A stretch of DNA of 61,651 nucleotides. Source: an uncultured Bacteroidales bacterium. GTDB taxonomy: Bacteria; Bacteroidota; Bacteroidia; Bacteroidales; UBA932. Numbering within the stretch: the stretch's first letter is position 1; each line of letters starts with the position of its first letter. The stretch covers positions 1-61,651 of the forward strand of contig CAJONI010000019.1 in NCBI GenBank assembly GCA_905235995.1. Reading direction: 5' to 3'. Position numbers and translations under genes: made by a program. Positions 1 to 61,651 of this stretch are shown piece after piece. The notes under the pieces are model-generated. The model did no database searches, was not told the DNA's origin, and saw nothing but the letters and a program-made list of their open reading frames with translations.

Positions 1-115
1 CAGCCCCGATCACCGGACCGAACTTGTCTTCCACCACGCCTTTGGCCGTATATTGCGCAAAGGCGGTGGCCGAGGTCAGGGCCAGGACCGAAAGCAGGGT
101 GAGAATCTTCTTCAT
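1..115 (-). CDS. SusC/RagA-family TonB-dependent outer-membrane receptor, N-terminal fragment
   Basis: Only the first 38 codons are inside the window; the gene runs off the left edge. The reading starts MKKILTLLSVLALTSATAFA, a clear Sec signal peptide, followed by QYTAKGVVEDKFGPVIGA. The G-V-V-x-D-x-x-G-P-V-I-G-A pattern is the first strand of the carboxypeptidase-regulatory-like domain that opens SusC/RagA receptors, which import glycans or peptides across the outer membrane. The start codon is 27 bases downstream of the stop of the sugar MFS gene on the same strand, so the two may be co-transcribed as part of a glycan-use locus. The substrate cannot be read from this piece. Confidence 0.75.
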   Translation of the reverse strand, partial: MKKILTLLSVLALTSATAFAQYTAKGVVEDKFGPVIGA

Positions 116-142
116 AGAAACTGCTTTAGTTAATAATAATGG

Positions 143-1477
143 TTATTGTTGTTTGTGCTTTAATTCTTTGATGCCCAGCACACTAACCGCTCCGCAGAGC
201 AGCAGCACGCCGGCGGCCACGAGCATCCCGGCCTGGGAGCCCACGACCTTGAGGACGAGTCCGCCGAAGGCGGCCGCGACTATCTGCGGCAGGCAGATCG
301 TGCAGTTGAACAGGCCCAGGTACTCGCCCATGTGGGAACTGCCCTTGAGCGCGTTGGTCAGGATGGCGAAGGGAAGTGCCAGCATGGCGGCCCATGCGAA
401 GCCCACGAGGAAGTACGACACGAAGAGCAGGTACTTGTCGTGGACGAAGAATATGGAGATGAAGCCCAGGGCTCCTATCACCAGGGAGGTAATGTAGGCG
501 GCCCGGTCGGACTTGAACCTGGGGATGAAGAGCGCCCAGCAGAGCGAACCCACGGCCTGGATGGCGAACACTACGCCCACCCAGTTGCCTGCGGCCTGAT
601 AGCCCTCGGAAGCCACGTCGGCGGTATGCCACACGTTGTTGGCGATGGCGCCGTTGGTGTAGGTCCACATGAAGAGGAAGGCAGCCCAGCAGAAGAACTG
701 CACCAGGCCCACGGACCAGAAAGCCTTGGGGGCCTTGACCAGCAGCTGGATGAAGCTTTCCTTCCTGCCTTCCTGCTGCTTCTGGAGGTCGAAACCGTGG
801 AACACGGCATATTCCTCCGGCGGCATCTCCTTGACTTTCATGAAGGTATAAAGCACGCAGAGTATCAGGATGGCGGCGCCGCAGTAGAAGCTCCAGATCA
901 CCGAATCGGGAATCACACCCTTTGGCGCGGTATTGGCTATGCCGATCCAGGTGAAGAATATGGGGAACAGGTAGCCCACGAGGCTGCCGGCGTTGCAGAG
1001 AAAGCTCTGGATGGAGTAGGCCTGGGTCTTCTGCTGCTCGTTGACCATGTCACCCACCATCATCTTGAAGGGCTGCATGGCCACGTTGATGGAGGTGTCG
1101 AGGAAAATCAGGGAGAAGAGGCCGAACCACATGGCACCGTTGAGTCCCAGCAGCAGGCGCTGGCTGAAGTTCAGGCTTCCGGCGTTGGGCAGGAATATCA
1201 TCACCAGTACGGCGACCAGCGCGCCCACCAGCAGATAGGGCTTGCGGCGGCCCATGCGGCACCAGGTACGGTCGGACCAGTGGCCGATCAGGGGCTGGAC
1301 TATCATGCCCATCAGCGGAGGCAGTATCCAGAAAAAGCTCAGCTGGTGCGGGTCGGCTCCAAGCGTTGCGAAGATACGGCTGATATTGGCGCTCTGCAGG
1401 GCATAAGCAATCTGGACTCCGAAAAACCCGAAACTCAGGTTGAACATCTGACCAAATGAAAGATTTCTCTGTTGCAT
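143..1477 (-). CDS. MFS sugar permease, SLC45/GPH-like
   Basis: Twelve-helix major facilitator protein of about 444 residues, inner membrane. The loop after helix 2 reads PLIGHWSDRTWCRMGRRKP, the MFS signature G-x-x-x-D-R-x-G-R-R, in the form seen in the SLC45/sucrose-maltose symporter branch that Bacteroidales use for disaccharides released by Sus-type systems. The start chosen is MQQRNLSFGQ. A longer in-frame start at 1540 would add a charged, poorly conserved stretch and lies upstream of the predicted -7 box, so it is unlikely. The next gene on the strand is a SusC-like receptor, and 4-alpha-glucanotransferase lies 7 kb away, which fits alpha-glucan use. The substrate is inferred, not proven. 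Confidence 0.8.
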   Translation of the reverse strand: MQQRNLSFGQMFNLSFGFFGVQIAYALQSANISRIFATLGADPHQLSFFWILPPLMGMIVQPLIGHWSDRTWCRMGRRKPYLLVGALVAVLVMIFLPNAGSLNFSQRLLLGLNGAMWFGLFSLIFLDTSINVAMQPFKMMVGDMVNEQQKTQAYSIQSFLCNAGSLVGYLFPIFFTWIGIANTAPKGVIPDSVIWSFYCGAAILILCVLYTFMKVKEMPPEEYAVFHGFDLQKQQEGRKESFIQLLVKAPKAFWSVGLVQFFCWAAFLFMWTYTNGAIANNVWHTADVASEGYQAAGNWVGVVFAIQAVGSLCWALFIPRFKSDRAAYITSLVIGALGFISIFFVHDKYLLFVSYFLVGFAWAAMLALPFAILTNALKGSSHMGEYLGLFNCTICLPQIVAAAFGGLVLKVVGSQAGMLVAAGVLLLCGAVSVLGIKELKHKQQ

Positions 1478-1512
1478 GGCTCTTTTTCTATCCGTTTTGA
1501 GTAAAAATCTTT

Positions 1513-1520
1513 CAAATTTA
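1513..1520 (-). promoter_or_regulatory. -7 box for the MFS permease gene
   Basis: TAAATTTG on the minus strand matches the Bacteroidota -7 consensus TAnnTTTG, 35 bases upstream of the chosen ATG at 1477. A TTG lies 17 bp further upstream, slightly short of the preferred 19-21 bp spacing. Confidence 0.45.
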
Positions 1521-1571
1521 TAAATTTTTCCTAAACGCAATATCTTTTTTCAAGGCTTGGCCGTTTTTTTG

Positions 1572-1579
1572 TACTTTTG
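1572..1579 (+). promoter_or_regulatory. -7 box for the C26 amidotransferase gene
   Basis: TACTTTTG fits TAnnTTTG and ends 7 bases before the ATG at 1587. Transcription would start almost at the start codon. The box also rules out the longer upstream start at 1557. Confidence 0.5.
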
Positions 1580-1586
1580 CTTCGTT

Positions 1587-2387
1587 ATGAAAAGATTGAT
1601 AGCATTTTGTTTCTTTATTGCCTGTGTCGCGGCAAGCCTTTCCGCACAGGCTCCCGTCATCGGAATCTCCTCATACAACGAAGCCTCGCGCTGCCAGGTG
1701 AACCTCACCTATATTAATTCAGTGCGCCAGGCAGGCGGAGTGCCGCTCGTGATTCCCGTCACGGACGACGACGACCAGATAGCAGCCATAGTCGCCACCA
1801 TCGACGGCCTGGTGATGACCGGCGGCGAGGATTTCGACCCGCTGAAATGGTACGGAGAGGAGCCCATACGCGCCTTGGGCGTGATCGCTCCCGAGCGCGA
1901 TGAATTCGACGTGAAACTCATACGCGCGGCAGTGGCCGCAGGCATCCCGGTGCTCGGCATCTGCCGCGGCGAACAGCTGATGGCCGTGGCCTTCGGCGGC
2001 TCGCTCTGGCAGGATATACCCTCACAGTTGCCTTCCAGCTATGTGAAGCACCGCCAGGGCGCCACCACCTCAGCCTACGGAACCCACTCCATCGACATCG
2101 AACCAGGTTCGCTTCTGTACCGGATCCTGGGCAAGGATAAAGCGGTGGTCAACTCCTTCCACCACCAGGCCGTCAAGGACGTGCCTGCAGGCTTCCGCGT
2201 CACCGCCCGCTCGGCCGACGGCATCATAGAAGCCCTGGAACGCAGCGGCAGGCTGCAGGGCTTCCGGGACGGCAACGGCTGGATTCTCGGGGTACAGTTC
2301 CATCCCGAAGCCATCACCGGCGCCGGCAATCCCGAGTTCCTTCCAATCTTCCGGGAACTTGTCGGACAGGCCGCCGCACGCAAATGA
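1587..2387 (+). CDS. Gamma-glutamyl-gamma-aminobutyrate hydrolase family protein (peptidase C26), exported
   Basis: 266 residues. An N-terminal hydrophobic segment ending SLSAQ suggests export, unusual for the cytoplasmic PuuD type but common in Bacteroidales homologues. The body is a class-I glutamine amidotransferase fold: MTGGEDFDP near residue 77, nucleophile Cys126 in LGICRGEQ, and His239/Glu241 in VQFHPE completing the triad. The family cleaves gamma-glutamyl bonds; the exact substrate is unknown here. The start at 1587 was preferred over 1557 because it gives a clean signal peptide and lies just downstream of a -7 box. The next gene starts 7 bases after the stop, so an operon with the following lipoprotein and DUF5723 genes is likely. 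Confidence 0.8.
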   Translation: MKRLIAFCFFIACVAASLSAQAPVIGISSYNEASRCQVNLTYINSVRQAGGVPLVIPVTDDDDQIAAIVATIDGLVMTGGEDFDPLKWYGEEPIRALGVIAPERDEFDVKLIRAAVAAGIPVLGICRGEQLMAVAFGGSLWQDIPSQLPSSYVKHRQGATTSAYGTHSIDIEPGSLLYRILGKDKAVVNSFHHQAVKDVPAGFRVTARSADGIIEALERSGRLQGFRDGNGWILGVQFHPEAITGAGNPEFLPIFRELVGQAAARK

Positions 2388-2394
2388 TGTCCCG

Positions 2395-4137
2395 ATGCCT
2401 TCATTGAGAAATATTTCTGCTGCGCTGCTGGCGCTTCTGATTGCTGTCGCATGCACGGACCACTCCTACGACCTGGGCCGCATGGACCGCGAAATAGTGG
2501 TGGCGCCCGAAGGACTGACCCTTCCCCTTGGGAGCACCCAGCAGATAAAGGTAGGTGACCTCCTGGGCGAGCGGCTGGGAGACATACTCCAGCTCAATGA
2601 CGACGGAAGCTACGCAGTCAGCTATCAGGCGCCATCCTTCTCGGCCACGGTCGACGCCCTGGAAGGCTACGACGGAGCCGCACCCTTCCGCAAATACTGC
2701 GACTACCCTATAGGCTACTATCCCTCACTGTTCGCCAAGCCCTCCGCCGAAAGCCTCGTGTTCGACGAGCAGGGCGAAGCGTCGCTTTCCGGCGTGATTC
2801 CCGGGACGGTGAAGCTCGCCACCCGCATAAAGACCACCGCCGTGGGTTTCGGGAACCTGCCTGAGGAAGTGGTCGGGCTGCAGCACATAGGCCTGTCGCC
2901 TGAAAAATCGAAATTCGAGATAACGGTGTCTGTGGATGGCTGTCCGCTCAGCAGCGGAACCGTCATTCCCGCCCTCGAGATAGACCTGAGCCAGTTTTTC
3001 GGAAGTCCGGAAGCCGACAGTGAAGGCATCATCCTATTCACGGAGCCTCTCACACCGGAAAACGGATTCACGGCCACTGCCTCCTTCCCCCTCAACAGCT
3101 GCATCTTCGACCCGGAGGCCTTCGACGCAGCCCTGCACTTCATCCGCGTCAACGCCACCCTGGGATTTGGCGGAAGCGTATCCTTCTCCGAACCCCGCAC
3201 CACCCGCCGGAAACTCGCGGAGGCCCCCGATGACATCCAGCTCTCGATCGTCGCCGTACTCCGCAACCTTACGCTCGACACGGTGAGCGGATATTTCGAC
3301 TACACCGCCGCCAGGATGCAGAGTGCCGTAGCCGTCAAAGAGATGGTCGACAAGCTCACGGGCCGCATCGGCGATCCTGACGTCGTATTCGATTTCGACG
3401 ACCCGGAGATCGTGCTCGACATCGCCAGCAACATCACCATCCCCATAGCCGCGGTCATCGACGTAGCGGCCAACAAGAACAAGCGCAAAGTGGCCGAGAT
3501 CAGGAACCTGTGGGTAGAACTCCCGCTTGCCCCTGCAGGCGAGACTATTCACAGTCGGATCCGCCTGGCCCGCACCCCCTCGGCGGGGGGCGAAGGTTTC
3601 GTGGAGGCCGATTTCTCAAAGATGATAGCCAGCCTGCCCGACGAGATCGCTTTCTCGGTGAAAGGCAGCACCCTGCCCGACCGGCTCGGCTCCGTTTCCA
3701 TAGGCGAACTCTACAACATTGAAGTCAATCCCCGGCTGAACATCCCGCTGGCCTTCGGACCCAAGCTTAAGGTAACCCTTCGCGACACCCTTTCCCTGCC
3801 CGAATCCCTGGGCGAGACGGTCGCCGACAACGCTTTCACCCTCGAGGCCGACGTGACCAACAGCCTTCCACTGCAGGTCGAACTCTCGCTACGCCTTACC
3901 GACGAAGCCGGCAACGTGGTCTTTGCGCCGGACAGGCAGAAACTCGAAGCTTCGGCCACAAGCCGGATCAGCATCCCCGTGTCGAGCTATGACGCCGGCC
4001 GTTTCTCCAGGGCATCCAAGGCCGTACTGTCCTTCCAGGTGACCGGCACCGACGAGATACGCCCCATCCTTTCGGATGACTACGTCCAGGCGGTCCTGCG
4101 CCTCATACTGCCTCAAGGACTGCATACCTCCATTTAA
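2395..4137 (+). CDS. Large lipoprotein of unknown function
   Basis: 580 residues starting MPSLRNISAALLALLIAVAC, a lipoprotein signal with the lipidated cysteine at residue 20. No family is recognised. The rest is rich in alternating hydrophobic residues, short turns and acidic patches, as expected for several beta-sandwich domains on the cell surface or periplasmic face. Repeated phrases such as LPLGSTQQIKVGDLL and FSVKGSTLPDRLGSVSIGEL suggest related strands. It sits between the amidotransferase gene (7-base gap) and a DUF5723 outer-membrane gene (20-base gap to its chosen start), so the lipoprotein and DUF5723 protein may work together. The ATG at 2395 was chosen because the upstream in-frame start would bury the lipobox. 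Confidence 0.65.
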   Translation: MPSLRNISAALLALLIAVACTDHSYDLGRMDREIVVAPEGLTLPLGSTQQIKVGDLLGERLGDILQLNDDGSYAVSYQAPSFSATVDALEGYDGAAPFRKYCDYPIGYYPSLFAKPSAESLVFDEQGEASLSGVIPGTVKLATRIKTTAVGFGNLPEEVVGLQHIGLSPEKSKFEITVSVDGCPLSSGTVIPALEIDLSQFFGSPEADSEGIILFTEPLTPENGFTATASFPLNSCIFDPEAFDAALHFIRVNATLGFGGSVSFSEPRTTRRKLAEAPDDIQLSIVAVLRNLTLDTVSGYFDYTAARMQSAVAVKEMVDKLTGRIGDPDVVFDFDDPEIVLDIASNITIPIAAVIDVAANKNKRKVAEIRNLWVELPLAPAGETIHSRIRLARTPSAGGEGFVEADFSKMIASLPDEIAFSVKGSTLPDRLGSVSIGELYNIEVNPRLNIPLAFGPKLKVTLRDTLSLPESLGETVADNAFTLEADVTNSLPLQVELSLRLTDEAGNVVFAPDRQKLEASATSRISIPVSSYDAGRFSRASKAVLSFQVTGTDEIRPILSDDYVQAVLRLILPQGLHTSI

Positions 4138-4157
4138 GCGCACGGACCATGGAAAGC

Positions 4158-5474
4158 ATGAAAAGAATATCCCTGATGCTTCTGGCTCTTGCCCTCCCGG
4201 CCGCGCTCCTGGCCCAGACGGCCCGCGGAAGCTACTTCTTCGAGAACTCCGTGCAGCGCACGCGGCTGAACGCCGCCTTCGCGCCCAAATCGACCTTTAT
4301 CGCCATCCCCGTGCTGGGCAACCTCAACTACGAAGCCTATGGCAACGTGGGCCTTGGCAACTTTGTCTTCCCCCTGGGTAACAACAGCTACAGTTTCATG
4401 AGCGAGAGGGTGACGGCCGACAGGTTCCTCAGCCAACTGCCGGCAGAAGACCCCTACGCCCGCCTGCAACTGCGTACCGACTTCCTCGCAGCAGGCCGTC
4501 CCATTGGGCTTGACGGCTATGTCTCAGCCGGCCTCACGGTAGCGGCAAGCGGCCGGGCCACGGTCCCCAACGAACTGTTCCGCATCGCAAAGACCGCACA
4601 CAGCGGAGAATCCTACTCCTTCGACGGCCTCGAAGCCCGTATGAATGCGTACGCATCCATCTGGGGCGGTTTCCGCTACGATATGGGCGACTGGATCGAC
4701 GGCCTCTACCTCGGAGGACGGTTCCAGCTGCTCCTGGGCCTCTGGAACGGACGGATGGATCTCGGTCCTGTCGAGCTTTCTCTTGGCGAAGAACGCCTGA
4801 CCGCATCGCTCAACGGAAGCGGCCGGCTCGCAGGCCTGCGCTACGACTCCGGCTTCAATCTCGGAGGCTTCGGCATCCGCGGCCTCGGAGCGGCGGTCGA
4901 CCTCGGAGCAGAATACCGCCTGAGCTTTGACGGATTCTTCAACGGGCTCAACTTTTCGGCTTCGGTCAACGACCTGGGCGCGATAGGCTGGTTCCGCAGG
5001 ACCTCGACTCTCACGGCTCCTTCCTCCATCGAATTTTCGGGCGCGGATCTCGACCTGGAAGACATTCAGGGCAGCTTCAACCGTGCAATGGATGAGCTGA
5101 ACGCCCAGGCCGCGATACGGGTCGAGGACGGCGGCTCCTATGGAGCCATGCTTCCCTTCTCTGTCTATGCGGGGGTCGAAGCCCCGTTCCTCAACGAGAT
5201 GATGAGCGTCGGAGTGCTCTACTACAATACCCTGGGCCTGAACAACGTGATGGTCTCATACAACGTGAGTCCCACGCCATGGCTCAATCTCGGAGTGAGC
5301 GGTACCTTCGGTGCTCCGGTCGGAAGATTCGGCTTCTATGTCGAGGTGGTCCCGAAAAAATATGTAAGCTTCTTCGCGGGAATGGAGCGCTCAGGCTTCC
5401 GCAGAAATGCAGAAGGCATACCCACCTCCCGCTTCGCGGAAAGCCTGTCGATGGGACTCAACCTACTGCTTTAG
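4158..5474 (+). CDS. DUF5723-like outer-membrane protein
   Basis: 438 residues with a signal peptide MKRISLMLLALALPAALLAQ. The mature part begins with the pattern typical of DUF5723 proteins of Bacteroidota: an aromatic stretch (GSYFFENSVQRTRLNAAF), then glycine- and aromatic-rich amphipathic strands to the end (SMGLNLLL), consistent with an outer-membrane beta-barrel. Function of the family is unknown. A start three codons upstream at 4149 is possible but gives a less regular signal peptide. It is last in the run that begins at 1587 and converges on the esterase gene with a 12-base gap. Confidence 0.65.
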   Translation: MKRISLMLLALALPAALLAQTARGSYFFENSVQRTRLNAAFAPKSTFIAIPVLGNLNYEAYGNVGLGNFVFPLGNNSYSFMSERVTADRFLSQLPAEDPYARLQLRTDFLAAGRPIGLDGYVSAGLTVAASGRATVPNELFRIAKTAHSGESYSFDGLEARMNAYASIWGGFRYDMGDWIDGLYLGGRFQLLLGLWNGRMDLGPVELSLGEERLTASLNGSGRLAGLRYDSGFNLGGFGIRGLGAAVDLGAEYRLSFDGFFNGLNFSASVNDLGAIGWFRRTSTLTAPSSIEFSGADLDLEDIQGSFNRAMDELNAQAAIRVEDGGSYGAMLPFSVYAGVEAPFLNEMMSVGVLYYNTLGLNNVMVSYNVSPTPWLNLGVSGTFGAPVGRFGFYVEVVPKKYVSFFAGMERSGFRRNAEGIPTSRFAESLSMGLNLLL

Positions 5475-5486
5475 AGTCGTTTATCT

Positions 5487-7211
5487 TTATTTCCAGATAA
5501 TAGGCTGAAGAAATTCGCCTATGCGTTCGAGCCAGGTATAACTGCCTGTGCCCGGGGATGCCGCGACCTGGAAGCAGTGTGGCCGCAGGGCCAGGGTATG
5601 GAGCTCTGCCGGAACGCCCATGGCCCTCAGCTGTTCCCACACCTTCACGGAACCCATCGCGGCATAGGGGTCGGAGTCGCCGTGGATCATCAGCATCGGC
5701 GCCGTGTCGGGGTCGAAGCTGAACTCGGGCGCCAGCACCGCCGTATCGTCGTTGCCTCCGTTGGAATTGTATCCGTCGAGCCCGTCGGTCAGCGCATACG
5801 CGGGATAGATGCCTATGCCCCACTGCACGTTGCAGGGAAGCTTGTCGATCTCATCCACCGGCAGGTAAGAACCGTGCCGCGACGAGGTGACTCCCATCAG
5901 GGTAAGGTGCCCGCCGGCAGAAGATCCCATGATACCGATGCGGCCGGGATCCAGGCCACGGGCGGCCGCCTCGCTGCGGACTATGCGTATGGCACGTTGC
6001 AGGTCCTGCCAGGCCGTGGTATGCTTTGCCAGGCCCGCGGGGCGGGGTGAGCGGTACTTCAAGGTCACTACCGTGACTCCATGGGCATTGAGGTAGCGCC
6101 GCGCCGGGGCGACTTCAAAGCCTTCGGTGCCATTGCCCTCATAGGCTCCGCCGGAATATATTATCTGTATGGCGTCAGTGGTCTTCACGGCGGGGATATG
6201 CCACTCCAGGTAAGGCGTGCACTGACTTGCCTGGAAGTCTGGCGTACGGCCCTCCGGCCATACGTCCTCCCTGATGAGCTCGGCCCTGGCGTCGTCGTGG
6301 GCGAAGCGGGCCATGATCTCCACTTCAGGCTTCAGCGGGCCGAGGAAGCCAATCTGGGTCATGAATTCCAGGCCGCGCTCGAAACCGAATGCCCCATGTC
6401 CCTTTCCGGGATAGAGATGCAACTCCGCTGGAATTCCCATACGACGCAACTGCCTGTACACCAGGGTCGAGCCATTGGGGGAATAAGGGTCTACGGCGCC
6501 GTGGTGCAGGCTCATGGGGCAGGTCTTCGCGTCGAAAGGGAAGACGCTGCTGAGCTTCACGTCGGGGCCGTAGCCTTCGCGTGTGGCGGGCGTGCCCGTC
6601 TCGCCGTCGGTGGTCAGGTAGGCAGGGGCGTTGACTATCGCCCAGTTGATATGGCACGGCACTTCATCGAGCGCGTCGACGGGCTCATAGGTCGCTGTCT
6701 GGGAACCGGTAGCGAGCAGAAGCGCCAGGTGCGAGCCTGCCGACATCGAGACCGTCCCTATCTTCTCGGGATCGAAGCCCCGCTTCACGGCCTGGCTGCG
6801 GACAAGGCGCACAGCCCTCTGCCCGTCTTCCCAGGCCGTCTGCCAGATGGGAAGTCCTGTCGGGCGCGGGGTGCGGTAGACGAAATTCACGCACTGGACC
6901 CCGAGGGCGGTGAGCTTCTCAGCCCAGCCTTTCACAAGGTCGACGTCGCAGCAGCATTCGTAGGAACCTCCGGAAATCAGGATCATGCACACATCCTTGC
7001 GGATGCCTTCGTCCGGCGCGGGGAACCACTCCAGATATGCTATCCTGTGGGCGTCGGGGTCGAAGCCGGGAAAAGCGACCTCGTCGGTCATCGCGGCGAT
7101 CTGATGGGGCTGGGCGTCGGGCATGCGGCCTTCCGGCCACACAGGTTCGCGCTGCTGTGCCGCCAGTGGAAGGCAGCAGCAGAGCAGAAGCAGGAGAAGC
7201 GTTCTTTTCAT
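5487..7211 (-). CDS. Secreted esterase with two tandem alpha/beta-hydrolase domains
   Basis: 574 residues with signal peptide MKRTLLLLLLCCCLPLAAQQ. Two related alpha/beta-hydrolase domains (about 20-300 and 310-574) each begin with VWPEGRxPD. Domain 1 has nucleophile Ser157 in SMSAGSH, Asp241 in GAVDPYS and His272 in GKGHGAFG. Domain 2 has Ser431 in GSSAGGH, Asp514 in HGDSDPY and His545 in RPHCFQ. Each domain also has an oxyanion-type glycine motif (ISGGSYE; YSGGAYEG). This resembles BD-FAE/acetyl-xylan esterase-type carbohydrate esterases, so removal of acetyl or feruloyl groups from plant polysaccharide is plausible but inferred. It lies 9 bases downstream of radA on the same strand. Confidence 0.75.
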   Translation of the reverse strand: MKRTLLLLLLCCCLPLAAQQREPVWPEGRMPDAQPHQIAAMTDEVAFPGFDPDAHRIAYLEWFPAPDEGIRKDVCMILISGGSYECCCDVDLVKGWAEKLTALGVQCVNFVYRTPRPTGLPIWQTAWEDGQRAVRLVRSQAVKRGFDPEKIGTVSMSAGSHLALLLATGSQTATYEPVDALDEVPCHINWAIVNAPAYLTTDGETGTPATREGYGPDVKLSSVFPFDAKTCPMSLHHGAVDPYSPNGSTLVYRQLRRMGIPAELHLYPGKGHGAFGFERGLEFMTQIGFLGPLKPEVEIMARFAHDDARAELIREDVWPEGRTPDFQASQCTPYLEWHIPAVKTTDAIQIIYSGGAYEGNGTEGFEVAPARRYLNAHGVTVVTLKYRSPRPAGLAKHTTAWQDLQRAIRIVRSEAAARGLDPGRIGIMGSSAGGHLTLMGVTSSRHGSYLPVDEIDKLPCNVQWGIGIYPAYALTDGLDGYNSNGGNDDTAVLAPEFSFDPDTAPMLMIHGDSDPYAAMGSVKVWEQLRAMGVPAELHTLALRPHCFQVAASPGTGSYTWLERIGEFLQPIIWK

Positions 7212-7220
7212 GATCTTGTT

Positions 7221-8609
7221 TTATTGGAAGAGTTTGCGGCAGAGGGCGGCGATGTCGGCGACGGGGGTCACGCGAATGCCACGGGCCGAAAACGAGGATT
7301 CCTTGTTGAATGGCGAGATGTAAATCTCCTCGAAGCCGAGTTTTTCCGCTTCGGCGATGCGGCGCTCCACCTGGCTTACCGGGCGAATCTCGCCGCTGAG
7401 CCCCACTTCGGCGGCAAAGCAGGTCTTGGGGGAGACATAGAGGTCGAAATTGGATGAGAGTATCGAGGCCACTATGGCCAGGTCGCAGGCCGGATCGGCT
7501 ACCCTCAGGCCGCCGGCGATGTTGAGGAACACGTCCTTGGCGGCGAGCTTGAAGCCGGCGCGCTTCTCGAGCACTGCCAGCAGCATGTTGAGGCGGCGGC
7601 CGTCGAAGCCCGTGGCGGAGCGCTGGGGGGTGCCGTAGGCAGCGGTGCTGACCAGGGCCTGGATCTCGATGAGGAAGGGACGGGTGCCGTCGACCATGGC
7701 GGCGATGGCGATGCCCGAGAGCTTGTCCTGGTGCATGGGGACCAGTATTTCGGAAGGGTTGCGGACTTCGCGCAGGCCGGCGCCGGTCATCTCGAAGACC
7801 GCCAGCTCGTCGGTGGAGCCGAAGCGGTTCTTGATGCTGCGCAGTATGCGGTAGGAGCCCTTGGTGTCACCCTCGAACTGCAGCACCACGTCGACTATGT
7901 GTTCCAGCACCTTCGGACCTGCGATGGTGCCGTCTTTGGTGATATGGCCTATGAGGATTACGGGTGTGCCTGTTTCCTTGGCATAGCGCAGCAGCGCGCT
8001 GGCGCATTCGCGCACCTGCGACACGCTGCCGGCCGAGGATTCGAGGGCTTCGCTGAAGATGGTCTGGATGGAGTCGACTATCAGCAGGGCGGGCTGGAGC
8101 TCGCGGGCCCGGTCGAGTATGTTTTCGAGCACTGTCTCGCTGAGGATGAAGCAGTCTTCGTCGCTGCCGCCGAGGCGGTCGGCGCGGAGCTTGATCTGCT
8201 TGGGGCTTTCCTCGCCGGAAACGTAGAGCGTGCGCAGGTTCCTGCAGCAGAGAGGGATCTGTAGCGACAGCGTGGACTTTCCGATTCCCGGCTCACCGCC
8301 GATGAGTATCATCGAGCCTTCCACCATGCCGCCGCCGAGGACGCGGTCGAGCTCTTCGATGCCGACGGAGAAGCGGTTGTCGCGGGAGAGGTCGATCTCC
8401 TTCAGGCGCCGGGGCTGGGCGTCGGCCGTTTCGATATAGGCACGCGAGCGCGAAGCCACTGCTACTCCGCCGCCGGATGAAGACTTGGGAGCCTTCGGCT
8501 CCTCCACCATCGTGTTCCACTCTCCGCAGGCCGGACACCGGCCCATCCACTTCGCACTCTCGTTCCCGCAAGACGTGCAGTACCAAACGGTTTTGATCTT
8601 CGTTGCCAT
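7221..8609 (-). CDS. radA: DNA repair protein RadA/Sms
   Basis: 462 residues, full family length. The C4 zinc finger is Cys11, Cys14, Cys25 and Cys28. The RecA-like ATPase has Walker A GGEPGIGKST near residue 105 and the RadA-specific KNRFGSTDE motif near 265, followed by the Lon-protease-like C-terminal domain (from about LVSTAAYGTPQRS). RadA processes recombination intermediates by branch migration. Its ATG is only 4 bases from a -7 box, and its promoter is divergent from and nearly overlapping that of malQ. The tandem-domain esterase gene follows after 9 bases and is probably read from the same transcript. Confidence 0.95.
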   Translation of the reverse strand: MATKIKTVWYCTSCGNESAKWMGRCPACGEWNTMVEEPKAPKSSSGGGVAVASRSRAYIETADAQPRRLKEIDLSRDNRFSVGIEELDRVLGGGMVEGSMILIGGEPGIGKSTLSLQIPLCCRNLRTLYVSGEESPKQIKLRADRLGGSDEDCFILSETVLENILDRARELQPALLIVDSIQTIFSEALESSAGSVSQVRECASALLRYAKETGTPVILIGHITKDGTIAGPKVLEHIVDVVLQFEGDTKGSYRILRSIKNRFGSTDELAVFEMTGAGLREVRNPSEILVPMHQDKLSGIAIAAMVDGTRPFLIEIQALVSTAAYGTPQRSATGFDGRRLNMLLAVLEKRAGFKLAAKDVFLNIAGGLRVADPACDLAIVASILSSNFDLYVSPKTCFAAEVGLSGEIRPVSQVERRIAEAEKLGFEEIYISPFNKESSFSARGIRVTPVADIAALCRKLFQ

Positions 8610-8613
8610 GCTA

Positions 8614-8645
8614 CAAACTTACAAAAAAAATCGTATCTTTGACAA
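8614..8645 (-). promoter_or_regulatory. radA promoter (-33 TTG, -7 TAAGTTTG)
   Basis: On the minus strand TTG (8643-8645) and TAAGTTTG (8614-8621) are separated by 21 bp, matching the Bacteroidota consensus. The box ends 4 bases before the radA ATG, so the mRNA is probably leaderless or nearly so. It overlaps the malQ -7 box on the other strand. Confidence 0.6.
8634..8641 (+). promoter_or_regulatory. -7 box for malQ
   Basis: TATCTTTG, an exact TAnnTTTG match, 144 bases upstream of the malQ ATG. No well-spaced -33 element is visible. The predicted transcript would carry the structured leader at 8677-8755. Confidence 0.5.
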
Positions 8646-8676
8646 TTGAGCTGGTGGCAAGGGCGTAGCAGGCGGG

Positions 8677-8755
8677 TGGCTTTTGGAGCCGCGAGCATTT
8701 TTCTGCGAGCGGGACAAAAGCCAGAGCCGCAAAGCCCGTAGAGCCGCGAAGCCCG
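8677..8755 (+). repeat. Structured leader / repeat element upstream of malQ
   Basis: A 9-bp perfect inverted repeat (TGGCTTTTG 8677-8685; CAAAAGCCA 8715-8723) encloses a second stem CCGC (8689-8692)/GCGG (8709-8712) and a third GCA/TGC (8695-8697/8704-8706) capped by TTTTTC. The stems are separated by GA-rich internal loops that could form tandem G-A pairs. Downstream are two near-identical 15-mers, GAGCCGCAAAGCCCG (8724-8738) and GAGCCGCGAAGCCCG (8741-8755), and a partial third copy at 8686-8694. No known riboswitch class is recognised. It may be an interspersed repeat or a cis-regulatory RNA. Confidence 0.5.
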
Positions 8756-8785
8756 AACGAAGAAGACAATAAAAAACAACATCCT

Positions 8786-10813
8786 ATGGAAAAGATTACA
8801 ATCAAGACCATCGGGCCGTGGATGCCGCACGGACAGCAGATCTATATTTGCGGCAGCTGCCCCGTGCTCGGCAACTGGGATACCCGCCGGGCCCTGCCCA
8901 TGACCCCCACCCAGGGCATCATCTGGCATATCGATATCGACAAAGACCTGTTGCCCCAATCTTTCGAATATAAATTCCTCCGCAAGGAACTCGACGGCAG
9001 TTTCACCTGGGAGACCTGCTTCAACCGCACCGACCCCTACGCCGTCACCGAGACCACTTTCCCCAACCAGCATCCCCGCTACGCCGGAACGGCCATTCCC
9101 GTGTTCTCCCTCCGCAGCAGGCACTCAGCCGGCATAGGCGACTTCTCCGACATCAAACTCATGGTCGACTGGGCCGCCTCGACCGGTCAGGCCGTGCTCC
9201 AGCTGCTGCCGGTCAACGATACCACTTCCACCAAGACCTGGACCGACTCCTATCCCTACGGCGGCATCACCATCATGGCCCTGCACCCCATCTACCTGAA
9301 CCTGCGGGCCATAGGTCCCCTGCGCGACCCTCACGCGCAGGAAGCCTTCGAGAAAGAGGCCGCGGCCCTCAACGCCCTGCCGCAGCTCGACTATGAGCTG
9401 GTGTTCACCCTCAAGGAACGCTACACCCGCACCATCTTCGCCCAGAAAGGCGTCAGGACCATGGGCACAAAGGCCTTCCAGGCTTTCTTCAAGGCCAACC
9501 GCGACTGGCTGCTGCCCTACGCCGCCTTCTGCGTGCTGCGCGACCGCTTCGGCACCGCCGACTTCTCGCAGTGGAAACGCCTGAAGAAATACAGCGCCGC
9601 CGGCGTGTCGCGCCTCTATGGCGAAGCCAAGGCGGAGATGGACTACTACATCTTCGTGCAGTATCACCTCGACCAGCAGCTGCGCGAAGTGCACGAGTAC
9701 GCCCGGAAGAAGGGCGTCGCGCTCAAGGGCGACATCCCCATCGGCATCACCCCCCACAGCGTCGAAGCCTGGGCACAGCCCGAATACTTCAATATGGGCG
9801 AACAGGCCGGCGCCCCGCCGGATGCCTTCGCAGTCGACGGGCAGAACTGGGGTTTCCCCACATACAACTGGGACCATATGGCCAGCGACGGCTACGCCTG
9901 GTGGAAACGCCGCTTCCGCAAGATGGCCGAATATTTCGACGCCTACCGCATCGACCACGTGCTGGGCTTCTTCCGCATCTGGGAGATTCCCGTACCCTTC
10001 AAGTCGGGCCTGATGGGACATTTCAGTCCCGCCCAGCCCTTCTCCCCCGACGAGCTCCGCTGGAGAGGCTTCCCCTTCGACGAATGGCGGCACGCCCAGC
10101 CCTATGCCGACGACCCGCGCGAGGTGCTCTTCCTGGAAGACCCCGTCCAGAAGGGCATGTGGCATCCCCGCATCAGCGCCCAGTACACCCGCAGCTACAA
10201 CGACCTGCAGCAGTGGGAGAAGGACGCCTACAACCGCTTATACGACGATTTCTACTACCACCGCAACACCGATTTCTGGAAAGAACAGGCCCTGCGCAAG
10301 CTGCCCGAGCTCATCGGCGCCACCGACATGCTCACCTGCGCCGAAGATCTGGGAATGATCCCGGCCTGCGTACCCGAGGTGCTCAACGACCTCCACATCC
10401 TCTCGCTGGAAGTGCAGCGCATGCCCAAGGATCCCTGCGTCGAGCTGGGCGATCCGGCATACTACCCCTACATGAGCGTCTGCACCACGGGCTCCCACGA
10501 CACCAGCACCCTGCGCGGCTGGTGGGGAGAGAGCCACGACGGCGCCGACTGCCCCGTGCCGATCTGCCGCCGCATAGTCGAGAGCCATCTCGCATCTCCC
10601 GCCATGCTCACCATCCTGCCCCTGCAGGACTGGTTCTCCCTGGAACCTTCGCTCAGGGTGGAGGATCCCGGCTCGGAGCGCATCAACGTCCCCGCCATTT
10701 CCAAGCACTACTGGCGCTGGCGCATGCACGTATGTCTCGAAGACATGATTGAAAATACCGCATTCAACGATACCGTCGCCGGACTCGTGGCCTGGAGCGG
10801 AAGAAAGGCCTGA
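8786..10813 (+). CDS. malQ: 4-alpha-glucanotransferase (GH77) with one N-terminal starch-binding domain
   Basis: 675 residues, cytoplasmic. Residues 1 to about 100 form a CBM20 starch-binding domain (GSCPVLGNWD, then FEYKF). The GH77 catalytic domain follows: GDIPIGI, the nucleophile-containing DAYRIDH, the acid/base glutamate in CAEDLG and the conserved GSHDTSTLRGWW. MalQ disproportionates malto-oligosaccharides, feeding glucose and longer chains to glycolysis and glycogen metabolism. As far as I recall, many Bacteroidales homologues are longer with two CBM20 domains, so this is a compact version. The symporter gene starts 6 bases after the stop. A divergent promoter and structured leader lie upstream. 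Confidence 0.92.
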   Translation: MEKITIKTIGPWMPHGQQIYICGSCPVLGNWDTRRALPMTPTQGIIWHIDIDKDLLPQSFEYKFLRKELDGSFTWETCFNRTDPYAVTETTFPNQHPRYAGTAIPVFSLRSRHSAGIGDFSDIKLMVDWAASTGQAVLQLLPVNDTTSTKTWTDSYPYGGITIMALHPIYLNLRAIGPLRDPHAQEAFEKEAAALNALPQLDYELVFTLKERYTRTIFAQKGVRTMGTKAFQAFFKANRDWLLPYAAFCVLRDRFGTADFSQWKRLKKYSAAGVSRLYGEAKAEMDYYIFVQYHLDQQLREVHEYARKKGVALKGDIPIGITPHSVEAWAQPEYFNMGEQAGAPPDAFAVDGQNWGFPTYNWDHMASDGYAWWKRRFRKMAEYFDAYRIDHVLGFFRIWEIPVPFKSGLMGHFSPAQPFSPDELRWRGFPFDEWRHAQPYADDPREVLFLEDPVQKGMWHPRISAQYTRSYNDLQQWEKDAYNRLYDDFYYHRNTDFWKEQALRKLPELIGATDMLTCAEDLGMIPACVPEVLNDLHILSLEVQRMPKDPCVELGDPAYYPYMSVCTTGSHDTSTLRGWWGESHDGADCPVPICRRIVESHLASPAMLTILPLQDWFSLEPSLRVEDPGSERINVPAISKHYWRWRMHVCLEDMIENTAFNDTVAGLVAWSGRKA

Positions 10814-10819
10814 TTCCGG

Positions 10820-12079
10820 ATGACTGAAGAGAAAAAGAAGAAGGGCCTGGCCCTCCACTGGCAGATACTGATAGGCATAGGAGCCGGTGCCGCTTTCGGC
10901 ATCCTGCTCAGCCGGATAGTCCCGTTCGAGAACTGGTCGCCCTGGATAAAGTGGGCGGGCGATATCTTCCTCCGCGGCCTGCGGATGATAGTCATTCCGC
11001 TGGTATTCACCTCCATAGCCCTCGGCGTGGCCGGAATGGGCGGTACCGCGGCTCTCGGCCGCATAGCCGGCAAGACCCTGATCTACTATGTCGTCACGAC
11101 CCTGATCGCCGCCACCATAGGACTGTTGGTGGTCAACCTCATCCGGCCCGGCGTGGGAGCGAACCTCAACCTCACGCAGGCGGTGCCCGAGCTCAATTCA
11201 GGCAAAGTGTCGTTCATCGACCAGATCGTCTCAATCGTACCCGCGAACGTCTTCCAGGCCATGGCCGAAGGCAACCTGCTGCCCATCATCTTCTTCGCCG
11301 TGATCTTCGGCTTCTTCATGAACAAGGTCGAGGAGAGGCACGCCAACACGCTGAAGAACCTTTTCGAGGCCATCTACGAGGTGATAATGAAGATCACTTT
11401 CTTCCTCATCCACCTTGCGCCTTACGGAGTCTTCGCGATAGTCGCCACGGTGGTGGGTGCGCAGGCGGGCAACCCCGAAGCCCTGCTTTCCATGGCGGGT
11501 TCGCTGGGAGTGTTCGTGCTGGTCATCTGGGGTGGCATGATGATCCATGCCTTCCTGGTGCTGCCGGCCACCGTGCGGGTGCTGGGCCGCGTCAATCCCT
11601 GGCGGCACATGGCCAAGATGTCCACCGTCCTTCTGACAGCATTCTCCACCTGCTCTTCCGGAGCCGCGCTCCCGATCAACATCCGCGATTCGGAAGAGAA
11701 GTGCGGCATCTCCAACAAGATAGCCAGCTTCGTGCTTCCGCTGGGCTGCACCATCAACATGAACGGAACGGCTCTCTACGAGTGCGTGACGGCCATCTTC
11801 ATCGCCCAGGCCTACGGCATCGACCTGTCGCTGGCCCAGCAGATAATGATAGTCTTCACTGCACTGCTGGCTGCCATCGGCTCCGCCGGCATTCCCATGG
11901 CCGGCATGGTGATGCTGACCATAGTGCTCTCGGCTGTCGGCCTTCCGCTCGAAGGCATAGGTCTGGTGCTGGCGGTCGAGCAGCTATGCGACATGCCCCG
12001 CTCCTTCGTCAACGTGTACGGCGATTCATGCGGTGCTGTGATCATCGCCCGAAGCGAAGGCGAAGAGCTTACGATTTAG
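10820..12079 (+). CDS. Dicarboxylate/amino acid:cation symporter (DAACS family)
   Basis: 419 residues, eight helices plus two re-entrant hairpins, inner membrane. Hairpin 1 has the serine-rich tip TCSSGAALP, helix 7 has the cation-binding NMNGTA (NMDGT in the classical members), and helix 8 has DMPRSFVNVYGDS, keeping the aspartate and arginine that bind amino-acid or dicarboxylate substrates. The family takes up glutamate, aspartate, serine/threonine or C4-dicarboxylates with Na+ or H+; which one cannot be decided here. The gene follows malQ by 6 bases and ends just before a perfect hairpin with a T7 tract. Confidence 0.88.
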   Translation: MTEEKKKKGLALHWQILIGIGAGAAFGILLSRIVPFENWSPWIKWAGDIFLRGLRMIVIPLVFTSIALGVAGMGGTAALGRIAGKTLIYYVVTTLIAATIGLLVVNLIRPGVGANLNLTQAVPELNSGKVSFIDQIVSIVPANVFQAMAEGNLLPIIFFAVIFGFFMNKVEERHANTLKNLFEAIYEVIMKITFFLIHLAPYGVFAIVATVVGAQAGNPEALLSMAGSLGVFVLVIWGGMMIHAFLVLPATVRVLGRVNPWRHMAKMSTVLLTAFSTCSSGAALPINIRDSEEKCGISNKIASFVLPLGCTINMNGTALYECVTAIFIAQAYGIDLSLAQQIMIVFTALLAAIGSAGIPMAGMVMLTIVLSAVGLPLEGIGLVLAVEQLCDMPRSFVNVYGDSCGAVIIARSEGEELTI

Positions 12080-12088
12080 TATTTCTTC

Positions 12089-12117
12089 ATGCCGGGCTTG
12101 ACCCGGCATCTTTTTTT
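12089..12117 (+). terminator. Rho-independent terminator made of a half-copy of the palindromic repeat
   Basis: Arms ATGCCGGG and CCCGGCAT with loop CTTGA (12089-12109), then C and seven Ts. It starts 9 bases after the symporter stop. The same hairpin recurs at 30113-30133 and 37571-37591. Its loop TTG (12098-12100) is also correctly placed as a -33 element for the next promoter. Confidence 0.75.
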
Positions 12118-12127
12118 ATTATCTTTG
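12097..12127 (+). promoter_or_regulatory. Promoter for the GT4 gene, -33 inside the palindromic repeat
   Basis: CTTG (12097-12100) lies 19 bp upstream of TATCTTTG (12120-12127), the consensus spacing. This places transcription start near 12132 and supports the GTG start at 12152 over the ATG at 12089. Confidence 0.55.
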
Positions 12128-12151
12128 CGGTCAATTTTTGAAGAAAATATC

Positions 12152-13318
12152 GTGAAGATATTGTTTGTACTTAATAATTTTTACATGCAGGGCAACGGTC
12201 TGGCCTCATCCGCGAGGCGGACCGTCCAATATCTGAAGGAGGCCGGAGAAGACGTACGCGTGCTCTCCGGACCGAATCCCGACCCCAATGGTCCCCAGCC
12301 CGATTTTCTGCTCAAGCGCTTCGACTTCCCGTTCGTTCAGCCCATAGTCACCGCGCAGGGCTACCAATTCGCAGCCAGCGTACCCGAAGTCATGGAAGAA
12401 GCCGTACGCTGGGCCGACGTGGTCCATCTTGAGGAACCCTTCGTGATTGAAGACCGCCTTATCAAGATAGCGGAGAAGCAGGGCAAGCCCATCTCGGCCA
12501 CCTATCATCTCCATCCCGAGAACATCACCAACTCGCTGGGGCCGCTCCGCAACTGGAAAGGTCTCAACCGGAAGATCCTCAGGAGCTGGTGCGACCTGAC
12601 TTTCAGCCATTGCAGCTTCGTGCAGTGCCCTACTGAGAACGTACAGGACCGTCTGCGCCGCTACCATCTCCCCAATCCGACCTACGTCATATCCAACGGG
12701 GTGGAGCCTGACGAGAGCATACGGCCCGTCGATCCTCCGAAGGGCTACGATGATCCCGAGCGTCCGCTCCATGTGGTCTATATCGGACGGCTGACGCTGG
12801 AAAAAGACCAGGACACTTTGCTGGATGCCATGCGCTACAGCAAATTCGCCAGGCGGATCCAACTGCACTTCGCCGGCAAAGGCCCTGACGAACGGCGTAT
12901 CAAGCGCAAGGCGCACAAACTCTTCACCGACGGAGTGCTGGCCTACGACCCTGTTTTCACTTTCGAAGATCGCAACGGGCTGCGCCGTCTGGCAGCAGAG
13001 GCCGATCTCTGCGTCCATTGCGCCACCGTCGAAGTGGAAGGCCTTTCCATCATGGAAGCCATGCAGCAGGGTGTCGTCCCCATCATCGCCGCCGGCCGCT
13101 ACAGCGGCACCTCCCAGTTCGCCATCGACAAGCGCAGCGTCTTCCCGGAAAGGAATCCGGAAGCGCTCGCCCACCGCATCGACTACTGGCTCTCTCATCC
13201 TGCCGAACGCTGGGTCACAGGCCAGCGCTATGTGGAGCACATGCAGCAGTACAACATACGCCGCTCCGTAGAGCAGCTTATCGTCCTGTTCAAACAGGTT
13301 ACAGGAATCAGCGAATGA
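12152..13318 (+). CDS. Glycosyltransferase family 4
   Basis: 388 residues with two Rossmann halves (GT-B fold). The N-terminal acceptor half begins VKILFVLNNFYMQGNGLASS. The C-terminal nucleotide-sugar half has VVYIGRLTLEKDQDTLLDAM and the E-x7-E donor motif in VEGLSIMEAMQQGVVP. I chose the GTG at 12152 because it gives the normal GT4 first strand and lies 24 bases after a strong -7 box. The ATG at 12089 belongs to the upstream terminator repeat. The likely role is transfer of a sugar to a lipid or surface glycan, but donor and acceptor are unknown. Its 3' end overlaps prmC by 11 bp, convergently. Confidence 0.8.
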   Translation: MKILFVLNNFYMQGNGLASSARRTVQYLKEAGEDVRVLSGPNPDPNGPQPDFLLKRFDFPFVQPIVTAQGYQFAASVPEVMEEAVRWADVVHLEEPFVIEDRLIKIAEKQGKPISATYHLHPENITNSLGPLRNWKGLNRKILRSWCDLTFSHCSFVQCPTENVQDRLRRYHLPNPTYVISNGVEPDESIRPVDPPKGYDDPERPLHVVYIGRLTLEKDQDTLLDAMRYSKFARRIQLHFAGKGPDERRIKRKAHKLFTDGVLAYDPVFTFEDRNGLRRLAAEADLCVHCATVEVEGLSIMEAMQQGVVPIIAAGRYSGTSQFAIDKRSVFPERNPEALAHRIDYWLSHPAERWVTGQRYVEHMQQYNIRRSVEQLIVLFKQVTGISE

Positions 13319-14222
13319 CGAAGCGGTCGCGGCCGGAGAGGTCTTTCTCCAGCCGGGAACCGGGGAAAAGGGCGGCCGTTTCAGAGCCGAAACGCTCGTT
13401 TATTTCCAGATACACATGACCGTCAGGACGAAGCAGGGCTTCGGCCCAGCGGGCGACTGCGCGGTAGAACTTCAGGGGGTCCTCGTCGGGGACGAAGAGC
13501 GCTTCGGCGGGTTCGAAGTCCAGGACGTTCGGTCGCATGGCGGAGCGCTCGCTTTCGCAGATGTACGGCGGGTTCGACACCATGACGTCGAACTTCGGCA
13601 GTCCGGCGGGCGGTGCGGACAGGATATCGGCCGAGAAGAAAACGGGCTTGGCGCCGCGAACCTTGATGCGCTGCCGGCAGGCATGGCGCAGGGCGGCATC
13701 CGAAATGTCGCAGCCGTAGACCATCGCCTCGCGGAATTCCGCAGCCAGCGACCATGCTATGCAGCCCGAACCGGTGCAGAGGTCAAGGATGTTGAAAGGC
13801 TCCTCGCCTATCTCCGTCCCGGACAAGTCATCGATGATACGCGAAACCATCTCTTCGGTTTCAGGACGCGGGATGAGGCAACCCTCGCCCACCCTGAAAC
13901 GATGGCCGCAGAACTCCGTGAACCCCAACACATACTGCAACGGCCTGCCAGTAGAAAGATCCTCAAGAGCGGCGACAATGTCGTTGCTAGAAGCGGAATT
14001 GAGCGGGTGATATTGCGTCTGGACCGCATTTATCTGCGGTCCAGACGCAATATCAGAGCGAAATGGAGCGTTTAAGACAAGATCGGGATCTGATATATAC
14101 TTATAGGAAGGAATCTCGAGAAAGTGCTCCAGCAGGCGGAAGGCCATGGCCTTGGCCTCCGGCTCCGGATACAGAGGAGCGAGCCGGGAGACGCAAAGAG
14201 CCACGAATTCTCCGAGAGTCAT
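13308..14222 (-). CDS. prmC: Peptide chain release factor N5-glutamine methyltransferase
   Basis: 304 residues. An N-terminal helical domain (1 to about 50) binds release factor. The SAM domain has LIPRPETEE, LDLCTGSGCIAWSL (motif I) and the catalytic SNPPYI. PrmC methylates the GGQ glutamine of RF1 and RF2. Oddity: residues about 57-72 (DIASGPQINAVQTQYH) are encoded by a perfect 48-nt palindrome at 14008-14055, inserted in frame in the linker before STGRPLQYVLG; family members normally lack this. Start chosen at 14222 (MTLGEFVALC), the only start matching the family N-terminus. Last gene of the PBP1A-ddl-prmC run; overlaps the GT4 end by 11 bp. Confidence 0.92.
   Translation of the reverse strand: MTLGEFVALCVSRLAPLYPEPEAKAMAFRLLEHFLEIPSYKYISDPDLVLNAPFRSDIASGPQINAVQTQYHPLNSASSNDIVAALEDLSTGRPLQYVLGFTEFCGHRFRVGEGCLIPRPETEEMVSRIIDDLSGTEIGEEPFNILDLCTGSGCIAWSLAAEFREAMVYGCDISDAALRHACRQRIKVRGAKPVFFSADILSAPPAGLPKFDVMVSNPPYICESERSAMRPNVLDFEPAEALFVPDEDPLKFYRAVARWAEALLRPDGHVYLEINERFGSETAALFPGSRLEKDLSGRDRFVIR
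14008..14055 (-). repeat. 48-nt perfect palindrome inserted in frame in prmC
   Basis: Two 21-nt arms (14008-14028 and 14035-14055) are exact reverse complements, separated by the loop TTTATC (14029-14034). The total is 48 nt, exactly 16 codons. On the coding strand it opens T|GAT|ATT|GCG, so the TGA at its edge is out of frame and no stop arises. The insert lies in the linker between the helical domain and the catalytic domain. No other copy is visible in the window. Confidence 0.85.
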
Positions 14223-14238
14223 ATCGAGAGATTCCGGT

Positions 14239-15216
14239 TCAGGCCCGGAACGACGAGATGGCTTCTGCGATGATGCCGTCCAGCACTTCGGACACTTCCA
14301 TGCCGGCGGCACGAATCTGGGCCGGGACCAGCGACATTTTCGTCATGCCTGGTATGGGATTGATCTCCAGGAAATAGACCTGGCCGCTCTCCGAGAGGAT
14401 GTAGTCGCAGCGTATCATGCCGCTGCAGCCGAAATGCTGGTAGATACGGCGCGTCTGCTCGCGCACCTTCATCTCTACCTCCCTGGAAATCTGCGCCGGG
14501 CATACCTCGTCGCTCTTGCCCATGTACTTCGCCTCGTAGTCGAAATACTCGTTGTGGGAAATGATCTCCGTGACCGGCAGGGTGATTATCTCCCCGCCGC
14601 GGCTGAACACCCCTTCCGTAAGCTCCCGGCCCGGGATGAAGCTCTCGATGAGCACGTCGTCGCTCTCGGAGAATGCCGCCGCGACCGCAGCCGCGAGGTC
14701 TTCCTGCCTCTTGACCTTCGTCACGCCGAAGGAACTTCCTCCGTCGTTGGGCTTTACGAATACCGGCAGGCCCAGCTTCTCCACCACCTCCTCGGGGTTG
14801 AACGCTTCGCCGCGATGGAAGAACATCTCAGGGGCCAGGGGAATCCCGACGCCCTGCAGGCCCTTCTTGCAGGCATGCTTGTCGAAGGTTATGGCCGACA
14901 CCCGCGACGAGCAGGTGGTGAAAGGAAGGCCGTGCCTCTCCAGCTCGGCCTGCAGGATGCCGTTCTCGCCCGGAGTCCCGTGGATCATGATCACCGCCAC
15001 GTCGTATTCCTTGAGGCGGGAAGGGATGAAGGGCGCCACGGGCACGGCGACGTCGGTCACCGAAGGGTCGCAGACCGACCACTGCCCGTTCCGCAGCAAA
15101 AGTTCCGTAACTTCATATCGTGCGGGGTCGAGGCACGTGGCCACATACTTCCCGCTGAGCACCGAGATGCCCCATTCGGAGGAATCGCCTCCGTAAATCA
15201 ATGCTGTCCTGATCAT
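14239..15216 (-). CDS. ddl: D-alanine--D-alanine ligase
   Basis: 325 residues, cytoplasmic, making D-Ala-D-Ala for peptidoglycan. It has the ATP-grasp fold: N-terminal IYGGDSSEWGISVLSG, the HGTPGENG loop, VKPNDGGSSFGV, and the metal-binding end EINPIPGMT. The usual GGxSxEHxVS start is altered to GGDSSEWGIS, as in some Bacteroidota enzymes. The ATG at 15216 lies one base after the PBP1A stop on the same strand, and prmC follows after 16 bases. The upstream start at 15333 would run into the PBP1A coding region and was not used. Confidence 0.93.
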   Translation of the reverse strand: MIRTALIYGGDSSEWGISVLSGKYVATCLDPARYEVTELLLRNGQWSVCDPSVTDVAVPVAPFIPSRLKEYDVAVIMIHGTPGENGILQAELERHGLPFTTCSSRVSAITFDKHACKKGLQGVGIPLAPEMFFHRGEAFNPEEVVEKLGLPVFVKPNDGGSSFGVTKVKRQEDLAAAVAAAFSESDDVLIESFIPGRELTEGVFSRGGEIITLPVTEIISHNEYFDYEAKYMGKSDEVCPAQISREVEMKVREQTRRIYQHFGCSGMIRCDYILSESGQVYFLEINPIPGMTKMSLVPAQIRAAGMEVSEVLDGIIAEAISSFRA

Positions 15217-15217
15217 G

Positions 15218-17554
15218 TCAATTGAAATAGTCGTGCCCCACGGGAGCCTCCTCCGACATATCCTCCGAAGAGCCGTCGCACAACTGGTCGGCGGTCCAGC
15301 CCAGAGGCGGGACGAACACGTCTTCAGGGCCAATGGGAATCGTCGGGTCGGCGAACACCTTCTGCATGAACAGGGCCCAGATGGGCAGCGCCATGTTGTT
15401 GCCGCCGCCGAGGGCTGTGCTCATGAAATGGACCTGCCGGTCTTCAGCGCCCACCCAGACGCCCGCGGTGAGCTTCGGCGTGAAGCCGATGAACCAGCCG
15501 TCGGAATTGTCGTTGGTGGTACCGGTCTTGCCCGCGATGTCGCCTTGGATGTTGTAGCGCCAGCGGATGCGGCCTGCAGTGCCGTCGTTGACAACGCCCT
15601 GCATCATGTTGACCATCTTGTAGGCGGTCACCTCGCTGATGGACTCGCGCTTGCGCGTGGAGAACGTGGCCAGCACGTTGCCGGAATTGTCTTCGATACG
15701 CGTGACGAACATGGGATAGCTGTACACCCCGCGGCCCGGGAAGGTGTTGTATGCCGCCACCATCTCCATGACGCTCAGGTCACAGGAGCCGACGCAGAGC
15801 GACACCACCGGATCGAGGTAGCTGCTCACTCCCATCTTCCGGCAGATGTCCACCAGGGCGAAGGGGCCGAACTGCTTCATCAGGAAGGCCGAGATGTTGT
15901 TGCGGCTGTTGGTCAGGCCCCACTTGAGGGTGACCATGCGGTCGTCGACCTCACTCTGGGGTGCCCAGTCCTCACCGTTTACATTGATGGTGTAGGTGGT
16001 GTTTGCCACCTTGTCGCAGGGGGTGTAGCCCTCCTGCATGGCCAGGGTGTAGAGGAAAGGCTTGAAGGTGGAGCCCACCTGGCGCTTTCCCTGTCCCACG
16101 TTGTCGTATTTGAAGAAGTGGTAGTCGGGACCGCCGACATAGGCCTTGACATTGCCCGTATTGGGCTCGATGGCCATGATCGCGGCCCTGAGGAACGACT
16201 TGTAGTAGCGGATGGAATCGTTGGGCGTCATCACCGTGTCGACCCAGCCCTGCTTGTTCCAGGCGAAGACGCGCATGGGCGCCGGTTCGTCGAAGGCCTT
16301 GAGGATCTCCGCTTCGGAAGCGCCGTCTTCCTTCATTCCGCGGTAGCGGTCGCTCCAGCGACGGCCGTTGCGCATGAGGCGGTCGATGTCGTCCTTCTCC
16401 ACGTCGTCGGCGAAGGGGAAGTGGCGGCGGTAGCGCAGTTCCTTGTTGAGAGTGTTCTGGAGGTCCTTGCCGAGGTGCGTAGCCACCGCCTGTTCCGCAT
16501 ATTTCTGCATGCGGGAGTCGATGGTGGTGTAGATGCGCAGGCCGTCACGGTCAAGGTCCCACTGCGAGCCGTCGGGCTTGGGATTCTTGGTGAGCCAGCC
16601 GTAGAGCGGATTGTCCTTCCAGGCCAGGGAGTCGGCGCGGAAGTCTTCTACCTGTGCGTAGGACGAGCGCTTCGGCTGCTGGGCGTTCATGAACTTGCGG
16701 AGCATGTCGCGGAAGTAGGGGCCGTAGCCGGAGGTATGGTCCTGCTGACGGTAGTTCACCACGATAGGTATCTGGGTGATGGAATCGAGCTCGTGCCGCG
16801 AGAGGTAGCGGTTCTTCTGCATCTGCTTGAGCACGTGGTTGCGGCGCGAGAGCGCCGATTCGGGATTGAGGGCGGGATTGTAGCGGGTGGGCTTGTTGAC
16901 CATGCCCACCAGGCAGGCGCCTTCCTCTACCGTCAGGTCTTCGGGGTCCTTGGCGAAGAAGGTGTTTGACGCCGCCTTGATGCCATAGGCTCCTCCTCCG
17001 AAGAAAATCTGGTTGAGATACATCGTCACGATCTCCTGCTTGGTGTAGTTGCGCTCGATCTTGACGGCCGTGATCCATTCCTTGAGCTTGATGCCCACCA
17101 TCTTCAGCTGGCGTCCGCCGGGGATGCGGCTGCGGATATCCTGGCGGGGGTAGAGGGTCTTGGCGAGCTGCTGGGTGATGGTGCTGCCGCCGCCCTGCGA
17201 CGAGTCGCCCATGAGCAGGGTCTTGAAAGCCACGCGGCCAAGGCCGCGGAAGTCTATGCCCGAGTGCCTGTAGAAGCGCTCGTCCTCAGTGGCAACGGCG
17301 GCGTTGATGACGTGACGCGGTATCTGGTCGTACGAGACGTACGAACGGTTTTCAATATGATAGGTATTGATGATCTTGCCGTCTTCCGATATCAGGAGGG
17401 TGGCCAGGTTGCTGTCGGGGTTCTCGATCTGCTCGAATGAGGGAATCTTTGCGAAAAGGGCCACAAGCAGCAGCGCCACAAGCAGAGCGGCAACCGGAAG
17501 TGTGACCAGAGCCCAGAACCAGCGGGTGATCTTTTTCTGCGTCGAAGCTTTCAT
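15218..17554 (-). CDS. Bifunctional penicillin-binding protein 1A (transglycosylase/transpeptidase)
   Basis: 778 residues. One N-terminal membrane helix (WFWALVTLPVAALLVALLLV) is followed by a GT51 glycosyltransferase domain (ATEDERFYRHSGIDFRGLGR, GGSTITQQLAK) and a transpeptidase domain with STFK in VGSTFKPFLY, SRNN in the SxN position and KTGTTNDNSDGWF. It polymerises and crosslinks peptidoglycan on the periplasmic side. The ATG at 17554 was chosen because a -7 box ends 4 bases upstream. ddl follows after one base, so ligase and synthase share a transcript. Confidence 0.93.
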   Translation of the reverse strand: MKASTQKKITRWFWALVTLPVAALLVALLLVALFAKIPSFEQIENPDSNLATLLISEDGKIINTYHIENRSYVSYDQIPRHVINAAVATEDERFYRHSGIDFRGLGRVAFKTLLMGDSSQGGGSTITQQLAKTLYPRQDIRSRIPGGRQLKMVGIKLKEWITAVKIERNYTKQEIVTMYLNQIFFGGGAYGIKAASNTFFAKDPEDLTVEEGACLVGMVNKPTRYNPALNPESALSRRNHVLKQMQKNRYLSRHELDSITQIPIVVNYRQQDHTSGYGPYFRDMLRKFMNAQQPKRSSYAQVEDFRADSLAWKDNPLYGWLTKNPKPDGSQWDLDRDGLRIYTTIDSRMQKYAEQAVATHLGKDLQNTLNKELRYRRHFPFADDVEKDDIDRLMRNGRRWSDRYRGMKEDGASEAEILKAFDEPAPMRVFAWNKQGWVDTVMTPNDSIRYYKSFLRAAIMAIEPNTGNVKAYVGGPDYHFFKYDNVGQGKRQVGSTFKPFLYTLAMQEGYTPCDKVANTTYTINVNGEDWAPQSEVDDRMVTLKWGLTNSRNNISAFLMKQFGPFALVDICRKMGVSSYLDPVVSLCVGSCDLSVMEMVAAYNTFPGRGVYSYPMFVTRIEDNSGNVLATFSTRKRESISEVTAYKMVNMMQGVVNDGTAGRIRWRYNIQGDIAGKTGTTNDNSDGWFIGFTPKLTAGVWVGAEDRQVHFMSTALGGGNNMALPIWALFMQKVFADPTIPIGPEDVFVPPLGWTADQLCDGSSEDMSEEAPVGHDYFN

Positions 17555-17558
17555 GTCG

Positions 17559-17566
17559 CAAAAATA
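17559..17566 (-). promoter_or_regulatory. -7 box for PBP1A-ddl-prmC
   Basis: TATTTTTG on the minus strand, ending 4 bases before the PBP1A ATG, so a leaderless or nearly leaderless mRNA is expected. It is back to back with the topA promoter. Confidence 0.5.
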
Positions 17567-17576
17567 GGAAAAAAGA

Positions 17577-17609
17577 TTTGGAAAGTTGGCCCGATTATCC
17601 GTTACTTTG
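17577..17609 (+). promoter_or_regulatory. topA promoter
   Basis: TTTG (17577-17580) and TTACTTTG (17602-17609) are 21 bp apart. The -7 box deviates at one base from TAnnTTTG. The topA ATG is 26 bases downstream. Confidence 0.5.
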
Positions 17610-17634
17610 CACTTCCAAAACAAAAACGAACGAG

Positions 17635-19917
17635 ATGGGAGAGAATTTAGTCATCGTGGAGTCTCCGGCAAAAGCCAAGACCATCGGAAAGTACCTCGGC
17701 AAAGATTACACCGTAAAATCCAGCTTCGGACATATCCGGGACCTCAAGAAAAAAGGCCTCGGAATCGACATGGAATCGGGATTCACCCCCCAGTACGAAG
17801 TCTCGGCCGACAAGAAGAAGACCGTTGCCGAGCTCAAGGCCGCGGCAGACAGGGCCGACCTGGTCTGGCTGGCATCCGATGAGGACCGTGAAGGAGAAGC
17901 CATCGCCTGGCACCTCTCCGAAACCCTCGGCCTCGACCCCGGAAAGACGCGCCGCATAGTATTCCATGAGATTACCAGGCCCGCCATCCTGGAGGCAGTG
18001 GAAAACCCCCGCGACATCGACATGGACCTGGTAAAGGCCCAGCAGGCCCGCCGCGTCCTCGACCGCCTGGTAGGCTTCGAGCTCTCCCCCATCCTCTGGA
18101 AAAAGATCCAGCCCAAGCTTTCCGCAGGCCGCGTGCAGTCGGTAGCCCTCAGGCTGGTGGTCGACCGTGAAAGGGAGATCGCCGCCTTCGAATCCAAGCC
18201 CTTCTTCCGCGTGGAAGGCACCTTCTTCGTCGACGGGTCGCCCAGACTGATCCGCGCCACCCTCGACCGCAAGTTCGAGACTGAAGATGAAGCGCGCGCT
18301 TTCCTGGAACGCTGCAGACAGGAGGAATTCTTCGTGTCATCGGTCGACAAGCGGGAAGCGCACCGTTCCCCCGCACCGCCGTTCACGACCTCCACGCTGC
18401 AGCAGGAAGCCGCACGCAAGCTCGGTTTTTCCGTGAGCCAGACGATGTCGGTGGCGCAGCGCCTCTACGAGGCCGGCCTGATCACCTACATGCGTACCGA
18501 CTCCACCAACCTTTCCTCTCTCGCCCTCGGCACGACGAAGGAAGTGGTCACGGAGCTCTACGGGGCCGAATATTCCAAGGTCAGGAACTTCCGCACCAGG
18601 GTAAAAGGAGCGCAGGAAGCCCACGAAGCCATACGCCCCACCTACGTAAGCAACCAGTCCATCGAAGGGACCTCGACCGAAAAGCGCCTCTACCAGCTCA
18701 TCTGGAAACGCACCGTAGCCTGCCAGATGGCAGACGCCGTCGTCGAGAAAACCGACGTGACCATATCCGGGAGCCACATTCCGGAGAAGTTCCTGGTCTC
18801 CGGCGAGCAGATCCTTTTCGACGGATTCCTGAAAGTATATATCGAAGGCCGTGACGACGAGGAAGACGAGACACTCGCCATGCTTCCGGCCCTGGGTTCC
18901 GGCCAGCAGCTCCGCTGCACGGAAATCGAGGCCATAGAGCGCTTCAGCCAGCACCCGCCCCGTTACAGTGAGGCGAGCCTGGTCAAGAAACTCGAGGAAC
19001 TCGGCATCGGCCGACCTTCCACCTACGCGTCCACGGTCTCGACGCTCACGACCCGAGGCTATATCGTCAAGGGCGACAAGCCCGGAATCGAGCGCAGCTA
19101 CCGCCAGCTGACACTGCGCGAGGGCGAAGTGACGCGCACTGTAAAGAAGGAAACCGTGATGGCCGAAAAGAAGAAGCTGCTGCCCGAGAACATCGGCATA
19201 GTGGTGACCGACTTCCTTGCCGCCAATTTCAAGGACATCCTGGACTATGGATTCACTGCCAATGTGGAAGAGGCTTTCGACAAGGTGGCCAAGGGGCAGC
19301 TGAAATGGGACAAGCTGATCGCCGACTTCTACGGCCCGTTCCACAGCGAAGTCGAAAACAGCCTCCAGGACCGCGAACACACCCGCTCCGAACGTCTGAT
19401 CGGTGTCGACCCCGTCTCCGGCAAACCTGTCATCGCCCGCATCGGCCGCTTCGGGCCGCTGGTCCAGAAGGGCGCATCGGACGATCCGGACAAGCAGTAT
19501 GTCAGCCTCGGCAAGGGACAGCTCATAGAGTCGGTGACGCTCGAAGAAGCCCTGAAGCTCTTCGCCCTTCCCCGTGTCGTGGGACGTTTCGAGGACTCCG
19601 AAATCACGGTCGCAGTCGGTCGCTTCGGCCCCTATGTGAAACACGCCGGCAAATACGTATCCCTGGGTAAAGGGCAGGACCCCTACTCCCTTACTGAAGA
19701 ACAGGCTGTCAAACTGATAGAGGATAGCCGAGACAAGGAGGCCAGGAAGCTGATAGCCGAATTCCCCGACTCGGGAATCCAGGTGCTCAACGGCCGTTTC
19801 GGACCCTATATCAAGAAGGGCCGCGACAACTACAAGATTCCGAAAAAGAAGGACCCGCAAACCCTCACGGAGGAGGATTGCGTCGAGATAATTGAGAAAA
19901 CTCCCAAGAAAAAATAG
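17635..19917 (+). CDS. topA: DNA topoisomerase I
   Basis: 760 residues. Toprim domain with VIVESPAKAKT (catalytic Glu9) and the acidic SDEDREGEA; active-site tyrosine in GLITYMRTDS; C-terminal Toprim-type repeats with three GRFGP motifs (GRFGPLVQKG, GRFGPYVKHA, GRFGPYIKKG). No Cys4 zinc fingers are present, as is usual in Bacteroidota. The enzyme relaxes negative supercoils. The start at 17635 (MGENLVIVES) gives the canonical N-terminus; the longer form from 17578 lies upstream of the promoter. Confidence 0.95.
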   Translation: MGENLVIVESPAKAKTIGKYLGKDYTVKSSFGHIRDLKKKGLGIDMESGFTPQYEVSADKKKTVAELKAAADRADLVWLASDEDREGEAIAWHLSETLGLDPGKTRRIVFHEITRPAILEAVENPRDIDMDLVKAQQARRVLDRLVGFELSPILWKKIQPKLSAGRVQSVALRLVVDREREIAAFESKPFFRVEGTFFVDGSPRLIRATLDRKFETEDEARAFLERCRQEEFFVSSVDKREAHRSPAPPFTTSTLQQEAARKLGFSVSQTMSVAQRLYEAGLITYMRTDSTNLSSLALGTTKEVVTELYGAEYSKVRNFRTRVKGAQEAHEAIRPTYVSNQSIEGTSTEKRLYQLIWKRTVACQMADAVVEKTDVTISGSHIPEKFLVSGEQILFDGFLKVYIEGRDDEEDETLAMLPALGSGQQLRCTEIEAIERFSQHPPRYSEASLVKKLEELGIGRPSTYASTVSTLTTRGYIVKGDKPGIERSYRQLTLREGEVTRTVKKETVMAEKKKLLPENIGIVVTDFLAANFKDILDYGFTANVEEAFDKVAKGQLKWDKLIADFYGPFHSEVENSLQDREHTRSERLIGVDPVSGKPVIARIGRFGPLVQKGASDDPDKQYVSLGKGQLIESVTLEEALKLFALPRVVGRFEDSEITVAVGRFGPYVKHAGKYVSLGKGQDPYSLTEEQAVKLIEDSRDKEARKLIAEFPDSGIQVLNGRFGPYIKKGRDNYKIPKKKDPQTLTEEDCVEIIEKTPKKK

Positions 19918-19944
19918 TTTTCTGCTTACAAACTGACATCATCA

Positions 19945-19952
19945 TACATTTG
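19945..19952 (+). promoter_or_regulatory. -7 box for the Lrp/AsnC regulator
   Basis: TACATTTG fits TAnnTTTG and ends 8 bases before the ATG at 19961, giving a very short leader. No clear -33 element. Confidence 0.45.
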
Positions 19953-19960
19953 CTGCCGTT

Positions 19961-20482
19961 ATGGCTAAGATCAATTATCAAGTCGACGAGATCGACCAGA
20001 AGATACTGGCCTACCTCGTGAAGAATGCGAGGATGCCGTTCCTTGAGATAGCCCGCGAATGCGGAGTATCCGGAGCCGCCATCCACCAGCGCGTAAAGAA
20101 AATGGAAAATGCCGGCGTCATCACCGGCTCGCGCCTTCTGGTCAAGCCCGAAGCACTCGGTCTCAACGTGTGCGTGTTCATCTGCGTCTCGCTTTCCGAA
20201 GCCGACGCCTATCCCAGGGTCATCGAAGCCCTGCGCAAGATCTCCGAGGTCGTGGAGTGTCATTTCGTAACCGGCGACTACACGCTCCTGCTGAAGATCT
20301 ACTGCTTCGACTACGACCACCTGATGAACATCCTCATCGACACCATCCAGCACATCCCCGGCATCGGGCACACGGTCACGATGGTATCGCTCGACCAGGC
20401 CATCGAACGCCAGGTCTGGGTGAAGGACTACGACTACGACAAGAAAAAGAAGAAAGCCGCCCAGGCTAAGAAGAAAGCCTGA
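19961..20482 (+). CDS. Lrp/AsnC-family transcriptional regulator
   Basis: 173 residues. N-terminal winged helix-turn-helix (IDQKILAYLVKNARMPFLEI, then CGVSGAAIHQRVKKMENAGV) and a C-terminal RAM domain (VECHFVTGDYTLLLKI, HTVTMVSLDQAI) that binds amino acids and mediates octamers. The protein ends in a lysine/alanine tail. Lrp-type regulators control amino-acid metabolism and transport; its targets cannot be deduced here. It is a single gene with its own promoter; its last 17 bases overlap the convergent ispD gene. Confidence 0.9.
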   Translation: MAKINYQVDEIDQKILAYLVKNARMPFLEIARECGVSGAAIHQRVKKMENAGVITGSRLLVKPEALGLNVCVFICVSLSEADAYPRVIEALRKISEVVECHFVTGDYTLLLKIYCFDYDHLMNILIDTIQHIPGIGHTVTMVSLDQAIERQVWVKDYDYDKKKKKAAQAKKKA

Positions 20483-21137
20483 GCAGGCGCTCCGCCAGAA
20501 GCAGGTCTTCGGGCGTAGTGACTTTTATGTTGAGGCGGTCGCCGGGAACCATATGCACCTTCGTTCCCGCCGCCTCGACTACCGACGCATCGTCGGTGAA
20601 CGCGGGTGAGAACGGCTGCCTGTATGCATCCCTGAGCAGCGCCGCATCGAACACCTGGGGCGTCTGCACCAGGAAAAGTCCGTCCCTGGAGACCGGGCCT
20701 GACTCCTCCCAGTCCCCTTTCCTTACAGATTCCACCACCGGCACCGCCGGAATGACGGCCGGATAGCTTTCCGCCGCGGCGAAGAGCCTTTCCAGCAATT
20801 CCCCGCCGATCAGCGGGCGCACCCCGTCGTGCACCGCAACCACTCCGTCTCCTTCGACATACTTGAGAGCCTGCTGCACAGAATGGAAGCGGGTGATTCC
20901 TCCGGAAGCGAGGGCATAGCGGTCCACGAAGCCTTCGCGGCGGCAGTATTCGCGCCATCCGTCACGCTCCGAAGAGGGAAGCACGATTATCAGCTCGACG
21001 GACGGGTCGAATGCCAGAAACCTTTCCACAGTATGGCGCAGGATAGGCTTGCCGGCCACCTCTAGGAACTGCTTCGGCCGGTCGGCGCCCATCCTGAGGC
21101 CCTTACCTCCTGCCACTATGATCGCAAAGCGCTTCAT
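20466..21137 (-). CDS. ispD: 2-C-methyl-D-erythritol 4-phosphate cytidylyltransferase
   Basis: 223 residues. CTP-binding loop AIIVAGGKGLRMG, then PKQFLEVAGKPIL, VVAVHDGVRPL and QTPQVFD, and late KVTTPEDLLLAE: all IspD motifs. It makes CDP-methylerythritol in the MEP pathway of isoprenoid synthesis, which supplies the polyprenyl synthetase at 50.4 kb. The start at 21137 (MKRFAIIVAGG) was used because the longer form adds nine residues without conservation. Divergent from mreB; its end overlaps the Lrp gene by 17 bp. Confidence 0.94.
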   Translation of the reverse strand: MKRFAIIVAGGKGLRMGADRPKQFLEVAGKPILRHTVERFLAFDPSVELIIVLPSSERDGWREYCRREGFVDRYALASGGITRFHSVQQALKYVEGDGVVAVHDGVRPLIGGELLERLFAAAESYPAVIPAVPVVESVRKGDWEESGPVSRDGLFLVQTPQVFDAALLRDAYRQPFSPAFTDDASVVEAAGTKVHMVPGDRLNIKVTTPEDLLLAERLLRLSS

Positions 21138-21161
21138 TCTGAAAAAATTCAAAATTCCATA

Positions 21162-21169
21162 CAAAAATA
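21162..21169 (-). promoter_or_regulatory. -7 box for ispD
   Basis: TATTTTTG on the minus strand, 24 bases before the ispD ATG at 21137. It is divergent from the mreB box 25 bp away. Confidence 0.45.
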
Positions 21170-21194
21170 GTTAATTATTCTGGAATAAAATTTG

Positions 21195-21202
21195 TATTTT
21201 TG
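21195..21202 (+). promoter_or_regulatory. -7 box for the mreB operon
   Basis: TATTTTTG, 38 bases upstream of the mreB ATG. No well-spaced -33 TTG is seen in the AT-rich spacer. Confidence 0.45.
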
Positions 21203-21240
21203 CTGCTCATACATCAACCTGAAAAAACTGAAAAAGACAT

Positions 21241-22257
21241 ATGGCATTTTCTTTCTTCCAGCAGGAACTCGCGATTGACCTCGGAACAGCCAACACCGTC
21301 ATTTTCGTCGGCGACAAGAAGGTGATCGACGAGCCATCCATCGTGGCCATCGACAAACAGTCGGGCAAAGTCGTGGCGGTAGGTTCCAAGGCCAAGGAGA
21401 TGCAGGGCAAGGAAAACCTGCACATCCGCACCATCCGCCCCATGAAGGACGGCGTGATCGCCGACTTCGATGCCTGCGAGCAGATGATCGTCCAGTTCAT
21501 CAAGATGATCAACTTCAAGCGCACCATCTTCTCCCCCAGCCTCCGCATGGTGATCGGCATCCCTTCCGGATCGACCGAAGTCGAGAAGCGCGCCGTGCGC
21601 GACGCCGCCGAGCATTCCGGCGGACGCGACATGCAGATGATCTATGAACCCATGGCCGCGGCCATCGGCATCGGACTCGACGTGATGGCCGCCAGCGGCA
21701 ACATGGTGGTCGACATCGGAGGCGGCACGACGGAAGTGGCAGTGATCTCCCTGGGCGGCATCGTAGCCTCCAACAGCATCAAGACCGCAGGCGACGTGTT
21801 CACCGACGAGATCCAGCAGTACATGCGCCAGCAGTACAACATCCGCATCGGCGAACCTACCGCCGAGCAGATCAAGATCAACATCGGCGCAGCCCTCTCC
21901 GAGCTCGAAGAACCCCTGGACCCCTACGTGGTCAAGGGCCCGAACCTCGTGACGGTACACCCTGTGGAAGCCCATGTCACCTATCAGGAAATCGCCCATT
22001 GCCTCGACAAGCCGCTCGCAAAGATCGAGTCGAGCATCCTCTCCGTATTGGAGGAGACGCCGCCGGAGCTCTACAGCGACATAGTCCAGAAAGGTATCTT
22101 CCTGACCGGCGGCGGCGCCCTGCTCCGCGGTCTGGACCAGCGCCTGGCCAACAAGATGAACATCCCGTTCCACGTGTCGGAAGACCCGCTCCGCGCGGTG
22201 GCACGCGGTACCCGTATTGCCCTTAAGAACCCGTCATACCCGTTCCTGATGCGATGA
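21241..22257 (+). CDS. mreB: Rod shape-determining protein MreB
   Basis: 338 residues, actin fold. Phosphate-1 loop DLGTANT near residue 14, phosphate-2 VVDIGGGTTEVAV, adenosine motif LTGGGALLRGLD. The membrane-binding N-terminus is MAFSFFQQELAID. MreB filaments guide lateral wall synthesis. It is the first gene of mreB-mreC-mreD-PBP2-rodA; its stop overlaps the mreC start (ATGA), implying translational coupling. Confidence 0.96.
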   Translation: MAFSFFQQELAIDLGTANTVIFVGDKKVIDEPSIVAIDKQSGKVVAVGSKAKEMQGKENLHIRTIRPMKDGVIADFDACEQMIVQFIKMINFKRTIFSPSLRMVIGIPSGSTEVEKRAVRDAAEHSGGRDMQMIYEPMAAAIGIGLDVMAASGNMVVDIGGGTTEVAVISLGGIVASNSIKTAGDVFTDEIQQYMRQQYNIRIGEPTAEQIKINIGAALSELEEPLDPYVVKGPNLVTVHPVEAHVTYQEIAHCLDKPLAKIESSILSVLEETPPELYSDIVQKGIFLTGGGALLRGLDQRLANKMNIPFHVSEDPLRAVARGTRIALKNPSYPFLMR

Positions 22258-23069
22258 GAGACCGCTTCCGGTTGCTGTCGACTCTCTCCGCAATCGTCCT
22301 GTTCCTCGTTCTTGAAGCCGCCTCAATACTGCTGGTGACCCACGACGGGGTCGTGCAGCGATTGCGGGTGATGGGAGCATTGCGCAGTGCCCAGGGCTGG
22401 GTATGGACGCAGACGAGCAACCTCGGGTCGTATTTCCGCCTGCGGGAGGAGAATGAACGCCTGCTCGCCGAGAACATCCGTCTCCAGCAGGACCTGCTGC
22501 GCCTGCAGGAACTCATGCCCATCCCGGAAGAAGATGTCCTCGCCTCCGATTCGGTCTTCACCTACATCCCCGCCCGGGTAGTCCGCAACACCTTCGACGG
22601 ACAGCACAACTTCATGCTTCTGGACAAGGGTGCGGATGAAGGAGTGGAGAGCGGACTCGGCGTAATCACCAACCAGGGCGTGGTGGGAGTGGTACTGGCC
22701 ACCTCCAGCCATTACTCCTACGTGCGGTCTTTCCTCAACGCAGGACAGAACGTCAGCGCAAAACTATCCAGGCAGGACATCTTCGGCCCCCTGTCATGGT
22801 CCGGCACGTTCCCCGACCGTGCGGTGCTGCGCGAGATACCCGTCCATGTGGAACCCGCCATCGGCGATACGGTGTCGACCAGCGGCTACTCCACGCTCTA
22901 TCCGCCCGACATCCCCCTGGGCACGGTCATTTCATTCGAATTCCGTCAGGGGTCTTCGCAGGACGTGGACATCAAGCTCTTCGAAGACTTCAATTCGGTA
23001 TATCATGTTTACGTGGTGAAGAACGCCCACGGCAACGAAATCGAGCAGTTGTATGAGCAAGTCCAATAG
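22254..23069 (+). CDS. mreC: Rod shape-determining protein MreC
   Basis: 271 residues. One N-terminal membrane helix (LLSTLSAIVLFLVLEAASIL), a coiled coil (about 65-85, LREENERLLAENIRLQQDLL) and the periplasmic beta-barrel domains (NTFDGQHNFMLLDKGADEGV, GLGVITNQGVVGVV). MreC links MreB to PBP2 and RodA. It overlaps mreB by 4 bases and mreD by 17 bases. Confidence 0.93.
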   Translation: MRDRFRLLSTLSAIVLFLVLEAASILLVTHDGVVQRLRVMGALRSAQGWVWTQTSNLGSYFRLREENERLLAENIRLQQDLLRLQELMPIPEEDVLASDSVFTYIPARVVRNTFDGQHNFMLLDKGADEGVESGLGVITNQGVVGVVLATSSHYSYVRSFLNAGQNVSAKLSRQDIFGPLSWSGTFPDRAVLREIPVHVEPAIGDTVSTSGYSTLYPPDIPLGTVISFEFRQGSSQDVDIKLFEDFNSVYHVYVVKNAHGNEIEQLYEQVQ

Positions 23070-23484
23070 CGTGTTCTACTTCGTCCTGGTGTTCATACTC
23101 CAGCTAGTCCTGGCCCACTATGTGAACCTTGGCCCCTGGGTTCACATCTCCCTGCTGCCGCTGCTGGTCCTTGTGCTTCCCGAGCAATGGAGGACCCAGC
23201 GCACCATGCTCGTGGCCTTCGCCCTCGGCCTGCTGCTCGACCTCCTTTCCGGCGGGCCCCTCGGGCTCAACTCCGCCGCAGCGGTCCTCGCCGCCACTCC
23301 GCGCAAGATGATGCTCGAAAGGAAGCACCCTAACCCTCTCCTTTGCCTGGTGGTGATGACGGCCCTCTATCTTGTGGGCTATTTCCTTCTCGACGGAGTC
23401 AGCTTCCACCCGTTCTGGTTCATGCCTGTGAAACTTCTTGCAAGCCTGGCCGCCAGCTTCGCGGTGTCGGCTCTCCTGCTATGA
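23053..23484 (+). CDS. mreD: Rod shape-determining protein MreD
   Basis: 143 residues, almost entirely hydrophobic with about five membrane helices; the loop GLLLDLLSGGPLGLNS is typical of MreD. Low sequence conservation is normal; position between mreC and PBP2 decides the call. Start at 23053 overlaps mreC, and its stop overlaps the PBP2 start. Confidence 0.85.
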   Translation: MSKSNSVFYFVLVFILQLVLAHYVNLGPWVHISLLPLLVLVLPEQWRTQRTMLVAFALGLLLDLLSGGPLGLNSAAAVLAATPRKMMLERKHPNPLLCLVVMTALYLVGYFLLDGVSFHPFWFMPVKLLASLAASFAVSALLL

Positions 23485-25310
23485 ACGGACGCCACCATAT
23501 CGTAGTAGGCGTCATCATCTTGGTTTTCATCGTGATGGCGGGACGGCTCTTCCAGGTCCAGCTGGTGGAGAAGAAGTACCGCATCACCGCCGACAACAAC
23601 GCATTCAAGTACGAAACCCACTACCCTGCCCGGGGGCGGATACTCGACCGCAACGGCGAAGTGCTGGTAGGCAACAAGGTCTCGTACGACATCATGGTGA
23701 CGCCCTACGACGTGCAGGAGTTCGACACCCTGACCTTCTGCCAGATCTTCGATCTCGACACCTCCTTCGTTCACGAGAAGTTCCGCGAATACAAGCGCTT
23801 CCGCCGCAAGATAGGCTACCAGACCCTGCCCTTCAAGAAGCAGGTCAGCAGCCAGCAGTACAACCAGTTCATCGAGAAGAGCTTCCTCTTCCCCGGCTTC
23901 ACCGGAGTGCCGCGCTCCATGCGCGTCTATCCCGTGGAAGGGGGTGGCAACCTCTACGGCTACATCTCGGAAGTAGATGCGGCATTCCTCAAGAACCATC
24001 CCGAATACAAGAGCGGGGACTACGTGGGCAAGACCGGCATGGAAGAGGCCTACGAAGAGATACTCCGGGGAGAGAAGGGCTATGCGATCTACATCCGCGA
24101 CGCCCACAACCGTATCAAAGGCCACTACGAAGGCGGAGCCTACGACAAGGTCGCAACGGCCGGAACCGATGTGATCACCACCATCGACGGCAACCTCCAG
24201 GCTTACGGAGAGCAGCTTATGAAAAACAAGGTAGGCTCCCTGGTGGCCATCGAGCCTTCCACCGGCGAGATCCTGACCATGGTCTCGAGTCCCGGCGTCG
24301 ACGTGAGCCAGCTGGCGGAGATCAACAAATATTACGGCGAACTGGTCACCAATCCCTACAAGCCCATGTACAACAGGGCCGTCATGTCGCCTCAGCCTCC
24401 GGGTTCGGTGTTCAAGCTTGTCAATGGCCTGATAGGACTCCAGGAAGGCGTGATTACCCCCGAATCCCGATACCCCTGCAACTATGGCTATACCGTGGGC
24501 AACCTCCATCTGGGCTGCCACGGCCACCGCAGCCCGCTCGACCTGCGCGAATCCATCATGATGTCGTGCAACGCCTACTACTGCTATGTATTGAGGGCAA
24601 TCATCGACAATCCGCGCTACGGTTCAGTACGCGAAGGTTTCGAACGCTGGAAGCAATACACCGAAAGCTTCGGCTTCGGGACGAAGCTCGGGACCGACAT
24701 CCCCGGCGAGAAGGCCGGCACCATGCCCACGGCCGAGCGTTACGACAGGATCCACGGCAAGAACCGATGGAAGTCCCTGTCGATCATCTCTCTCTCCATC
24801 GGCCAGGGCGAGATTGGCTGCACCCCCATGCACCTTGCCAACCTCTGCGCCACCCTGGCCAACCGCGGCTGGTACTACACGCCCCACCTCCAGAAGGAAA
24901 CTCCTGAAAACCCCATTGATGAAAGGTTCAAGGAGCGCCATTACACGATGGTCGACACCACCCACTTCCAGACCATAGTCGAAGGGATGGAGATGGCCAT
25001 CAACTACACCGGAGGCGGAGCCACCGCAACCATAGCCAGGATCCCCGGCGTAGTGGCCTGCGGCAAGACCGGCACCGCCCAGAATCCCCACGGCGACGAC
25101 CATTCCGTCTTCATCACCTTCGCCCCGAAGGACGACCCGAAGATAGCTGTAGTGGCATATGTCGAGAACGGCGGCTTCGGAGCCACATGGGCCGCGCCCA
25201 TCGCCTCCCTGCTGGTGGAAAAATACCTCAACGGCGAAGTCGAAAGGACGGAACTGGAGAAAAGGGTTCTGGAAGGCAATCTGATGCACAAGGTGAAAGT
25301 CAAGAGATAG
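23481..25310 (+). CDS. mrdA: Penicillin-binding protein 2 (elongasome transpeptidase)
   Basis: 609 residues. One N-terminal helix (IVVGVIILVFIVMAGRLFQV), the PBP dimerisation domain (PARGRILDRNGEVLVGNK) and a transpeptidase domain with active-site serine in PPGSVFKLVN, MMSCNAYY as SxN and CGKTGTAQN. It crosslinks lateral-wall peptidoglycan with RodA. The start at 23481 (MNGRHHIVVG) overlaps the mreD stop by 4 bases; longer in-frame starts lie within mreD. Confidence 0.94.
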   Translation: MNGRHHIVVGVIILVFIVMAGRLFQVQLVEKKYRITADNNAFKYETHYPARGRILDRNGEVLVGNKVSYDIMVTPYDVQEFDTLTFCQIFDLDTSFVHEKFREYKRFRRKIGYQTLPFKKQVSSQQYNQFIEKSFLFPGFTGVPRSMRVYPVEGGGNLYGYISEVDAAFLKNHPEYKSGDYVGKTGMEEAYEEILRGEKGYAIYIRDAHNRIKGHYEGGAYDKVATAGTDVITTIDGNLQAYGEQLMKNKVGSLVAIEPSTGEILTMVSSPGVDVSQLAEINKYYGELVTNPYKPMYNRAVMSPQPPGSVFKLVNGLIGLQEGVITPESRYPCNYGYTVGNLHLGCHGHRSPLDLRESIMMSCNAYYCYVLRAIIDNPRYGSVREGFERWKQYTESFGFGTKLGTDIPGEKAGTMPTAERYDRIHGKNRWKSLSIISLSIGQGEIGCTPMHLANLCATLANRGWYYTPHLQKETPENPIDERFKERHYTMVDTTHFQTIVEGMEMAINYTGGGATATIARIPGVVACGKTGTAQNPHGDDHSVFITFAPKDDPKIAVVAYVENGGFGATWAAPIASLLVEKYLNGEVERTELEKRVLEGNLMHKVKVKR

Positions 25311-25313
25311 ACC

Positions 25314-26735
25314 ATGGGACAGAGCCTCTACCATAAACTCGACTGGGTGACCATAGGCCTCTATCTGGCCCTGGTGATCTTCGGCTGGATGAACGTGTTC
25401 TCGTCCTCGGTTTCCGAAGACGGATTCATCTTCAACTACCATGAGAAATACATCATGGACCTGATATGGATCGGCTCCGCAATGCTCATCGCCTTCGTCA
25501 TAATCCGGTTCATTCCTCCCAAGGTCTATTCGGCCATCTCCTGGCCCCTGTATCTGTTGATGGTTATGATGCTCGTGGCCGTGGCGTTCCTGGGAGTGGA
25601 AGTGAACGGCTCGAAGTCGTGGTTCGCCCTGGGGCCGATACGCATCCAGCCCGCCGAGTTTTCCAAACTGGCCACCTCGCTGCTGCTGGCCTACCTCATG
25701 GGGCAGCACGGGTTTTCCTTCCGCAAGCCGAAGGACGCCCTCACTGTCGCTGCCGTGCTTGCCGCCCCCATGCTCGCTATCCTGCTCGAGAAGGAGACCG
25801 GCTCCGCGCTGGTGTATCTGGGCTTCCTGGTGGTCTGCTACCGCGAAGGCATGACGGGATGGATACTGCTGGCCGGCATCATGGCGGTGGTCCTGTTCAT
25901 ACTCACCCTGGTCTTCTCGCCGCTCGTCGCCCTGCTCGTACTGACCTCCCTGACAGGCGTTACGGCTTCGTTCTACGCCCGGAAGCCGATAATCGGCTCC
26001 ATACTCACGGCCATCGTGGTCGTGTTGCTGATATTCCTGCCTTCGCTCATGTCCATCGACGCATTCTCCTTCCTTGAGCGCTTCCCGCACGATATCTGGG
26101 TGGCACTGATCGTGGGAGCCACCAGCCTTGTCACCGCCGTCATCATGACCTTCAGGCGGGCGAAGGAACTTCGCAACCTGATGCTGGGGATGCTGGTCGG
26201 CATAGCCCTGGTCTTCTCGGTGGAGTTTGTGTTCAACAACGTGCTCAAAGACCACCAGCGCGCCCGCATCGAGGTGCTGCTGGGCATACGCGAAGATCCC
26301 ATGGGCGCCGGTTACAACGTCCACCAGTCGCTCGTGGCCATCGGCTCCGGAGGGTTCTTCGGGAAAGGCTTCCTCGGCGGCACCCAGACCCGCTTCAATT
26401 TCGTACCCGAGCAGAGCACCGACTTCATCTTCTGCACCGTGGGCGAAGAGTGGGGCTTCCTCGGCTGTCTGTTCGTGCTTAGCCTCTACCTCGCACTGGT
26501 GATACGGATCCTCGGTTCCGCCGAAAAACAGAAGGATCCTTTCATACGTATTTTCGGCTGGTGCGTGGCCATGTGCCTGCTTATGCACGTGGTCATCAAC
26601 ATCTGCATGACCATAGGCCTGATGCCGGTCATCGGCATCCCCCTGCCGCTGCTGAGTTACGGAGGTTCATCCCTCTGGACCTTCACCATCATGATCTTCA
26701 TCTATCTGCGACTTGACCTCGAGCGATGGAGATAA
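25314..26735 (+). CDS. rodA: Peptidoglycan glycosyltransferase RodA
   Basis: 473 residues, SEDS family, about ten or more membrane helices. Signature regions are NGSKSWFALGPIRIQPAEFSK, the extracellular loop RARIEVLLGIREDPMGAGYN and the C-terminal GIPLPLLSYGGSSLW. RodA polymerises glycan strands with PBP2. Only three bases separate it from PBP2. It is slightly long, with the extra length in the middle membrane region, as in other Bacteroidales. Confidence 0.95.
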   Translation: MGQSLYHKLDWVTIGLYLALVIFGWMNVFSSSVSEDGFIFNYHEKYIMDLIWIGSAMLIAFVIIRFIPPKVYSAISWPLYLLMVMMLVAVAFLGVEVNGSKSWFALGPIRIQPAEFSKLATSLLLAYLMGQHGFSFRKPKDALTVAAVLAAPMLAILLEKETGSALVYLGFLVVCYREGMTGWILLAGIMAVVLFILTLVFSPLVALLVLTSLTGVTASFYARKPIIGSILTAIVVVLLIFLPSLMSIDAFSFLERFPHDIWVALIVGATSLVTAVIMTFRRAKELRNLMLGMLVGIALVFSVEFVFNNVLKDHQRARIEVLLGIREDPMGAGYNVHQSLVAIGSGGFFGKGFLGGTQTRFNFVPEQSTDFIFCTVGEEWGFLGCLFVLSLYLALVIRILGSAEKQKDPFIRIFGWCVAMCLLMHVVINICMTIGLMPVIGIPLPLLSYGGSSLWTFTIMIFIYLRLDLERWR

Positions 26736-26776
26736 AACAATAACTGTCTGACAAATAACGCTATAACGTTTTAGCC

Positions 26777-29584
26777 ATGCCGCTTTCCTTTACCGACCGC
26801 CACAACGGACCCCGCCCTTCCCAGGAACAGCAGATGCTCAAGGTACTCGGCCTTTCCTCGCTCGAGGAGCTTACCGGGCAGACCGTTCCCAAAGACATAT
26901 TGCTGACAGAACCCCTGGCCCTCGCCCCCGCGTGTAGCGAGCACGAATACCTCGCCGCGCTCCGGCAGACAGCACGCAAGAACCGCAACCTCCGCTCGCT
27001 GATCGGACTGGGATTCTACGGTACCGCGTCGCCCGCAGTGATAACCCGCAACATCTTCGAGAATCCCTGCTGGTACACCTCCTACACCCCGTATCAGGCC
27101 GAGATATCGCAAGGCCGGCTCGAGGCCCTGATCAACTTCCAGACGATGATCTCCTCGCTCACCGGCTTCGGACTTTCGAACTGCTCGATGCTCGACGACG
27201 CCACGGCGGCAGCCGAGGCGATGCGCATGATGCTGGAACTTCGCAGCCGCGAAGCGGTGAAGGCCGGTCGCAACGTGGTATTCGTCGATGAGAACATCTT
27301 TCCAAACGTCCTCTCGGTGCTGCGTACCCGTGCCGCAGGACTTGGAATAGAGATACATACCGGATCCTTTGCGGACTACGCGTTCGAGCCCGCCTGCTAC
27401 GGCGCACTGGTGCAGTACCCGGCCGCCGACGGACAGGTGCGCGACTACTCGGCATTCTGCGAAAAGGCACATGAGGCCGGCTGCATGGTGGCCGCCTGGT
27501 GCGACCTCCTGGCCCTTTCCGTGCTCAGGGAGCCTGCGGCATGGGGTGCCGACATTGCCTGCGGAACCGCCCAGCGCTTCGGCCTGCCGATGGGTTTCGG
27601 AGGACCTACCGCCGGCTGGATGGCCTGCTCCGACAAGTATCGCCGCAACCTTCCCGGCCGAATCATCGGAGTGTCGGTGGGACGGCTCGGCGAACGCGCG
27701 GTACGCCTTGCCCTCCAGACCCGCGAACAGCACATCAAGCGCGAGAAGGCCACTTCCAACATCTGCACCGCCACCGCGCTGATGGCCACCATGACCGGCA
27801 TGTTCGCCGTGTGGCACGGCAGTGAAGGCATCACCGGCATCGCCCGCACCGCGGCCGGCATCGCCCACGGCGTGGCGGCATCCCTGCGCAAGGCCGGATT
27901 CACTCTCGCAGGCGAGCATTTCTTCGACACCGTCAGGGTTGAAGACGTCGACGCGGAGGCCATACGCAAGAAGGCCCTTGCCGCCGGATTCAACTTCTGG
28001 TATCCCGACGCCAGGACGGTACAGCTCTCGTTCGACGAACTCTCCACCCCCGCCGAAGCGGAAGCGGTCTGTTCGGTATTCGGCTGCACTTTTGAAGGAG
28101 AGGCGGAACCCTCGGGTTTCATGGCACGCGAAACCCCCATCCTCACCCAGGGCGTATTCAATGCATATCACAGTGAGACCGGCATGATGCGCTACATCAA
28201 GTCGCTGGAGCGCAAGGATATATCGCTCGCACACTCTATGATTCCGCTGGGCAGCTGCACCATGAAGCTCAACGCTGCGGCCGAGATGCTGCCGCTCAGC
28301 TGGAGCGAATTCGGCAACCTGCATCCCTACGCCCCCGCCGACCAGGCGGAAGGCACCCTTGAACTGATCCATGAGCTCGAACACGACCTGGCCGTGATCA
28401 CGGGCTTCGACGCCTGCTCCCTGCAGCCCAACAGCGGCGCCGCAGGCGAATACGCGGGCCTGATGACCATCCGCCGCTACCTCGACGCCAATGCCGGGTG
28501 CGGACGGAAGGTGATGATAATCCCCACCTCAGCCCACGGCACCAATCCCGCATCCGCCGCGATGGCCGGCTTCGAGATAGTCCTGGTGTCCTGCGACGAA
28601 CACGGCAACATCGACGTGGAAGAGCTCCGCTCCCGTGCCGAAGAGGCCGGCGAGCGCCTGGCCGGAATGATGATCACCTACCCTTCGACCCACGGAGTGT
28701 TCGAGGTCCGCATACGCGAGATAGTCGACATCATCCACAGCCACGGCGGACTGCTCTACATGGACGGAGCCAACATGAACGCACAGGTGGGACTCACCAA
28801 TCCGGGCTTCATCGGCGCCGACGTCTGCCATCTCAATCTCCACAAGACCTTCGCCATGCCTCACGGCGGCGGCGGTCCGGGCGTCGGCCCCATCTGCTGC
28901 ACCGCGGCATTGAAACCCTATCTGCCCGGACATCCCGTAGTCAGAGAGTGCGGCGGAGCCGGCATCGACGCAGTCAGCGCCGCGCCTTACGGCAGCCCGC
29001 TGCTGCTGCCCATCACCCACGCATACATCCACATGCTCGGCGCTGAAGGACTTAAGAAAGTCACGCAGATGGCCATCCTCAACGCCAACTACCTGTCAGT
29101 CCGCCTGCAGCCAGTCCTCAAGACCCTCTACACGGGGGCCACGGGCCGCGTCGCCCACGAGTGCATACTCGACCTTCAGCACTTCAAGGCAAGCTACGGG
29201 GTCGATGCCACCGACGTGGCCAAGCGCCTGATGGACTTCGGCTTCCATGCTCCCACCCTCTCCTTCCCCGTCCACGAGACCCTGATGGTGGAACCCACCG
29301 AAAGTGAACCCCTCGAAGAACTCGACCGTTTCGTCGAGACCCTCGAAGCGATAGTCGCAGAGTGCCGGGCCATCTCCGACGGCAGTCTCGACCGGGACGA
29401 CAATCCTCTCAAGATGGCCCCCCATACCCAGGATGAGGTCTGCGCCGATACCTGGAGCCATCCATACACCCGCACCCAGGCAGCCTTCCCGCTGCCATGG
29501 ATAAGGAACAACAAACTCTGGCCTGCGGTGAGCCGTGTCGACAACGGCTACGGCGACCGCAACCTGGTAACAACATCAGAATGA
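26777..29584 (+). CDS. gcvP: Glycine dehydrogenase (decarboxylating), P protein, single chain
   Basis: 935 residues, both halves fused. The N-terminal half has YTPYQAEISQGRLEALINFQ and SMLDDATAAAEAM; the C-terminal half has SMIPLGSCTMKLNA, TSAHGTNPASAAMAGF and the PLP lysine in LNLHKTFAMPHGGGGPG. The P protein decarboxylates glycine and passes the aminomethyl group to lipoyl-GcvH. No other gcv gene is in the window. No consensus -7 box lies in the 41-base gap after rodA, so read-through or a weak promoter is likely. Its stop overlaps a possible ATG (29581) of the next gene. Confidence 0.96.
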   Translation: MPLSFTDRHNGPRPSQEQQMLKVLGLSSLEELTGQTVPKDILLTEPLALAPACSEHEYLAALRQTARKNRNLRSLIGLGFYGTASPAVITRNIFENPCWYTSYTPYQAEISQGRLEALINFQTMISSLTGFGLSNCSMLDDATAAAEAMRMMLELRSREAVKAGRNVVFVDENIFPNVLSVLRTRAAGLGIEIHTGSFADYAFEPACYGALVQYPAADGQVRDYSAFCEKAHEAGCMVAAWCDLLALSVLREPAAWGADIACGTAQRFGLPMGFGGPTAGWMACSDKYRRNLPGRIIGVSVGRLGERAVRLALQTREQHIKREKATSNICTATALMATMTGMFAVWHGSEGITGIARTAAGIAHGVAASLRKAGFTLAGEHFFDTVRVEDVDAEAIRKKALAAGFNFWYPDARTVQLSFDELSTPAEAEAVCSVFGCTFEGEAEPSGFMARETPILTQGVFNAYHSETGMMRYIKSLERKDISLAHSMIPLGSCTMKLNAAAEMLPLSWSEFGNLHPYAPADQAEGTLELIHELEHDLAVITGFDACSLQPNSGAAGEYAGLMTIRRYLDANAGCGRKVMIIPTSAHGTNPASAAMAGFEIVLVSCDEHGNIDVEELRSRAEEAGERLAGMMITYPSTHGVFEVRIREIVDIIHSHGGLLYMDGANMNAQVGLTNPGFIGADVCHLNLHKTFAMPHGGGGPGVGPICCTAALKPYLPGHPVVRECGGAGIDAVSAAPYGSPLLLPITHAYIHMLGAEGLKKVTQMAILNANYLSVRLQPVLKTLYTGATGRVAHECILDLQHFKASYGVDATDVAKRLMDFGFHAPTLSFPVHETLMVEPTESEPLEELDRFVETLEAIVAECRAISDGSLDRDDNPLKMAPHTQDEVCADTWSHPYTRTQAAFPLPWIRNNKLWPAVSRVDNGYGDRNLVTTSE

Positions 29585-29592
29585 GCATTGCT

Positions 29593-30072
29593 ATGAAACG
29601 ATTGTTAATCACCATTCTGGCGCTTTCAGCGCTGTCCTCGGCGGTTTATGCCCAGGACAATTTCGCCGGCATAAGGCTGGGCTATGGAGCCGCCTTCACC
29701 ACCGAACTCTCCGCCCAGCGCTACATGGGCGACATCACCCGGATCGAAGTCGACCTGGGGCTCCGCTATCGCGACCGCTACGGTGACAGGGAAAATCCCT
29801 CATACTATCCCATCGGCCTCATCCTGGGAGGCAGCTACCAGTGGCACTGGTTCCTGCTCGGAGGTCTCGGCGCCTACGCCGGACCGGCCATCCAGTTCTC
29901 TCTGCCCGGATGGAGCCGTTTCGGGCTTGGCATAGGGGGACAGCTGGGAGTGGACTACCAGTTCAACATCCCCTTCCAGGTGTTCATCGACTGGCGTCCG
30001 CTTTACCTCCCCTTCGGCCCTTACAAGGGTTTCGACCCGAACGGGGCAGTGGGAATACGGTACAACTTTTAA
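29593..30072 (+). CDS. Small outer-membrane beta-barrel protein, unknown function
   Basis: 159 residues with signal peptide MKRLLITILALSALSSAVYA. The mature protein alternates aromatic and glycine residues (IRLGYGAAFTTELSAQRYM, GLRYRDRYGD) and ends VGIRYNF with a terminal phenylalanine, the mark of Bam-inserted barrels. About eight strands are plausible. An alternative ATG at 29581 overlaps the gcvP stop. Function unknown. A double-hairpin terminator follows immediately. Confidence 0.65.
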   Translation: MKRLLITILALSALSSAVYAQDNFAGIRLGYGAAFTTELSAQRYMGDITRIEVDLGLRYRDRYGDRENPSYYPIGLILGGSYQWHWFLLGGLGAYAGPAIQFSLPGWSRFGLGIGGQLGVDYQFNIPFQVFIDWRPLYLPFGPYKGFDPNGAVGIRYNF

Positions 30073-30077
30073 AAAAA

Positions 30078-30140
30078 GACCCCGGATCGAGTCCGGGGTG
30101 ACAGGAGTCGTCATGCCGGGCTTGACCCGGCATCTTTTTT
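30078..30140. terminator. Bidirectional terminator made of a complete double-hairpin repeat
   Basis: Hairpin 1: ACCCCGGA/TCCGGGGT with loop TCGAG (30079-30099). Hairpin 2: ATGCCGGG/CCCGGCAT with loop CTTGA (30113-30133). Seven As precede hairpin 1 (30071-30077) and six Ts follow hairpin 2 (30135-30140). Each convergent gene therefore sees a hairpin followed by a T tract. The pgk stop codon (30139-30141) overlaps the T tract. The same ~58-nt unit lies inside the U32 gene at 37535-37593. Confidence 0.8.
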
Positions 30141-31392
30141 ATTCGCCGCGGATGGCCGCGATGCCGGGAAGCACCTTGCCCTCGATGGCCTCGAGCATGG
30201 CGCCGCCGCCCGTTGACACGTAGCTAACCTTGTCGGCGTAGCCCATCTGGTTGACCGCCGCCACGGAGTCGCCGCCGCCCACGAGCGTATAAGCGCCCTT
30301 TTCGGTGGCCTCGGCCAGGGCCTCTGCGATCTGCAGCGTGCCCTTCGCGAAGTTGGGCATCTCGAACACGCCCACAGGGCCGTTCCAGAGCACGGTCTTG
30401 GATTCGAGGATGATCTTCTTCCAGTTGTCGATGGACTTCTGTCCGGCGTCCATGCCCTGCCAGCCGTCGGGAATCTCATGCGAAGGGACCACCTGGACGT
30501 TGGCGTCGTTGCTGAAGTCGTCGGCCACGCGGGTCTGCACGGAAAGCGAGAGGTTCACGCCGTGCTCCTTGGCGATCTTCATGATCTCCAGTGCGTCGGG
30601 GATCAGGTCGTCTTCATGGAGGGAGTTACCGATCTTGCCGCCTTCGGCCTTGATGAAGGTGTAGCCCATGCCGCCGCCGATGATCAGGTTGTCGACCTTG
30701 GTCACGAGGTTCTTGAGCACTGCGAGCTTGGAGGAGACCTTCGAGCCGCCGATGATCGCGGTGAAGGGACGCTTGGCGTTCTTGAGCACGTTATCGATGG
30801 CCTTGATCTCGCCTTCCATCAGGTAGCCGAACATCTTGTCGTCGGGGAAGTATTCGGCGATGAGGGCGGTGGAACCGTGGGCGCGGTGGGCGGTGCCGAA
30901 AGCGTCGTTGATGTAGCAGTCGGCATAGCTGGCGAGGGTCTTGACGAAGTCCTTCTGGGATTCCTTCACGGCCTTCTTCGCCGCTTTCTTCTCCTCCTCG
31001 CTGGCGTCTTCGGCCAGTCCGCGGGGCTTGCCTTCTTCCTCGGCATAGTAGCGGAGGTTCTCCAGCAGGAGGGCCTCACCGGGCTTCAGGGCTTCGGCCT
31101 GCGCCTTGGCTTTCTGGCAGTCTTCGGCAAACTTGACGGGAACGCCGAGGCATTCGCTGACGCGGTCCACGATGTACTTGAGGGAATACTTGGGGTCCAC
31201 TTTCTTGGGACGGCCCAGGTGCGACATGATGATCACTGAACCGCCTCCTTCAAGGACCTTCTTCAGGGTGGGCATGGCCCTGCGGATGCGGGTGTCGTCG
31301 GTGATTTCGAAGTTCTCGTTCAGGGGAACGTTGAAGTCGACGCGGACAATGGCTTTCTTGCCGCGGAAATCGTAGTTGTCAATCTGTTTCAT
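30139..31392 (-). CDS. pgk: Phosphoglycerate kinase
   Basis: 417 residues. [11 protein letters not shown] and SHLGRPK at the N-terminus bind phosphoglycerate; [10 protein letters not shown] lies in the middle and the nucleotide-binding [13 protein letters not shown] near the end. A glycolytic enzyme making ATP from 1,3-bisphosphoglycerate. A lysine/glutamate-rich insert ([19 protein letters not shown]) near residue 130 is common in Bacteroidales Pgk. It lies 25 bases downstream of smpB on the same strand and is likely co-transcribed. Confidence 0.96.
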
Positions 31393-31417
31393 ATAAAGAT
31401 GATGTTAAATGTTTCTG

Positions 31418-31876
31418 TCAGTTGCGCTCCGCTTCCCGGCGCATGTCCTTCTCCTTGATGGTATCGCGCTTGTCGAATTCGCGCTTGCCCCGAGCGAGGG
31501 CTATGTTGAGCTTGGCGTAGCCGTTGTCGGCAATGAAGAGGCGGGTGGCCACGATGGTCAGGCCCTTCTCCTTCACTGCACGCTGCAGCTTGCGGAGCTC
31601 CCGCTTGGTCAGGAGTAGCTTCCGGTCGCGGCGCGGATCCTGGCGGCTGAACGCGGAACCCCACCAGTATTCCGCTACATTCATGTTTTTCACATAGAGT
31701 TCTCCGTTGACGAAATAGCACCAGCTGTCGACCAGCGAGGCTTTTCCGGCCCTGATCGACTTTATCTCCGTCCCATTGAGCACGATGCCGGCCGTGAAAT
31801 GCTCCAGAAACTCGTACTCGAAGCCGGCTTTCTTGTTGCGTATCTCGACTGTGCTCTTTTTCCTATCTTTCGCCAT
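31418..31876 (-). CDS. smpB: SsrA-binding protein SmpB
   Basis: 152 residues. IRNKKAGFEYEFLEHFTAGI, GTEIKSIRAGKASL, then DRKLLLTKRELRKL and the basic C-terminal tail KREFDKRDTIKEKDMRREAE. SmpB delivers tmRNA to stalled ribosomes. The ATG at 31876 is 6 bases after a -7 box, which rules out the longer start at 31900. pgk follows. Confidence 0.95.
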   Translation of the reverse strand: MAKDRKKSTVEIRNKKAGFEYEFLEHFTAGIVLNGTEIKSIRAGKASLVDSWCYFVNGELYVKNMNVAEYWWGSAFSRQDPRRDRKLLLTKRELRKLQRAVKEKGLTIVATRLFIADNGYAKLNIALARGKREFDKRDTIKEKDMRREAERN

Positions 31877-31882
31877 AACATA

Positions 31883-31890
31883 CAAAGATA
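31883..31890 (-). promoter_or_regulatory. -7 box for smpB-pgk
   Basis: TATCTTTG on the minus strand, exact match; 6 bases separate it from the smpB ATG, so the mRNA is nearly leaderless. Confidence 0.55.
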
Positions 31891-31997
31891 ATGTTTTCAT
31901 GGTTATTATTCGCCACAGAAACGGGCTTTTTCACCACTTTGCCCGTCCGTTTCGCCACATACCCGGTTCCGTCGTTTTTTCGGGTGAAGAAAGGTTG

Positions 31998-32005
31998 TAA
32001 TTTTG
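31998..32005 (+). promoter_or_regulatory. -7 box for the acyl-CoA ligase gene
   Basis: TAATTTTG fits TAnnTTTG, 22 bases before the ATG at 32028. Confidence 0.45.
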
Positions 32006-32027
32006 CGACTGTAAAAATGAAACCACC

Positions 32028-33692
32028 ATGTACGAACTGACGAAGAAAGACGATTTCATCAAGGTATTTGAAAAATCGATGAAGGAGTGCTGGGACAAGA
32101 CCGCACTCGTCGAATTCAACAACCCCGGCCGCAGCTACGGCGAGCTGGCCGCGGATATAGAGAAGAACCTTCTTGTATGGAAGAAGGCCGGACTCAGGGC
32201 CGGCGACAAGATCGCCATCAACGCGCGCAGCAGCGCCGGCTGGGGAATCACCTTCTTCTCCGCCCAGATCGGAGGCTACGTGGCCGTCCAGATTTTCAAC
32301 GGCTTCATGCCCGCCGACACCCAAGGCCTGGTGAACCATTCCGACAGCCGCCTGCTCTTCACCGAGAAAGCCATCTTCTCAAAGATGGACTTCGAGGCCA
32401 TGCCCGACCTGATGGCCGCCTTTGACGCCGCCACGGGAGAACTGCTGGCCGCCCGCAACGGCTTTGACAGCGTGTACGCGCAGCGCGACTCCCTGTTCAA
32501 CGCCGCCCATCCGCACGGACTGAAGGCCTCCGACGTGAACTACGAGGCCCGCGAACTCGACGACCTGGCCGCCATCATGTACACCTCCGGCTCGACCGGA
32601 AACCCGAAGGGCGTGATGCTCTCCGTCCGCAACTTCAGCTCCAACATCCAGCTGATTCCCATACATTTTCCCTATCACCGCGAAGACAGCTACGTGAGCG
32701 TGCTCCCGTACGCACATATCTTCGGCCTGGTGTACGACCTGATGGCACCGCTCTGCTTCGGCATGACGCTCTGCATACTCTTCGTGCCGCCGGTGCCCGC
32801 AAACCTGAAGCCCGCCCTGCGGGAGTACAGGCCCTACGTGTTCTTTGCCGTGCCCCTTATCATCAACAAGCTCATCGACGACAGCATAGGCGAGTTCATC
32901 CACAGCAAGAGCGGAGCCGCCAAGCTGGCCGACTACCGCAACAATCCCGAATTCTGCGAAGCTCTCCACGACATCTTCATGCGCGCGCTCGGCGGCAACT
33001 GCGGACTGCTCATCACGGGCGGCGCGGCGATGCCCGAATCGCTCGAGCGCCTGATGCTCGAACAGCTCAAGGTACCTTTCGTCACCGGCTACGGCATGAC
33101 GGAGTGCGCCCCGACCATCTGCCTGGGCCACAAGGAGACCTATGTCATGAAGGAGTGCGGCGAGCCGGTTCCGGAGGGCATCGAGCTCAGGATCGATTCC
33201 GACGATCCTGCCCATGAGGCCGGCGAAGTGCTGGTCCGCGGTCATGTGGTCTTCTCCGGCTACTACAAGAACGAGGCCGCCACCCGCTCGGTCTTCACCG
33301 AGGACGGCTGGTTCCGTACCGGCGACCTTGGCACCCAGGACGAGGCAGGCCGGGTGTTCCTCGTGGGCCGCTGCAAGAGCATGATCCTTTCGTCGAACGG
33401 CCAGAACATCTACCCCGAAGAGATAGAGGTGGTGCTCAACCAGCTGCCCTACGTCGCCGAATCGCTGATCGTAAGCCGCGAAAACCATCTGATCGCCCTG
33501 ATAGTCCCCAACACCAAGCTCGCGGAAGATCACGGCGTGGACGGCGCGCAGCTGAAGGCCATCATGGACGAGAACCTGGAGAAGATCAACAGGCAGATTC
33601 CCGCCTACAGCCAGATCAGCAGCTATGTGCTGGCCGCAGAGCCTTTCAACAAGACTCCGAAGGGCAGCATCCGCCGCTTCATGTATTCCTGA
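32028..33692 (+). CDS. Long-chain fatty-acid--CoA ligase family protein (AMP-forming)
   Basis: 554 residues, ANL superfamily. P-loop-like AIMYTSGSTGNPKGVM near residue 183, GYGMTECAPT, then DGWFRTGDLG and the hinge VGRCKSMILSSNGQNIYPEE; the C-terminal catalytic lysine is in NKTPKGSIRRF. It would activate a fatty acid to acyl-AMP and acyl-CoA. Chain length cannot be told from sequence. It has its own promoter and is followed by a methyltransferase gene with a separate promoter. Confidence 0.9.
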   Translation: MYELTKKDDFIKVFEKSMKECWDKTALVEFNNPGRSYGELAADIEKNLLVWKKAGLRAGDKIAINARSSAGWGITFFSAQIGGYVAVQIFNGFMPADTQGLVNHSDSRLLFTEKAIFSKMDFEAMPDLMAAFDAATGELLAARNGFDSVYAQRDSLFNAAHPHGLKASDVNYEARELDDLAAIMYTSGSTGNPKGVMLSVRNFSSNIQLIPIHFPYHREDSYVSVLPYAHIFGLVYDLMAPLCFGMTLCILFVPPVPANLKPALREYRPYVFFAVPLIINKLIDDSIGEFIHSKSGAAKLADYRNNPEFCEALHDIFMRALGGNCGLLITGGAAMPESLERLMLEQLKVPFVTGYGMTECAPTICLGHKETYVMKECGEPVPEGIELRIDSDDPAHEAGEVLVRGHVVFSGYYKNEAATRSVFTEDGWFRTGDLGTQDEAGRVFLVGRCKSMILSSNGQNIYPEEIEVVLNQLPYVAESLIVSRENHLIALIVPNTKLAEDHGVDGAQLKAIMDENLEKINRQIPAYSQISSYVLAAEPFNKTPKGSIRRFMYS

Positions 33693-33723
33693 TTGCGCTA
33701 ATCCTTCATATCCCAAAAATAAT

Positions 33724-33731
33724 TATCTTTG
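33724..33731 (+). promoter_or_regulatory. -7 box for the methyltransferase-lgt-CNNM-miaA run
   Basis: TATCTTTG, exact match, ending 6 bases before the ATG at 33738. Confidence 0.55.
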
Positions 33732-33737
33732 TGGGAT

Positions 33738-34640
33738 ATGACGATTGAGCAACCTTCCGCCGCATGGCGCGACTACGAGCTGATAGACTCGGGCGACTTT
33801 TCGAAGCTCGAGCGCTTCGGCCCGTATGTCGCTATAAGGCCCGAACCCAAGGCCCTCTGGCCCAAGAGCTTGCCTGAGAGCCAGTGGCGAAGCATGGCCC
33901 ACACCGAATTCAAGCCCGGTGCAGGTTTCGGCAAAGCCGGCAAGGAAGACAGCGGGACCTGGCAGATGCTCCACCCCATGCAGGAGCAGTGGCCCATCTC
34001 CTATCCCGCGGTGGGCTTCAAGCTGAGGCTCGGCCTTACCGCCTTCAAGCACGTGGGCGTCTTCCCTGAGCAGGCCCCTAACTGGGATTTCATCGCCAGC
34101 AGCGTGAAGGAACTTGCGAAAGGTCAGCAGGAGCCGCCCAAAGTGCTCAACCTTTTCGCCTACACCGGTGCTGCGTCGCTTGCCGCCCTCAAGGCCGGGG
34201 CAGCCGTCACCCATCTGGACTCCGTCCGCCAGGTCGTCACCTGGGCCCGCGGCAACATGGAGCTGAGCGGACTGGACGGCATACGCTGGATAGTGGAGGA
34301 CGCCCTCAAGTTCGCCCGCAGGGAAGCCCGGCGCGGCAACCGCTACCAGGGCATCATCCTCGACCCTCCCGCCTATGGCCACGGCCCCGACGGAGAGCGA
34401 TGGAAGCTCGACGAATGCCTCTACGACCTGCTTGAGCAGTGTGCCGCGATCCTGGCTCCCGAGCGGAGCTTCCTGGTGCTCAACCTCTATTCCAACGGCT
34501 ACTCGGCCGTGCTGGCCGACACGCTGGTACGCAACGCTTTCGGCACAAAGTTCGCAAGCTGTGACTACGGCGAGCTGGTGCTCCGCGACCGTGCCGGACG
34601 GGCCCTGCCCCTCAGCGTTTTCTCCCGATTAAAAAGATAA
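33738..34640 (+). CDS. Class I SAM-dependent (probably rRNA cytosine) methyltransferase
   Basis: 300 residues. VLNLFAYTGAASLAALKAGA is the SAM-binding motif I, LDSVRQVVTWARGN motif II, and ILDPPAYG the DPPxY catalytic-type motif of the RlmI/RlmK-like family acting on rRNA. It lacks the N-terminal PUA domain of RlmI; the N-terminal 100 residues are of the short Bacteroidota type. The ATG at 33738 lies just after a -7 box; the upstream TTG is inside that box. lgt follows after 5 bases. Confidence 0.8.
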   Translation: MTIEQPSAAWRDYELIDSGDFSKLERFGPYVAIRPEPKALWPKSLPESQWRSMAHTEFKPGAGFGKAGKEDSGTWQMLHPMQEQWPISYPAVGFKLRLGLTAFKHVGVFPEQAPNWDFIASSVKELAKGQQEPPKVLNLFAYTGAASLAALKAGAAVTHLDSVRQVVTWARGNMELSGLDGIRWIVEDALKFARREARRGNRYQGIILDPPAYGHGPDGERWKLDECLYDLLEQCAAILAPERSFLVLNLYSNGYSAVLADTLVRNAFGTKFASCDYGELVLRDRAGRALPLSVFSRLKR

Positions 34641-34645
34641 CAGCA

Positions 34646-35515
34646 ATGATAGATTTTCTTTCCGTCGTCTGGAACGTCGATCCCATCATCTTCAGGATCG
34701 GCCCGGTGGCCGTCCGATGGTACTCACTGCTCTTCGTGGCCGGTTTCCCTCTGGGCTACTGGCTGTTCGAGCGCTTCTACAAGCGTGAGGGCGTCGACAC
34801 CAAACTGCTGGAACCCCTGCTCTACGCCCTGCTCATCGGTACGATAGTGGGCGCCAGGCTAGGCCACTGCATCTTCTACGAACCCGCCTACTTCTTCAGC
34901 GCCGAGCACTGGGTGGAGATATTCAAGCCCTGGAAGGGAGGCCTGGCCTCTCACGGCGGCGCCATAGGCGTAATACTCGCCGCATGGTGGTATGCCAGCC
35001 GCTACGGGAAGAAGAACGGTTTCGACATGCTATGGGTGTGCGACCGCCTCGCGATCTGCGTGGCCTTCGCGGGCTGCCTGATACGCCTGGGCAACCTCTT
35101 CAACTCGGAAATCTACGGCACCGTCACCGACCTGCCCTGGGGCTTCATCTTCGAGCGCCGCGGCGAGACCCTGCCCAAGCACCCCACACAGCTCTATGAA
35201 GCCCTCACCTACCTGCTTCTGGGGCTCTTCCTCCTCTGGCAGTACGACCACAGGCTGGAGCAGCGCTACCGCGGGTGGTTCCTGGGCGTGTTCTTCATCG
35301 TATGCTTCGGAATGCGCTCGCTCATCGAATTCATCAAGGAGCCTCAGGTGGAGTTCGAGGAGAACATGACCTTCGACATGGGCCAGTGGCTGAGCGTCCC
35401 TTTCATCATCGTGGGCATCCTGCTGGTGGTGTACGCCTATAAGAATAAGGTCCCGGCCAAGCGCATCGTGCCTGAAAGGACCAATTACCGTCCTCCCAAG
35501 AAGACCGCCCGCTGA
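34646..35515 (+). CDS. lgt: Prolipoprotein diacylglyceryl transferase
   Basis: 289 residues, seven membrane helices. GGLASHGGAIGVILA contains the family His-Gly-Gly motif; GCLIRLGNLFNSEIYG is the Lgt signature around the essential Asn and Glu. It adds diacylglycerol to lipobox cysteines, the step needed by the lipoproteins annotated here. Its stop overlaps the start of the CNNM gene (TGATG). Confidence 0.95.
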   Translation: MIDFLSVVWNVDPIIFRIGPVAVRWYSLLFVAGFPLGYWLFERFYKREGVDTKLLEPLLYALLIGTIVGARLGHCIFYEPAYFFSAEHWVEIFKPWKGGLASHGGAIGVILAAWWYASRYGKKNGFDMLWVCDRLAICVAFAGCLIRLGNLFNSEIYGTVTDLPWGFIFERRGETLPKHPTQLYEALTYLLLGLFLLWQYDHRLEQRYRGWFLGVFFIVCFGMRSLIEFIKEPQVEFEENMTFDMGQWLSVPFIIVGILLVVYAYKNKVPAKRIVPERTNYRPPKKTAR

Positions 35516-36582
35516 TGACACTGCTTCTGATATTCCTGCTGGGGGCCCTCGGCATCTCGTTCCTCTGCTCGATACTCGAGTCGGTGCTCTTGTCCACACC
35601 ATTGTCCTACATCACTATGCGTGAGGACGAGGGTTACAAGCCCGCTACGCGCTTTCTCAAGTACAAGGAAGACAGCGCCCGCCCGCTGGCCGCCATCCTG
35701 GCCCTCAACACCATATCCAATACCGTAGGCGCCGCCGGTGTAGGCTATCAGGGAACCCAGCTTTTCGGAGCCGAGTGGTTCGGCTGGGTGTCGGCCGCCA
35801 CGACCTTCCTGATCCTGGTCTTCGCCGAGATCATCCCCAAGACCATAGGCACGACCCACTGGCGCAGCCTGATGGGCTTCACGACAGCGGTACTGAATGC
35901 CCTTATCGTGGTGCTCTATCCCATAGTGATCTTCATCGAACTGATCACCAAGCTCTTCCAGAGAAAGGACGAAGACGAGGCGGCGGTGAGCCGCGAGGAG
36001 GTCTCCGCCATGGCCAACGTGGGAGAGGAGGAAGGAGTGATCGACGAGGACGAGAACCGCATCATCCAGAACGTCATCAAGCTCGACAACGTCAAGGCTT
36101 ACGACATCATGACCCCCCGCGTGGTCGCACAGATCGCCTCGGAGAACATGACCCTCAAGAACTTCTACAAGGACAAGGACTTCGACCACCACTCCCGCAT
36201 CCCGGTCTACAGCGAGAGCCCCGAATTCATCACGGGCTACATCCTCCGCAGCGACGCGCTCGAATGCCTGGCTGAAGACAAGTTCGACATGCGCCTGAGC
36301 GAGATCAAGCGCGATATCACCTTCTTCAACGAGGAGCAGTCCGTGTCCGACATATGGGACACGCTGCTGGCGAAGAAGGAGCAGATCGGGGTCGTAATCG
36401 ACGAATACGGCTGCTTCCAGGGCATCATCACCCTCGAAGACATCATCGAGACCATCCTCGGCCTGGAGATCATCGACGAGAACGACGAAGTCTCTGACAT
36501 GCAGCAATATGCCCGCGAGCGCTGGAAGCAGCGCGCCAAGCGCTTCAAGGAAATACAGCTGCCCGACACCGACGCAGAATGA
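35515..36582 (+). CDS. CNNM/DUF21 transmembrane protein with CBS pair
   Basis: 355 residues. An N-terminal DUF21 membrane domain (about 1-180; ESVLLSTPLSYI, FAEIIPKTIG) and two CBS domains (about 195-330; DIMTPRVVAQIAS, GVVIDEYGCFQGIITLEDII). It ends soon after the CBS pair, so the C-terminal CorC/HlyC domain of many relatives is missing. CNNM proteins export or sense Mg2+ or related cations; some are annotated as hemolysins without evidence. Its start overlaps lgt by one base and its end overlaps miaA by 4 bases. Confidence 0.85.
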   Translation: MTLLLIFLLGALGISFLCSILESVLLSTPLSYITMREDEGYKPATRFLKYKEDSARPLAAILALNTISNTVGAAGVGYQGTQLFGAEWFGWVSAATTFLILVFAEIIPKTIGTTHWRSLMGFTTAVLNALIVVLYPIVIFIELITKLFQRKDEDEAAVSREEVSAMANVGEEEGVIDEDENRIIQNVIKLDNVKAYDIMTPRVVAQIASENMTLKNFYKDKDFDHHSRIPVYSESPEFITGYILRSDALECLAEDKFDMRLSEIKRDITFFNEEQSVSDIWDTLLAKKEQIGVVIDEYGCFQGIITLEDIIETILGLEIIDENDEVSDMQQYARERWKQRAKRFKEIQLPDTDAE

Positions 36583-37457
36583 GCCCCCTCCCCGACGGCT
36601 GCGACCTGATCTGCGTCCTGGGTCCTACGGCCTCGGGCAAGACGCGCTACGCAGTGGCCCTGGCCAGGGAGCTTGGCGGAGAGATCATCTCCGGCGACTC
36701 CCGGCAGGTGTACAGGGGCATGGACATAGGCACGGGCAAGGACCTCGAAGAATACGGCGAAGTGCCCTACCACCTCATCGACATCGCTGACGCGGGCACC
36801 CGCTACAACATCTATCAGTACCAGCGCGACTTCGAGCAGGCCTACCGCTCAATCGTGGAGCGGGGCCGCGTGCCGATACTCTGCGGCGGAAGCGGCCTCT
36901 ACCTGGAAGCGGCGACCTGCGGCTACAACCTGCCCGACGTGCCGCCAGACCCCGCACTGAGGGCGGAGCTGGAGAAGCAGCCCACCGAGGAACTCATAGC
37001 CCGCTACGAAGCGCTCCGGACCCCGCACAACACCACCGACTACGACACCCGGCAGCGCCTGATCCGTGCCCTGGAGATCGCGATATGGGAGGAGACGCAT
37101 CCCGTACGGAAGACCGGCTTCCTGCCCAAGAACACTCGATACATCGGGATATCCGTCTCGCGTGAAGAACGGAACACCCGTATAGACAGGCGTTTGAAAG
37201 AAAGGCTCGACGCAGGGCTGGTGGAAGAGGTGCGCGGCTTGCTCGACAGCGGCCTCACGCCGGAAGACCTGATCTACTACGGATTGGAATATAAATATGT
37301 GACACTCTACCTCACAGGCGTCCTCGCCTACGAAGAGATGGTCTCGCGACTCCAGACCGCCATTCACCAGTTTGCCAAACGGCAGATGACCTGGTTCCGG
37401 GGGATGGAGAGGAAAGGGATCAAGATAGAGTGGATTACGCCTTTCTCTCAGCCTTGA
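36579..37457 (+). CDS. miaA: tRNA dimethylallyltransferase
   Basis: 292 residues. P-loop VLGPTASGKTRYA, SGDSRQVYRGMDIGTGK, GSGLYLEA, and the C-terminal QFAKRQMTWFRG. It transfers dimethylallyl to A37 of tRNAs reading UNN codons, linking translation to isoprenoid supply. Slightly shorter than the enterobacterial enzyme, as in many Bacteroidota. The start overlaps the CNNM stop; its last 23 bases overlap the convergent U32 gene. Confidence 0.94.
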   Translation: MSPLPDGCDLICVLGPTASGKTRYAVALARELGGEIISGDSRQVYRGMDIGTGKDLEEYGEVPYHLIDIADAGTRYNIYQYQRDFEQAYRSIVERGRVPILCGGSGLYLEAATCGYNLPDVPPDPALRAELEKQPTEELIARYEALRTPHNTTDYDTRQRLIRALEIAIWEETHPVRKTGFLPKNTRYIGISVSREERNTRIDRRLKERLDAGLVEEVRGLLDSGLTPEDLIYYGLEYKYVTLYLTGVLAYEEMVSRLQTAIHQFAKRQMTWFRGMERKGIKIEWITPFSQP

Positions 37458-39195
37458 CGACCATTTCGCAGGCCTGGCAGTCGAACTCCAGCCGCAGACG
37501 CCGCCCCTGATTCACCAGCCACAAGGGCTCCTGAGACCCCGGGGCGGAGCCCGGGGTGACGCGGGCCGTCATGCCGGGCTTGACCCGGCATCTCCCAGTC
37601 TCCCAGCGTATGCAATACTTGCAGCGCATCAGCACCTCCGGCAGCTCCAGCGTGGAATCGTTGTATCTTCCGGCATCAGGCTTCGGAGAATTCTGCACCT
37701 TCGGACGGGGACGCTCCTGGGCCAGTTTTTCCAGCCTGGAGGAAATTTCACGGCGGATGCCGTTGAGGAAGGCAGCCGGATAGAAACGTACCGGGTCGGC
37801 ATGGAATTCCTTGAGAGTGAAGACGAACGGACCGGTGTGTTTCTCGAGCTGCCGCCTTATGCTCTCACGCGCCGCCTCCGGCTTCTCAGCCACGGGCGCA
37901 TCGTCGTCCCAGGCCACCTCAGTTTTCAGTCCGTCCTCGGTCACCGCCGAGACCTTCGTCTTACCCAACCCTTCTCCCCACGCCAGCTCCACCTCCATCA
38001 CCCGCTTCGGCAGGTTCTTCTCCAACTCCCTCTCGAACACCAGGTCATAGCTGCGGAACACCTTCATGCCAGGCACCAGCCCTGTCGTATCTTTCAATGA
38101 AATACGCTCAGCTTCAACCGTCTCCACCCTCATGCCCGACACCTCTCCGTCCGGAGAGACGAAGCTCAGGCCGTCGCCGTTGACGGGCGTCTTTACGCCT
38201 GAGAGAGTGATGGTCCTGCCGCGGACGGAGCGAATCTCGCCCATAGGCTCCCCGAGCGCCTTCGCGGCCTCCCCGCTGCCTACAGGAGCAGTACGTCCGT
38301 CGAGGAAGGCCTCGGTCCAGCCGCGCGAGAAGGTGCGGTCTGGATCGGGCGTGAAGCCCCCTTCCACATGTCCCGCGGAAGTCTTACGATAATCCGGATG
38401 TGAAGCGATGAAGCCGTCCAGTTCAGCACGGTAGTGCCGCACTATATTCCTCACATATGAAGCGTTCTTCAGCCGTCCTTCGATCTTGAAAGAGGTGATG
38501 CCGGCATCAACCAGGTCGGCGATACGGCAGTCGAAGCGGAGGTCCTTCGGAGACAGGAGCGGGCGGTCGTGCTCGAGCACCCGTCCTTCCGCGTCGACAA
38601 GGTCGTATCGCGAACGGCAAGGCTGGGCACATGCGCCACGGTTTGCGCTGCGTTCCGTAAGATATTGGCTGAGATAGCATTGTCCGCTGTAGCCCACGCA
38701 AAGCGCGCCGTGGATGAAGAATTCCAGCTCACAGTCCACCGCTTCACGGATCTCCCGTATCTGCCTGAGCGAAAGTGCACGCTCCAGAACCAGGCGCCTG
38801 AAGCCCAGGGCCTCGAGCTCCCTGGCGCGCTCCGGCGTACGGATGGCTGTCTGGGTGGAGGCATGAAGCTCTACAGGGGGCAGCTGCAGGGAGAGCAGAT
38901 TGAGATCCTGAATCAGGAAAGCGTCTACTCCCGCCTCATGGAGAGCCCACATGAGGTCTTCGGCTTCGGAAATCTCATCCTTGCGGAGCAGGGTGTTGAC
39001 CGTAGCGTGGACCCTTGCTCCATAGAGATGCGCATGGCGGCAGAGCCTGGCCACCTCCTCCACGGAGTTGCCCGCCGCCACCCGCGCCCCGAACGCAGGC
39101 CCGGCAATATAAACGGCATCGGCACCACAGTCGATGGCCGTGATGCCGATATCCGCATTCTTCGCCGGAGCGAGCAGCTCGAGACCTATTTGCAT
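37435..39195 (-). CDS. Peptidase U32 family protein (rRNA hydroxylase-like), with in-frame palindromic insert
   Basis: 586 residues. ELLAPAKNADIGITAIDCGA, then ELEFFIHGALCVGYSGQCYL with the family cysteines and RGACAQPCR, and a C-terminal Cys region LMRCKYCIRWETGRC ... EFDCQACEM. U32 proteins such as RlhA and TrhP carry out prephenate-dependent hydroxylation of rRNA or tRNA rather than proteolysis. Oddity: between GRC and EPLWLVN lies RVKPGMTARVTPGSAPGSQ, encoded by the double-hairpin repeat (37535-37593); relatives have a short loop here. It overlaps miaA by 23 bp and the TPR gene by 10 bp. Confidence 0.88.
   Translation of the reverse strand: MQIGLELLAPAKNADIGITAIDCGADAVYIAGPAFGARVAAGNSVEEVARLCRHAHLYGARVHATVNTLLRKDEISEAEDLMWALHEAGVDAFLIQDLNLLSLQLPPVELHASTQTAIRTPERARELEALGFRRLVLERALSLRQIREIREAVDCELEFFIHGALCVGYSGQCYLSQYLTERSANRGACAQPCRSRYDLVDAEGRVLEHDRPLLSPKDLRFDCRIADLVDAGITSFKIEGRLKNASYVRNIVRHYRAELDGFIASHPDYRKTSAGHVEGGFTPDPDRTFSRGWTEAFLDGRTAPVGSGEAAKALGEPMGEIRSVRGRTITLSGVKTPVNGDGLSFVSPDGEVSGMRVETVEAERISLKDTTGLVPGMKVFRSYDLVFERELEKNLPKRVMEVELAWGEGLGKTKVSAVTEDGLKTEVAWDDDAPVAEKPEAARESIRRQLEKHTGPFVFTLKEFHADPVRFYPAAFLNGIRREISSRLEKLAQERPRPKVQNSPKPDAGRYNDSTLELPEVLMRCKYCIRWETGRCRVKPGMTARVTPGSAPGSQEPLWLVNQGRRLRLEFDCQACEMVVKAERKA
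37535..37593 (-). repeat. Double-hairpin palindromic element in frame within the U32 gene
   Basis: Hairpin 1: ACCCCGGG/CCCGGGGT, loop GCGGAG (37536-37557). Spacer GAC-N7-GTC. Hairpin 2: ATGCCGGG/CCCGGCAT, loop CTTGA (37571-37591). The unit aligns over its full length with 30078-30135, including the spacer, but lacks flanking A and T tracts. On the coding strand it adds about 19 residues with no stop. Confidence 0.85.
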
Positions 39196-40124
39196 TTAAG
39201 CGTGGTGATCTGATAGCGGGCGCCCTCGCCATATTTGGCGTCCTGGGCGATCTGCTTGAAATAGCCGCAAGCCTTCTCGGTCTCGCCGGTGGCTACGAGG
39301 GCAGTGCCGAGGTTGTAGACGATACCGGGCTCCTTGGTCACGGCGCCGGGGGTCATCGACAGATAGGCCTCGAACGCCTGGGCGGCCACCTTGTTCTGCT
39401 TGAGCTGCATGGCGCTCATGCCGATGATCTTCTCGGCGTTGGCGTTGTCGACATACTGGGTCGACTTCTGGGCGTTTTCGAGTGCGCCCTTGTTGTCCTT
39501 GGCCTTCTGGCAGGCCACAGCCTTCTTCACATAGATGTTGGAAAGCTGCTTGGCAGCCGCATCTTCCTGGCCGTTCTCCGAAGCGAGCTCGAAAGCCTTG
39601 ACGGCGTCATCAAGCTTGCCGAGGGCGGAGTAGGCCTGGCCCTGGCGGAGCAGCGCCGCGCCGTTGGTCGGATCGGCGTCGATCACTTTCTGGTATGCGG
39701 CCACTGCGCCGGCATAGTCCTTGGCATTGAGCATGTTGTTGCCCTCAGCCATCAGAATCTGGGGAATGAGTTCCCTGGCTTCAGCCACCACGTCGACGTC
39801 GCCATATGCCTCACCGACTTCCAGCGCTTTCTGGAACTTCTCCACGGCCGCATTCATATCTTTCGCTCCGAACAACTCCTTGCCGAGGGAAATATAAAGC
39901 TTGGGGATGATGCCCTTGCACTGGGCAGCGATCTCGGCACCTTCGGCGCCAAGGGTCTCCGCCATTTCGAGAGCCTGCTCGAACTGGGAGATTGCGCCTG
40001 CCTTGTCCGACTCGATGGAAGCCGCCGCGCTGTTGTAGAGCTCCGTCACTTTTTCCAAATCCTGCGCCGCCGCAATGCCGAGTGAGCAAAGGGCGATAAG
40101 TGCTGTTGCAAAAATCTTTTTCAT
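39186..40124 (-). CDS. Exported tetratricopeptide-repeat protein
   Basis: 312 residues with signal peptide MKKIFATALIALCSLGIAAA. The mature part is helical with TPR motifs (KFQKALEVGEAYGD; AVAAYQKVIDADPTNGAALL, RQGQAYSALGKLDDAVKAFE; YNLGTALVATGETEKACGYF). It is probably periplasmic and a protein-interaction scaffold; no specific partner is known. Its last 10 bases overlap the U32 start, so the two are coupled, although one protein is exported and the other cytoplasmic. Confidence 0.8.
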   Translation of the reverse strand: MKKIFATALIALCSLGIAAAQDLEKVTELYNSAAASIESDKAGAISQFEQALEMAETLGAEGAEIAAQCKGIIPKLYISLGKELFGAKDMNAAVEKFQKALEVGEAYGDVDVVAEARELIPQILMAEGNNMLNAKDYAGAVAAYQKVIDADPTNGAALLRQGQAYSALGKLDDAVKAFELASENGQEDAAAKQLSNIYVKKAVACQKAKDNKGALENAQKSTQYVDNANAEKIIGMSAMQLKQNKVAAQAFEAYLSMTPGAVTKEPGIVYNLGTALVATGETEKACGYFKQIAQDAKYGEGARYQITTLKCK

Positions 40125-40148
40125 CTTCTATGCGTTTTTGTTTGTTGT

Positions 40149-40155
40149 CAAATTA
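40149..40155 (-). promoter_or_regulatory. Possible -7 box for the TPR-U32 run
   Basis: TAATTTG on the minus strand is one base short of TAnnTTTG. It lies 24 bases before the ATG at 40124; no good -33 element. Weak call. Confidence 0.25.
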
Positions 40156-40206
40156 CCGTCTATTTCATGCTTAGCATAAAACCGGCCAAAATTATCAACA
40201 ATTGCG

Positions 40207-40214
40207 TAATTTTG
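40207..40214 (+). promoter_or_regulatory. -7 box for the DUF3109 gene
   Basis: TAATTTTG, exact TAnnTTTG match, 14 bases before the ATG at 40229. Confidence 0.5.
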
Positions 40215-40228
40215 CAAAGATTTTTGCC

Positions 40229-40819
40229 ATGAACCTGCCTTCAATCATCCAAATCGGGGACATTTTGGTCTCCTCGGAGGTCATCACTGAGTATTTCTGC
40301 TGCGATTACGAGGTCTGCCGCGGTGCCTGCTGCATCATCGGCGACAGCGGCGCTCCGCTTGCCGAAAATGAACTCCCGCTTCTCGAGCGCCACTACCCTT
40401 CCTTTGAGAAATGGATGGGAGACGAGGGACACGCCAGGATCTCGGAGACAGGTTTTTTCGAGATAGACCGCGACGGCGACCTGGTCACCCCGCTGCTGGG
40501 CGACAGCGAGGCCTGCGCCTACACCCGCTTCGAGGAAGGAGGCTGCTTCTGCGCAATCGAGCGCGCACACTGCGCCGGCGCATGCCCCTGGGCGAAGCCC
40601 ATCTCCTGCCGCCTCTACCCCATAAGGGCCAGCGTGCTCAGCAACGGACTTACGGCCCTCAACCTGCACCGATGGGAAATATGCAAATGCGCCTTTGAAA
40701 AAGGCCGCAGGGAAGGAACCCATGTCTACCAGTTCCTCCGCGCCCCCTTGACCGACGCCTACGGCGCCGAATTCTACGACCAGCTCTGCGAAGTCGCCTA
40801 CTTAAGTCCTTTCTCGTAG
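40229..40819 (+). CDS. DUF3109 cysteine-rich protein
   Basis: 196 residues. Clustered cysteines (FCCDYEVCRGACC near residue 28; GGCFCAIERAHCAGACPW near 110; SCRLYPIR; EICKCAF) match DUF3109, a YkgJ-like family thought to bind zinc or an iron-sulfur cluster. No reaction is known. Start at 40229 (MNLPSIIQIG) was chosen because the upstream in-frame start precedes the -7 box. Its 3' end overlaps the convergent symporter gene by 22 bp. Confidence 0.8.
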   Translation: MNLPSIIQIGDILVSSEVITEYFCCDYEVCRGACCIIGDSGAPLAENELPLLERHYPSFEKWMGDEGHARISETGFFEIDRDGDLVTPLLGDSEACAYTRFEEGGCFCAIERAHCAGACPWAKPISCRLYPIRASVLSNGLTALNLHRWEICKCAFEKGRREGTHVYQFLRAPLTDAYGAEFYDQLCEVAYLSPFS

Positions 40820-42165
40820 TCTTTCAGGGACTTGATTGCCTGTGGGCAGAGGATCAGGATGGTGATCACAGTCACCCATGCCATCATGCCTACGCCTATG
40901 TCGCCGAGCTGCCAGATGAGGTCGGCTTCTTTCACGGCGCCGAAAACCACTGCGCACAATATGAGTACCTGGAAGATGCGGATGACGGTATTCTCTCCCT
41001 TTTTCCCTTTGAAAAGGTAAATGATACTGCTCTCCGCGTAGAAGTAGTAGGCCATGATGGTGGTGAAGCAGAAAAAGACCATGGCTATGGAAACGAACTG
41101 GCTCCCGAAGCCGCTGAACACCGAGTCGATGGCACTCTGGGTATAGCCCACGTAATTATTTGTGAGTTCCGGGGCGCTGGCGTAAAGGATCTGGCCGTCG
41201 CTTCCCAGGATGTTGAATGTGCCGGAGGTGAGTATCATCAGCGCAGTCGCCGTACACACCATTATCGTATCCACATACACAGAAAAAGCCTGTGCCAGGC
41301 CCTGCTGGGCGGGATGCGCAACGTCGGTCGCCGCAGAGACTATGGCTCCCGTGCCTTCGCCGGCTTCGTTGGAGAAGATGCCGCGCTTTACGCCCATCGC
41401 GATGGTCGAGCCTATGATGCCTCCGCAAATGGGGTTGATGCCGAACGCGTTGGTGAAGATGGAAGCGAAGGCGGCAGGCAGGTCCTGGATATGGAAACAA
41501 ATCACTACCAGCGACATCAGTATGTAAGCCAAGGCCATGAAAGGCGTCACTATCGACGCCACCCTGGCGATTCTCCTGACCCCGCCGAATACCACCAGTG
41601 CAAGCAGGACGGCCAGGCCGATGCCGGAGGCCAGGGGCGATATGGGGAAGGCGTTGTTCATGGCTGAAGACAATCCGTTGGCCTGTACGGTGGGCAGGAA
41701 CAATCCACAGCCTATGAGCGTAATGATGGCGAATACTATCCCCAGCCAGCGCTGGCCAAGTCCATGCTCGATGAAACTGAAAGGTCCGCCCCGGTAGCCG
41801 GTGTGATGATGGAACTTGTAGATCTGGGAGAGCGTCGATTCCACGAAAGCAGTGGACGCCCCCAGGAAGGCCACCGCCCACATCCAGAACACGGCTCCCG
41901 GGCCGCCGAAGGCTATGGCGGTAGCCACGCCCACGATGTTGCCGGTGCCCACCCTGCCGGAAAGGGCCAGTGAAAAGGCCTCGAAAGATGAAATGCCGGA
42001 GTCGCCCGCCTTCTTGCTGAAGAGGACCTTGACCATGAGGCCGAACCTTCTCAACTGGACGAATCGGGTCCTGTAGGAAAAATACAGTCCCGCAACCAAC
42101 AGCAGGACCACAAGGCCAGGATTCCAGACGAAGGCGTTAACCTTGGATACGATGTTTTCCAACAT
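40798..42165 (-). CDS. Alanine/glycine:cation symporter family protein
   Basis: 455 residues, about eleven membrane helices. AGCS-family segments: FEAFSLALSGRVGTGNIVGV, AFGGPGAVFWMWAVAFLGAS, YRGGPFSFIEHGLG and GIFSNEAGEGTGAI. Members import alanine or glycine with Na+. It follows the DUF2007 gene by 10 bases on the same strand and overlaps the DUF3109 gene convergently. Confidence 0.93.
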   Translation of the reverse strand: MLENIVSKVNAFVWNPGLVVLLLVAGLYFSYRTRFVQLRRFGLMVKVLFSKKAGDSGISSFEAFSLALSGRVGTGNIVGVATAIAFGGPGAVFWMWAVAFLGASTAFVESTLSQIYKFHHHTGYRGGPFSFIEHGLGQRWLGIVFAIITLIGCGLFLPTVQANGLSSAMNNAFPISPLASGIGLAVLLALVVFGGVRRIARVASIVTPFMALAYILMSLVVICFHIQDLPAAFASIFTNAFGINPICGGIIGSTIAMGVKRGIFSNEAGEGTGAIVSAATDVAHPAQQGLAQAFSVYVDTIMVCTATALMILTSGTFNILGSDGQILYASAPELTNNYVGYTQSAIDSVFSGFGSQFVSIAMVFFCFTTIMAYYFYAESSIIYLFKGKKGENTVIRIFQVLILCAVVFGAVKEADLIWQLGDIGVGMMAWVTVITILILCPQAIKSLKDYEKGLK

Positions 42166-42175
42166 AGGCGAACGA

Positions 42176-42385
42176 TTATTTGTCCGCTCTGTCGAGAATC
42201 ATCTGGGCGGACTCCAGGTCATAGTCGTTGACCTGGAGCATGATGCCGTGACGACCCATCATGACGCCGGGATAGGGGCTGTTGGCGTTCATTATGACGG
42301 CTTCGATGCCCTCGCTTTCGAGCAGGCCCTTCGCGATGAGGGCCTCATATTCGTTGTTGTATTCCGCTACCGTTTTCAGTGCCAT
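42176..42385 (-). CDS. DUF2007-like small protein
   Basis: 69 residues: MALKTVAEYNNEYEALIAKG, then LLESEGIEAVIMNAN and LQVNDYDLESAQMILD. This matches the DUF2007 'putative signal transducing protein' fold, a small ferredoxin-like domain of unknown role. It is 14 bases downstream of the membrane-protein gene at 42400-42882 and 10 bases upstream of the symporter gene. Confidence 0.75.
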   Translation of the reverse strand: MALKTVAEYNNEYEALIAKGLLESEGIEAVIMNANSPYPGVMMGRHGIMLQVNDYDLESAQMILDRADK

Positions 42386-42399
42386 GGCTGTTCCTCCCT

Positions 42400-42882
42400 T
42401 TATTCTTCGCCCTCGCTGCGGTTTGCTTCGCGGACGCGGTAGTTTATCATGCTGATGATGCGCAGGAGATCCTTGCGGTAGCCCTCCACGTACACATGCC
42501 CACCTTCCTCGAAGAAAGTAATCCGGTCTTCATACATTCGCGTAAGACGCTGATAGGCACTCTGTTTCACATAGGAAGCGGCGCCCTGCCCGGGATTCTC
42601 GCGCACGTAGCCGAAGCCTTTCATCACCTCGTCCAGCATGTCGGAGTTCGACGCCACGGAGTCGAGCATCATCTCCTTCTTCTGGAAGCTGAGGTAGGGG
42701 TAGAAGGCAGCCACCACCACGAAGAACAGCAGGATCTTCGGCAAAGACCCTTCCTTGAACAGCTCCACGAACGAGAGCCCTGCAAGCTTCTGCGAGGAGA
42801 ACATGTAGACTACTCCTACTATCAGGATGAAAATTACGGCGAAGTAAACCAGGTATTTGAGAGAGCGGATAAGATATCTCAT
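42400..42882 (-). CDS. Small membrane protein, unknown function
   Basis: 160 residues. Two hydrophobic helices (YLVYFAVIFILIVGVVYMF and KILLFFVVVAAFYPYLSF) followed by a soluble C-terminal part (about 65-160) with YVKQSAYQRLTRMYEDRI and GHVYVEGYRKDLLRIISMI. No family is recognised with certainty; it looks like a protein shared by related Bacteroidales. First gene of a run with the DUF2007 and alanine-symporter genes; its promoter is back to back with that of the coiled-coil gene. Confidence 0.6.
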   Translation of the reverse strand: MRYLIRSLKYLVYFAVIFILIVGVVYMFSSQKLAGLSFVELFKEGSLPKILLFFVVVAAFYPYLSFQKKEMMLDSVASNSDMLDEVMKGFGYVRENPGQGAASYVKQSAYQRLTRMYEDRITFFEEGGHVYVEGYRKDLLRIISMINYRVREANRSEGEE

Positions 42883-42891
42883 GATGTAAAA

Positions 42892-42922
42892 TTGTTAATT
42901 TTCACAAATTTATATATTTTTG
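42892..42922 (+). promoter_or_regulatory. Promoter for the coiled-coil membrane protein gene
   Basis: TTG (42892-42894) and TATTTTTG (42915-42922) are 20 bp apart, a full consensus match. The ATG is at 42951. Confidence 0.6.
42905..42912 (-). promoter_or_regulatory. -7 box for the 42882-40798 run
   Basis: TAAATTTG on the minus strand, 22 bases before the ATG at 42882. It lies between the -33 and -7 elements of the opposite promoter, so the two may compete for polymerase. Confidence 0.5.
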
Positions 42923-42950
42923 CGTAAACAAACTCGAAAAACAAGAAGTT

Positions 42951-43880
42951 ATGGAAGAACTTGATGAAGAGATGATCCAGTTTGAGAAGGATCACCCGAA
43001 GTTTTCCAAAGGCGGCGGAAACAGCGGGAACATGAAGACCCTGGCCATAGTGCTGGGCGTCGTGGCCGCAGCTCTCCTCATCACTCTCATAGTGATGCTT
43101 GTCCAGAAGAACGCTCTGGTGAAGGACCTCAATATCGATAAGGAAAACCTCACCAACGAGCTCATCGAACTTCAGGGAGACTACGAGGCCCTGTCCACCA
43201 ACAACCAGGCCTTGAGTGATTCTCTCGATGTCGAGAAGGAAAAAGTAGGCCAGCTCATCGAGCGCCTGCAGAAGACCGAAGCCACCAACCGCGCGAAGAT
43301 ACGCCAATACGAGAAGGAGCTCGGCACCCTGCGCTCCATCATGAAGGGCTATATCCATCAGATCGACTCCCTCAATACGCTCAATACCTCGCTCCGTCGC
43401 GAAGCCAGCGCAGCCCGCAAGGAAGCGCAGGAAAGCAAGCAGCAGTACGAGGATCTCCGCACCACCACCGACGAACTCTCGAGGATAGCCTCCGCCGGTG
43501 CCGTGGTCAAGGGACGCGGCTTCAACCTTGTGGCCCTCAACGACTCCAACAAGGCCACCGACCGCAGCAGCCGCACGCGCAAGCTCCGCGCATGCCTGAG
43601 TCTGATCGAGAACAGCATCGCCGAACGCGGCTGGCGTACCGTCTACATCCGGGTCAAGGGTCCCGATGACATCCTGATGACCGACGACGGCGGCAAGATC
43701 TTCACCTGCAACGGCGAACAGATGGTCTTCTCCGAGTCCCGCGAGGTTGACTACCAGGGCGAGGAAGTTGAGATCTGCATCTACTTCGCCTCATCCTCCG
43801 GCTTCGAGAAGGGCCGCTACACGGTGGACTTCTACACCACCGAGACCAAGCTCGGCTCGGCTGAGATGATTCTGAAGTAG
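42951..43880 (+). CDS. Single-pass membrane coiled-coil protein, unknown function
   Basis: 309 residues. A short acidic cytoplasmic start, one membrane helix (LAIVLGVVAAALLITLIVML, about 30-50), a long coiled coil (about 55-180) and a C-terminal folded domain of about 120 residues (VVKGRGFNLVALNDSNKA, RTRKLRACLSLIENS, EICIYFASSSGFEKGRYTVD). The C-terminal half looks like a conserved extracytoplasmic domain seen in Bacteroidales hypotheticals. Function not recognised. hemW starts 6 bases after the stop. Confidence 0.65.
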   Translation: MEELDEEMIQFEKDHPKFSKGGGNSGNMKTLAIVLGVVAAALLITLIVMLVQKNALVKDLNIDKENLTNELIELQGDYEALSTNNQALSDSLDVEKEKVGQLIERLQKTEATNRAKIRQYEKELGTLRSIMKGYIHQIDSLNTLNTSLRREASAARKEAQESKQQYEDLRTTTDELSRIASAGAVVKGRGFNLVALNDSNKATDRSSRTRKLRACLSLIENSIAERGWRTVYIRVKGPDDILMTDDGGKIFTCNGEQMVFSESREVDYQGEEVEICIYFASSSGFEKGRYTVDFYTTETKLGSAEMILK

Positions 43881-43886
43881 CCTTCG

Positions 43887-44963
43887 ATGGGCGGCCTATA
43901 CGTCCATTTCCCTTTTTGCGCGGTTCGCTGCATCTACTGCGACTTCTACGCGCGGGTAAGGAAAGACTGGACGCCCTACGTGGACGCATTGCTCCGCGAG
44001 GCCGCTGAAAGGAAGGAAGACTGGACCGGCGTCCCCCTCTCCACGATGTATTTCGGCGGGGGGACGCCTTCCATTCTGCCCGAAAGCGAGCTGGCCCGGG
44101 CAGCCGTCGGGCTGCGCAATATCCTGTCGCTGAATCCGCAGGAGTTTACCGTCGAGGTCAACCCCGACGACGTGACGCCGGCCAAGGCCGCCGCATGGCG
44201 GGCCATGGGTGTCACGCGGGTCAGCATGGGGGTTCAGACGTTCGACGATGCGCAGCTGGAATGGATGCACCGCAGGCATACTGCGGCCGGTGCGGTGGAA
44301 GCCTTCGGGACCCTTCGCAGGGCAGGCTTCGACAACCTGTCGCTGGACCTGATCTTCGGGTTCACGGGCCTCTCCGACGAGACCTGGGCGCACAGCGTCG
44401 ATGCGGCCCTGGCCCTGTCCCCCGAGCACATTTCCTGCTATCAGATGACAGGACGCTATGCCGACCCCGACGAAGACCGCTGCCGCAGGCAGTACGCCAT
44501 GCTGCAGGGAAGGCTTGCAGGGGCAGGCTTCCTGCAGTATGAGATTTCGAACTATGCCAGGCCGGGCTTCGAATCCCGGCACAACAGCGCCTACTGGACC
44601 CGTGCGCCCTACCTCGGCCTTGGCGCCGGCGCCCATTCCTTCGACGGCAAAGGCCTTCGCAGCTGGAACACTCCCGACATAGACTCCTACATCGCCTCCC
44701 GCCCCGGTGGCAGCGAGACTCTCTCCGAGCGTGAATCCTATGAGGAAAAGCTCATGCTCGGACTACGGACGGTCGCGGGGCTACCCTATGCGGCACTGAC
44801 TCCGAAGGAACGGCAGTGGCTTTCCGAAAAGAAACCGGTCCTGGACTCTCTGTCCAAGACCGGCAAACTGTCGTTGGAACCGGACCGGATACGGATTCCC
44901 GCAGGGGAACTCTTCGTATCCGACTGGATCATCAGCCAAGTATTCCCGGAGCGTAAGGGGTGA
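43887..44963 (+). CDS. hemW: Radical SAM protein HemW (heme chaperone)
   Basis: 358 residues. The iron-sulfur motif is Cys11, Cys15, Cys18 in FCAVRCIYCDF; YFGGGTPSIL and VEVNPDDVT follow, and SMGVQTFDDAQL is the HemN/HemW signature. HemW lacks the extra N-terminal residues of HemN and acts as heme chaperone rather than coproporphyrinogen dehydrogenase. Its end overlaps sdhC convergently by 32 bp, the longest such overlap here. Confidence 0.9.
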   Translation: MGGLYVHFPFCAVRCIYCDFYARVRKDWTPYVDALLREAAERKEDWTGVPLSTMYFGGGTPSILPESELARAAVGLRNILSLNPQEFTVEVNPDDVTPAKAAAWRAMGVTRVSMGVQTFDDAQLEWMHRRHTAAGAVEAFGTLRRAGFDNLSLDLIFGFTGLSDETWAHSVDAALALSPEHISCYQMTGRYADPDEDRCRRQYAMLQGRLAGAGFLQYEISNYARPGFESRHNSAYWTRAPYLGLGAGAHSFDGKGLRSWNTPDIDSYIASRPGGSETLSERESYEEKLMLGLRTVAGLPYAALTPKERQWLSEKKPVLDSLSKTGKLSLEPDRIRIPAGELFVSDWIISQVFPERKG

Positions 44964-45630
44964 GGCCGCAGATGGCGTTGGCCTTGCAGAAGGCGTAGAC
45001 GGCCACCATGACGAAGCCCAGCATCAGCAGGGTCACGTAGACTAAGCCGATCACCTTGCAGCGCTTGAACCAGATCTCGTTGTTCCATCCGAGGGTCTGG
45101 AGGGCGCTCCAGAAACCGTGGGAGAGGTGGAACCAGATGACCACGAACCAAAGCAGGTACATCAGGCAGATCCACCAGCGGCCGAAGGTCGCCTCCATAA
45201 GCATGTAGGGGTCCTCCTCAGCTCCGCCGAGCCAGTTCTGCAGCTGCATCTTGGCCCAGAAATCGGTCAGGTGGAGGATGATGCCCAGCAGCACGAGCAG
45301 TCCGAGCACCAGCATGTTGCGTGCGGCCCAGGAGTCGGTCTTTGCCTGGTTGGGCACTGCATAGCGCTGCGTCCCGCGGGCCTTGTAGTTGCCCAGGTTC
45401 AGGATCAGGGCGTAGATGATGTGCACCAGGAACAAGGCTGCGAGCACGGGTACGACGACGTTTACCCAGCCCATGGAGAGGATTTCACAGATAGTGCCGT
45501 AGACCACGCTCTGGGGATCGAAGACGTAGGTCAGGTTCATTATCATGTGGAAGGTGAGGAAGAGGATCATGCAAATGCCGCTGACGCTCATGATCAGCTT
45601 TTTGCCGATGGAAGACGAGAATATGCTCAT
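44932..45630 (-). CDS. sdhC: Succinate dehydrogenase/fumarate reductase cytochrome b subunit
   Basis: 232 residues, five membrane helices, the single-chain diheme type of Bacteroidota. MSIFSSSIGKKLIMSVSGI at the start, histidines in LTFHMIMNL, VHIIYAL, ILHLTDFW and WFHLSHGF that would coordinate the two hemes. The subunit anchors SdhAB and exchanges electrons with quinone. Start at 45630 rather than 45687, because the longer form begins upstream of the -7 box. Odd: sdhA and sdhB, normally directly downstream, are absent; hemW occupies the site on the other strand. Confidence 0.9.
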   Translation of the reverse strand: MSIFSSSIGKKLIMSVSGICMILFLTFHMIMNLTYVFDPQSVVYGTICEILSMGWVNVVVPVLAALFLVHIIYALILNLGNYKARGTQRYAVPNQAKTDSWAARNMLVLGLLVLLGIILHLTDFWAKMQLQNWLGGAEEDPYMLMEATFGRWWICLMYLLWFVVIWFHLSHGFWSALQTLGWNNEIWFKRCKVIGLVYVTLLMLGFVMVAVYAFCKANAICGLTPYAPGILG

Positions 45631-45657
45631 AGTGTCGTTTTGGTTCGGTTTATTATG

Positions 45658-45665
45658 CAAAGATA
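45658..45665 (-). promoter_or_regulatory. -7 box for sdhC
   Basis: TATCTTTG on the minus strand, exact match, 27 bases before the ATG at 45630. Confidence 0.5.
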
Positions 45666-45674
45666 GGTGGAAAG

Positions 45675-45705
45675 TTGATAAAATCATAATAAATGGCTAT
45701 TTTTG
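45675..45705 (+). promoter_or_regulatory. Promoter for the pyrH operon
   Basis: TTG (45675-45677) and TATTTTTG (45698-45705) are 20 bp apart. The box ends 4 bases before the pyrH ATG, so the mRNA is probably leaderless. Confidence 0.6.
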
Positions 45706-45709
45706 TTTC

Positions 45710-46420
45710 ATGAAATACCAGAGAATCCTCCTCAAATTGAGCGGCGAGGCGCTCGGCGGTCCGGACGGGACAGGCCTGGACGAGCAGGTCATGGCGAGCT
45801 ATGCCTCACAGATCGCATCGATAGTGAACAAAGGCGTCCAGGTGGCGATAGTCATCGGCGGCGGCAACATCTTCCGCGGACTGAGCGGAGCCCAAAAAGG
45901 CTTCGACCGTGTCCACGGCGACCAGATGGGCATGCTCGCGACGGTGATCAACAGCATCGGCCTTTCGGTCGCACTGCGCAGCGCCGGCCTCAAGGCGGAA
46001 GTGTTCACGTCCACCCCCATGCAGCCCATGGCGCGCTACTATATGCGCGACGAGGTCGAAGCCTGGATGAAGGCCGGAGGAGTGGCCCTGATAGCCGGAG
46101 GAACCGGCAACCCCTTCTTCTCCACCGATTCCGCCGCCGCCCTGCGCGCCTGCGAGCTCCACTGCGATGTCCTGCTCAAGGGCACGAAGGTAGACGGTGT
46201 GTACGACGCCGACCCCGTCAAGAACCCCGGAGCCAAACGCTACGAGACCCTGTCATTTGTCAAGGCCATAGCCGACAACCTCCGCGTGATGGACCTGACC
46301 GCCTTCACCATGTGCAGTGAGAACGGCATGCCGATCGTAGTGTTCAACATGAACGAAAAGGGCACCCTCGAGCAGGTGGTCGAAGGCAAGGGCCGCTTCA
46401 CAATTCTCAGTAACAAATAA
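45710..46420 (+). CDS. pyrH: UMP kinase
   Basis: 236 residues. LLKLSGEALGG, VIGGGNIFRG, GTGNPFFSTDSAAALRA and KGTKVDGVYDADP are all PyrH motifs of the amino-acid-kinase fold. It phosphorylates UMP to UDP. The ATG at 45710 lies directly after a consensus promoter; the longer form from 45545 would run through the sdhC promoter region. frr follows after 12 bases, the standard neighbour. Confidence 0.96.
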   Translation: MKYQRILLKLSGEALGGPDGTGLDEQVMASYASQIASIVNKGVQVAIVIGGGNIFRGLSGAQKGFDRVHGDQMGMLATVINSIGLSVALRSAGLKAEVFTSTPMQPMARYYMRDEVEAWMKAGGVALIAGGTGNPFFSTDSAAALRACELHCDVLLKGTKVDGVYDADPVKNPGAKRYETLSFVKAIADNLRVMDLTAFTMCSENGMPIVVFNMNEKGTLEQVVEGKGRFTILSNK

Positions 46421-46432
46421 AAACATATACCG

Positions 46433-46996
46433 ATGATCGATAAAGCCAAAGCCGTCATCGAAGCCGCCAAGGAGAAAATGCAGGCGACGGTGACCTATCT
46501 TGACGAAGACCTCAAGACCTACCGCGCAGGCAAGGCCAACCCCGCGGTCTTCGACAGTGTCATGGTCAGCTACTATGGCACCATGACCCCCATCCCGCAG
46601 GTGGCCAGCATCGCCACCCCCGACGCAAAGACCATGCTCATCCAGCCCTGGGACCGCACCCTCCTCAAGCCGGTCGAGAAGGCAATCATGGACGCTAACC
46701 TCGGCTTCACCCCGCAGAACAACGGCGAAGTGATACGCATCAACATCCCCGCGATCACGGAAGAGCGCCGCAAGGAGCTGGTCAAGAAAGCCCGCACTTC
46801 GGGCGAAAGCGCCAAGGTCGGTGTGCGCAACGCCCGCCGCGACGCCATCGAAAACCTGAAGAAACTTCAGAAGGACGGCCTCCCCGAAGACTCCGAGAAG
46901 GACTTTGAAGACGAAGTCCAGAAACTCACCGACAACTTCTCCAAGAAAGTCGACGAACTCCTCACCGCCAAGGAGAAGGAGATCATGACGGTGTAG
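46433..46996 (+). CDS. frr: Ribosome recycling factor
   Basis: 187 residues, two-domain RRF: YRAGKANPAVFDSVMVSYYG, TPIPQVASIATPDAKTM, IPAITEERRKELVKKA, VRNARRDAIENLKKL. It splits post-termination ribosomes with EF-G. Second gene of the pyrH operon; 19 bases before the delta prime gene. Confidence 0.96.
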   Translation: MIDKAKAVIEAAKEKMQATVTYLDEDLKTYRAGKANPAVFDSVMVSYYGTMTPIPQVASIATPDAKTMLIQPWDRTLLKPVEKAIMDANLGFTPQNNGEVIRINIPAITEERRKELVKKARTSGESAKVGVRNARRDAIENLKKLQKDGLPEDSEKDFEDEVQKLTDNFSKKVDELLTAKEKEIMTV

Positions 46997-47015
46997 GCAG
47001 GCTCCCACACCGGTT

Positions 47016-48062
47016 ATGCGCTTCTCTGAAATCATAGGCAACGATGCGCTCAAGGGGGCTCTCGTCCGCATGGTGCGGGACGGGAGGCTCGGCCATGCCA
47101 TCCTCTTCACTGAAGCGGACGGCGGCGGCGCCCTGCCCATGGCCCTGGCGCTGGCCCAGTACGTCAACTGCCAGGACAAGGGCGAAGACGACTCCTGCGG
47201 AGTCTGCCCGTCGTGCCACAAATACCAGAAGCTCATACATCCGGACCTGCATTTCGCCTTTCCTGCCAGCAGCAGTGCTCTGCTCTCCGAAAGCGAAAAG
47301 AAAGCCCCCGTGTCGGACTATTTCCTGCCAAAGTTCCGGGAACTGGCCCTGGCAAACCCCTACTTCACCGAACAGGACCTCTACTCCCAGCTCGAGATAG
47401 AGAACAAGAGCGGCCTGATCGGGGTCAACGAAGCAAAACGCATCTTCGAGAAGCTCTCCCTCCGCGCCGCCGAAGGCGAATGGAAGACAATGATAGTCTT
47501 CCTGCCGGAGAAGATGAACCTGGAAGCTGCCAACAAGCTCCTCAAACTGCTCGAGGAGCCGCCCCAGGGCACGCTGTTCCTGCTGGTGTCGCACCATCCC
47601 GAACGCCTGCTCTCCACCATACGTTCCCGCTGCCAGCGCATAGACCTGCAACCCCTCACCCGGGAGCAGCGACTGCGCACCGGCGGCGACGCCCCCGACA
47701 ACGCCGAGTACCGCGAGATAGCCAAGTCGCTGCTCGAGGCCGGATTGTCGAAGCAGGTCCTGGCATTGTTCCCCCAATGGGAGATGCTCGCCGACCTCGG
47801 ACGCGAGAACCAGAGGGAATGGTGCCTGTACATGCAAAACTACCTGAGAAAGATATACCTGGTCGCACAGGGGCTCGACGGCCTGGCCGACCTCTCCTCC
47901 ACGGAAGAGACCACCATCCGCTCGTTCGCCTCCAGGATCAAGCCCACGTTCTACGAAAAGGCTTTCGGCCTGCTCGACTCCACCATTTCGGCCGTCGGCA
48001 GCAACGTAAACGCGAAGCTCACTTTCTGCGACCTGTCCAACCGACTTCTGTTAGCCCTTTAG
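47016..48062 (+). CDS. holB: DNA polymerase III subunit delta prime
   Basis: 348 residues, AAA+ clamp-loader subunit. The N-terminus MRFSEIIGNDALKGALVRMV and a zinc-binding set Cys52, Cys61, Cys64, Cys67 (SCGVCPSCHK) are typical. The Walker A region is degenerate (TEADGGGALP), as expected for the non-hydrolysing delta prime. MNLEAANKLLKLLEEPP and STIRSRCQRI follow. It is slightly divergent from enterobacterial HolB, as usual in Bacteroidota. ricT begins 4 bases after its stop. Confidence 0.88.
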   Translation: MRFSEIIGNDALKGALVRMVRDGRLGHAILFTEADGGGALPMALALAQYVNCQDKGEDDSCGVCPSCHKYQKLIHPDLHFAFPASSSALLSESEKKAPVSDYFLPKFRELALANPYFTEQDLYSQLEIENKSGLIGVNEAKRIFEKLSLRAAEGEWKTMIVFLPEKMNLEAANKLLKLLEEPPQGTLFLLVSHHPERLLSTIRSRCQRIDLQPLTREQRLRTGGDAPDNAEYREIAKSLLEAGLSKQVLALFPQWEMLADLGRENQREWCLYMQNYLRKIYLVAQGLDGLADLSSTEETTIRSFASRIKPTFYEKAFGLLDSTISAVGSNVNAKLTFCDLSNRLLLAL

Positions 48063-48066
48063 CCCT

Positions 48067-49245
48067 ATGGAAGACATAGCCGTAAAAGAAAAGGGTACGA
48101 CCCTGTACGACTGCTCACGCGGATGCGAAGTGGAACGCACTCCCATCGGCGAGCTCAAAATCAAATACAACCCCAGCTGCTGCAAGCTGAGCGACTACGA
48201 CTGGATGGACGGCATCCACCAGGCCCGTTACAGCGACCTTTTCGAGGTCCGCTTCAAGAATACCCGCAAGGTCTTTTTCCGCAACACCTCCGGCCAGATC
48301 ATCAAGAAAGGAGACCTGGTGGTGGTGGAGGCCGCCAGCGGACACGACGTGGGCATAGTGACCCTCGACGGGCCCGTCGTGCTGGAACAGCTTGCCCGCC
48401 GCCGCATCGACCCCGACACCTACGAATTCCGCCGTATCTACCGGAAAGCGAAGATTCTCGACATCGAACGCTGGCAGGAGGCCATCGCCCGGGAACACAA
48501 GACCATGATCCGTTCCCGCCAGCTGGCCGCCCGCCTCGGCCTCGACATGAAGATCGGCGACGTGGAATTCCAGGGCGACGGCACCAAGGCCATCTTCTAC
48601 TACATAGCCGACCAGCGGGTGGACTTCCGCCAGCTGATCAAGGATTTCGCCGAAGAGTTCCATATCCGCGTGGAAATGAAGCAGATCGGCGCCCGGCAGG
48701 AAGCCGGCCTGATCGGCGGCATCGGGGTCTGCGGCCGCGCGCTCTGCTGCGCGAACTACATGTCCGACTTCCAGTCGATCACCACGCAGGCAGCCCGGGT
48801 GCAGGACCTCTCGCTCAATCCCCAGAAACTCGCCGGCCAGTGCAGCAAGCTCAAATGCTGCATCAACTACGAGGCCGCGATCTACGCCGACGCCCAGCAC
48901 AGGCTACCCGACGTTCATGGTCCGATAGAACTTGAAGACGGCCAGGCCTGGCTCATGAAGACCGACATTCTCTCGGGTATCATGTACTTCTCCTATGAGC
49001 ACGGCAGCATGTCGAACCTGCATCCCGTTTCCGCAGCACGCGTGCGCGAGATCCTCTCGGAGAACCGCCGCGGAGTCAAGCCCGCATCGCTGCAGAATGG
49101 CGGACGCGCTTCTCATGAGACAGAATTCATCAGCGCCGTGGGCGACGACAGCATCACCCGTTTCGACGAACAGAAGAAGCGCCGCGGTGGACACCACAGG
49201 GGCGGCGGAAGAAAGAGGTCCGGTGGAAATGGCAACCAGAAATAA
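48067..49245 (+). CDS. ricT: PSP1-domain protein (RicT/YaaT-like)
   Basis: 392 residues. The PSP1 core has VRFKNTRKVFFRN, then GDLVVVEAASGHDVGIVTL and the cysteine cluster GIGVCGRALCCANYM, GQCSKLKCCINYE. In Bacillus RicT (YaaT) forms a [4Fe-4S] Y-complex affecting RNase Y; whether that role holds in Bacteroidota is unknown. The C-terminal tail is rich in Arg, Lys, Gly and His. The gldH start lies 17 bases inside its end. This order (delta prime-ricT-gldH) is a recurrent Bacteroidota cluster. Confidence 0.85.
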   Translation: MEDIAVKEKGTTLYDCSRGCEVERTPIGELKIKYNPSCCKLSDYDWMDGIHQARYSDLFEVRFKNTRKVFFRNTSGQIIKKGDLVVVEAASGHDVGIVTLDGPVVLEQLARRRIDPDTYEFRRIYRKAKILDIERWQEAIAREHKTMIRSRQLAARLGLDMKIGDVEFQGDGTKAIFYYIADQRVDFRQLIKDFAEEFHIRVEMKQIGARQEAGLIGGIGVCGRALCCANYMSDFQSITTQAARVQDLSLNPQKLAGQCSKLKCCINYEAAIYADAQHRLPDVHGPIELEDGQAWLMKTDILSGIMYFSYEHGSMSNLHPVSAARVREILSENRRGVKPASLQNGGRASHETEFISAVGDDSITRFDEQKKRRGGHHRGGGRKRSGGNGNQK

Positions 49246-49726
49246 CCTTCATCTCCACATACTGCTGCTGATGCTGTGCATGCTCGCCTCGGCCTGCACA
49301 CAGTCTGAAAGCGGTTATCGCTATGTCGCCACAGAAGAAGCCAGGGAAGCCGACGGCGTTTTCCTGTTTGACGCCGAGCTCGGCGACACGACCCTGGCCT
49401 ATACCCTGAACCTCGCCGCAAGGGTGGTGACCAGCCGCATTCCCGACCGTCTCCTGAGGCTCGACATCCTCGTCACCGACCCGCTCGGCGCCCCGACCAT
49501 CGACCATGTGACCATACCCCTGCGTGAAGGGCCCGGGATCCGGCTCAAGCTGGGCAGCGGTTCCGTGATTGACATCGAGACCGCCTGGCAGAAGGACCTG
49601 CACGTACCTGCCTCCCGGACGGGACGCTGGCAGATCGCCGTCACAGCGGCCGACACTGCGCAACTCTACGCCCTCTACGGCATAGGATTCTCATATAGCG
49701 GAACGCCATGGGAAAAGGGAAACTGA
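49229..49726 (+). CDS. gldH: Gliding-motility-type lipoprotein GldH
   Basis: 165 residues. Lipoprotein signal with lipobox LASAC at Cys23. The mature part is a small beta domain (LLRLDILVTDPLGAPTID, WQIAVTAADTAQLYALYGIG). Length, the Cys position and its place after ricT match GldH, which is found in gliding and non-gliding Bacteroidota; in the latter its role is unclear. It overlaps ricT by 17 bases and trmB by 19 bases. Confidence 0.75.
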   Translation: MATRNNLHLHILLLMLCMLASACTQSESGYRYVATEEAREADGVFLFDAELGDTTLAYTLNLAARVVTSRIPDRLLRLDILVTDPLGAPTIDHVTIPLREGPGIRLKLGSGSVIDIETAWQKDLHVPASRTGRWQIAVTAADTAQLYALYGIGFSYSGTPWEKGN

Positions 49727-50445
49727 AGAAATTCCAGGAAAACGAGACCTTCGCCTGCCTGGTGCAGCCCACGACCGACGAAGTGCTCCGCACCGACCAC
49801 CGCCTCAAGGGAAACTGGGGGCGGGACATGTTCCACAACGACAATCCCATAGTCCTGGAGCTCGGCTGCGGGAAGGGAGAATACACCATCGCGCTGGCGG
49901 AACGCTTCCCCGACAAGAATTATATCGGCATCGACATCAAGGGTGCACGGCTCTGGAAGGGAGCCAGGTACGCAACGACGCACCAGCTTGGCAACGTAGC
50001 CTTCGTGCGCACGAGGGTGGAATTCATCGACTCGCTCTTCGCTCCCGGAGAAGTGTCCGAGATTTGGCTCACCTTCTCCGACCCGCAGGAGAGCAAACCC
50101 CGCAAGAGGCTAACCCATCCCATATTCCTCGAGCGCTACCGCCGCATCCTCGCTCCCGGAGGGACGGTGCATCTCAAGACCGACAGCCGTCTGCTCCACC
50201 ATTTCACCCTGGAGACGGCCCGTTGCAACGGACTGCCCGTCATCGAGCACCATGAAGACATCTACGGAAGCGGCAGGGCCGACGAGCTGCTGTCCATCCA
50301 GACTTTCTACGAGAAGAATTTCCTGGCGCAGGGCATACCCATCACCTACATGGCCTTCCGCATAGACGGCACGGCTCCGCTGGCCGAGCCCGATTGGGAC
50401 CAGCAACCCTACCAGCAGACCTACAAGACCATTACGCGGTCCTGA
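49708..50445 (+). CDS. trmB: tRNA (guanine-N7)-methyltransferase
   Basis: 245 residues. LELGCGKGEYTIALAERFP is SAM motif I; GIDIKGARLWKGA follows, and IWLTFSDPQESKPRKRLTHP matches the TrmB FPDPWxKxRHxKRR-type motif with Ser replacing the first Pro. It makes m7G46 in tRNA. Last gene of the pyrH operon; its end overlaps the convergent polyprenyl synthetase gene by 14 bp. Confidence 0.92.
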   Translation: MGKGKLKKFQENETFACLVQPTTDEVLRTDHRLKGNWGRDMFHNDNPIVLELGCGKGEYTIALAERFPDKNYIGIDIKGARLWKGARYATTHQLGNVAFVRTRVEFIDSLFAPGEVSEIWLTFSDPQESKPRKRLTHPIFLERYRRILAPGGTVHLKTDSRLLHHFTLETARCNGLPVIEHHEDIYGSGRADELLSIQTFYEKNFLAQGIPITYMAFRIDGTAPLAEPDWDQQPYQQTYKTITRS

Positions 50446-51397
50446 CGGCCATCTGTCCGGCCATGTTTTCCAAATGAGTCTTTGCCTGGGAGCCAGGCAG
50501 TGGAGCCAGGGCCTCGATGGCCTGGTTTACTTCCGCTTCCAGCCGGCCCTGCGCATAATCCATGGCATGATAGCGGGCGATCTGGGTGAAGACGTCGAAC
50601 ACGAACTCGGCGTCGGGGTTCTTCATGCGGCGCCGTATCTCACGTGAGACCGACTTGGGCGCGCATGCGAAGAGCGAGAGCAGCGGAAGGGTGATCTTTC
50701 GCTCAAGGATGTCCTGGCCAGTGGGCTTGCCCAGGGACAGGTCGGGGGAATAATCGAGCATGTCGTCGCGCATCTGGAATGCCTGCCCGACATGATATGC
50801 ATAACGCTGGACGCAGGAAATCTCCTCGACGGAAGCATCGACGCCATAGGCCGCAGCCAACATGGCCGCTTCGAAAAGGGAGGTGGTCTTGTGGTAGATG
50901 ATATTCAGGTAGTTCTCTTCCGTCGTGTCGCCCTTGATGGCCCGCTCCTGCTGTATCATCTCGCCCTCGGCAAGGTCGCCAAGGCACTTGCAGAAGATGT
51001 GGAGCACCCTCTTGTCGGGGATGTCGACGAGCAGGGCCATGGCCTTCGAGAGCCAGTAGTCGCCGAGCAGCACGGCAGTGGTAGGCGAGTAAAGGGATGC
51101 CATGGTGGGCACACCGCGCCGCGTCTGCGCCTTATCGACCACGTCGTCATGCAGCAGCGACGCGGTGTGGATAAGTTCGGTGGCGACTGCACAATCAATA
51201 ACCTGCCCGTCGCAGCGGCCGCTGAGGGCTTTGGCGACGAGCAGGGTAAATGTGGGACGGACTTTCTTTCCGCCGTGGTCGAGCAGGAAGCGGTTTGCTT
51301 TCTCAAGCAACGGAATATCCGAGCGGAGGCTCCCCGCAAACTGGCGTTGGAAGTCAGCCCAGGACTCTCCCAGGAAACGTTGTACTTCCCGGAACAA
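50432..51397 (-). CDS. Polyprenyl (probably octaprenyl/solanesyl) diphosphate synthase
   Basis: 321 residues, all-helical isoprenyl synthase. The two aspartate-rich motifs are LLHDDVVD (followed by RRGVPT) and MRDDMLDY; GGKKVRPTFTLL is the isopentenyl-diphosphate site. It builds long all-trans chains, likely for the menaquinone side chain. Chain length is not deducible with certainty. It lies 5 bases downstream of the outer-membrane-barrel gene. Confidence 0.9.
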   Translation of the reverse strand: MFREVQRFLGESWADFQRQFAGSLRSDIPLLEKANRFLLDHGGKKVRPTFTLLVAKALSGRCDGQVIDCAVATELIHTASLLHDDVVDKAQTRRGVPTMASLYSPTTAVLLGDYWLSKAMALLVDIPDKRVLHIFCKCLGDLAEGEMIQQERAIKGDTTEENYLNIIYHKTTSLFEAAMLAAAYGVDASVEEISCVQRYAYHVGQAFQMRDDMLDYSPDLSLGKPTGQDILERKITLPLLSLFACAPKSVSREIRRRMKNPDAEFVFDVFTQIARYHAMDYAQGRLEAEVNQAIEALAPLPGSQAKTHLENMAGQMAVRTA

Positions 51398-51402
51398 GAG
51401 CC

Positions 51403-51984
51403 TTAGAATTTAAGACCTACGCAGATCTCGATGGTGCGCGGCTTGCCTTTGAGGCTTTCGTACTGCTGGAGTACCTGCTGGGCGCTCGTCACGTCGGCGA
51501 AAGAGCCGAAGTTCCAGTTGTAACGGCCGGTAACCTGCAGTTTCCAGACATTGATGCCAAGACCGATGCCGAGGCCGTATTCGAATTTCCGGAGAGCTTC
51601 TGCTACTTCGTCATCGATTCCCTTGCCGGGGATCCTGAGGCGATAGCCCACATACGGACCGGCAAAGATGAACGGACGGGCGATCAGGAGGTCCGGACCC
51701 CACTGAAGGTTGAGCGGAAGTTCAAGGTAGCTCAGACGCAGGTCGGCCGCATCCGACAACTTCAGGCCGGCAACTTTGTAGAGCAGCTCGGGCTGGAAGG
51801 AGAAGCCTGCGGCGGAACCGGTCTGATAGCCGACACCGGCCTGCCAGCCGCTGTGGCCATCCTTGATGTCTTTCACGCTCGACTTGTTGTAGTTCCAGCC
51901 GCCCTTGATGACCAGGCCCTGGGCGTTGGCGCTCAGGACACCGATGCAAAGAATGCTGACAATAAGAAGAGTAAGTTTTTTCAT
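51403..51984 (-). CDS. Outer-membrane beta-barrel protein (PF13568-like)
   Basis: 193 residues with signal peptide MKKLTLLIVSILCIGVLSANA. The mature protein has a PorT/OmpX-like pattern of paired strands (GLVIKGGWNYNKSSV, GWQAGVGYQTGSAAGFSFQP, LSYLELPLNLQWGP, GPYVGYRLRI) and ends ICVGLKF with a terminal Phe. Function unknown. It is between trxA (12-base gap) and the polyprenyl synthetase gene (5-base gap). Confidence 0.75.
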   Translation of the reverse strand: MKKLTLLIVSILCIGVLSANAQGLVIKGGWNYNKSSVKDIKDGHSGWQAGVGYQTGSAAGFSFQPELLYKVAGLKLSDAADLRLSYLELPLNLQWGPDLLIARPFIFAGPYVGYRLRIPGKGIDDEVAEALRKFEYGLGIGLGINVWKLQVTGRYNWNFGSFADVTSAQQVLQQYESLKGKPRTIEICVGLKF

Positions 51985-51996
51985 GAAAATTTCAAT

Positions 51997-52314
51997 TTAG
52001 ATTATTGCTTCGATTTTCTTCTCGATCTCGGCCTGCGGGACTGCACCCACGAGCCGGTCTACCAGTTCGCCGCCCTTGAAGAAGAGCAGCGTGGGGATGT
52101 TGCGGATGCCAAATTTCATGGGAATGTCGGAGCTCTCGTCCACGTTGCATTTGGCGACGGTGAGCTTGCCCTCGTACTTCTCGGCCAGACGGTCGACAAC
52201 TGGGGAAATCATGCGGCAAGGGCCGCACCAGGTGGCCCAGAAGTCCACGAGGACCGGGGTCTTTGCCTGTTCGACGATTTCGGCGAAATTGGAATCGGTG
52301 AGTGAAAGTGCCAT
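51997..52314 (-). CDS. trxA: Thioredoxin
   Basis: 105 residues. Redox pair Cys30 and Cys33 in WATWCGPC, cis-proline in NIPTLLFFKGG. A general disulfide reductase, cytoplasmic since no signal peptide is present. Possibly co-transcribed with the downstream barrel and polyprenyl synthetase genes. Confidence 0.95.
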   Translation of the reverse strand: MALSLTDSNFAEIVEQAKTPVLVDFWATWCGPCRMISPVVDRLAEKYEGKLTVAKCNVDESSDIPMKFGIRNIPTLLFFKGGELVDRLVGAVPQAEIEKKIEAII

Positions 52315-52336
52315 CTTTTTCTGCTTTAATTTGCGT

Positions 52337-52344
52337 TAAAGATA
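52337..52344 (-). promoter_or_regulatory. Possible -7 box for trxA
   Basis: TATCTTTA on the minus strand, one mismatch to TAnnTTTG, 22 bases before the trxA ATG in the 47-base gap after the PG0541-like gene. Confidence 0.3.
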
Positions 52345-52361
52345 CTAATTTTTCATAAATG

Positions 52362-52655
52362 TCAAACACACTGCTCGACATTCCAGACGAAGGCACGCAC
52401 GCCCACGGACTTGTTACGGGCGTCGAGCTTTCGGACCGTGAGCAGTATGTCGGGGACCTTTTCGTCCTCTACCACAGTGATTACGGCAGAGTTCATCTCG
52501 GGCCAGGTATGGGTGCCGCGGTGCGGCTCGCCGGTCGACGAACCCTGCCCCTGCACCTGCTCGAAGAAAGTGAAACCTCTGATGCCAAGCTCTTCGAGCA
52601 TATATTCCACACGCGTGGTGAAGGCCTGGTTGAATACTATCATTACGCTTTTCAT
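52362..52655 (-). CDS. PG0541-like small transporter-associated protein
   Basis: 97 residues, ferredoxin-like (PII-like) fold expected: MKSVMIVFNQAFTTRVEYML, a variable loop (GQGSSTGEPHRGTHTWPEMN), VITVVEDEKVPDILLTV, and the end AFVWNVEQCV. This matches the PG0541 family found next to RND pumps of Bacteroidota. Its ATG overlaps the RND stop (ATGA), so translation is coupled. A signal-dependent modulator of the pump is plausible but unproven. Confidence 0.75.
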   Translation of the reverse strand: MKSVMIVFNQAFTTRVEYMLEELGIRGFTFFEQVQGQGSSTGEPHRGTHTWPEMNSAVITVVEDEKVPDILLTVRKLDARNKSVGVRAFVWNVEQCV

Positions 52656-55600
52656 ACCGTTTCCTCCTGATCGGGGTTCAATTGCATGAATATAAACTCT
52701 TTGCGGCGCTTCATCTCCTTGTCGCGCTCACCGCTGCGGGAGATCAGGCCATAGACCACAGGTACGATGATCAGGGTGATGAAGGTCGAAACCAACAGAC
52801 CGCCGATCACCACGATGCCCAGCGGACGCCACATCTCGGAACCTTCGCCGTGGCTCAGGGCCATGGGGAGCATGCCGAGGAGGGTCGTGAAGGCCGTCAT
52901 AAGCACCGGACGCAGACGCGAGGCGCCAGAAAGGGCTATCGCCTCGCTGAGCCTGTGGCCTCGGTCGCGCATCAGGTTGATGTAGTCCACCAGCACGATG
53001 CCGTTCTTAACCACGATACCTATGAGCATCACGATACCGAGTGCTGCTATCATATCGAGAGTCGTGCTGGTGATCCAGAGGGCCAGCACCACGCCCGAGA
53101 GGGCAAACGGGATGGACAGCAGGATGACCGCGGGCTTGCCGAGATTCTCGAACTGCGAGGCCATCACGATGTATACGAGCAGGATGATCAGCAAGGCCAG
53201 GGAGAGGATGTCGCTGAATGACTTCTGCTGGTCTTCATAGTCGCCGGCCAGCACCACCGATATGCCCGACGGTGCCCTGTGCTGGTCGACCTGCGCCTGG
53301 ATGTCGCTCGCCAGCTCGCCCAGGGAAGTCTTGTAGGGCGAGGCGATCACGCGTACATAGCGCTGGCGGCTCTTGCGCTCGATGGTCTGCGGCGCCCAGT
53401 ACTCCTCGATCGACGCAACCTCGCCAAGCTTTATGCGGGCGCCGGTAGCGGTCGGGATTGTGAGGTCCAGGATGTTGCTCAGGGAGTTGCGGTCTTCCTC
53501 CTTGAGACGGACCACGATATCGTATTCATCACCGTCTTCCTTCAGATAGCCTGCCGTGAAGCCGGCCACGCGGTTGCGCACGTACTGCGAAACCGTGGCC
53601 GTACTCAGGCCGTGGAAGGCGGCTTTCTCCTTGTCCACGACCAGTTTCAGCTCGGGACGGTCCTTGTCGCGGGAGATCCTCACGTTGCGGGCGTTCGGCA
53701 CATTGGCGACTATGGCATCGCGTATCTCCTTGGCGTAGAGGCTCGTCTCGTCGAAGTCGTAGCCGTATATCTCCACGTCGACGGTCGATGATCCACCACC
53801 GCCCATACCGCCGGAAGGCATGCACTGGTACTCGATGATCTCCGGATACCCGGAGAGTTCCTGGCGGATGACCTCGGCTATCTCGTCGATGCTGCGCTTG
53901 CGCTCATATTTCTTGGTGCAGACCACCGTCATTGATATCTTGAAGTTGTTGGTCGAGGAGAAGAGCGCACCGATGGAACTCTCGTCGGTCGAACCGGCGG
54001 AAGTGGATATGCGCTTGACCTCGGGCACCAGCTCCGCGATACGGCCCTCCAGCACGCGCGCGAGGGCGGCCGTGTTCTCGATCCGGGTACCCGGCTGCAG
54101 TTCCACCGTCACGCTGAGACGGCCGTTGTCGCTGATCTGCATGAAATCGGTACCGATCTTGCCCATGACCATCGGCAGCATCGACAATGCGAAGAACACC
54201 AGGGCGATGGTAATGGTTATCAGCTTGTGGCTCAGGCACCAGCGGAGAATGTTGGCATAGGCCCTGTCGATCTTGTCGAGAACCCCCTTCACGATGAAGC
54301 GCTCGTACCAGCTGTGGCTGTCGTCGATTTCCACGAGACGTCCCTGCTCGTCGATTTCCACCGACTTGGCTTTCAAAATCTTGGAGCAGAGCATAGGGAT
54401 CAGCGAGATGGCCACCAGCGTCGAGGTGGAGACCACTATGGTAACGATCCAGCCCAGTTCCTTGAAGAGAATGCCGGCCATGCCGGTAAGCATGGTGAGC
54501 GGGATGAACACCGCCACGATGACCAGCGTCGTCGCGATGACGGAGGTCCACACCTCGTTGGTCGCGTAGATGGCGGCTTCATGGGGCGAACTGCCTCGGT
54601 CGATATGTTTGGAAATGTTCTCCAGGACCACAATGGCATCGTCGACCACCATGCCGATGGCCACCGTCAGCGCGGACAGGGAGATGATGTTGAGCGAACT
54701 GTCGATCAGCATCAGGTAGATGAAGGCCACGATCAAGGCTATCGGGATGGTCAGGCCGATGATCATGGTGGCCCTCCACCTGCCCAGGAAGAAGAATACC
54801 ACCAGAACCACGAAGAACAGTGCATAGAGGATTGATTCCTCAAGCGAACCGATGGCGTTCTCAATCTCTTCAGAGGAGTCGTAGATCATCTTGATCTCGA
54901 CATCGGAGGGAAGGGTCTTCTGTATCCTTGCGAGTTCCTTGCGCACGTCCTTGCACACCTGCACGGTGTTGGAGCCGGACTTCTTGGCCACTATCAGGCG
55001 GACGGCGTCCTTGCCGTCTACCTTCTCGTCAAGCGAGAGGTCCTTGATGGTATCGCGCACCGCAGCCAGGTCGCGGATGAAAACCTTCTGGCCGAGCGGT
55101 GTGGAAGTGACCACTATGTCTGCGATATCTGCACTCTGTGCGAATTCGCCGCGAACCTGCATCTGGTACTGCTCCTTGTTCATCTTCACCGTACCGCTCG
55201 AGAGGTTCAGGTTGTTCGTGCTGATGGCATTGGCAATCTGCTCTACGGTCAGGCCGTAGCCGTCGAGCTTGGCCTGGTCGATGTCGATGTAGACGTAACG
55301 GTCGGGGGCGCCGGACACCGACACGGAGCCGATGCCATTGATGCGGTTGAGCTGCGGCACCACCTCGTCGTTCATTATCTTCTCCAGGCCGGGATAGCTT
55401 TCCTTCGCCATCACGGAATACTGGATGATAGGCATCAGGCTCGAATTGAGCTTGAACATCACGGGGTTCGAGCAACCATCAGGCAGGTTGCTCTTGATCA
55501 TGTCGATGTAGGAGCGTATGTCGTTGGACGCCTCGTCGCGGTCGGAACCCCACTCCAGTTCGAGGGAGACTACCGACATGTTGTCGCGCGACGAAGAGGT

Positions 55601-55840
55601 CAGTTCCTTCAGGCCGTCGACCGAAGTGAGGCTGTTCTCTATGATTTTGGTGACGTTGGTCTCGATCTCGCTGGCGGAGGCGCCCGGGTAGGTGGTCATC
55701 ACCGTGATGTAGGGCGGTTCCATCTCCGGGAACTGGTCGATCGGCAGCCGCATGAGCGAGAACACGCCGATGACGATGACCGCAACAAAGATCAGCGCCG
55801 TGGTGACCGGTTTGTTGATCGCTGACTTGTAGATGCTCAT
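52652..55840 (-). CDS. RND efflux pump, AcrB/HAE1 family inner-membrane subunit
   Basis: 1062 residues, twelve membrane helices with two large periplasmic loops. N-terminal MSIYKSAINKPVTTALIFV, YPGASASEIETNVTKIIENS, LTVAIGMVVDDAIVVLENIS (helix 4 proton-relay aspartates), GKIGTDFMQISDNGRLSV, and helix 10-11 segments (IVMLIGIVVKNGIVLVDYIN). HAE1-type pumps expel drugs, detergents or bile-type compounds; the substrate is unknown. It sits between the MFP gene (3-base gap) and the PG0541-like gene (4-base overlap). Confidence 0.95.
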   Translation of the reverse strand: MSIYKSAINKPVTTALIFVAVIVIGVFSLMRLPIDQFPEMEPPYITVMTTYPGASASEIETNVTKIIENSLTSVDGLKELTSSSRDNMSVVSLELEWGSDRDEASNDIRSYIDMIKSNLPDGCSNPVMFKLNSSLMPIIQYSVMAKESYPGLEKIMNDEVVPQLNRINGIGSVSVSGAPDRYVYIDIDQAKLDGYGLTVEQIANAISTNNLNLSSGTVKMNKEQYQMQVRGEFAQSADIADIVVTSTPLGQKVFIRDLAAVRDTIKDLSLDEKVDGKDAVRLIVAKKSGSNTVQVCKDVRKELARIQKTLPSDVEIKMIYDSSEEIENAIGSLEESILYALFFVVLVVFFFLGRWRATMIIGLTIPIALIVAFIYLMLIDSSLNIISLSALTVAIGMVVDDAIVVLENISKHIDRGSSPHEAAIYATNEVWTSVIATTLVIVAVFIPLTMLTGMAGILFKELGWIVTIVVSTSTLVAISLIPMLCSKILKAKSVEIDEQGRLVEIDDSHSWYERFIVKGVLDKIDRAYANILRWCLSHKLITITIALVFFALSMLPMVMGKIGTDFMQISDNGRLSVTVELQPGTRIENTAALARVLEGRIAELVPEVKRISTSAGSTDESSIGALFSSTNNFKISMTVVCTKKYERKRSIDEIAEVIRQELSGYPEIIEYQCMPSGGMGGGGSSTVDVEIYGYDFDETSLYAKEIRDAIVANVPNARNVRISRDKDRPELKLVVDKEKAAFHGLSTATVSQYVRNRVAGFTAGYLKEDGDEYDIVVRLKEEDRNSLSNILDLTIPTATGARIKLGEVASIEEYWAPQTIERKSRQRYVRVIASPYKTSLGELASDIQAQVDQHRAPSGISVVLAGDYEDQQKSFSDILSLALLIILLVYIVMASQFENLGKPAVILLSIPFALSGVVLALWITSTTLDMIAALGIVMLIGIVVKNGIVLVDYINLMRDRGHRLSEAIALSGASRLRPVLMTAFTTLLGMLPMALSHGEGSEMWRPLGIVVIGGLLVSTFITLIIVPVVYGLISRSGERDKEMKRRKEFIFMQLNPDQEETV

Positions 55841-55843
55841 CGG

Positions 55844-56872
55844 TTAGTTCTCCTTGATTACGTTCAACTTCGATCCGTCGACCAGCTTGCCCTGGCCCAC
55901 GGTCACGAGGTGGTCGCCTTCCTTCAGGTCGCCTTCAAGGATCTCGACGTTCTCGTCGAACCTCTGGCCGAGCTTCACGAACACGCGCCTGGCCACTCCG
56001 TTTTCCTCGAGGAACACATAGCGGTCGTTCGAGCCGGTGAGCCTCAACACTGACTGGTAGGGCACCACCAGGATGTGGGCCTTGCCCAGCGACATCCGGG
56101 TCTTGGCATACATGCCCGGACGCAGCCTCAGGTTGGCGTTCGGAATACGCAGCTTGGCCAGGAAGGTGTGGGACACAGGGTCGATGACGGGATAGACGAT
56201 ATCGATCGTGGCGGGGAAGGTTTCGCCGGGATAGATGTCCGTCTGGATCATGACCGGCATGCCGTTCTTGACAAGCGGGAAATAGCCCTCCGGAATGGCG
56301 ATCAGCGCTTTCAGGGTGCTGATATGGGAGAGCACGAGTATCGCCTGGCCGCTGTAGAGTTCGCCGTCCTCATAGTTCCTGGCAGAGATGACGCCGGAGA
56401 AGGGTGCGCGCACGAAAGTATTCTTTTCCAGGAAATCGAGCGATTCCTTGGTCTGCTCATATGAGAGCTTGGTCTGGTCGTAGGTCTGCTGCGACACCGC
56501 GCCGCTCTCGCGGAGCGTTTCCATGCGCTGCAACTCCACTCCGAGGTTCGCGTAGGTCAGCTTGGTGGTGTTATACTGGTTCTGGTCCATGCGCACGAGC
56601 ATCGTGCCGGCGTTCACGTCGGTGCCGACTTCGGTATAGATGTGTTCGATCTTGCCGGTGACGGACGGGGAGACGCTGAGTTTCTTCCACTCCTCCAGCG
56701 TGGTGGAGAATTCGACTTCACGCGAGATGTCGGCCATTACGAGAGTTGTGGTTTCGACCAGTTCGGTACGCTGTTCTACCTGCTGCTGGTCCTGCTTTCC
56801 TCCGCAGGCGGATGTCACAAAGGCTGCGAGCAGGAGCGCGACGGACAGGATTGAAAGGTGAATGCTTTTCAT
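55844..56872 (-). CDS. RND periplasmic adaptor (membrane fusion protein), lipoprotein
   Basis: 342 residues. Lipoprotein signal ending FVTSAC with Cys23. Barrel-sandwich and coiled-coil hairpin (GKIEHIYTEVGTDVNAGTML; LRESGAVSQQTYDQTKLSYE; FVRAPFSGVISARNYEDGEL), then beta-barrel (IDIVYPVIDPVSHTFLAKLR). It bridges the RND pump and TolC protein. The hairpin is short, typical of Bacteroidota MFPs. Confidence 0.93.
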   Translation of the reverse strand: MKSIHLSILSVALLLAAFVTSACGGKQDQQQVEQRTELVETTTLVMADISREVEFSTTLEEWKKLSVSPSVTGKIEHIYTEVGTDVNAGTMLVRMDQNQYNTTKLTYANLGVELQRMETLRESGAVSQQTYDQTKLSYEQTKESLDFLEKNTFVRAPFSGVISARNYEDGELYSGQAILVLSHISTLKALIAIPEGYFPLVKNGMPVMIQTDIYPGETFPATIDIVYPVIDPVSHTFLAKLRIPNANLRLRPGMYAKTRMSLGKAHILVVPYQSVLRLTGSNDRYVFLEENGVARRVFVKLGQRFDENVEILEGDLKEGDHLVTVGQGKLVDGSKLNVIKEN

Positions 56873-56884
56873 ATGGTTGGTTAT

Positions 56885-58183
56885 CTATTTATTCAACAAT
56901 TGTTCGAGGGCCACCTGCGCGGTGATGATCTCGAGCAGGGTCTGCACGTAGCTGCTTTGCGCGGTGAGGAGGTTTGTACCGGAATTGGTCACGTCGAGAC
57001 TCGATGCCACGCCTTGTTCGTATTTCCTGGCAATGTTGTCGAACACGCGCTGGGCCACCTCCATGTTCTGTTTCTGGATTTCGTATTTCTCGATGGCGCT
57101 GCTCAGGTCGTATACCAGCTGATGGTGCTGGACATAGAGCGACAGCTCAGTGTCTTCCAGCGTATTGAGCTGCTTGTCATAAGCCAGTCTCGCATCTTTC
57201 ACGCTCGCATAGGTCTTGCCGGAGGTGAACAGGGGAATGCTCAGCTGGGCTCCGATCTGGTTCGGCGGAGTCATGTTCATGGTAGGCTCGTTGCTGAAAT
57301 TATGACGGCCGCTGAGCTGATGGTAGATGCTGAGAGTCGGGCCCGCAGACCAGGCTGTCAAGGCTATCTGCTTGCGGGTCAGCTCGGTGTTCTCTTTCAG
57401 GAGTCTGTAATCGTAGTTGCGGTTGATGTCGAATTCCTCAGTCAGCAGCGCCCTGGCGGTTTCCATGTTCATCAGGTCGTCGAGCCCGTCGGTCAGCACG
57501 ATCTGGGCGTCGTCTTCCATACAGAGCTGGAGCCGGAGCGAGTTGTAGACCATCTCGAGGGAGTTCCGGGTAGTATTGATGGTGCTCGCCATCGTGGCCA
57601 CCTGCACCAGCAGCTGGTCGGCGTCGGTCTGCTCGGCCACACCAACGTCCACTGATTTCTGCGTAATGCCGTGGAGTTTCCGCATGCTCTCGAGGTTTTG
57701 TTCCAGCAGGCCTATGGTCCTTTCGGCCACCAGGGCGGAATAATACAGGGTCTCGACCTGGTCGCAGATCTGTTTTTCCGTCTTTTCAAGGGTGATGTCG
57801 GACATCCTGCCGGAGATCTTGGCCACCTGGATGCCTATGATCGATGCTCCGCTGAAGCCAACGGCGGTCTGCAGGCCGAAAGTGGCATAAGGGGGCATGG
57901 AAATCTGCATCTGGCCCAGATCCATCTTGTAGCCCATCATGTTGGTATAGGAACCGCTGGCCGTCACCTGCGGAAGGAGTGCCGCTATGGCTTTCCATTT
58001 GTTGGCCTGAGCTTTCTTGATGTCGATAGAGGCGTTGGCCAGTGTGCGGTTGTGGTCTATGGCGTACTGCTTTGCCTCGGCGAGCGACAAAGAAATCCTG
58101 TCGGGACTTTCCTGGGCCTGCAAACCTGCCGCGATAAGCAGGAGAAGCGCGAAAAATCCCGATTTCCTTAGAATATTTCTCAT
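56885..58183 (-). CDS. TolC-family outer-membrane efflux protein
   Basis: 432 residues with signal peptide ending AAGLQAQ. Two OEP repeats of long helices (SLAEAKQYAIDHNRTLANAS, then ALLPQVTASGSYTN; NLESMRKLHGITQKSVDVGV; VAQRVFDNIARKYEQGVASS). It forms the trimeric outer-membrane exit duct. First gene of the tolC-MFP-RND-PG0541 operon, 12 bases before the MFP gene. Confidence 0.93.
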   Translation of the reverse strand: MRNILRKSGFFALLLLIAAGLQAQESPDRISLSLAEAKQYAIDHNRTLANASIDIKKAQANKWKAIAALLPQVTASGSYTNMMGYKMDLGQMQISMPPYATFGLQTAVGFSGASIIGIQVAKISGRMSDITLEKTEKQICDQVETLYYSALVAERTIGLLEQNLESMRKLHGITQKSVDVGVAEQTDADQLLVQVATMASTINTTRNSLEMVYNSLRLQLCMEDDAQIVLTDGLDDLMNMETARALLTEEFDINRNYDYRLLKENTELTRKQIALTAWSAGPTLSIYHQLSGRHNFSNEPTMNMTPPNQIGAQLSIPLFTSGKTYASVKDARLAYDKQLNTLEDTELSLYVQHHQLVYDLSSAIEKYEIQKQNMEVAQRVFDNIARKYEQGVASSLDVTNSGTNLLTAQSSYVQTLLEIITAQVALEQLLNK

Positions 58184-58215
58184 TTTATCAGTGGATTATC
58201 TACTTTTTTGAAGCG

Positions 58216-58223
58216 CAAAAATA
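58216..58223 (-). promoter_or_regulatory. -7 box for the efflux operon
   Basis: TATTTTTG on the minus strand, 32 bases before the tolC-gene ATG. A TTTG (minus strand, 58242-58245) lies 18 bp upstream, inside the neighbouring hairpin. Confidence 0.5.
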
Positions 58224-58234
58224 CAACAAAAATC

Positions 58235-58262
58235 AAGCCATCAAAAAAAGAATTGATGGCTT
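58235..58262 (-). terminator. Hairpin terminator after the fucosidase gene
   Basis: AAGCCATCAA (58235-58244) and TTGATGGCTT (58253-58262) are perfect 10-bp arms with loop AAAAAGAA. On the minus strand it is followed by GATTTTTG. It lies 29 bases past the fucosidase stop and overlaps the efflux operon promoter region. Confidence 0.55.
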
Positions 58263-58291
58263 GCCGAAAAAAACCAGGAATATACCGTCCT

Positions 58292-59674
58292 CTAGTCATA
58301 AACCCCTATTTCGGCGATAGCGAGCAATCCGTCGTAGGAAGTGAAGCGAATCCGCACCGCACCGGTCTTTACAGGCGCAAAGCGGCAGATATGCACGCGG
58401 CCGCCGGCAGTACCGGCTTCAGCCACCTGTTTCCACGCGCCACCCCGCAGGACCTCCACCACGAATCCATTGAGACGAGGCTCTCCCCTCTCGGTGACAA
58501 CCACCATTGAGACAGGCGTTTCCTTATCCAGCTCCACTTTCCACCAGGGCTCTTTCACAGCGGGGCTGGAGACCCAGGCAGTGCTGAAATTGTCGTCGTT
58601 GGCCAGGTCCATCAGGTCGCAGTCGTCGGACCAGGAGGAATCGCAGGTCCTGTCGATGGCCAGGTTGATGCCGATGATGGGGGCCGGGGCCTCGGGCACG
58701 TCCACCATGTGGCCGGTGTTCTTCCAGATGCGGCCAATACGCTGCATGGCTGCCACGGCGTTGTCGTCGATGAGGCCGTCGCGGTTGGGAGCCGCATTGA
58801 GAATATAGGTGCAGTAGGCGTTGTTGTAGGGGATGATGTTCTCGGCCACTATACGGTCGACGTCCTTGAGCTGGTCGGTGGGGAAGGACTCCTTCCAGAA
58901 CCAGGTGCGCTGGAGCGGGTAGCAGGCCATGGCGGGGAGCCGGTTGGTCTGCGCCGATATCTTCTCCCCCGCTCCCTGCTCGTAGCAGCGGATGTCCGAA
59001 TAGAAAAGGGCTTCCTGGGGGTATTTGGAGCCGTTGAGGTCCATCACCAGGCAGTCGGGCTGCAGGCTCTTTACATAATTGTATATCTCCTGGAAGGACA
59101 CGTCTTCGTAGGAAATGCGGCCCCAGGGTGCGTCCCAGCCGTCGAACATGATGGTGTTCACCGGGCCGTAGCCGGTGAGGAGTTCCCTGAGCTGCGCCTT
59201 GATGAACGCTGTCTTCTCGGGCGTGAAGGGCAGCGTGTGGCGGATACGGTGATGGGTGTCCAGGATCGAGAAGTGGAACATCACCTGCATGCCGGCTTCC
59301 CGGAGGGCGTCCGTGAGCTCCTTGAGCACGTCCCTGTGGAGCGGGGTGTTCATCACGCCGTAGTCCGTGGTGGCGGTATCCCACATGCAGAAGCCCGCGT
59401 GGTGCTTCACGCTCACGCAGATGAACGTGGCGCCCGCACTCTTTGCCGTGGCCACCCACTGGCGCGTATCCAGACGGACGGGGTTGAACACCGAAGGGTC
59501 AAGGTCGGGATCCGTCCAGTCGGCCTCCTGGAAAGTGGGAAGGCCGAAATGCACGAACATGCCGAACCTCAGGTCCACGAACTCCTGCTGCAGCTGATGC
59601 AGGCTCTTCTCCTGCCCCGCCGCATTCAAAACGATGCCCGTAATAAACAGCAGGCATAAAGTGAATCTTTTCAT
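58292..59674 (-). CDS. Exported alpha-L-fucosidase (GH29) with C-terminal discoidin-like domain
   Basis: 460 residues with signal peptide ending LNAAGQ. The GH29 barrel has RFGMFVHFGLPTF, VSVKHHAGFCMWDTATTDY and the nucleophile aspartate in NTIMFDGWDAPWG. The last about 125 residues (from IDRTCDSSWSDDCDLMDLAN) look like an F5/8-type C (CBM32) sugar-binding domain (WWKVELDKETPVSMVVVTER). It would release L-fucose from glycans such as mucin or xyloglucan; linkage is not known. It has its own promoter and terminator. There is no SusCD pair nearby. Confidence 0.88.
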   Translation of the reverse strand: MKRFTLCLLFITGIVLNAAGQEKSLHQLQQEFVDLRFGMFVHFGLPTFQEADWTDPDLDPSVFNPVRLDTRQWVATAKSAGATFICVSVKHHAGFCMWDTATTDYGVMNTPLHRDVLKELTDALREAGMQVMFHFSILDTHHRIRHTLPFTPEKTAFIKAQLRELLTGYGPVNTIMFDGWDAPWGRISYEDVSFQEIYNYVKSLQPDCLVMDLNGSKYPQEALFYSDIRCYEQGAGEKISAQTNRLPAMACYPLQRTWFWKESFPTDQLKDVDRIVAENIIPYNNAYCTYILNAAPNRDGLIDDNAVAAMQRIGRIWKNTGHMVDVPEAPAPIIGINLAIDRTCDSSWSDDCDLMDLANDDNFSTAWVSSPAVKEPWWKVELDKETPVSMVVVTERGEPRLNGFVVEVLRGGAWKQVAEAGTAGGRVHICRFAPVKTGAVRIRFTSYDGLLAIAEIGVYD

Positions 59675-59705
59675 ACTCAGCGTAACATTTGGAAATCTAC
59701 TCCTG

Positions 59706-59736
59706 CAAATTTACGCCATAGAACCTGTAAATCCAA
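59706..59736 (-). promoter_or_regulatory. Promoter for the fucosidase gene
   Basis: On the minus strand TTG (59734-59736) and TAAATTTG (59706-59713) are 20 bp apart, a consensus match. The ATG is at 59674. Confidence 0.55.
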
Positions 59737-59783
59737 GTCTTTGCATACTTTGGCATGGTCCTGCCTCGTCGACTTTGAGCGGA

Positions 59784-59803
59784 AAAGGTGACCAAAGGTG
59801 ACC
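59784..59803 (+). promoter_or_regulatory. Perfect tandem 10-bp repeat upstream of the hydrolase gene, likely operator
   Basis: AAAGGTGACC occurs twice with no gap (59784-59793, 59794-59803). The second copy ends 9 bp before the -7 box at 59813, so the pair covers the -33 region, where no TTG is present. Two copies on one DNA face, one turn apart, suit an activator or repressor dimer. Confidence 0.5.
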
Positions 59804-59812
59804 GAAAAAACG

Positions 59813-59820
59813 TATCTTTG
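59813..59820 (+). promoter_or_regulatory. -7 box for the alpha/beta-hydrolase gene
   Basis: TATCTTTG, exact match, 16 bases before the ATG at 59837. No -33 TTG at the right distance; the tandem repeat occupies that place. Confidence 0.5.
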
Positions 59821-59836
59821 GAGAAATGATCAAGAG

Positions 59837-60898
59837 ATGAACCGTATATCGACAGTCTCGCTCAAGATTATGAAATGGGTGGGGATCAGCATACTTTCGC
59901 TCATTGTGCTCTTTTTCCTCGTCAGAGGGATAGGCCAGGACATAAACAGTCGTACTCCCAGCGGCGGTATCAACAAATCGATGTATGTCGATATCAACGG
60001 GTCAAAGCAGTGGATAAGCATCTATGGTAAGGACAAGGAAAATCCCGTCCTGCTTTATCTTCACGGCGGCCCCGGGGCAGCCACGAGCCTTTATGATTAC
60101 GCTTTTACGCGGAAGTGGGGCGATGTCTATACCGTCGTCACCTGGGATCAGCGCGGATGCGGAAAGAGCTATGACAAGTCTCATCCTGAAACCATTACTG
60201 CCGACATTATGATGCAGGACGGAAAGGAGATGACCGAGTTCCTGCGCGACTATCTGCACGCTGAAAGGATTACGCTTCTCGGGCATTCCTGGGGCTCGTA
60301 TTTCGGTGCCAACCTGGCGCTTGCCCACCCTGAATACTATGAGGCTTTTATCGGCGCAGGACAGTTCATCGACAGGGACGAGAATGAACGCAGGCTGTAC
60401 GATGCCGCACTGGCCTGGTCGGAAAACGATCCGGAAGGCCGAGAGATGGTGGAAAAATGGGGTGCGACCCCGGAAACGGGCGAGGAGGATGTGTATTTGA
60501 GAAGCGAAATAATGGAACGATACGGCTATGGAATGATGAAGGATGGAACGGATTATTCTATTTACGCCGCCGTGTTTTTCAATCCATATTATTCGCTGAA
60601 GGAGATTATTGATAATCTAAAACGCGAGGATTTAAGTGCGGAATACAAATCGTTTTTCCTCTCGGACGGATTTCTTGACATGTCTCTCCTTGGAAGGTAC
60701 GACTACGAAGTACCCTATTATAATATCAACGGAGATATCGACTATCAGACCAATTACTCGCTTGCCTGCGAATACTTCGAACAGGTGGATGCGCCCAAGA
60801 AGCAGATGTTCGTGATGAAGGACGCCACCCACGGACTCCTTGAATCACGTTCAGAGGAGTTCTCGGGCTATCTCCACCAGATAGCCGCCTTAAAATAG
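59837..60898 (+). CDS. Membrane-anchored alpha/beta hydrolase (proline iminopeptidase-like)
   Basis: 353 residues. One N-terminal helix (WVGISILSLIVLFFLVRGIG) anchors a periplasmic hydrolase: oxyanion loop LYLHGGPGAATS, WDQRGCGKSYD, nucleophile serine in LLGHSWGSYFG, probable acid in INGDIDYQTN and histidine in MKDATHGLL. The HGGPG and DQRGxGxS motifs are those of peptidase family S33 (prolyl aminopeptidase). Substrate unknown. The middle part (60500-60700) is clearly more AT-rich than the rest of the window, hinting at different ancestry. The ATG at 59837 follows the -7 box; 59798 is upstream of it. Confidence 0.8.
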   Translation: MNRISTVSLKIMKWVGISILSLIVLFFLVRGIGQDINSRTPSGGINKSMYVDINGSKQWISIYGKDKENPVLLYLHGGPGAATSLYDYAFTRKWGDVYTVVTWDQRGCGKSYDKSHPETITADIMMQDGKEMTEFLRDYLHAERITLLGHSWGSYFGANLALAHPEYYEAFIGAGQFIDRDENERRLYDAALAWSENDPEGREMVEKWGATPETGEEDVYLRSEIMERYGYGMMKDGTDYSIYAAVFFNPYYSLKEIIDNLKREDLSAEYKSFFLSDGFLDMSLLGRYDYEVPYYNINGDIDYQTNYSLACEYFEQVDAPKKQMFVMKDATHGLLESRSEEFSGYLHQIAALK

Positions 60899-60910
60899 CA
60901 AAAGGTATCC

Positions 60911-60944
60911 CGGCCGGAGGCCGAGGGGCCCGGGGTGCCCCCGG
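60911..60944. repeat. GC-rich double hairpin downstream of the hydrolase gene
   Basis: CGGCC/GGCCG with loop GGA (60911-60923) and CCGGGG/CCCCGG with loop TGC (60930-60944), starting 12 bases after the stop. No T tract follows. It could be a terminator or processing site, or another repeat type; it shares only the GCCCGGGGTG core with the double-hairpin repeat. The rest of 60945-61000 is AT-rich with nothing recognised. Confidence 0.4.
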
Positions 60945-61000
60945 TTGACTCACAATTCATAAAAACATAACTTACAATCCTTTAAATCTTGCTTTTGGCC

Positions 61001-61031
61001 TTGATTATTAGGGAATGGGCGATTATCTTTG
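61001..61031 (+). promoter_or_regulatory. Promoter for the 61063 lipoprotein gene
   Basis: TTG (61001-61003) and TATCTTTG (61024-61031) are 20 bp apart, a consensus match. Confidence 0.6.
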
Positions 61032-61062
61032 TTTCATGAAGATTCATTTAAAAGCCCATATT

Positions 61063-61446
61063 ATGAAAAAAATGCTTGTTCTTTTGGCCGCCGCCTGCTG
61101 TTTTACCGCGTGCAACCTCATTGGTTTTGATCCCAATGGTGACCGCGATCCCCTTCCTGCCGGCAAAGACTCTCTGGCTGGAACCGTCTGGGAAGCCACG
61201 GAAATGGATTACGACTCCGACGGTGAGGATGCGTACTTTGTTTACACACTCCGCTTCCTTACCAACAACACCGGAGAGAAAACCGTCAGCGGAATCTCCG
61301 GGAAAGCGACCTTCTCCTACACGTACAATCATCCCAAAATTACTTATAAGGAAGGGGACATAATTGTGGAAGGCACTGTCTCGGACAGTAAGAACTGGAT
61401 ATACTTTGAGGACCTTGACTATTGGAACATCACCAACCAGAACTAG
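61063..61446 (+). CDS. Small lipoprotein, unknown function
   Basis: 127 residues. Lipoprotein signal MKKMLVLLAAACCFTAC with the lipidated Cys17. The mature part has about 110 residues of mostly beta character (LAGTVWEATEMDYDSDGEDA, YFVYTLRFLTNNTGEKTVSG, KITYKEGDIIVEGTV), reminiscent of the small lipocalin-like lipoproteins common in Bacteroidales. An alternative ATG at 61036 would prepend nine residues and spoil the signal. It has its own promoter and a strong terminator, so it is monocistronic. Confidence 0.65.
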   Translation: MKKMLVLLAAACCFTACNLIGFDPNGDRDPLPAGKDSLAGTVWEATEMDYDSDGEDAYFVYTLRFLTNNTGEKTVSGISGKATFSYTYNHPKITYKEGDIIVEGTVSDSKNWIYFEDLDYWNITNQN

Positions 61447-61479
61447 CTTTAGCTTTAGTCCCCATTATAATCATTCTTG

Positions 61480-61508
61480 GCCCCTCAGATGTATGAGGGG
61501 CTTTTTTT
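61480..61508 (+). terminator. Rho-independent terminator
   Basis: GCCCCTCA (61480-61487) and TGAGGGGC (61494-61501), loop GATGTA, followed directly by seven Ts. It closes the lipoprotein transcription unit. Confidence 0.85.
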
Positions 61509-61549
61509 GTGCCTCGGGCGGGGATAGCCATAATTTATCCGGAAATGAT

Positions 61550-61557
61550 TAACTTTG
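61550..61557 (+). promoter_or_regulatory. -7 box for the right-edge lipoprotein gene
   Basis: TAACTTTG fits TAnnTTTG, 24 bases before the ATG at 61582. Confidence 0.45.
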
Positions 61558-61581
61558 AGAGTTAGATAAATCGGAATTTGC

Positions 61582-61651
61582 ATGAAACGAATATTCACCA
61601 TATTACTTGCTGCGGTCACAGTTATGAGTTGTGGAAACAATCCCCAAAACA
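61582..61651 (+). CDS. Lipoprotein, N-terminal fragment
   Basis: The first 23 codons before the window ends: MKRIFTILLAAVTVMSC then GNNPQN. This is a lipoprotein signal with Cys17 after VMS. Function cannot be inferred from the fragment. Confidence 0.55.
   Translation, partial: MKRIFTILLAAVTVMSCGNNPQN

Follow-up and report, generated by a model that had tools for sequence, protein, structure and literature searches.

Palindromic repeats within protein genes are already known from Rickettsia and from REP-rich bacteria, and an uncultured Bacteroidales genus is a further case. Rickettsia palindromic elements (RPEs) are described as palindromic repeats of about 150 bp (PMC10969869), which occur in frame in many unrelated proteins (PMC10969869; PMC5656822). 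The GTAG- and CGTC-tagged REPs are described in PMC3733652 as short palindromes of 20-40 bp, mostly intergenic, with some located inside ORFs in several bacteria. The CGTC repeats, which carry CGTC at one end and have a stem of 8-9 bp and a loop of 4-5, are already listed there for Bacteroidetes. The hairpins of RAYT-linked REPs and REPINs are held, according to PMC6006769, to be processed by HUH/Y1 enzymes on single-stranded DNA. Perfect inverted repeats in protein genes, with arms that evolve in concert, are also described for the mitochondria of Nematomorpha (PMC6649704).

We analysed a window of 61,651 nt from an uncultured Bacteroidales bacterium (contig CAJONI010000019.1 of assembly GCA_905235995.1; the genome is called G000 below), whose prmC gene contains a perfect palindrome. 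The features that matter here are listed first; R1 is the covariance model of the repeat family.

13308-14222, minus strand: prmC, release factor glutamine methyltransferase, 304 aa (13311-14222 without the stop codon)
13992-14071, plus strand: whole palindromic element, R1 match 1-80 of 80, 92.3 bits; in the orientation of the family the loop reads TTTATC
13992-14007, plus strand: left outer arm, partly paired, ending in GCGGG (from the alignment of element rows and pair counts)
14008-14028, plus strand: left perfect 21-nt arm, TGATATTGCGTCTGGACCGCA
14029-14034, plus strand: loop TTTATC, 6 nt (the commonest loop of the family, in the alignment of element rows, is TTTTTC)
14035-14055, plus strand: right perfect 21-nt arm, TGCGGTCCAGACGCAATATCA
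14056-14071, plus strand: right outer arm, starting with GAGC (from the alignment of element rows and pair counts)
8662-8737, plus strand: second element, R1 52.6 bits, E 7e-15, between two divergent genes

The segment in prmC is very probably a member of a family of mobile palindromic elements, restricted to one genus and each about 72-83 nt long, which are located both between genes and in frame within them and whose hairpin seems to be constrained at the level of DNA. The best reading is that these are mobile REP/MITE-like palindromes, which would be tolerated in protein loops.

Like the RPEs, the element is palindromic and lies in frame in unrelated conserved genes. The likeness is one of description: the RPEs belong to another phylum and are about 150 bp in the account of PMC10969869, whereas the element is about 80 nt and has a stem that varies by paired changes. 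It differs from a CGTC-tagged REP in its length (about 72-83 nt) and in lacking the CGTC tag in the family alignment. Moreover, whereas the tag of a GTAG-tagged REP is terminal, GTAG occurs here internally, at positions 4-7 in the outer arm, in 28 of 95 copies (GNAG at that position in 64 of 95). REPINs are paired short REPs. The hairpin and the presence of Y1 transposases in the genus recall RAYT-linked REPs and REPINs, but the element is one long hairpin, and whereas a RAYT-linked REP flanks a RAYT gene, the element did so at none of the 35 Y1 places examined, of 68 listed. A MITE of a DDE insertion sequence would be accompanied by a target-site duplication, which the 95 copies lack (mean shared flank word 3.37, as against 3.35 in the null; a word of at least 6 in 4 of the 95). 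For the coding palindromes of Nematomorpha, the passages of PMC6649704 considered here describe no dispersed family, whereas copies of the element are scattered and have their ends and loop in common. Since the element has neither tag and no adjoining transposase, we file it as an element that behaves like an RPE or REP and do not claim membership.

The palindrome in prmC and its extent

The prmC product scored 147.9 bits against hemK_fam (TIGR00536), above the cut-off of 115.5, and 191.3 bits against RF_mod_PrmC (TIGR03534), below the cut-off of 199.1. The start codon was chosen at 14222; the open frame extends to 14312. An earlier note on this DNA had reported a perfect palindrome in frame in prmC at 14008-14055, and this was confirmed, the two arms of 21 nt being 100% complementary over their whole length and spaced by 6 nt. 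In simulations (n=30 sequences with the nearest-neighbour frequencies of the window; hairpin loop 3-20), the longest perfect hairpin arm was 9-15 nt, as against the 21 nt observed. The palindrome encodes DIASGPQINAVQTQYH. The same note had taken these 48 nt for the complete unit; comparison with relatives gave a unit of about 80 nt (13992-14071), in which the 48 nt form the core and are enclosed by the outer arms AGCGGAATTGAGCGGG and GAGCGAAATGGAGCGT. The extra peptide contributed to PrmC by the full element is thus about 26-27 aa long, about NAPFRSDIASGPQINAVQTQYHPLNSA.

The position of the insert was also revised. In solved HemK/PrmC chains with the N-terminal domain, the sequence match starts at residues 81-84, just after the insert. 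Given the anatomy of PrmC, the site would be a loop that precedes the final helix of this domain, rather than the linker proper, in which it had initially been placed.

The second element of the window lies between genes that, read by eye, are radA-like and encode a CBM20-type glucanotransferase (locus L129). Elsewhere in the window, positions 33697-33750 hold an imperfect 23-nt inverted repeat (78% complementary) without a match to the element model.

A repeat family confined to one genus

Apart from the copy in the window, a search with the 84-nt segment returned a single relative, at 75%, and no second exact 21-nt arm was found when one was looked for. The earlier note had held that an arm occurring only once would speak against a mobile element. 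This does not apply: the family is common even though no repeat of the exact arm was found, since the letters of the stem change from copy to copy and its pairing is for the most part preserved. It was uncovered by patterns on the element ends, after which R1 was built from nine aligned copies, the one at 13992-14071 among them. Of 100 related genomes, 5 had copies by the end pattern, and each of them belongs to the same genus as G000. The nine copies have about 80 nt in common: a T-rich loop, a stem base marked by TGRTATT and AATAYCA, and outer arms in which GCGNAGC-like words are frequent and which mostly have GCGGG and GAGC adjoining the stem. Across the family as a whole, the hairpins resemble one another at their ends (mostly GCGGGTGRT...AYCAGAGC) and have a T-rich loop, and the stem varies.

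R1 matched G000 at 33 places. Of these, 29 count as separate strong elements, and the window contains two of them. The remaining four rows comprise two reverse readings, one full-length match (C20:63350-63424, E 2e-6) and one partial match (C42:39537-39583, E 0.004). Up to 117 candidates were scored per genome in the survey of the genus, so that copy numbers are lower bounds; among the candidates scored, 21 of 40 genomes had a match at E 0.01, clear in 18 and limited to one weak match in three. Under stricter filters and at E 1e-6, the survey of the taxonomic family, a sample from a larger group, gave matches in 13 of 239 genomes, none of them outside this genus (1 of 25 genera), and the survey of the order, again a sample under stricter filters, gave one in 393, the window's own (1 of 207 genera). 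The repeat family was therefore found in no other genus sampled.

A pattern scan of genome contigs found 38 stretches, three of which (Anaerocolumna, bacterium BF2 bin and Agrobacterium) were rejected as chance, having no model match at E 0.01. Where records with the pattern are named, they are MAGs of uncultured Bacteroidales or Bacteroidia, and several carry the label rumen, reticulum or omasum. None of the 57 pattern hits in viral contigs matched the model at E 0.01, so these hits give no sign of phage carriage. No earlier description of such an element in Bacteroidales was found in the literature covered, which included few subscription papers.

In a PrmC tree of 30 genomes, several forks of which are weakly supported, 15 of the 16 species of one clade have elements. 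Genome G003 (98% complete) lies within this element-carrying clade and had no element match among the candidates scored; G032 lies outside it, yet has at least 10 matches. Comparison with G003 would be useful for tracing a mobilising gene.

Copies inside protein genes

Nine of the 29 elements of G000 lie in frame within genes that have Pfam or NCBIfam matches, some of these below NCBIfam cut-offs. The carriers are PrmC, a WbqC-like protein, a NapG/H-like ferredoxin, CbiG, DnaX, a TIGR00275 flavoprotein, CobD, a cobalamin adenosyltransferase and a ComEA-like protein; the other 20 elements are intergenic or were left unresolved by a simple codon score. A single cobalamin gene cluster (L240, C42:1-20000) contains three in-frame elements, in CbiG, the adenosyltransferase and CobD. 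Carriers in other species include genes for a SpoU-type methyltransferase, DNA alkylation repair, a MacB/FtsX permease, an alpha-amylase, GH88 and ABC transporters. The in-frame elements use at least three of the six reading frames, and some copies are antisense to the genes containing them.

In CobD the element is present in 7 of 23 loci, five times in sense and twice in antisense orientation, which indicates either repeated entry into this loop or inversion of the element within it. Conserved proteins of this genus seem to be gaining new loops from mobile DNA. The likeness to RPEs, already drawn from the window alone, is upheld by the nine gene cases of G000 together with the hydF pair described below.

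In other species (L183-L186 and L196), this CobD loop holds yet another palindrome, of a third kind, in which the words AGAACCTTTT and GAAAGAACCT, or their complements, can be recognised by eye.

Filled and empty sites

Several copies within G000 are nearly identical: L131, L132 and L133 differ from one another at 1-2 positions in 77 nt, and L119 and L123 at two in 75 nt. Their 60-nt flanks are unrelated (15-21 of 60 positions identical). Another near-identical pair, L127/L130, was set aside as evidence of copying, its flanks being alike too. At L131 (positions 1501-2493 of the locus, G000 C5:12545-13537), two copies in the same orientation, differing at 1 nt, bracket a small gene pair of toxin-antitoxin appearance; the second gene matches antitoxin TIGR03070 (E 2.5e-9, below the cut-off) and the first has no NCBIfam match.

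The sister genomes G033, G018 and G036 provided three pairs of filled and empty sites. The first, intergenic, is filled at G033 C8:19400-19478 and also in G018, with a different stem, and is empty in G036. The second is filled at G033 C2:268274-268350, inside hydF, and G036 has a hydF without the element; the third is filled at G033 C2:99457-99533 and empty in G018. Between shared motifs, the hydF of G036 is 23 codons shorter (69 nt net) and both frames are open. TIGR03918 is above cut-off in both proteins, its match being divided into three stretches in the filled one and continuous in the empty one. As the net difference of 69 nt is smaller than the model match of 77 nt, some local sequence differs too, and the two genes are not related by simple insertion of the complete unit. 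A conserved enzyme gene that is filled in one sister genome and empty in another makes the mobile-DNA origin of protein loops testable in another phylum.

The three clean pairs came from 18 stretches around elements of G033; two others (L300 and L305) aligned but were rearranged, and for 13 the compared parts of G036 and G018 offered no counterpart that could be used. Single sites do not tell gain from loss, and the filled and empty pairs could be losses rather than gains. By eye, CobD in G027 and G034 resembles the scar of a lost hairpin of which the outer arms were kept. Taken with the 29 strong elements of G000 and the near-identical copies in unrelated flanks, the three pairs nevertheless bear out the view of the earlier note that the palindrome is a mobile element.

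A possible mobilising enzyme

The folded single-stranded hairpin may be moved by an enzyme acting in trans, of HUH/Y1 type or similar, and one arm may be copied onto the other during replication or repair. The carrier proteins would remain functional with the extra loop, and we assume no advantage for the host.

A narrower form of this explanation, in which a REP-like element is mobilised in trans by a Y1/RAYT-type transposase of the genus, seems to us rather unlikely, though it has several observations on its side. Y1_Tnp (PF01797) was detected in 27 of the 40 genomes of the genus (68 places listed, two of them in G000), the absence of a target duplication fits such an enzyme, and a hairpin of at least 11 bp, often with a T-rich loop, adjoins 15 of the 29 Y1 genes analysed (L144-L175; three further loci gave no gene). 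Seven of these 15 genes have hairpins on both sides with similar stems, and the stems differ between genes. They are, however, unlike the stem of the element, and no family element was present in the compared stretch at any of the 35 Y1 places (30 loci and six stretches, one place being common to both; the other 33 places listed were outside the set). The element is also longer than the REPs of 20-40 bp described in PMC3733652, and G018, a draft genome, has at least eight element matches and no Y1 match.

Maintenance of the hairpin

The arms of the element change in pairs. Across 93 distinct rows (including two reverse readings), 338 cells were changed on both sides and still paired, whereas shuffled controls gave 82 (sd 7) and slid controls 40-67. 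The alignment had been made to fit the structure of the model, and the cells are not independent events. RNase P from 30 genomes of the genus served as a control; its pairs were predicted on the RNase P alignment itself, a procedure that may be biased towards G-U pairs and kept pairs. Only 1.2% of the paired cells of the elements were G-U, against 10.2% in RNase P, and one-sided changes made up 6.0% of changes, against 36.9%. Unpaired cells numbered 171 of 2114 in element stems and 25 of 2639 in RNase P, whose pairs were chosen as kept. In five likely orthologous coding pairs we counted six paired changes, one G-U and six pair-breaking changes; the signal of pairing within sites is weak, and that across the family much stronger. 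The scarcity of G-U pairs, together with the paired changes of the arms, suggests that the hairpin is maintained as DNA and not as RNA. It also suggests a simple sequence test for distinguishing hairpins kept as DNA from those kept as RNA.

A strong stem-loop with covariation would likewise be expected of a structured RNA element (a terminator, mRNA stabiliser or riboregulator) that happens to fall in genes, and several copies do lie within some tens of nucleotides past stop codons. This explanation is improbable in view of the G-U frequencies given above and of the copies that are antisense to the genes containing them. Moreover, the T-run is located in the loop and not after the stem (at least six T in the next 12 nt in 7 of 95 copies, mean 2.86), and Rfam gave no match at the gathering score for 10 loci, the best being a chance hit with E 0.26.

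Just as improbable, as the sole process, is local growth of palindromes, that is, correction of quasi-palindromes by template switching without transposition. It would account for the paired changes, for the arms of 20-21 nt that are perfect in 3 of 97 rows, and for a resemblance to the concerted arm evolution described for coding palindromes of Nematomorpha mitochondria (PMC6649704). The shared ends, loop and outer arms, and the copies that differ by 1-2 nt in unrelated flanks, require copying between loci, and the presence or absence of the unit between sister genomes likewise argues against it. Local growth may act alongside mobility. A connection of perfect arms with coding position was considered and dropped, as L096, one of the three perfect copies, has no clear gene context.

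Returning to a mobile palindrome, we tentatively propose, while giving the proposal somewhat less than an even chance, that the family represents a new class of DNA-hairpin mobile elements whose identity lies in the fold and not in the sequence of the stem. An enzyme acting in trans would read the ends, loop and pairing, copying between arms would keep the palindrome as the stem drifted, and peptide loops would be seeded repeatedly. If this were true, the loops in this genus would have been seeded in either orientation and in several frames, at sites where core enzymes such as PrmC and CobD permit it; other palindrome families would use these sites as well.

The insertion site in PrmC of relatives

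Alignment of PrmC from relatives, a check suggested in the earlier note, was made with 30 orthologs, from 30 of the 39 genomes with a match. By the model, the element is present at two of these loci (G000 and G004) and 28 have no match. The earlier note had called the insertion recent; this is not supported, since a second species, G004, also carries an element at this prmC site, and its arms are different yet likewise perfect. The two copies differ at 7 of 20 arm positions and are not each other's nearest relatives, and they may be separate insertions. That the segment is simply a native PrmC loop, palindromic by chance or through selection on the protein, is highly improbable despite the variability of PrmC loops in the genus, given the 28 loci without a model match, the occurrence of other family members in unrelated proteins and in intergenic positions, and the simulations, which exclude chance.

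Other repeats occur in the same loop. By eye, six orthologs have clear CGTC-type repeats in it (L012, L013 and L026-L029, the loci of G027, G024, G036, G033, G018 and G029), with palindromes such as GTCATTCC.GGCTTGACC.GGAATC and alike, read as RHSGLDPES or RHSRLDRES. The PrmC of G011 shows, again by eye, an apparent half element beside a CGTC-type repeat. Another loop of the protein, located after PETEELVSRIIDDLY, is strongly variable in length.
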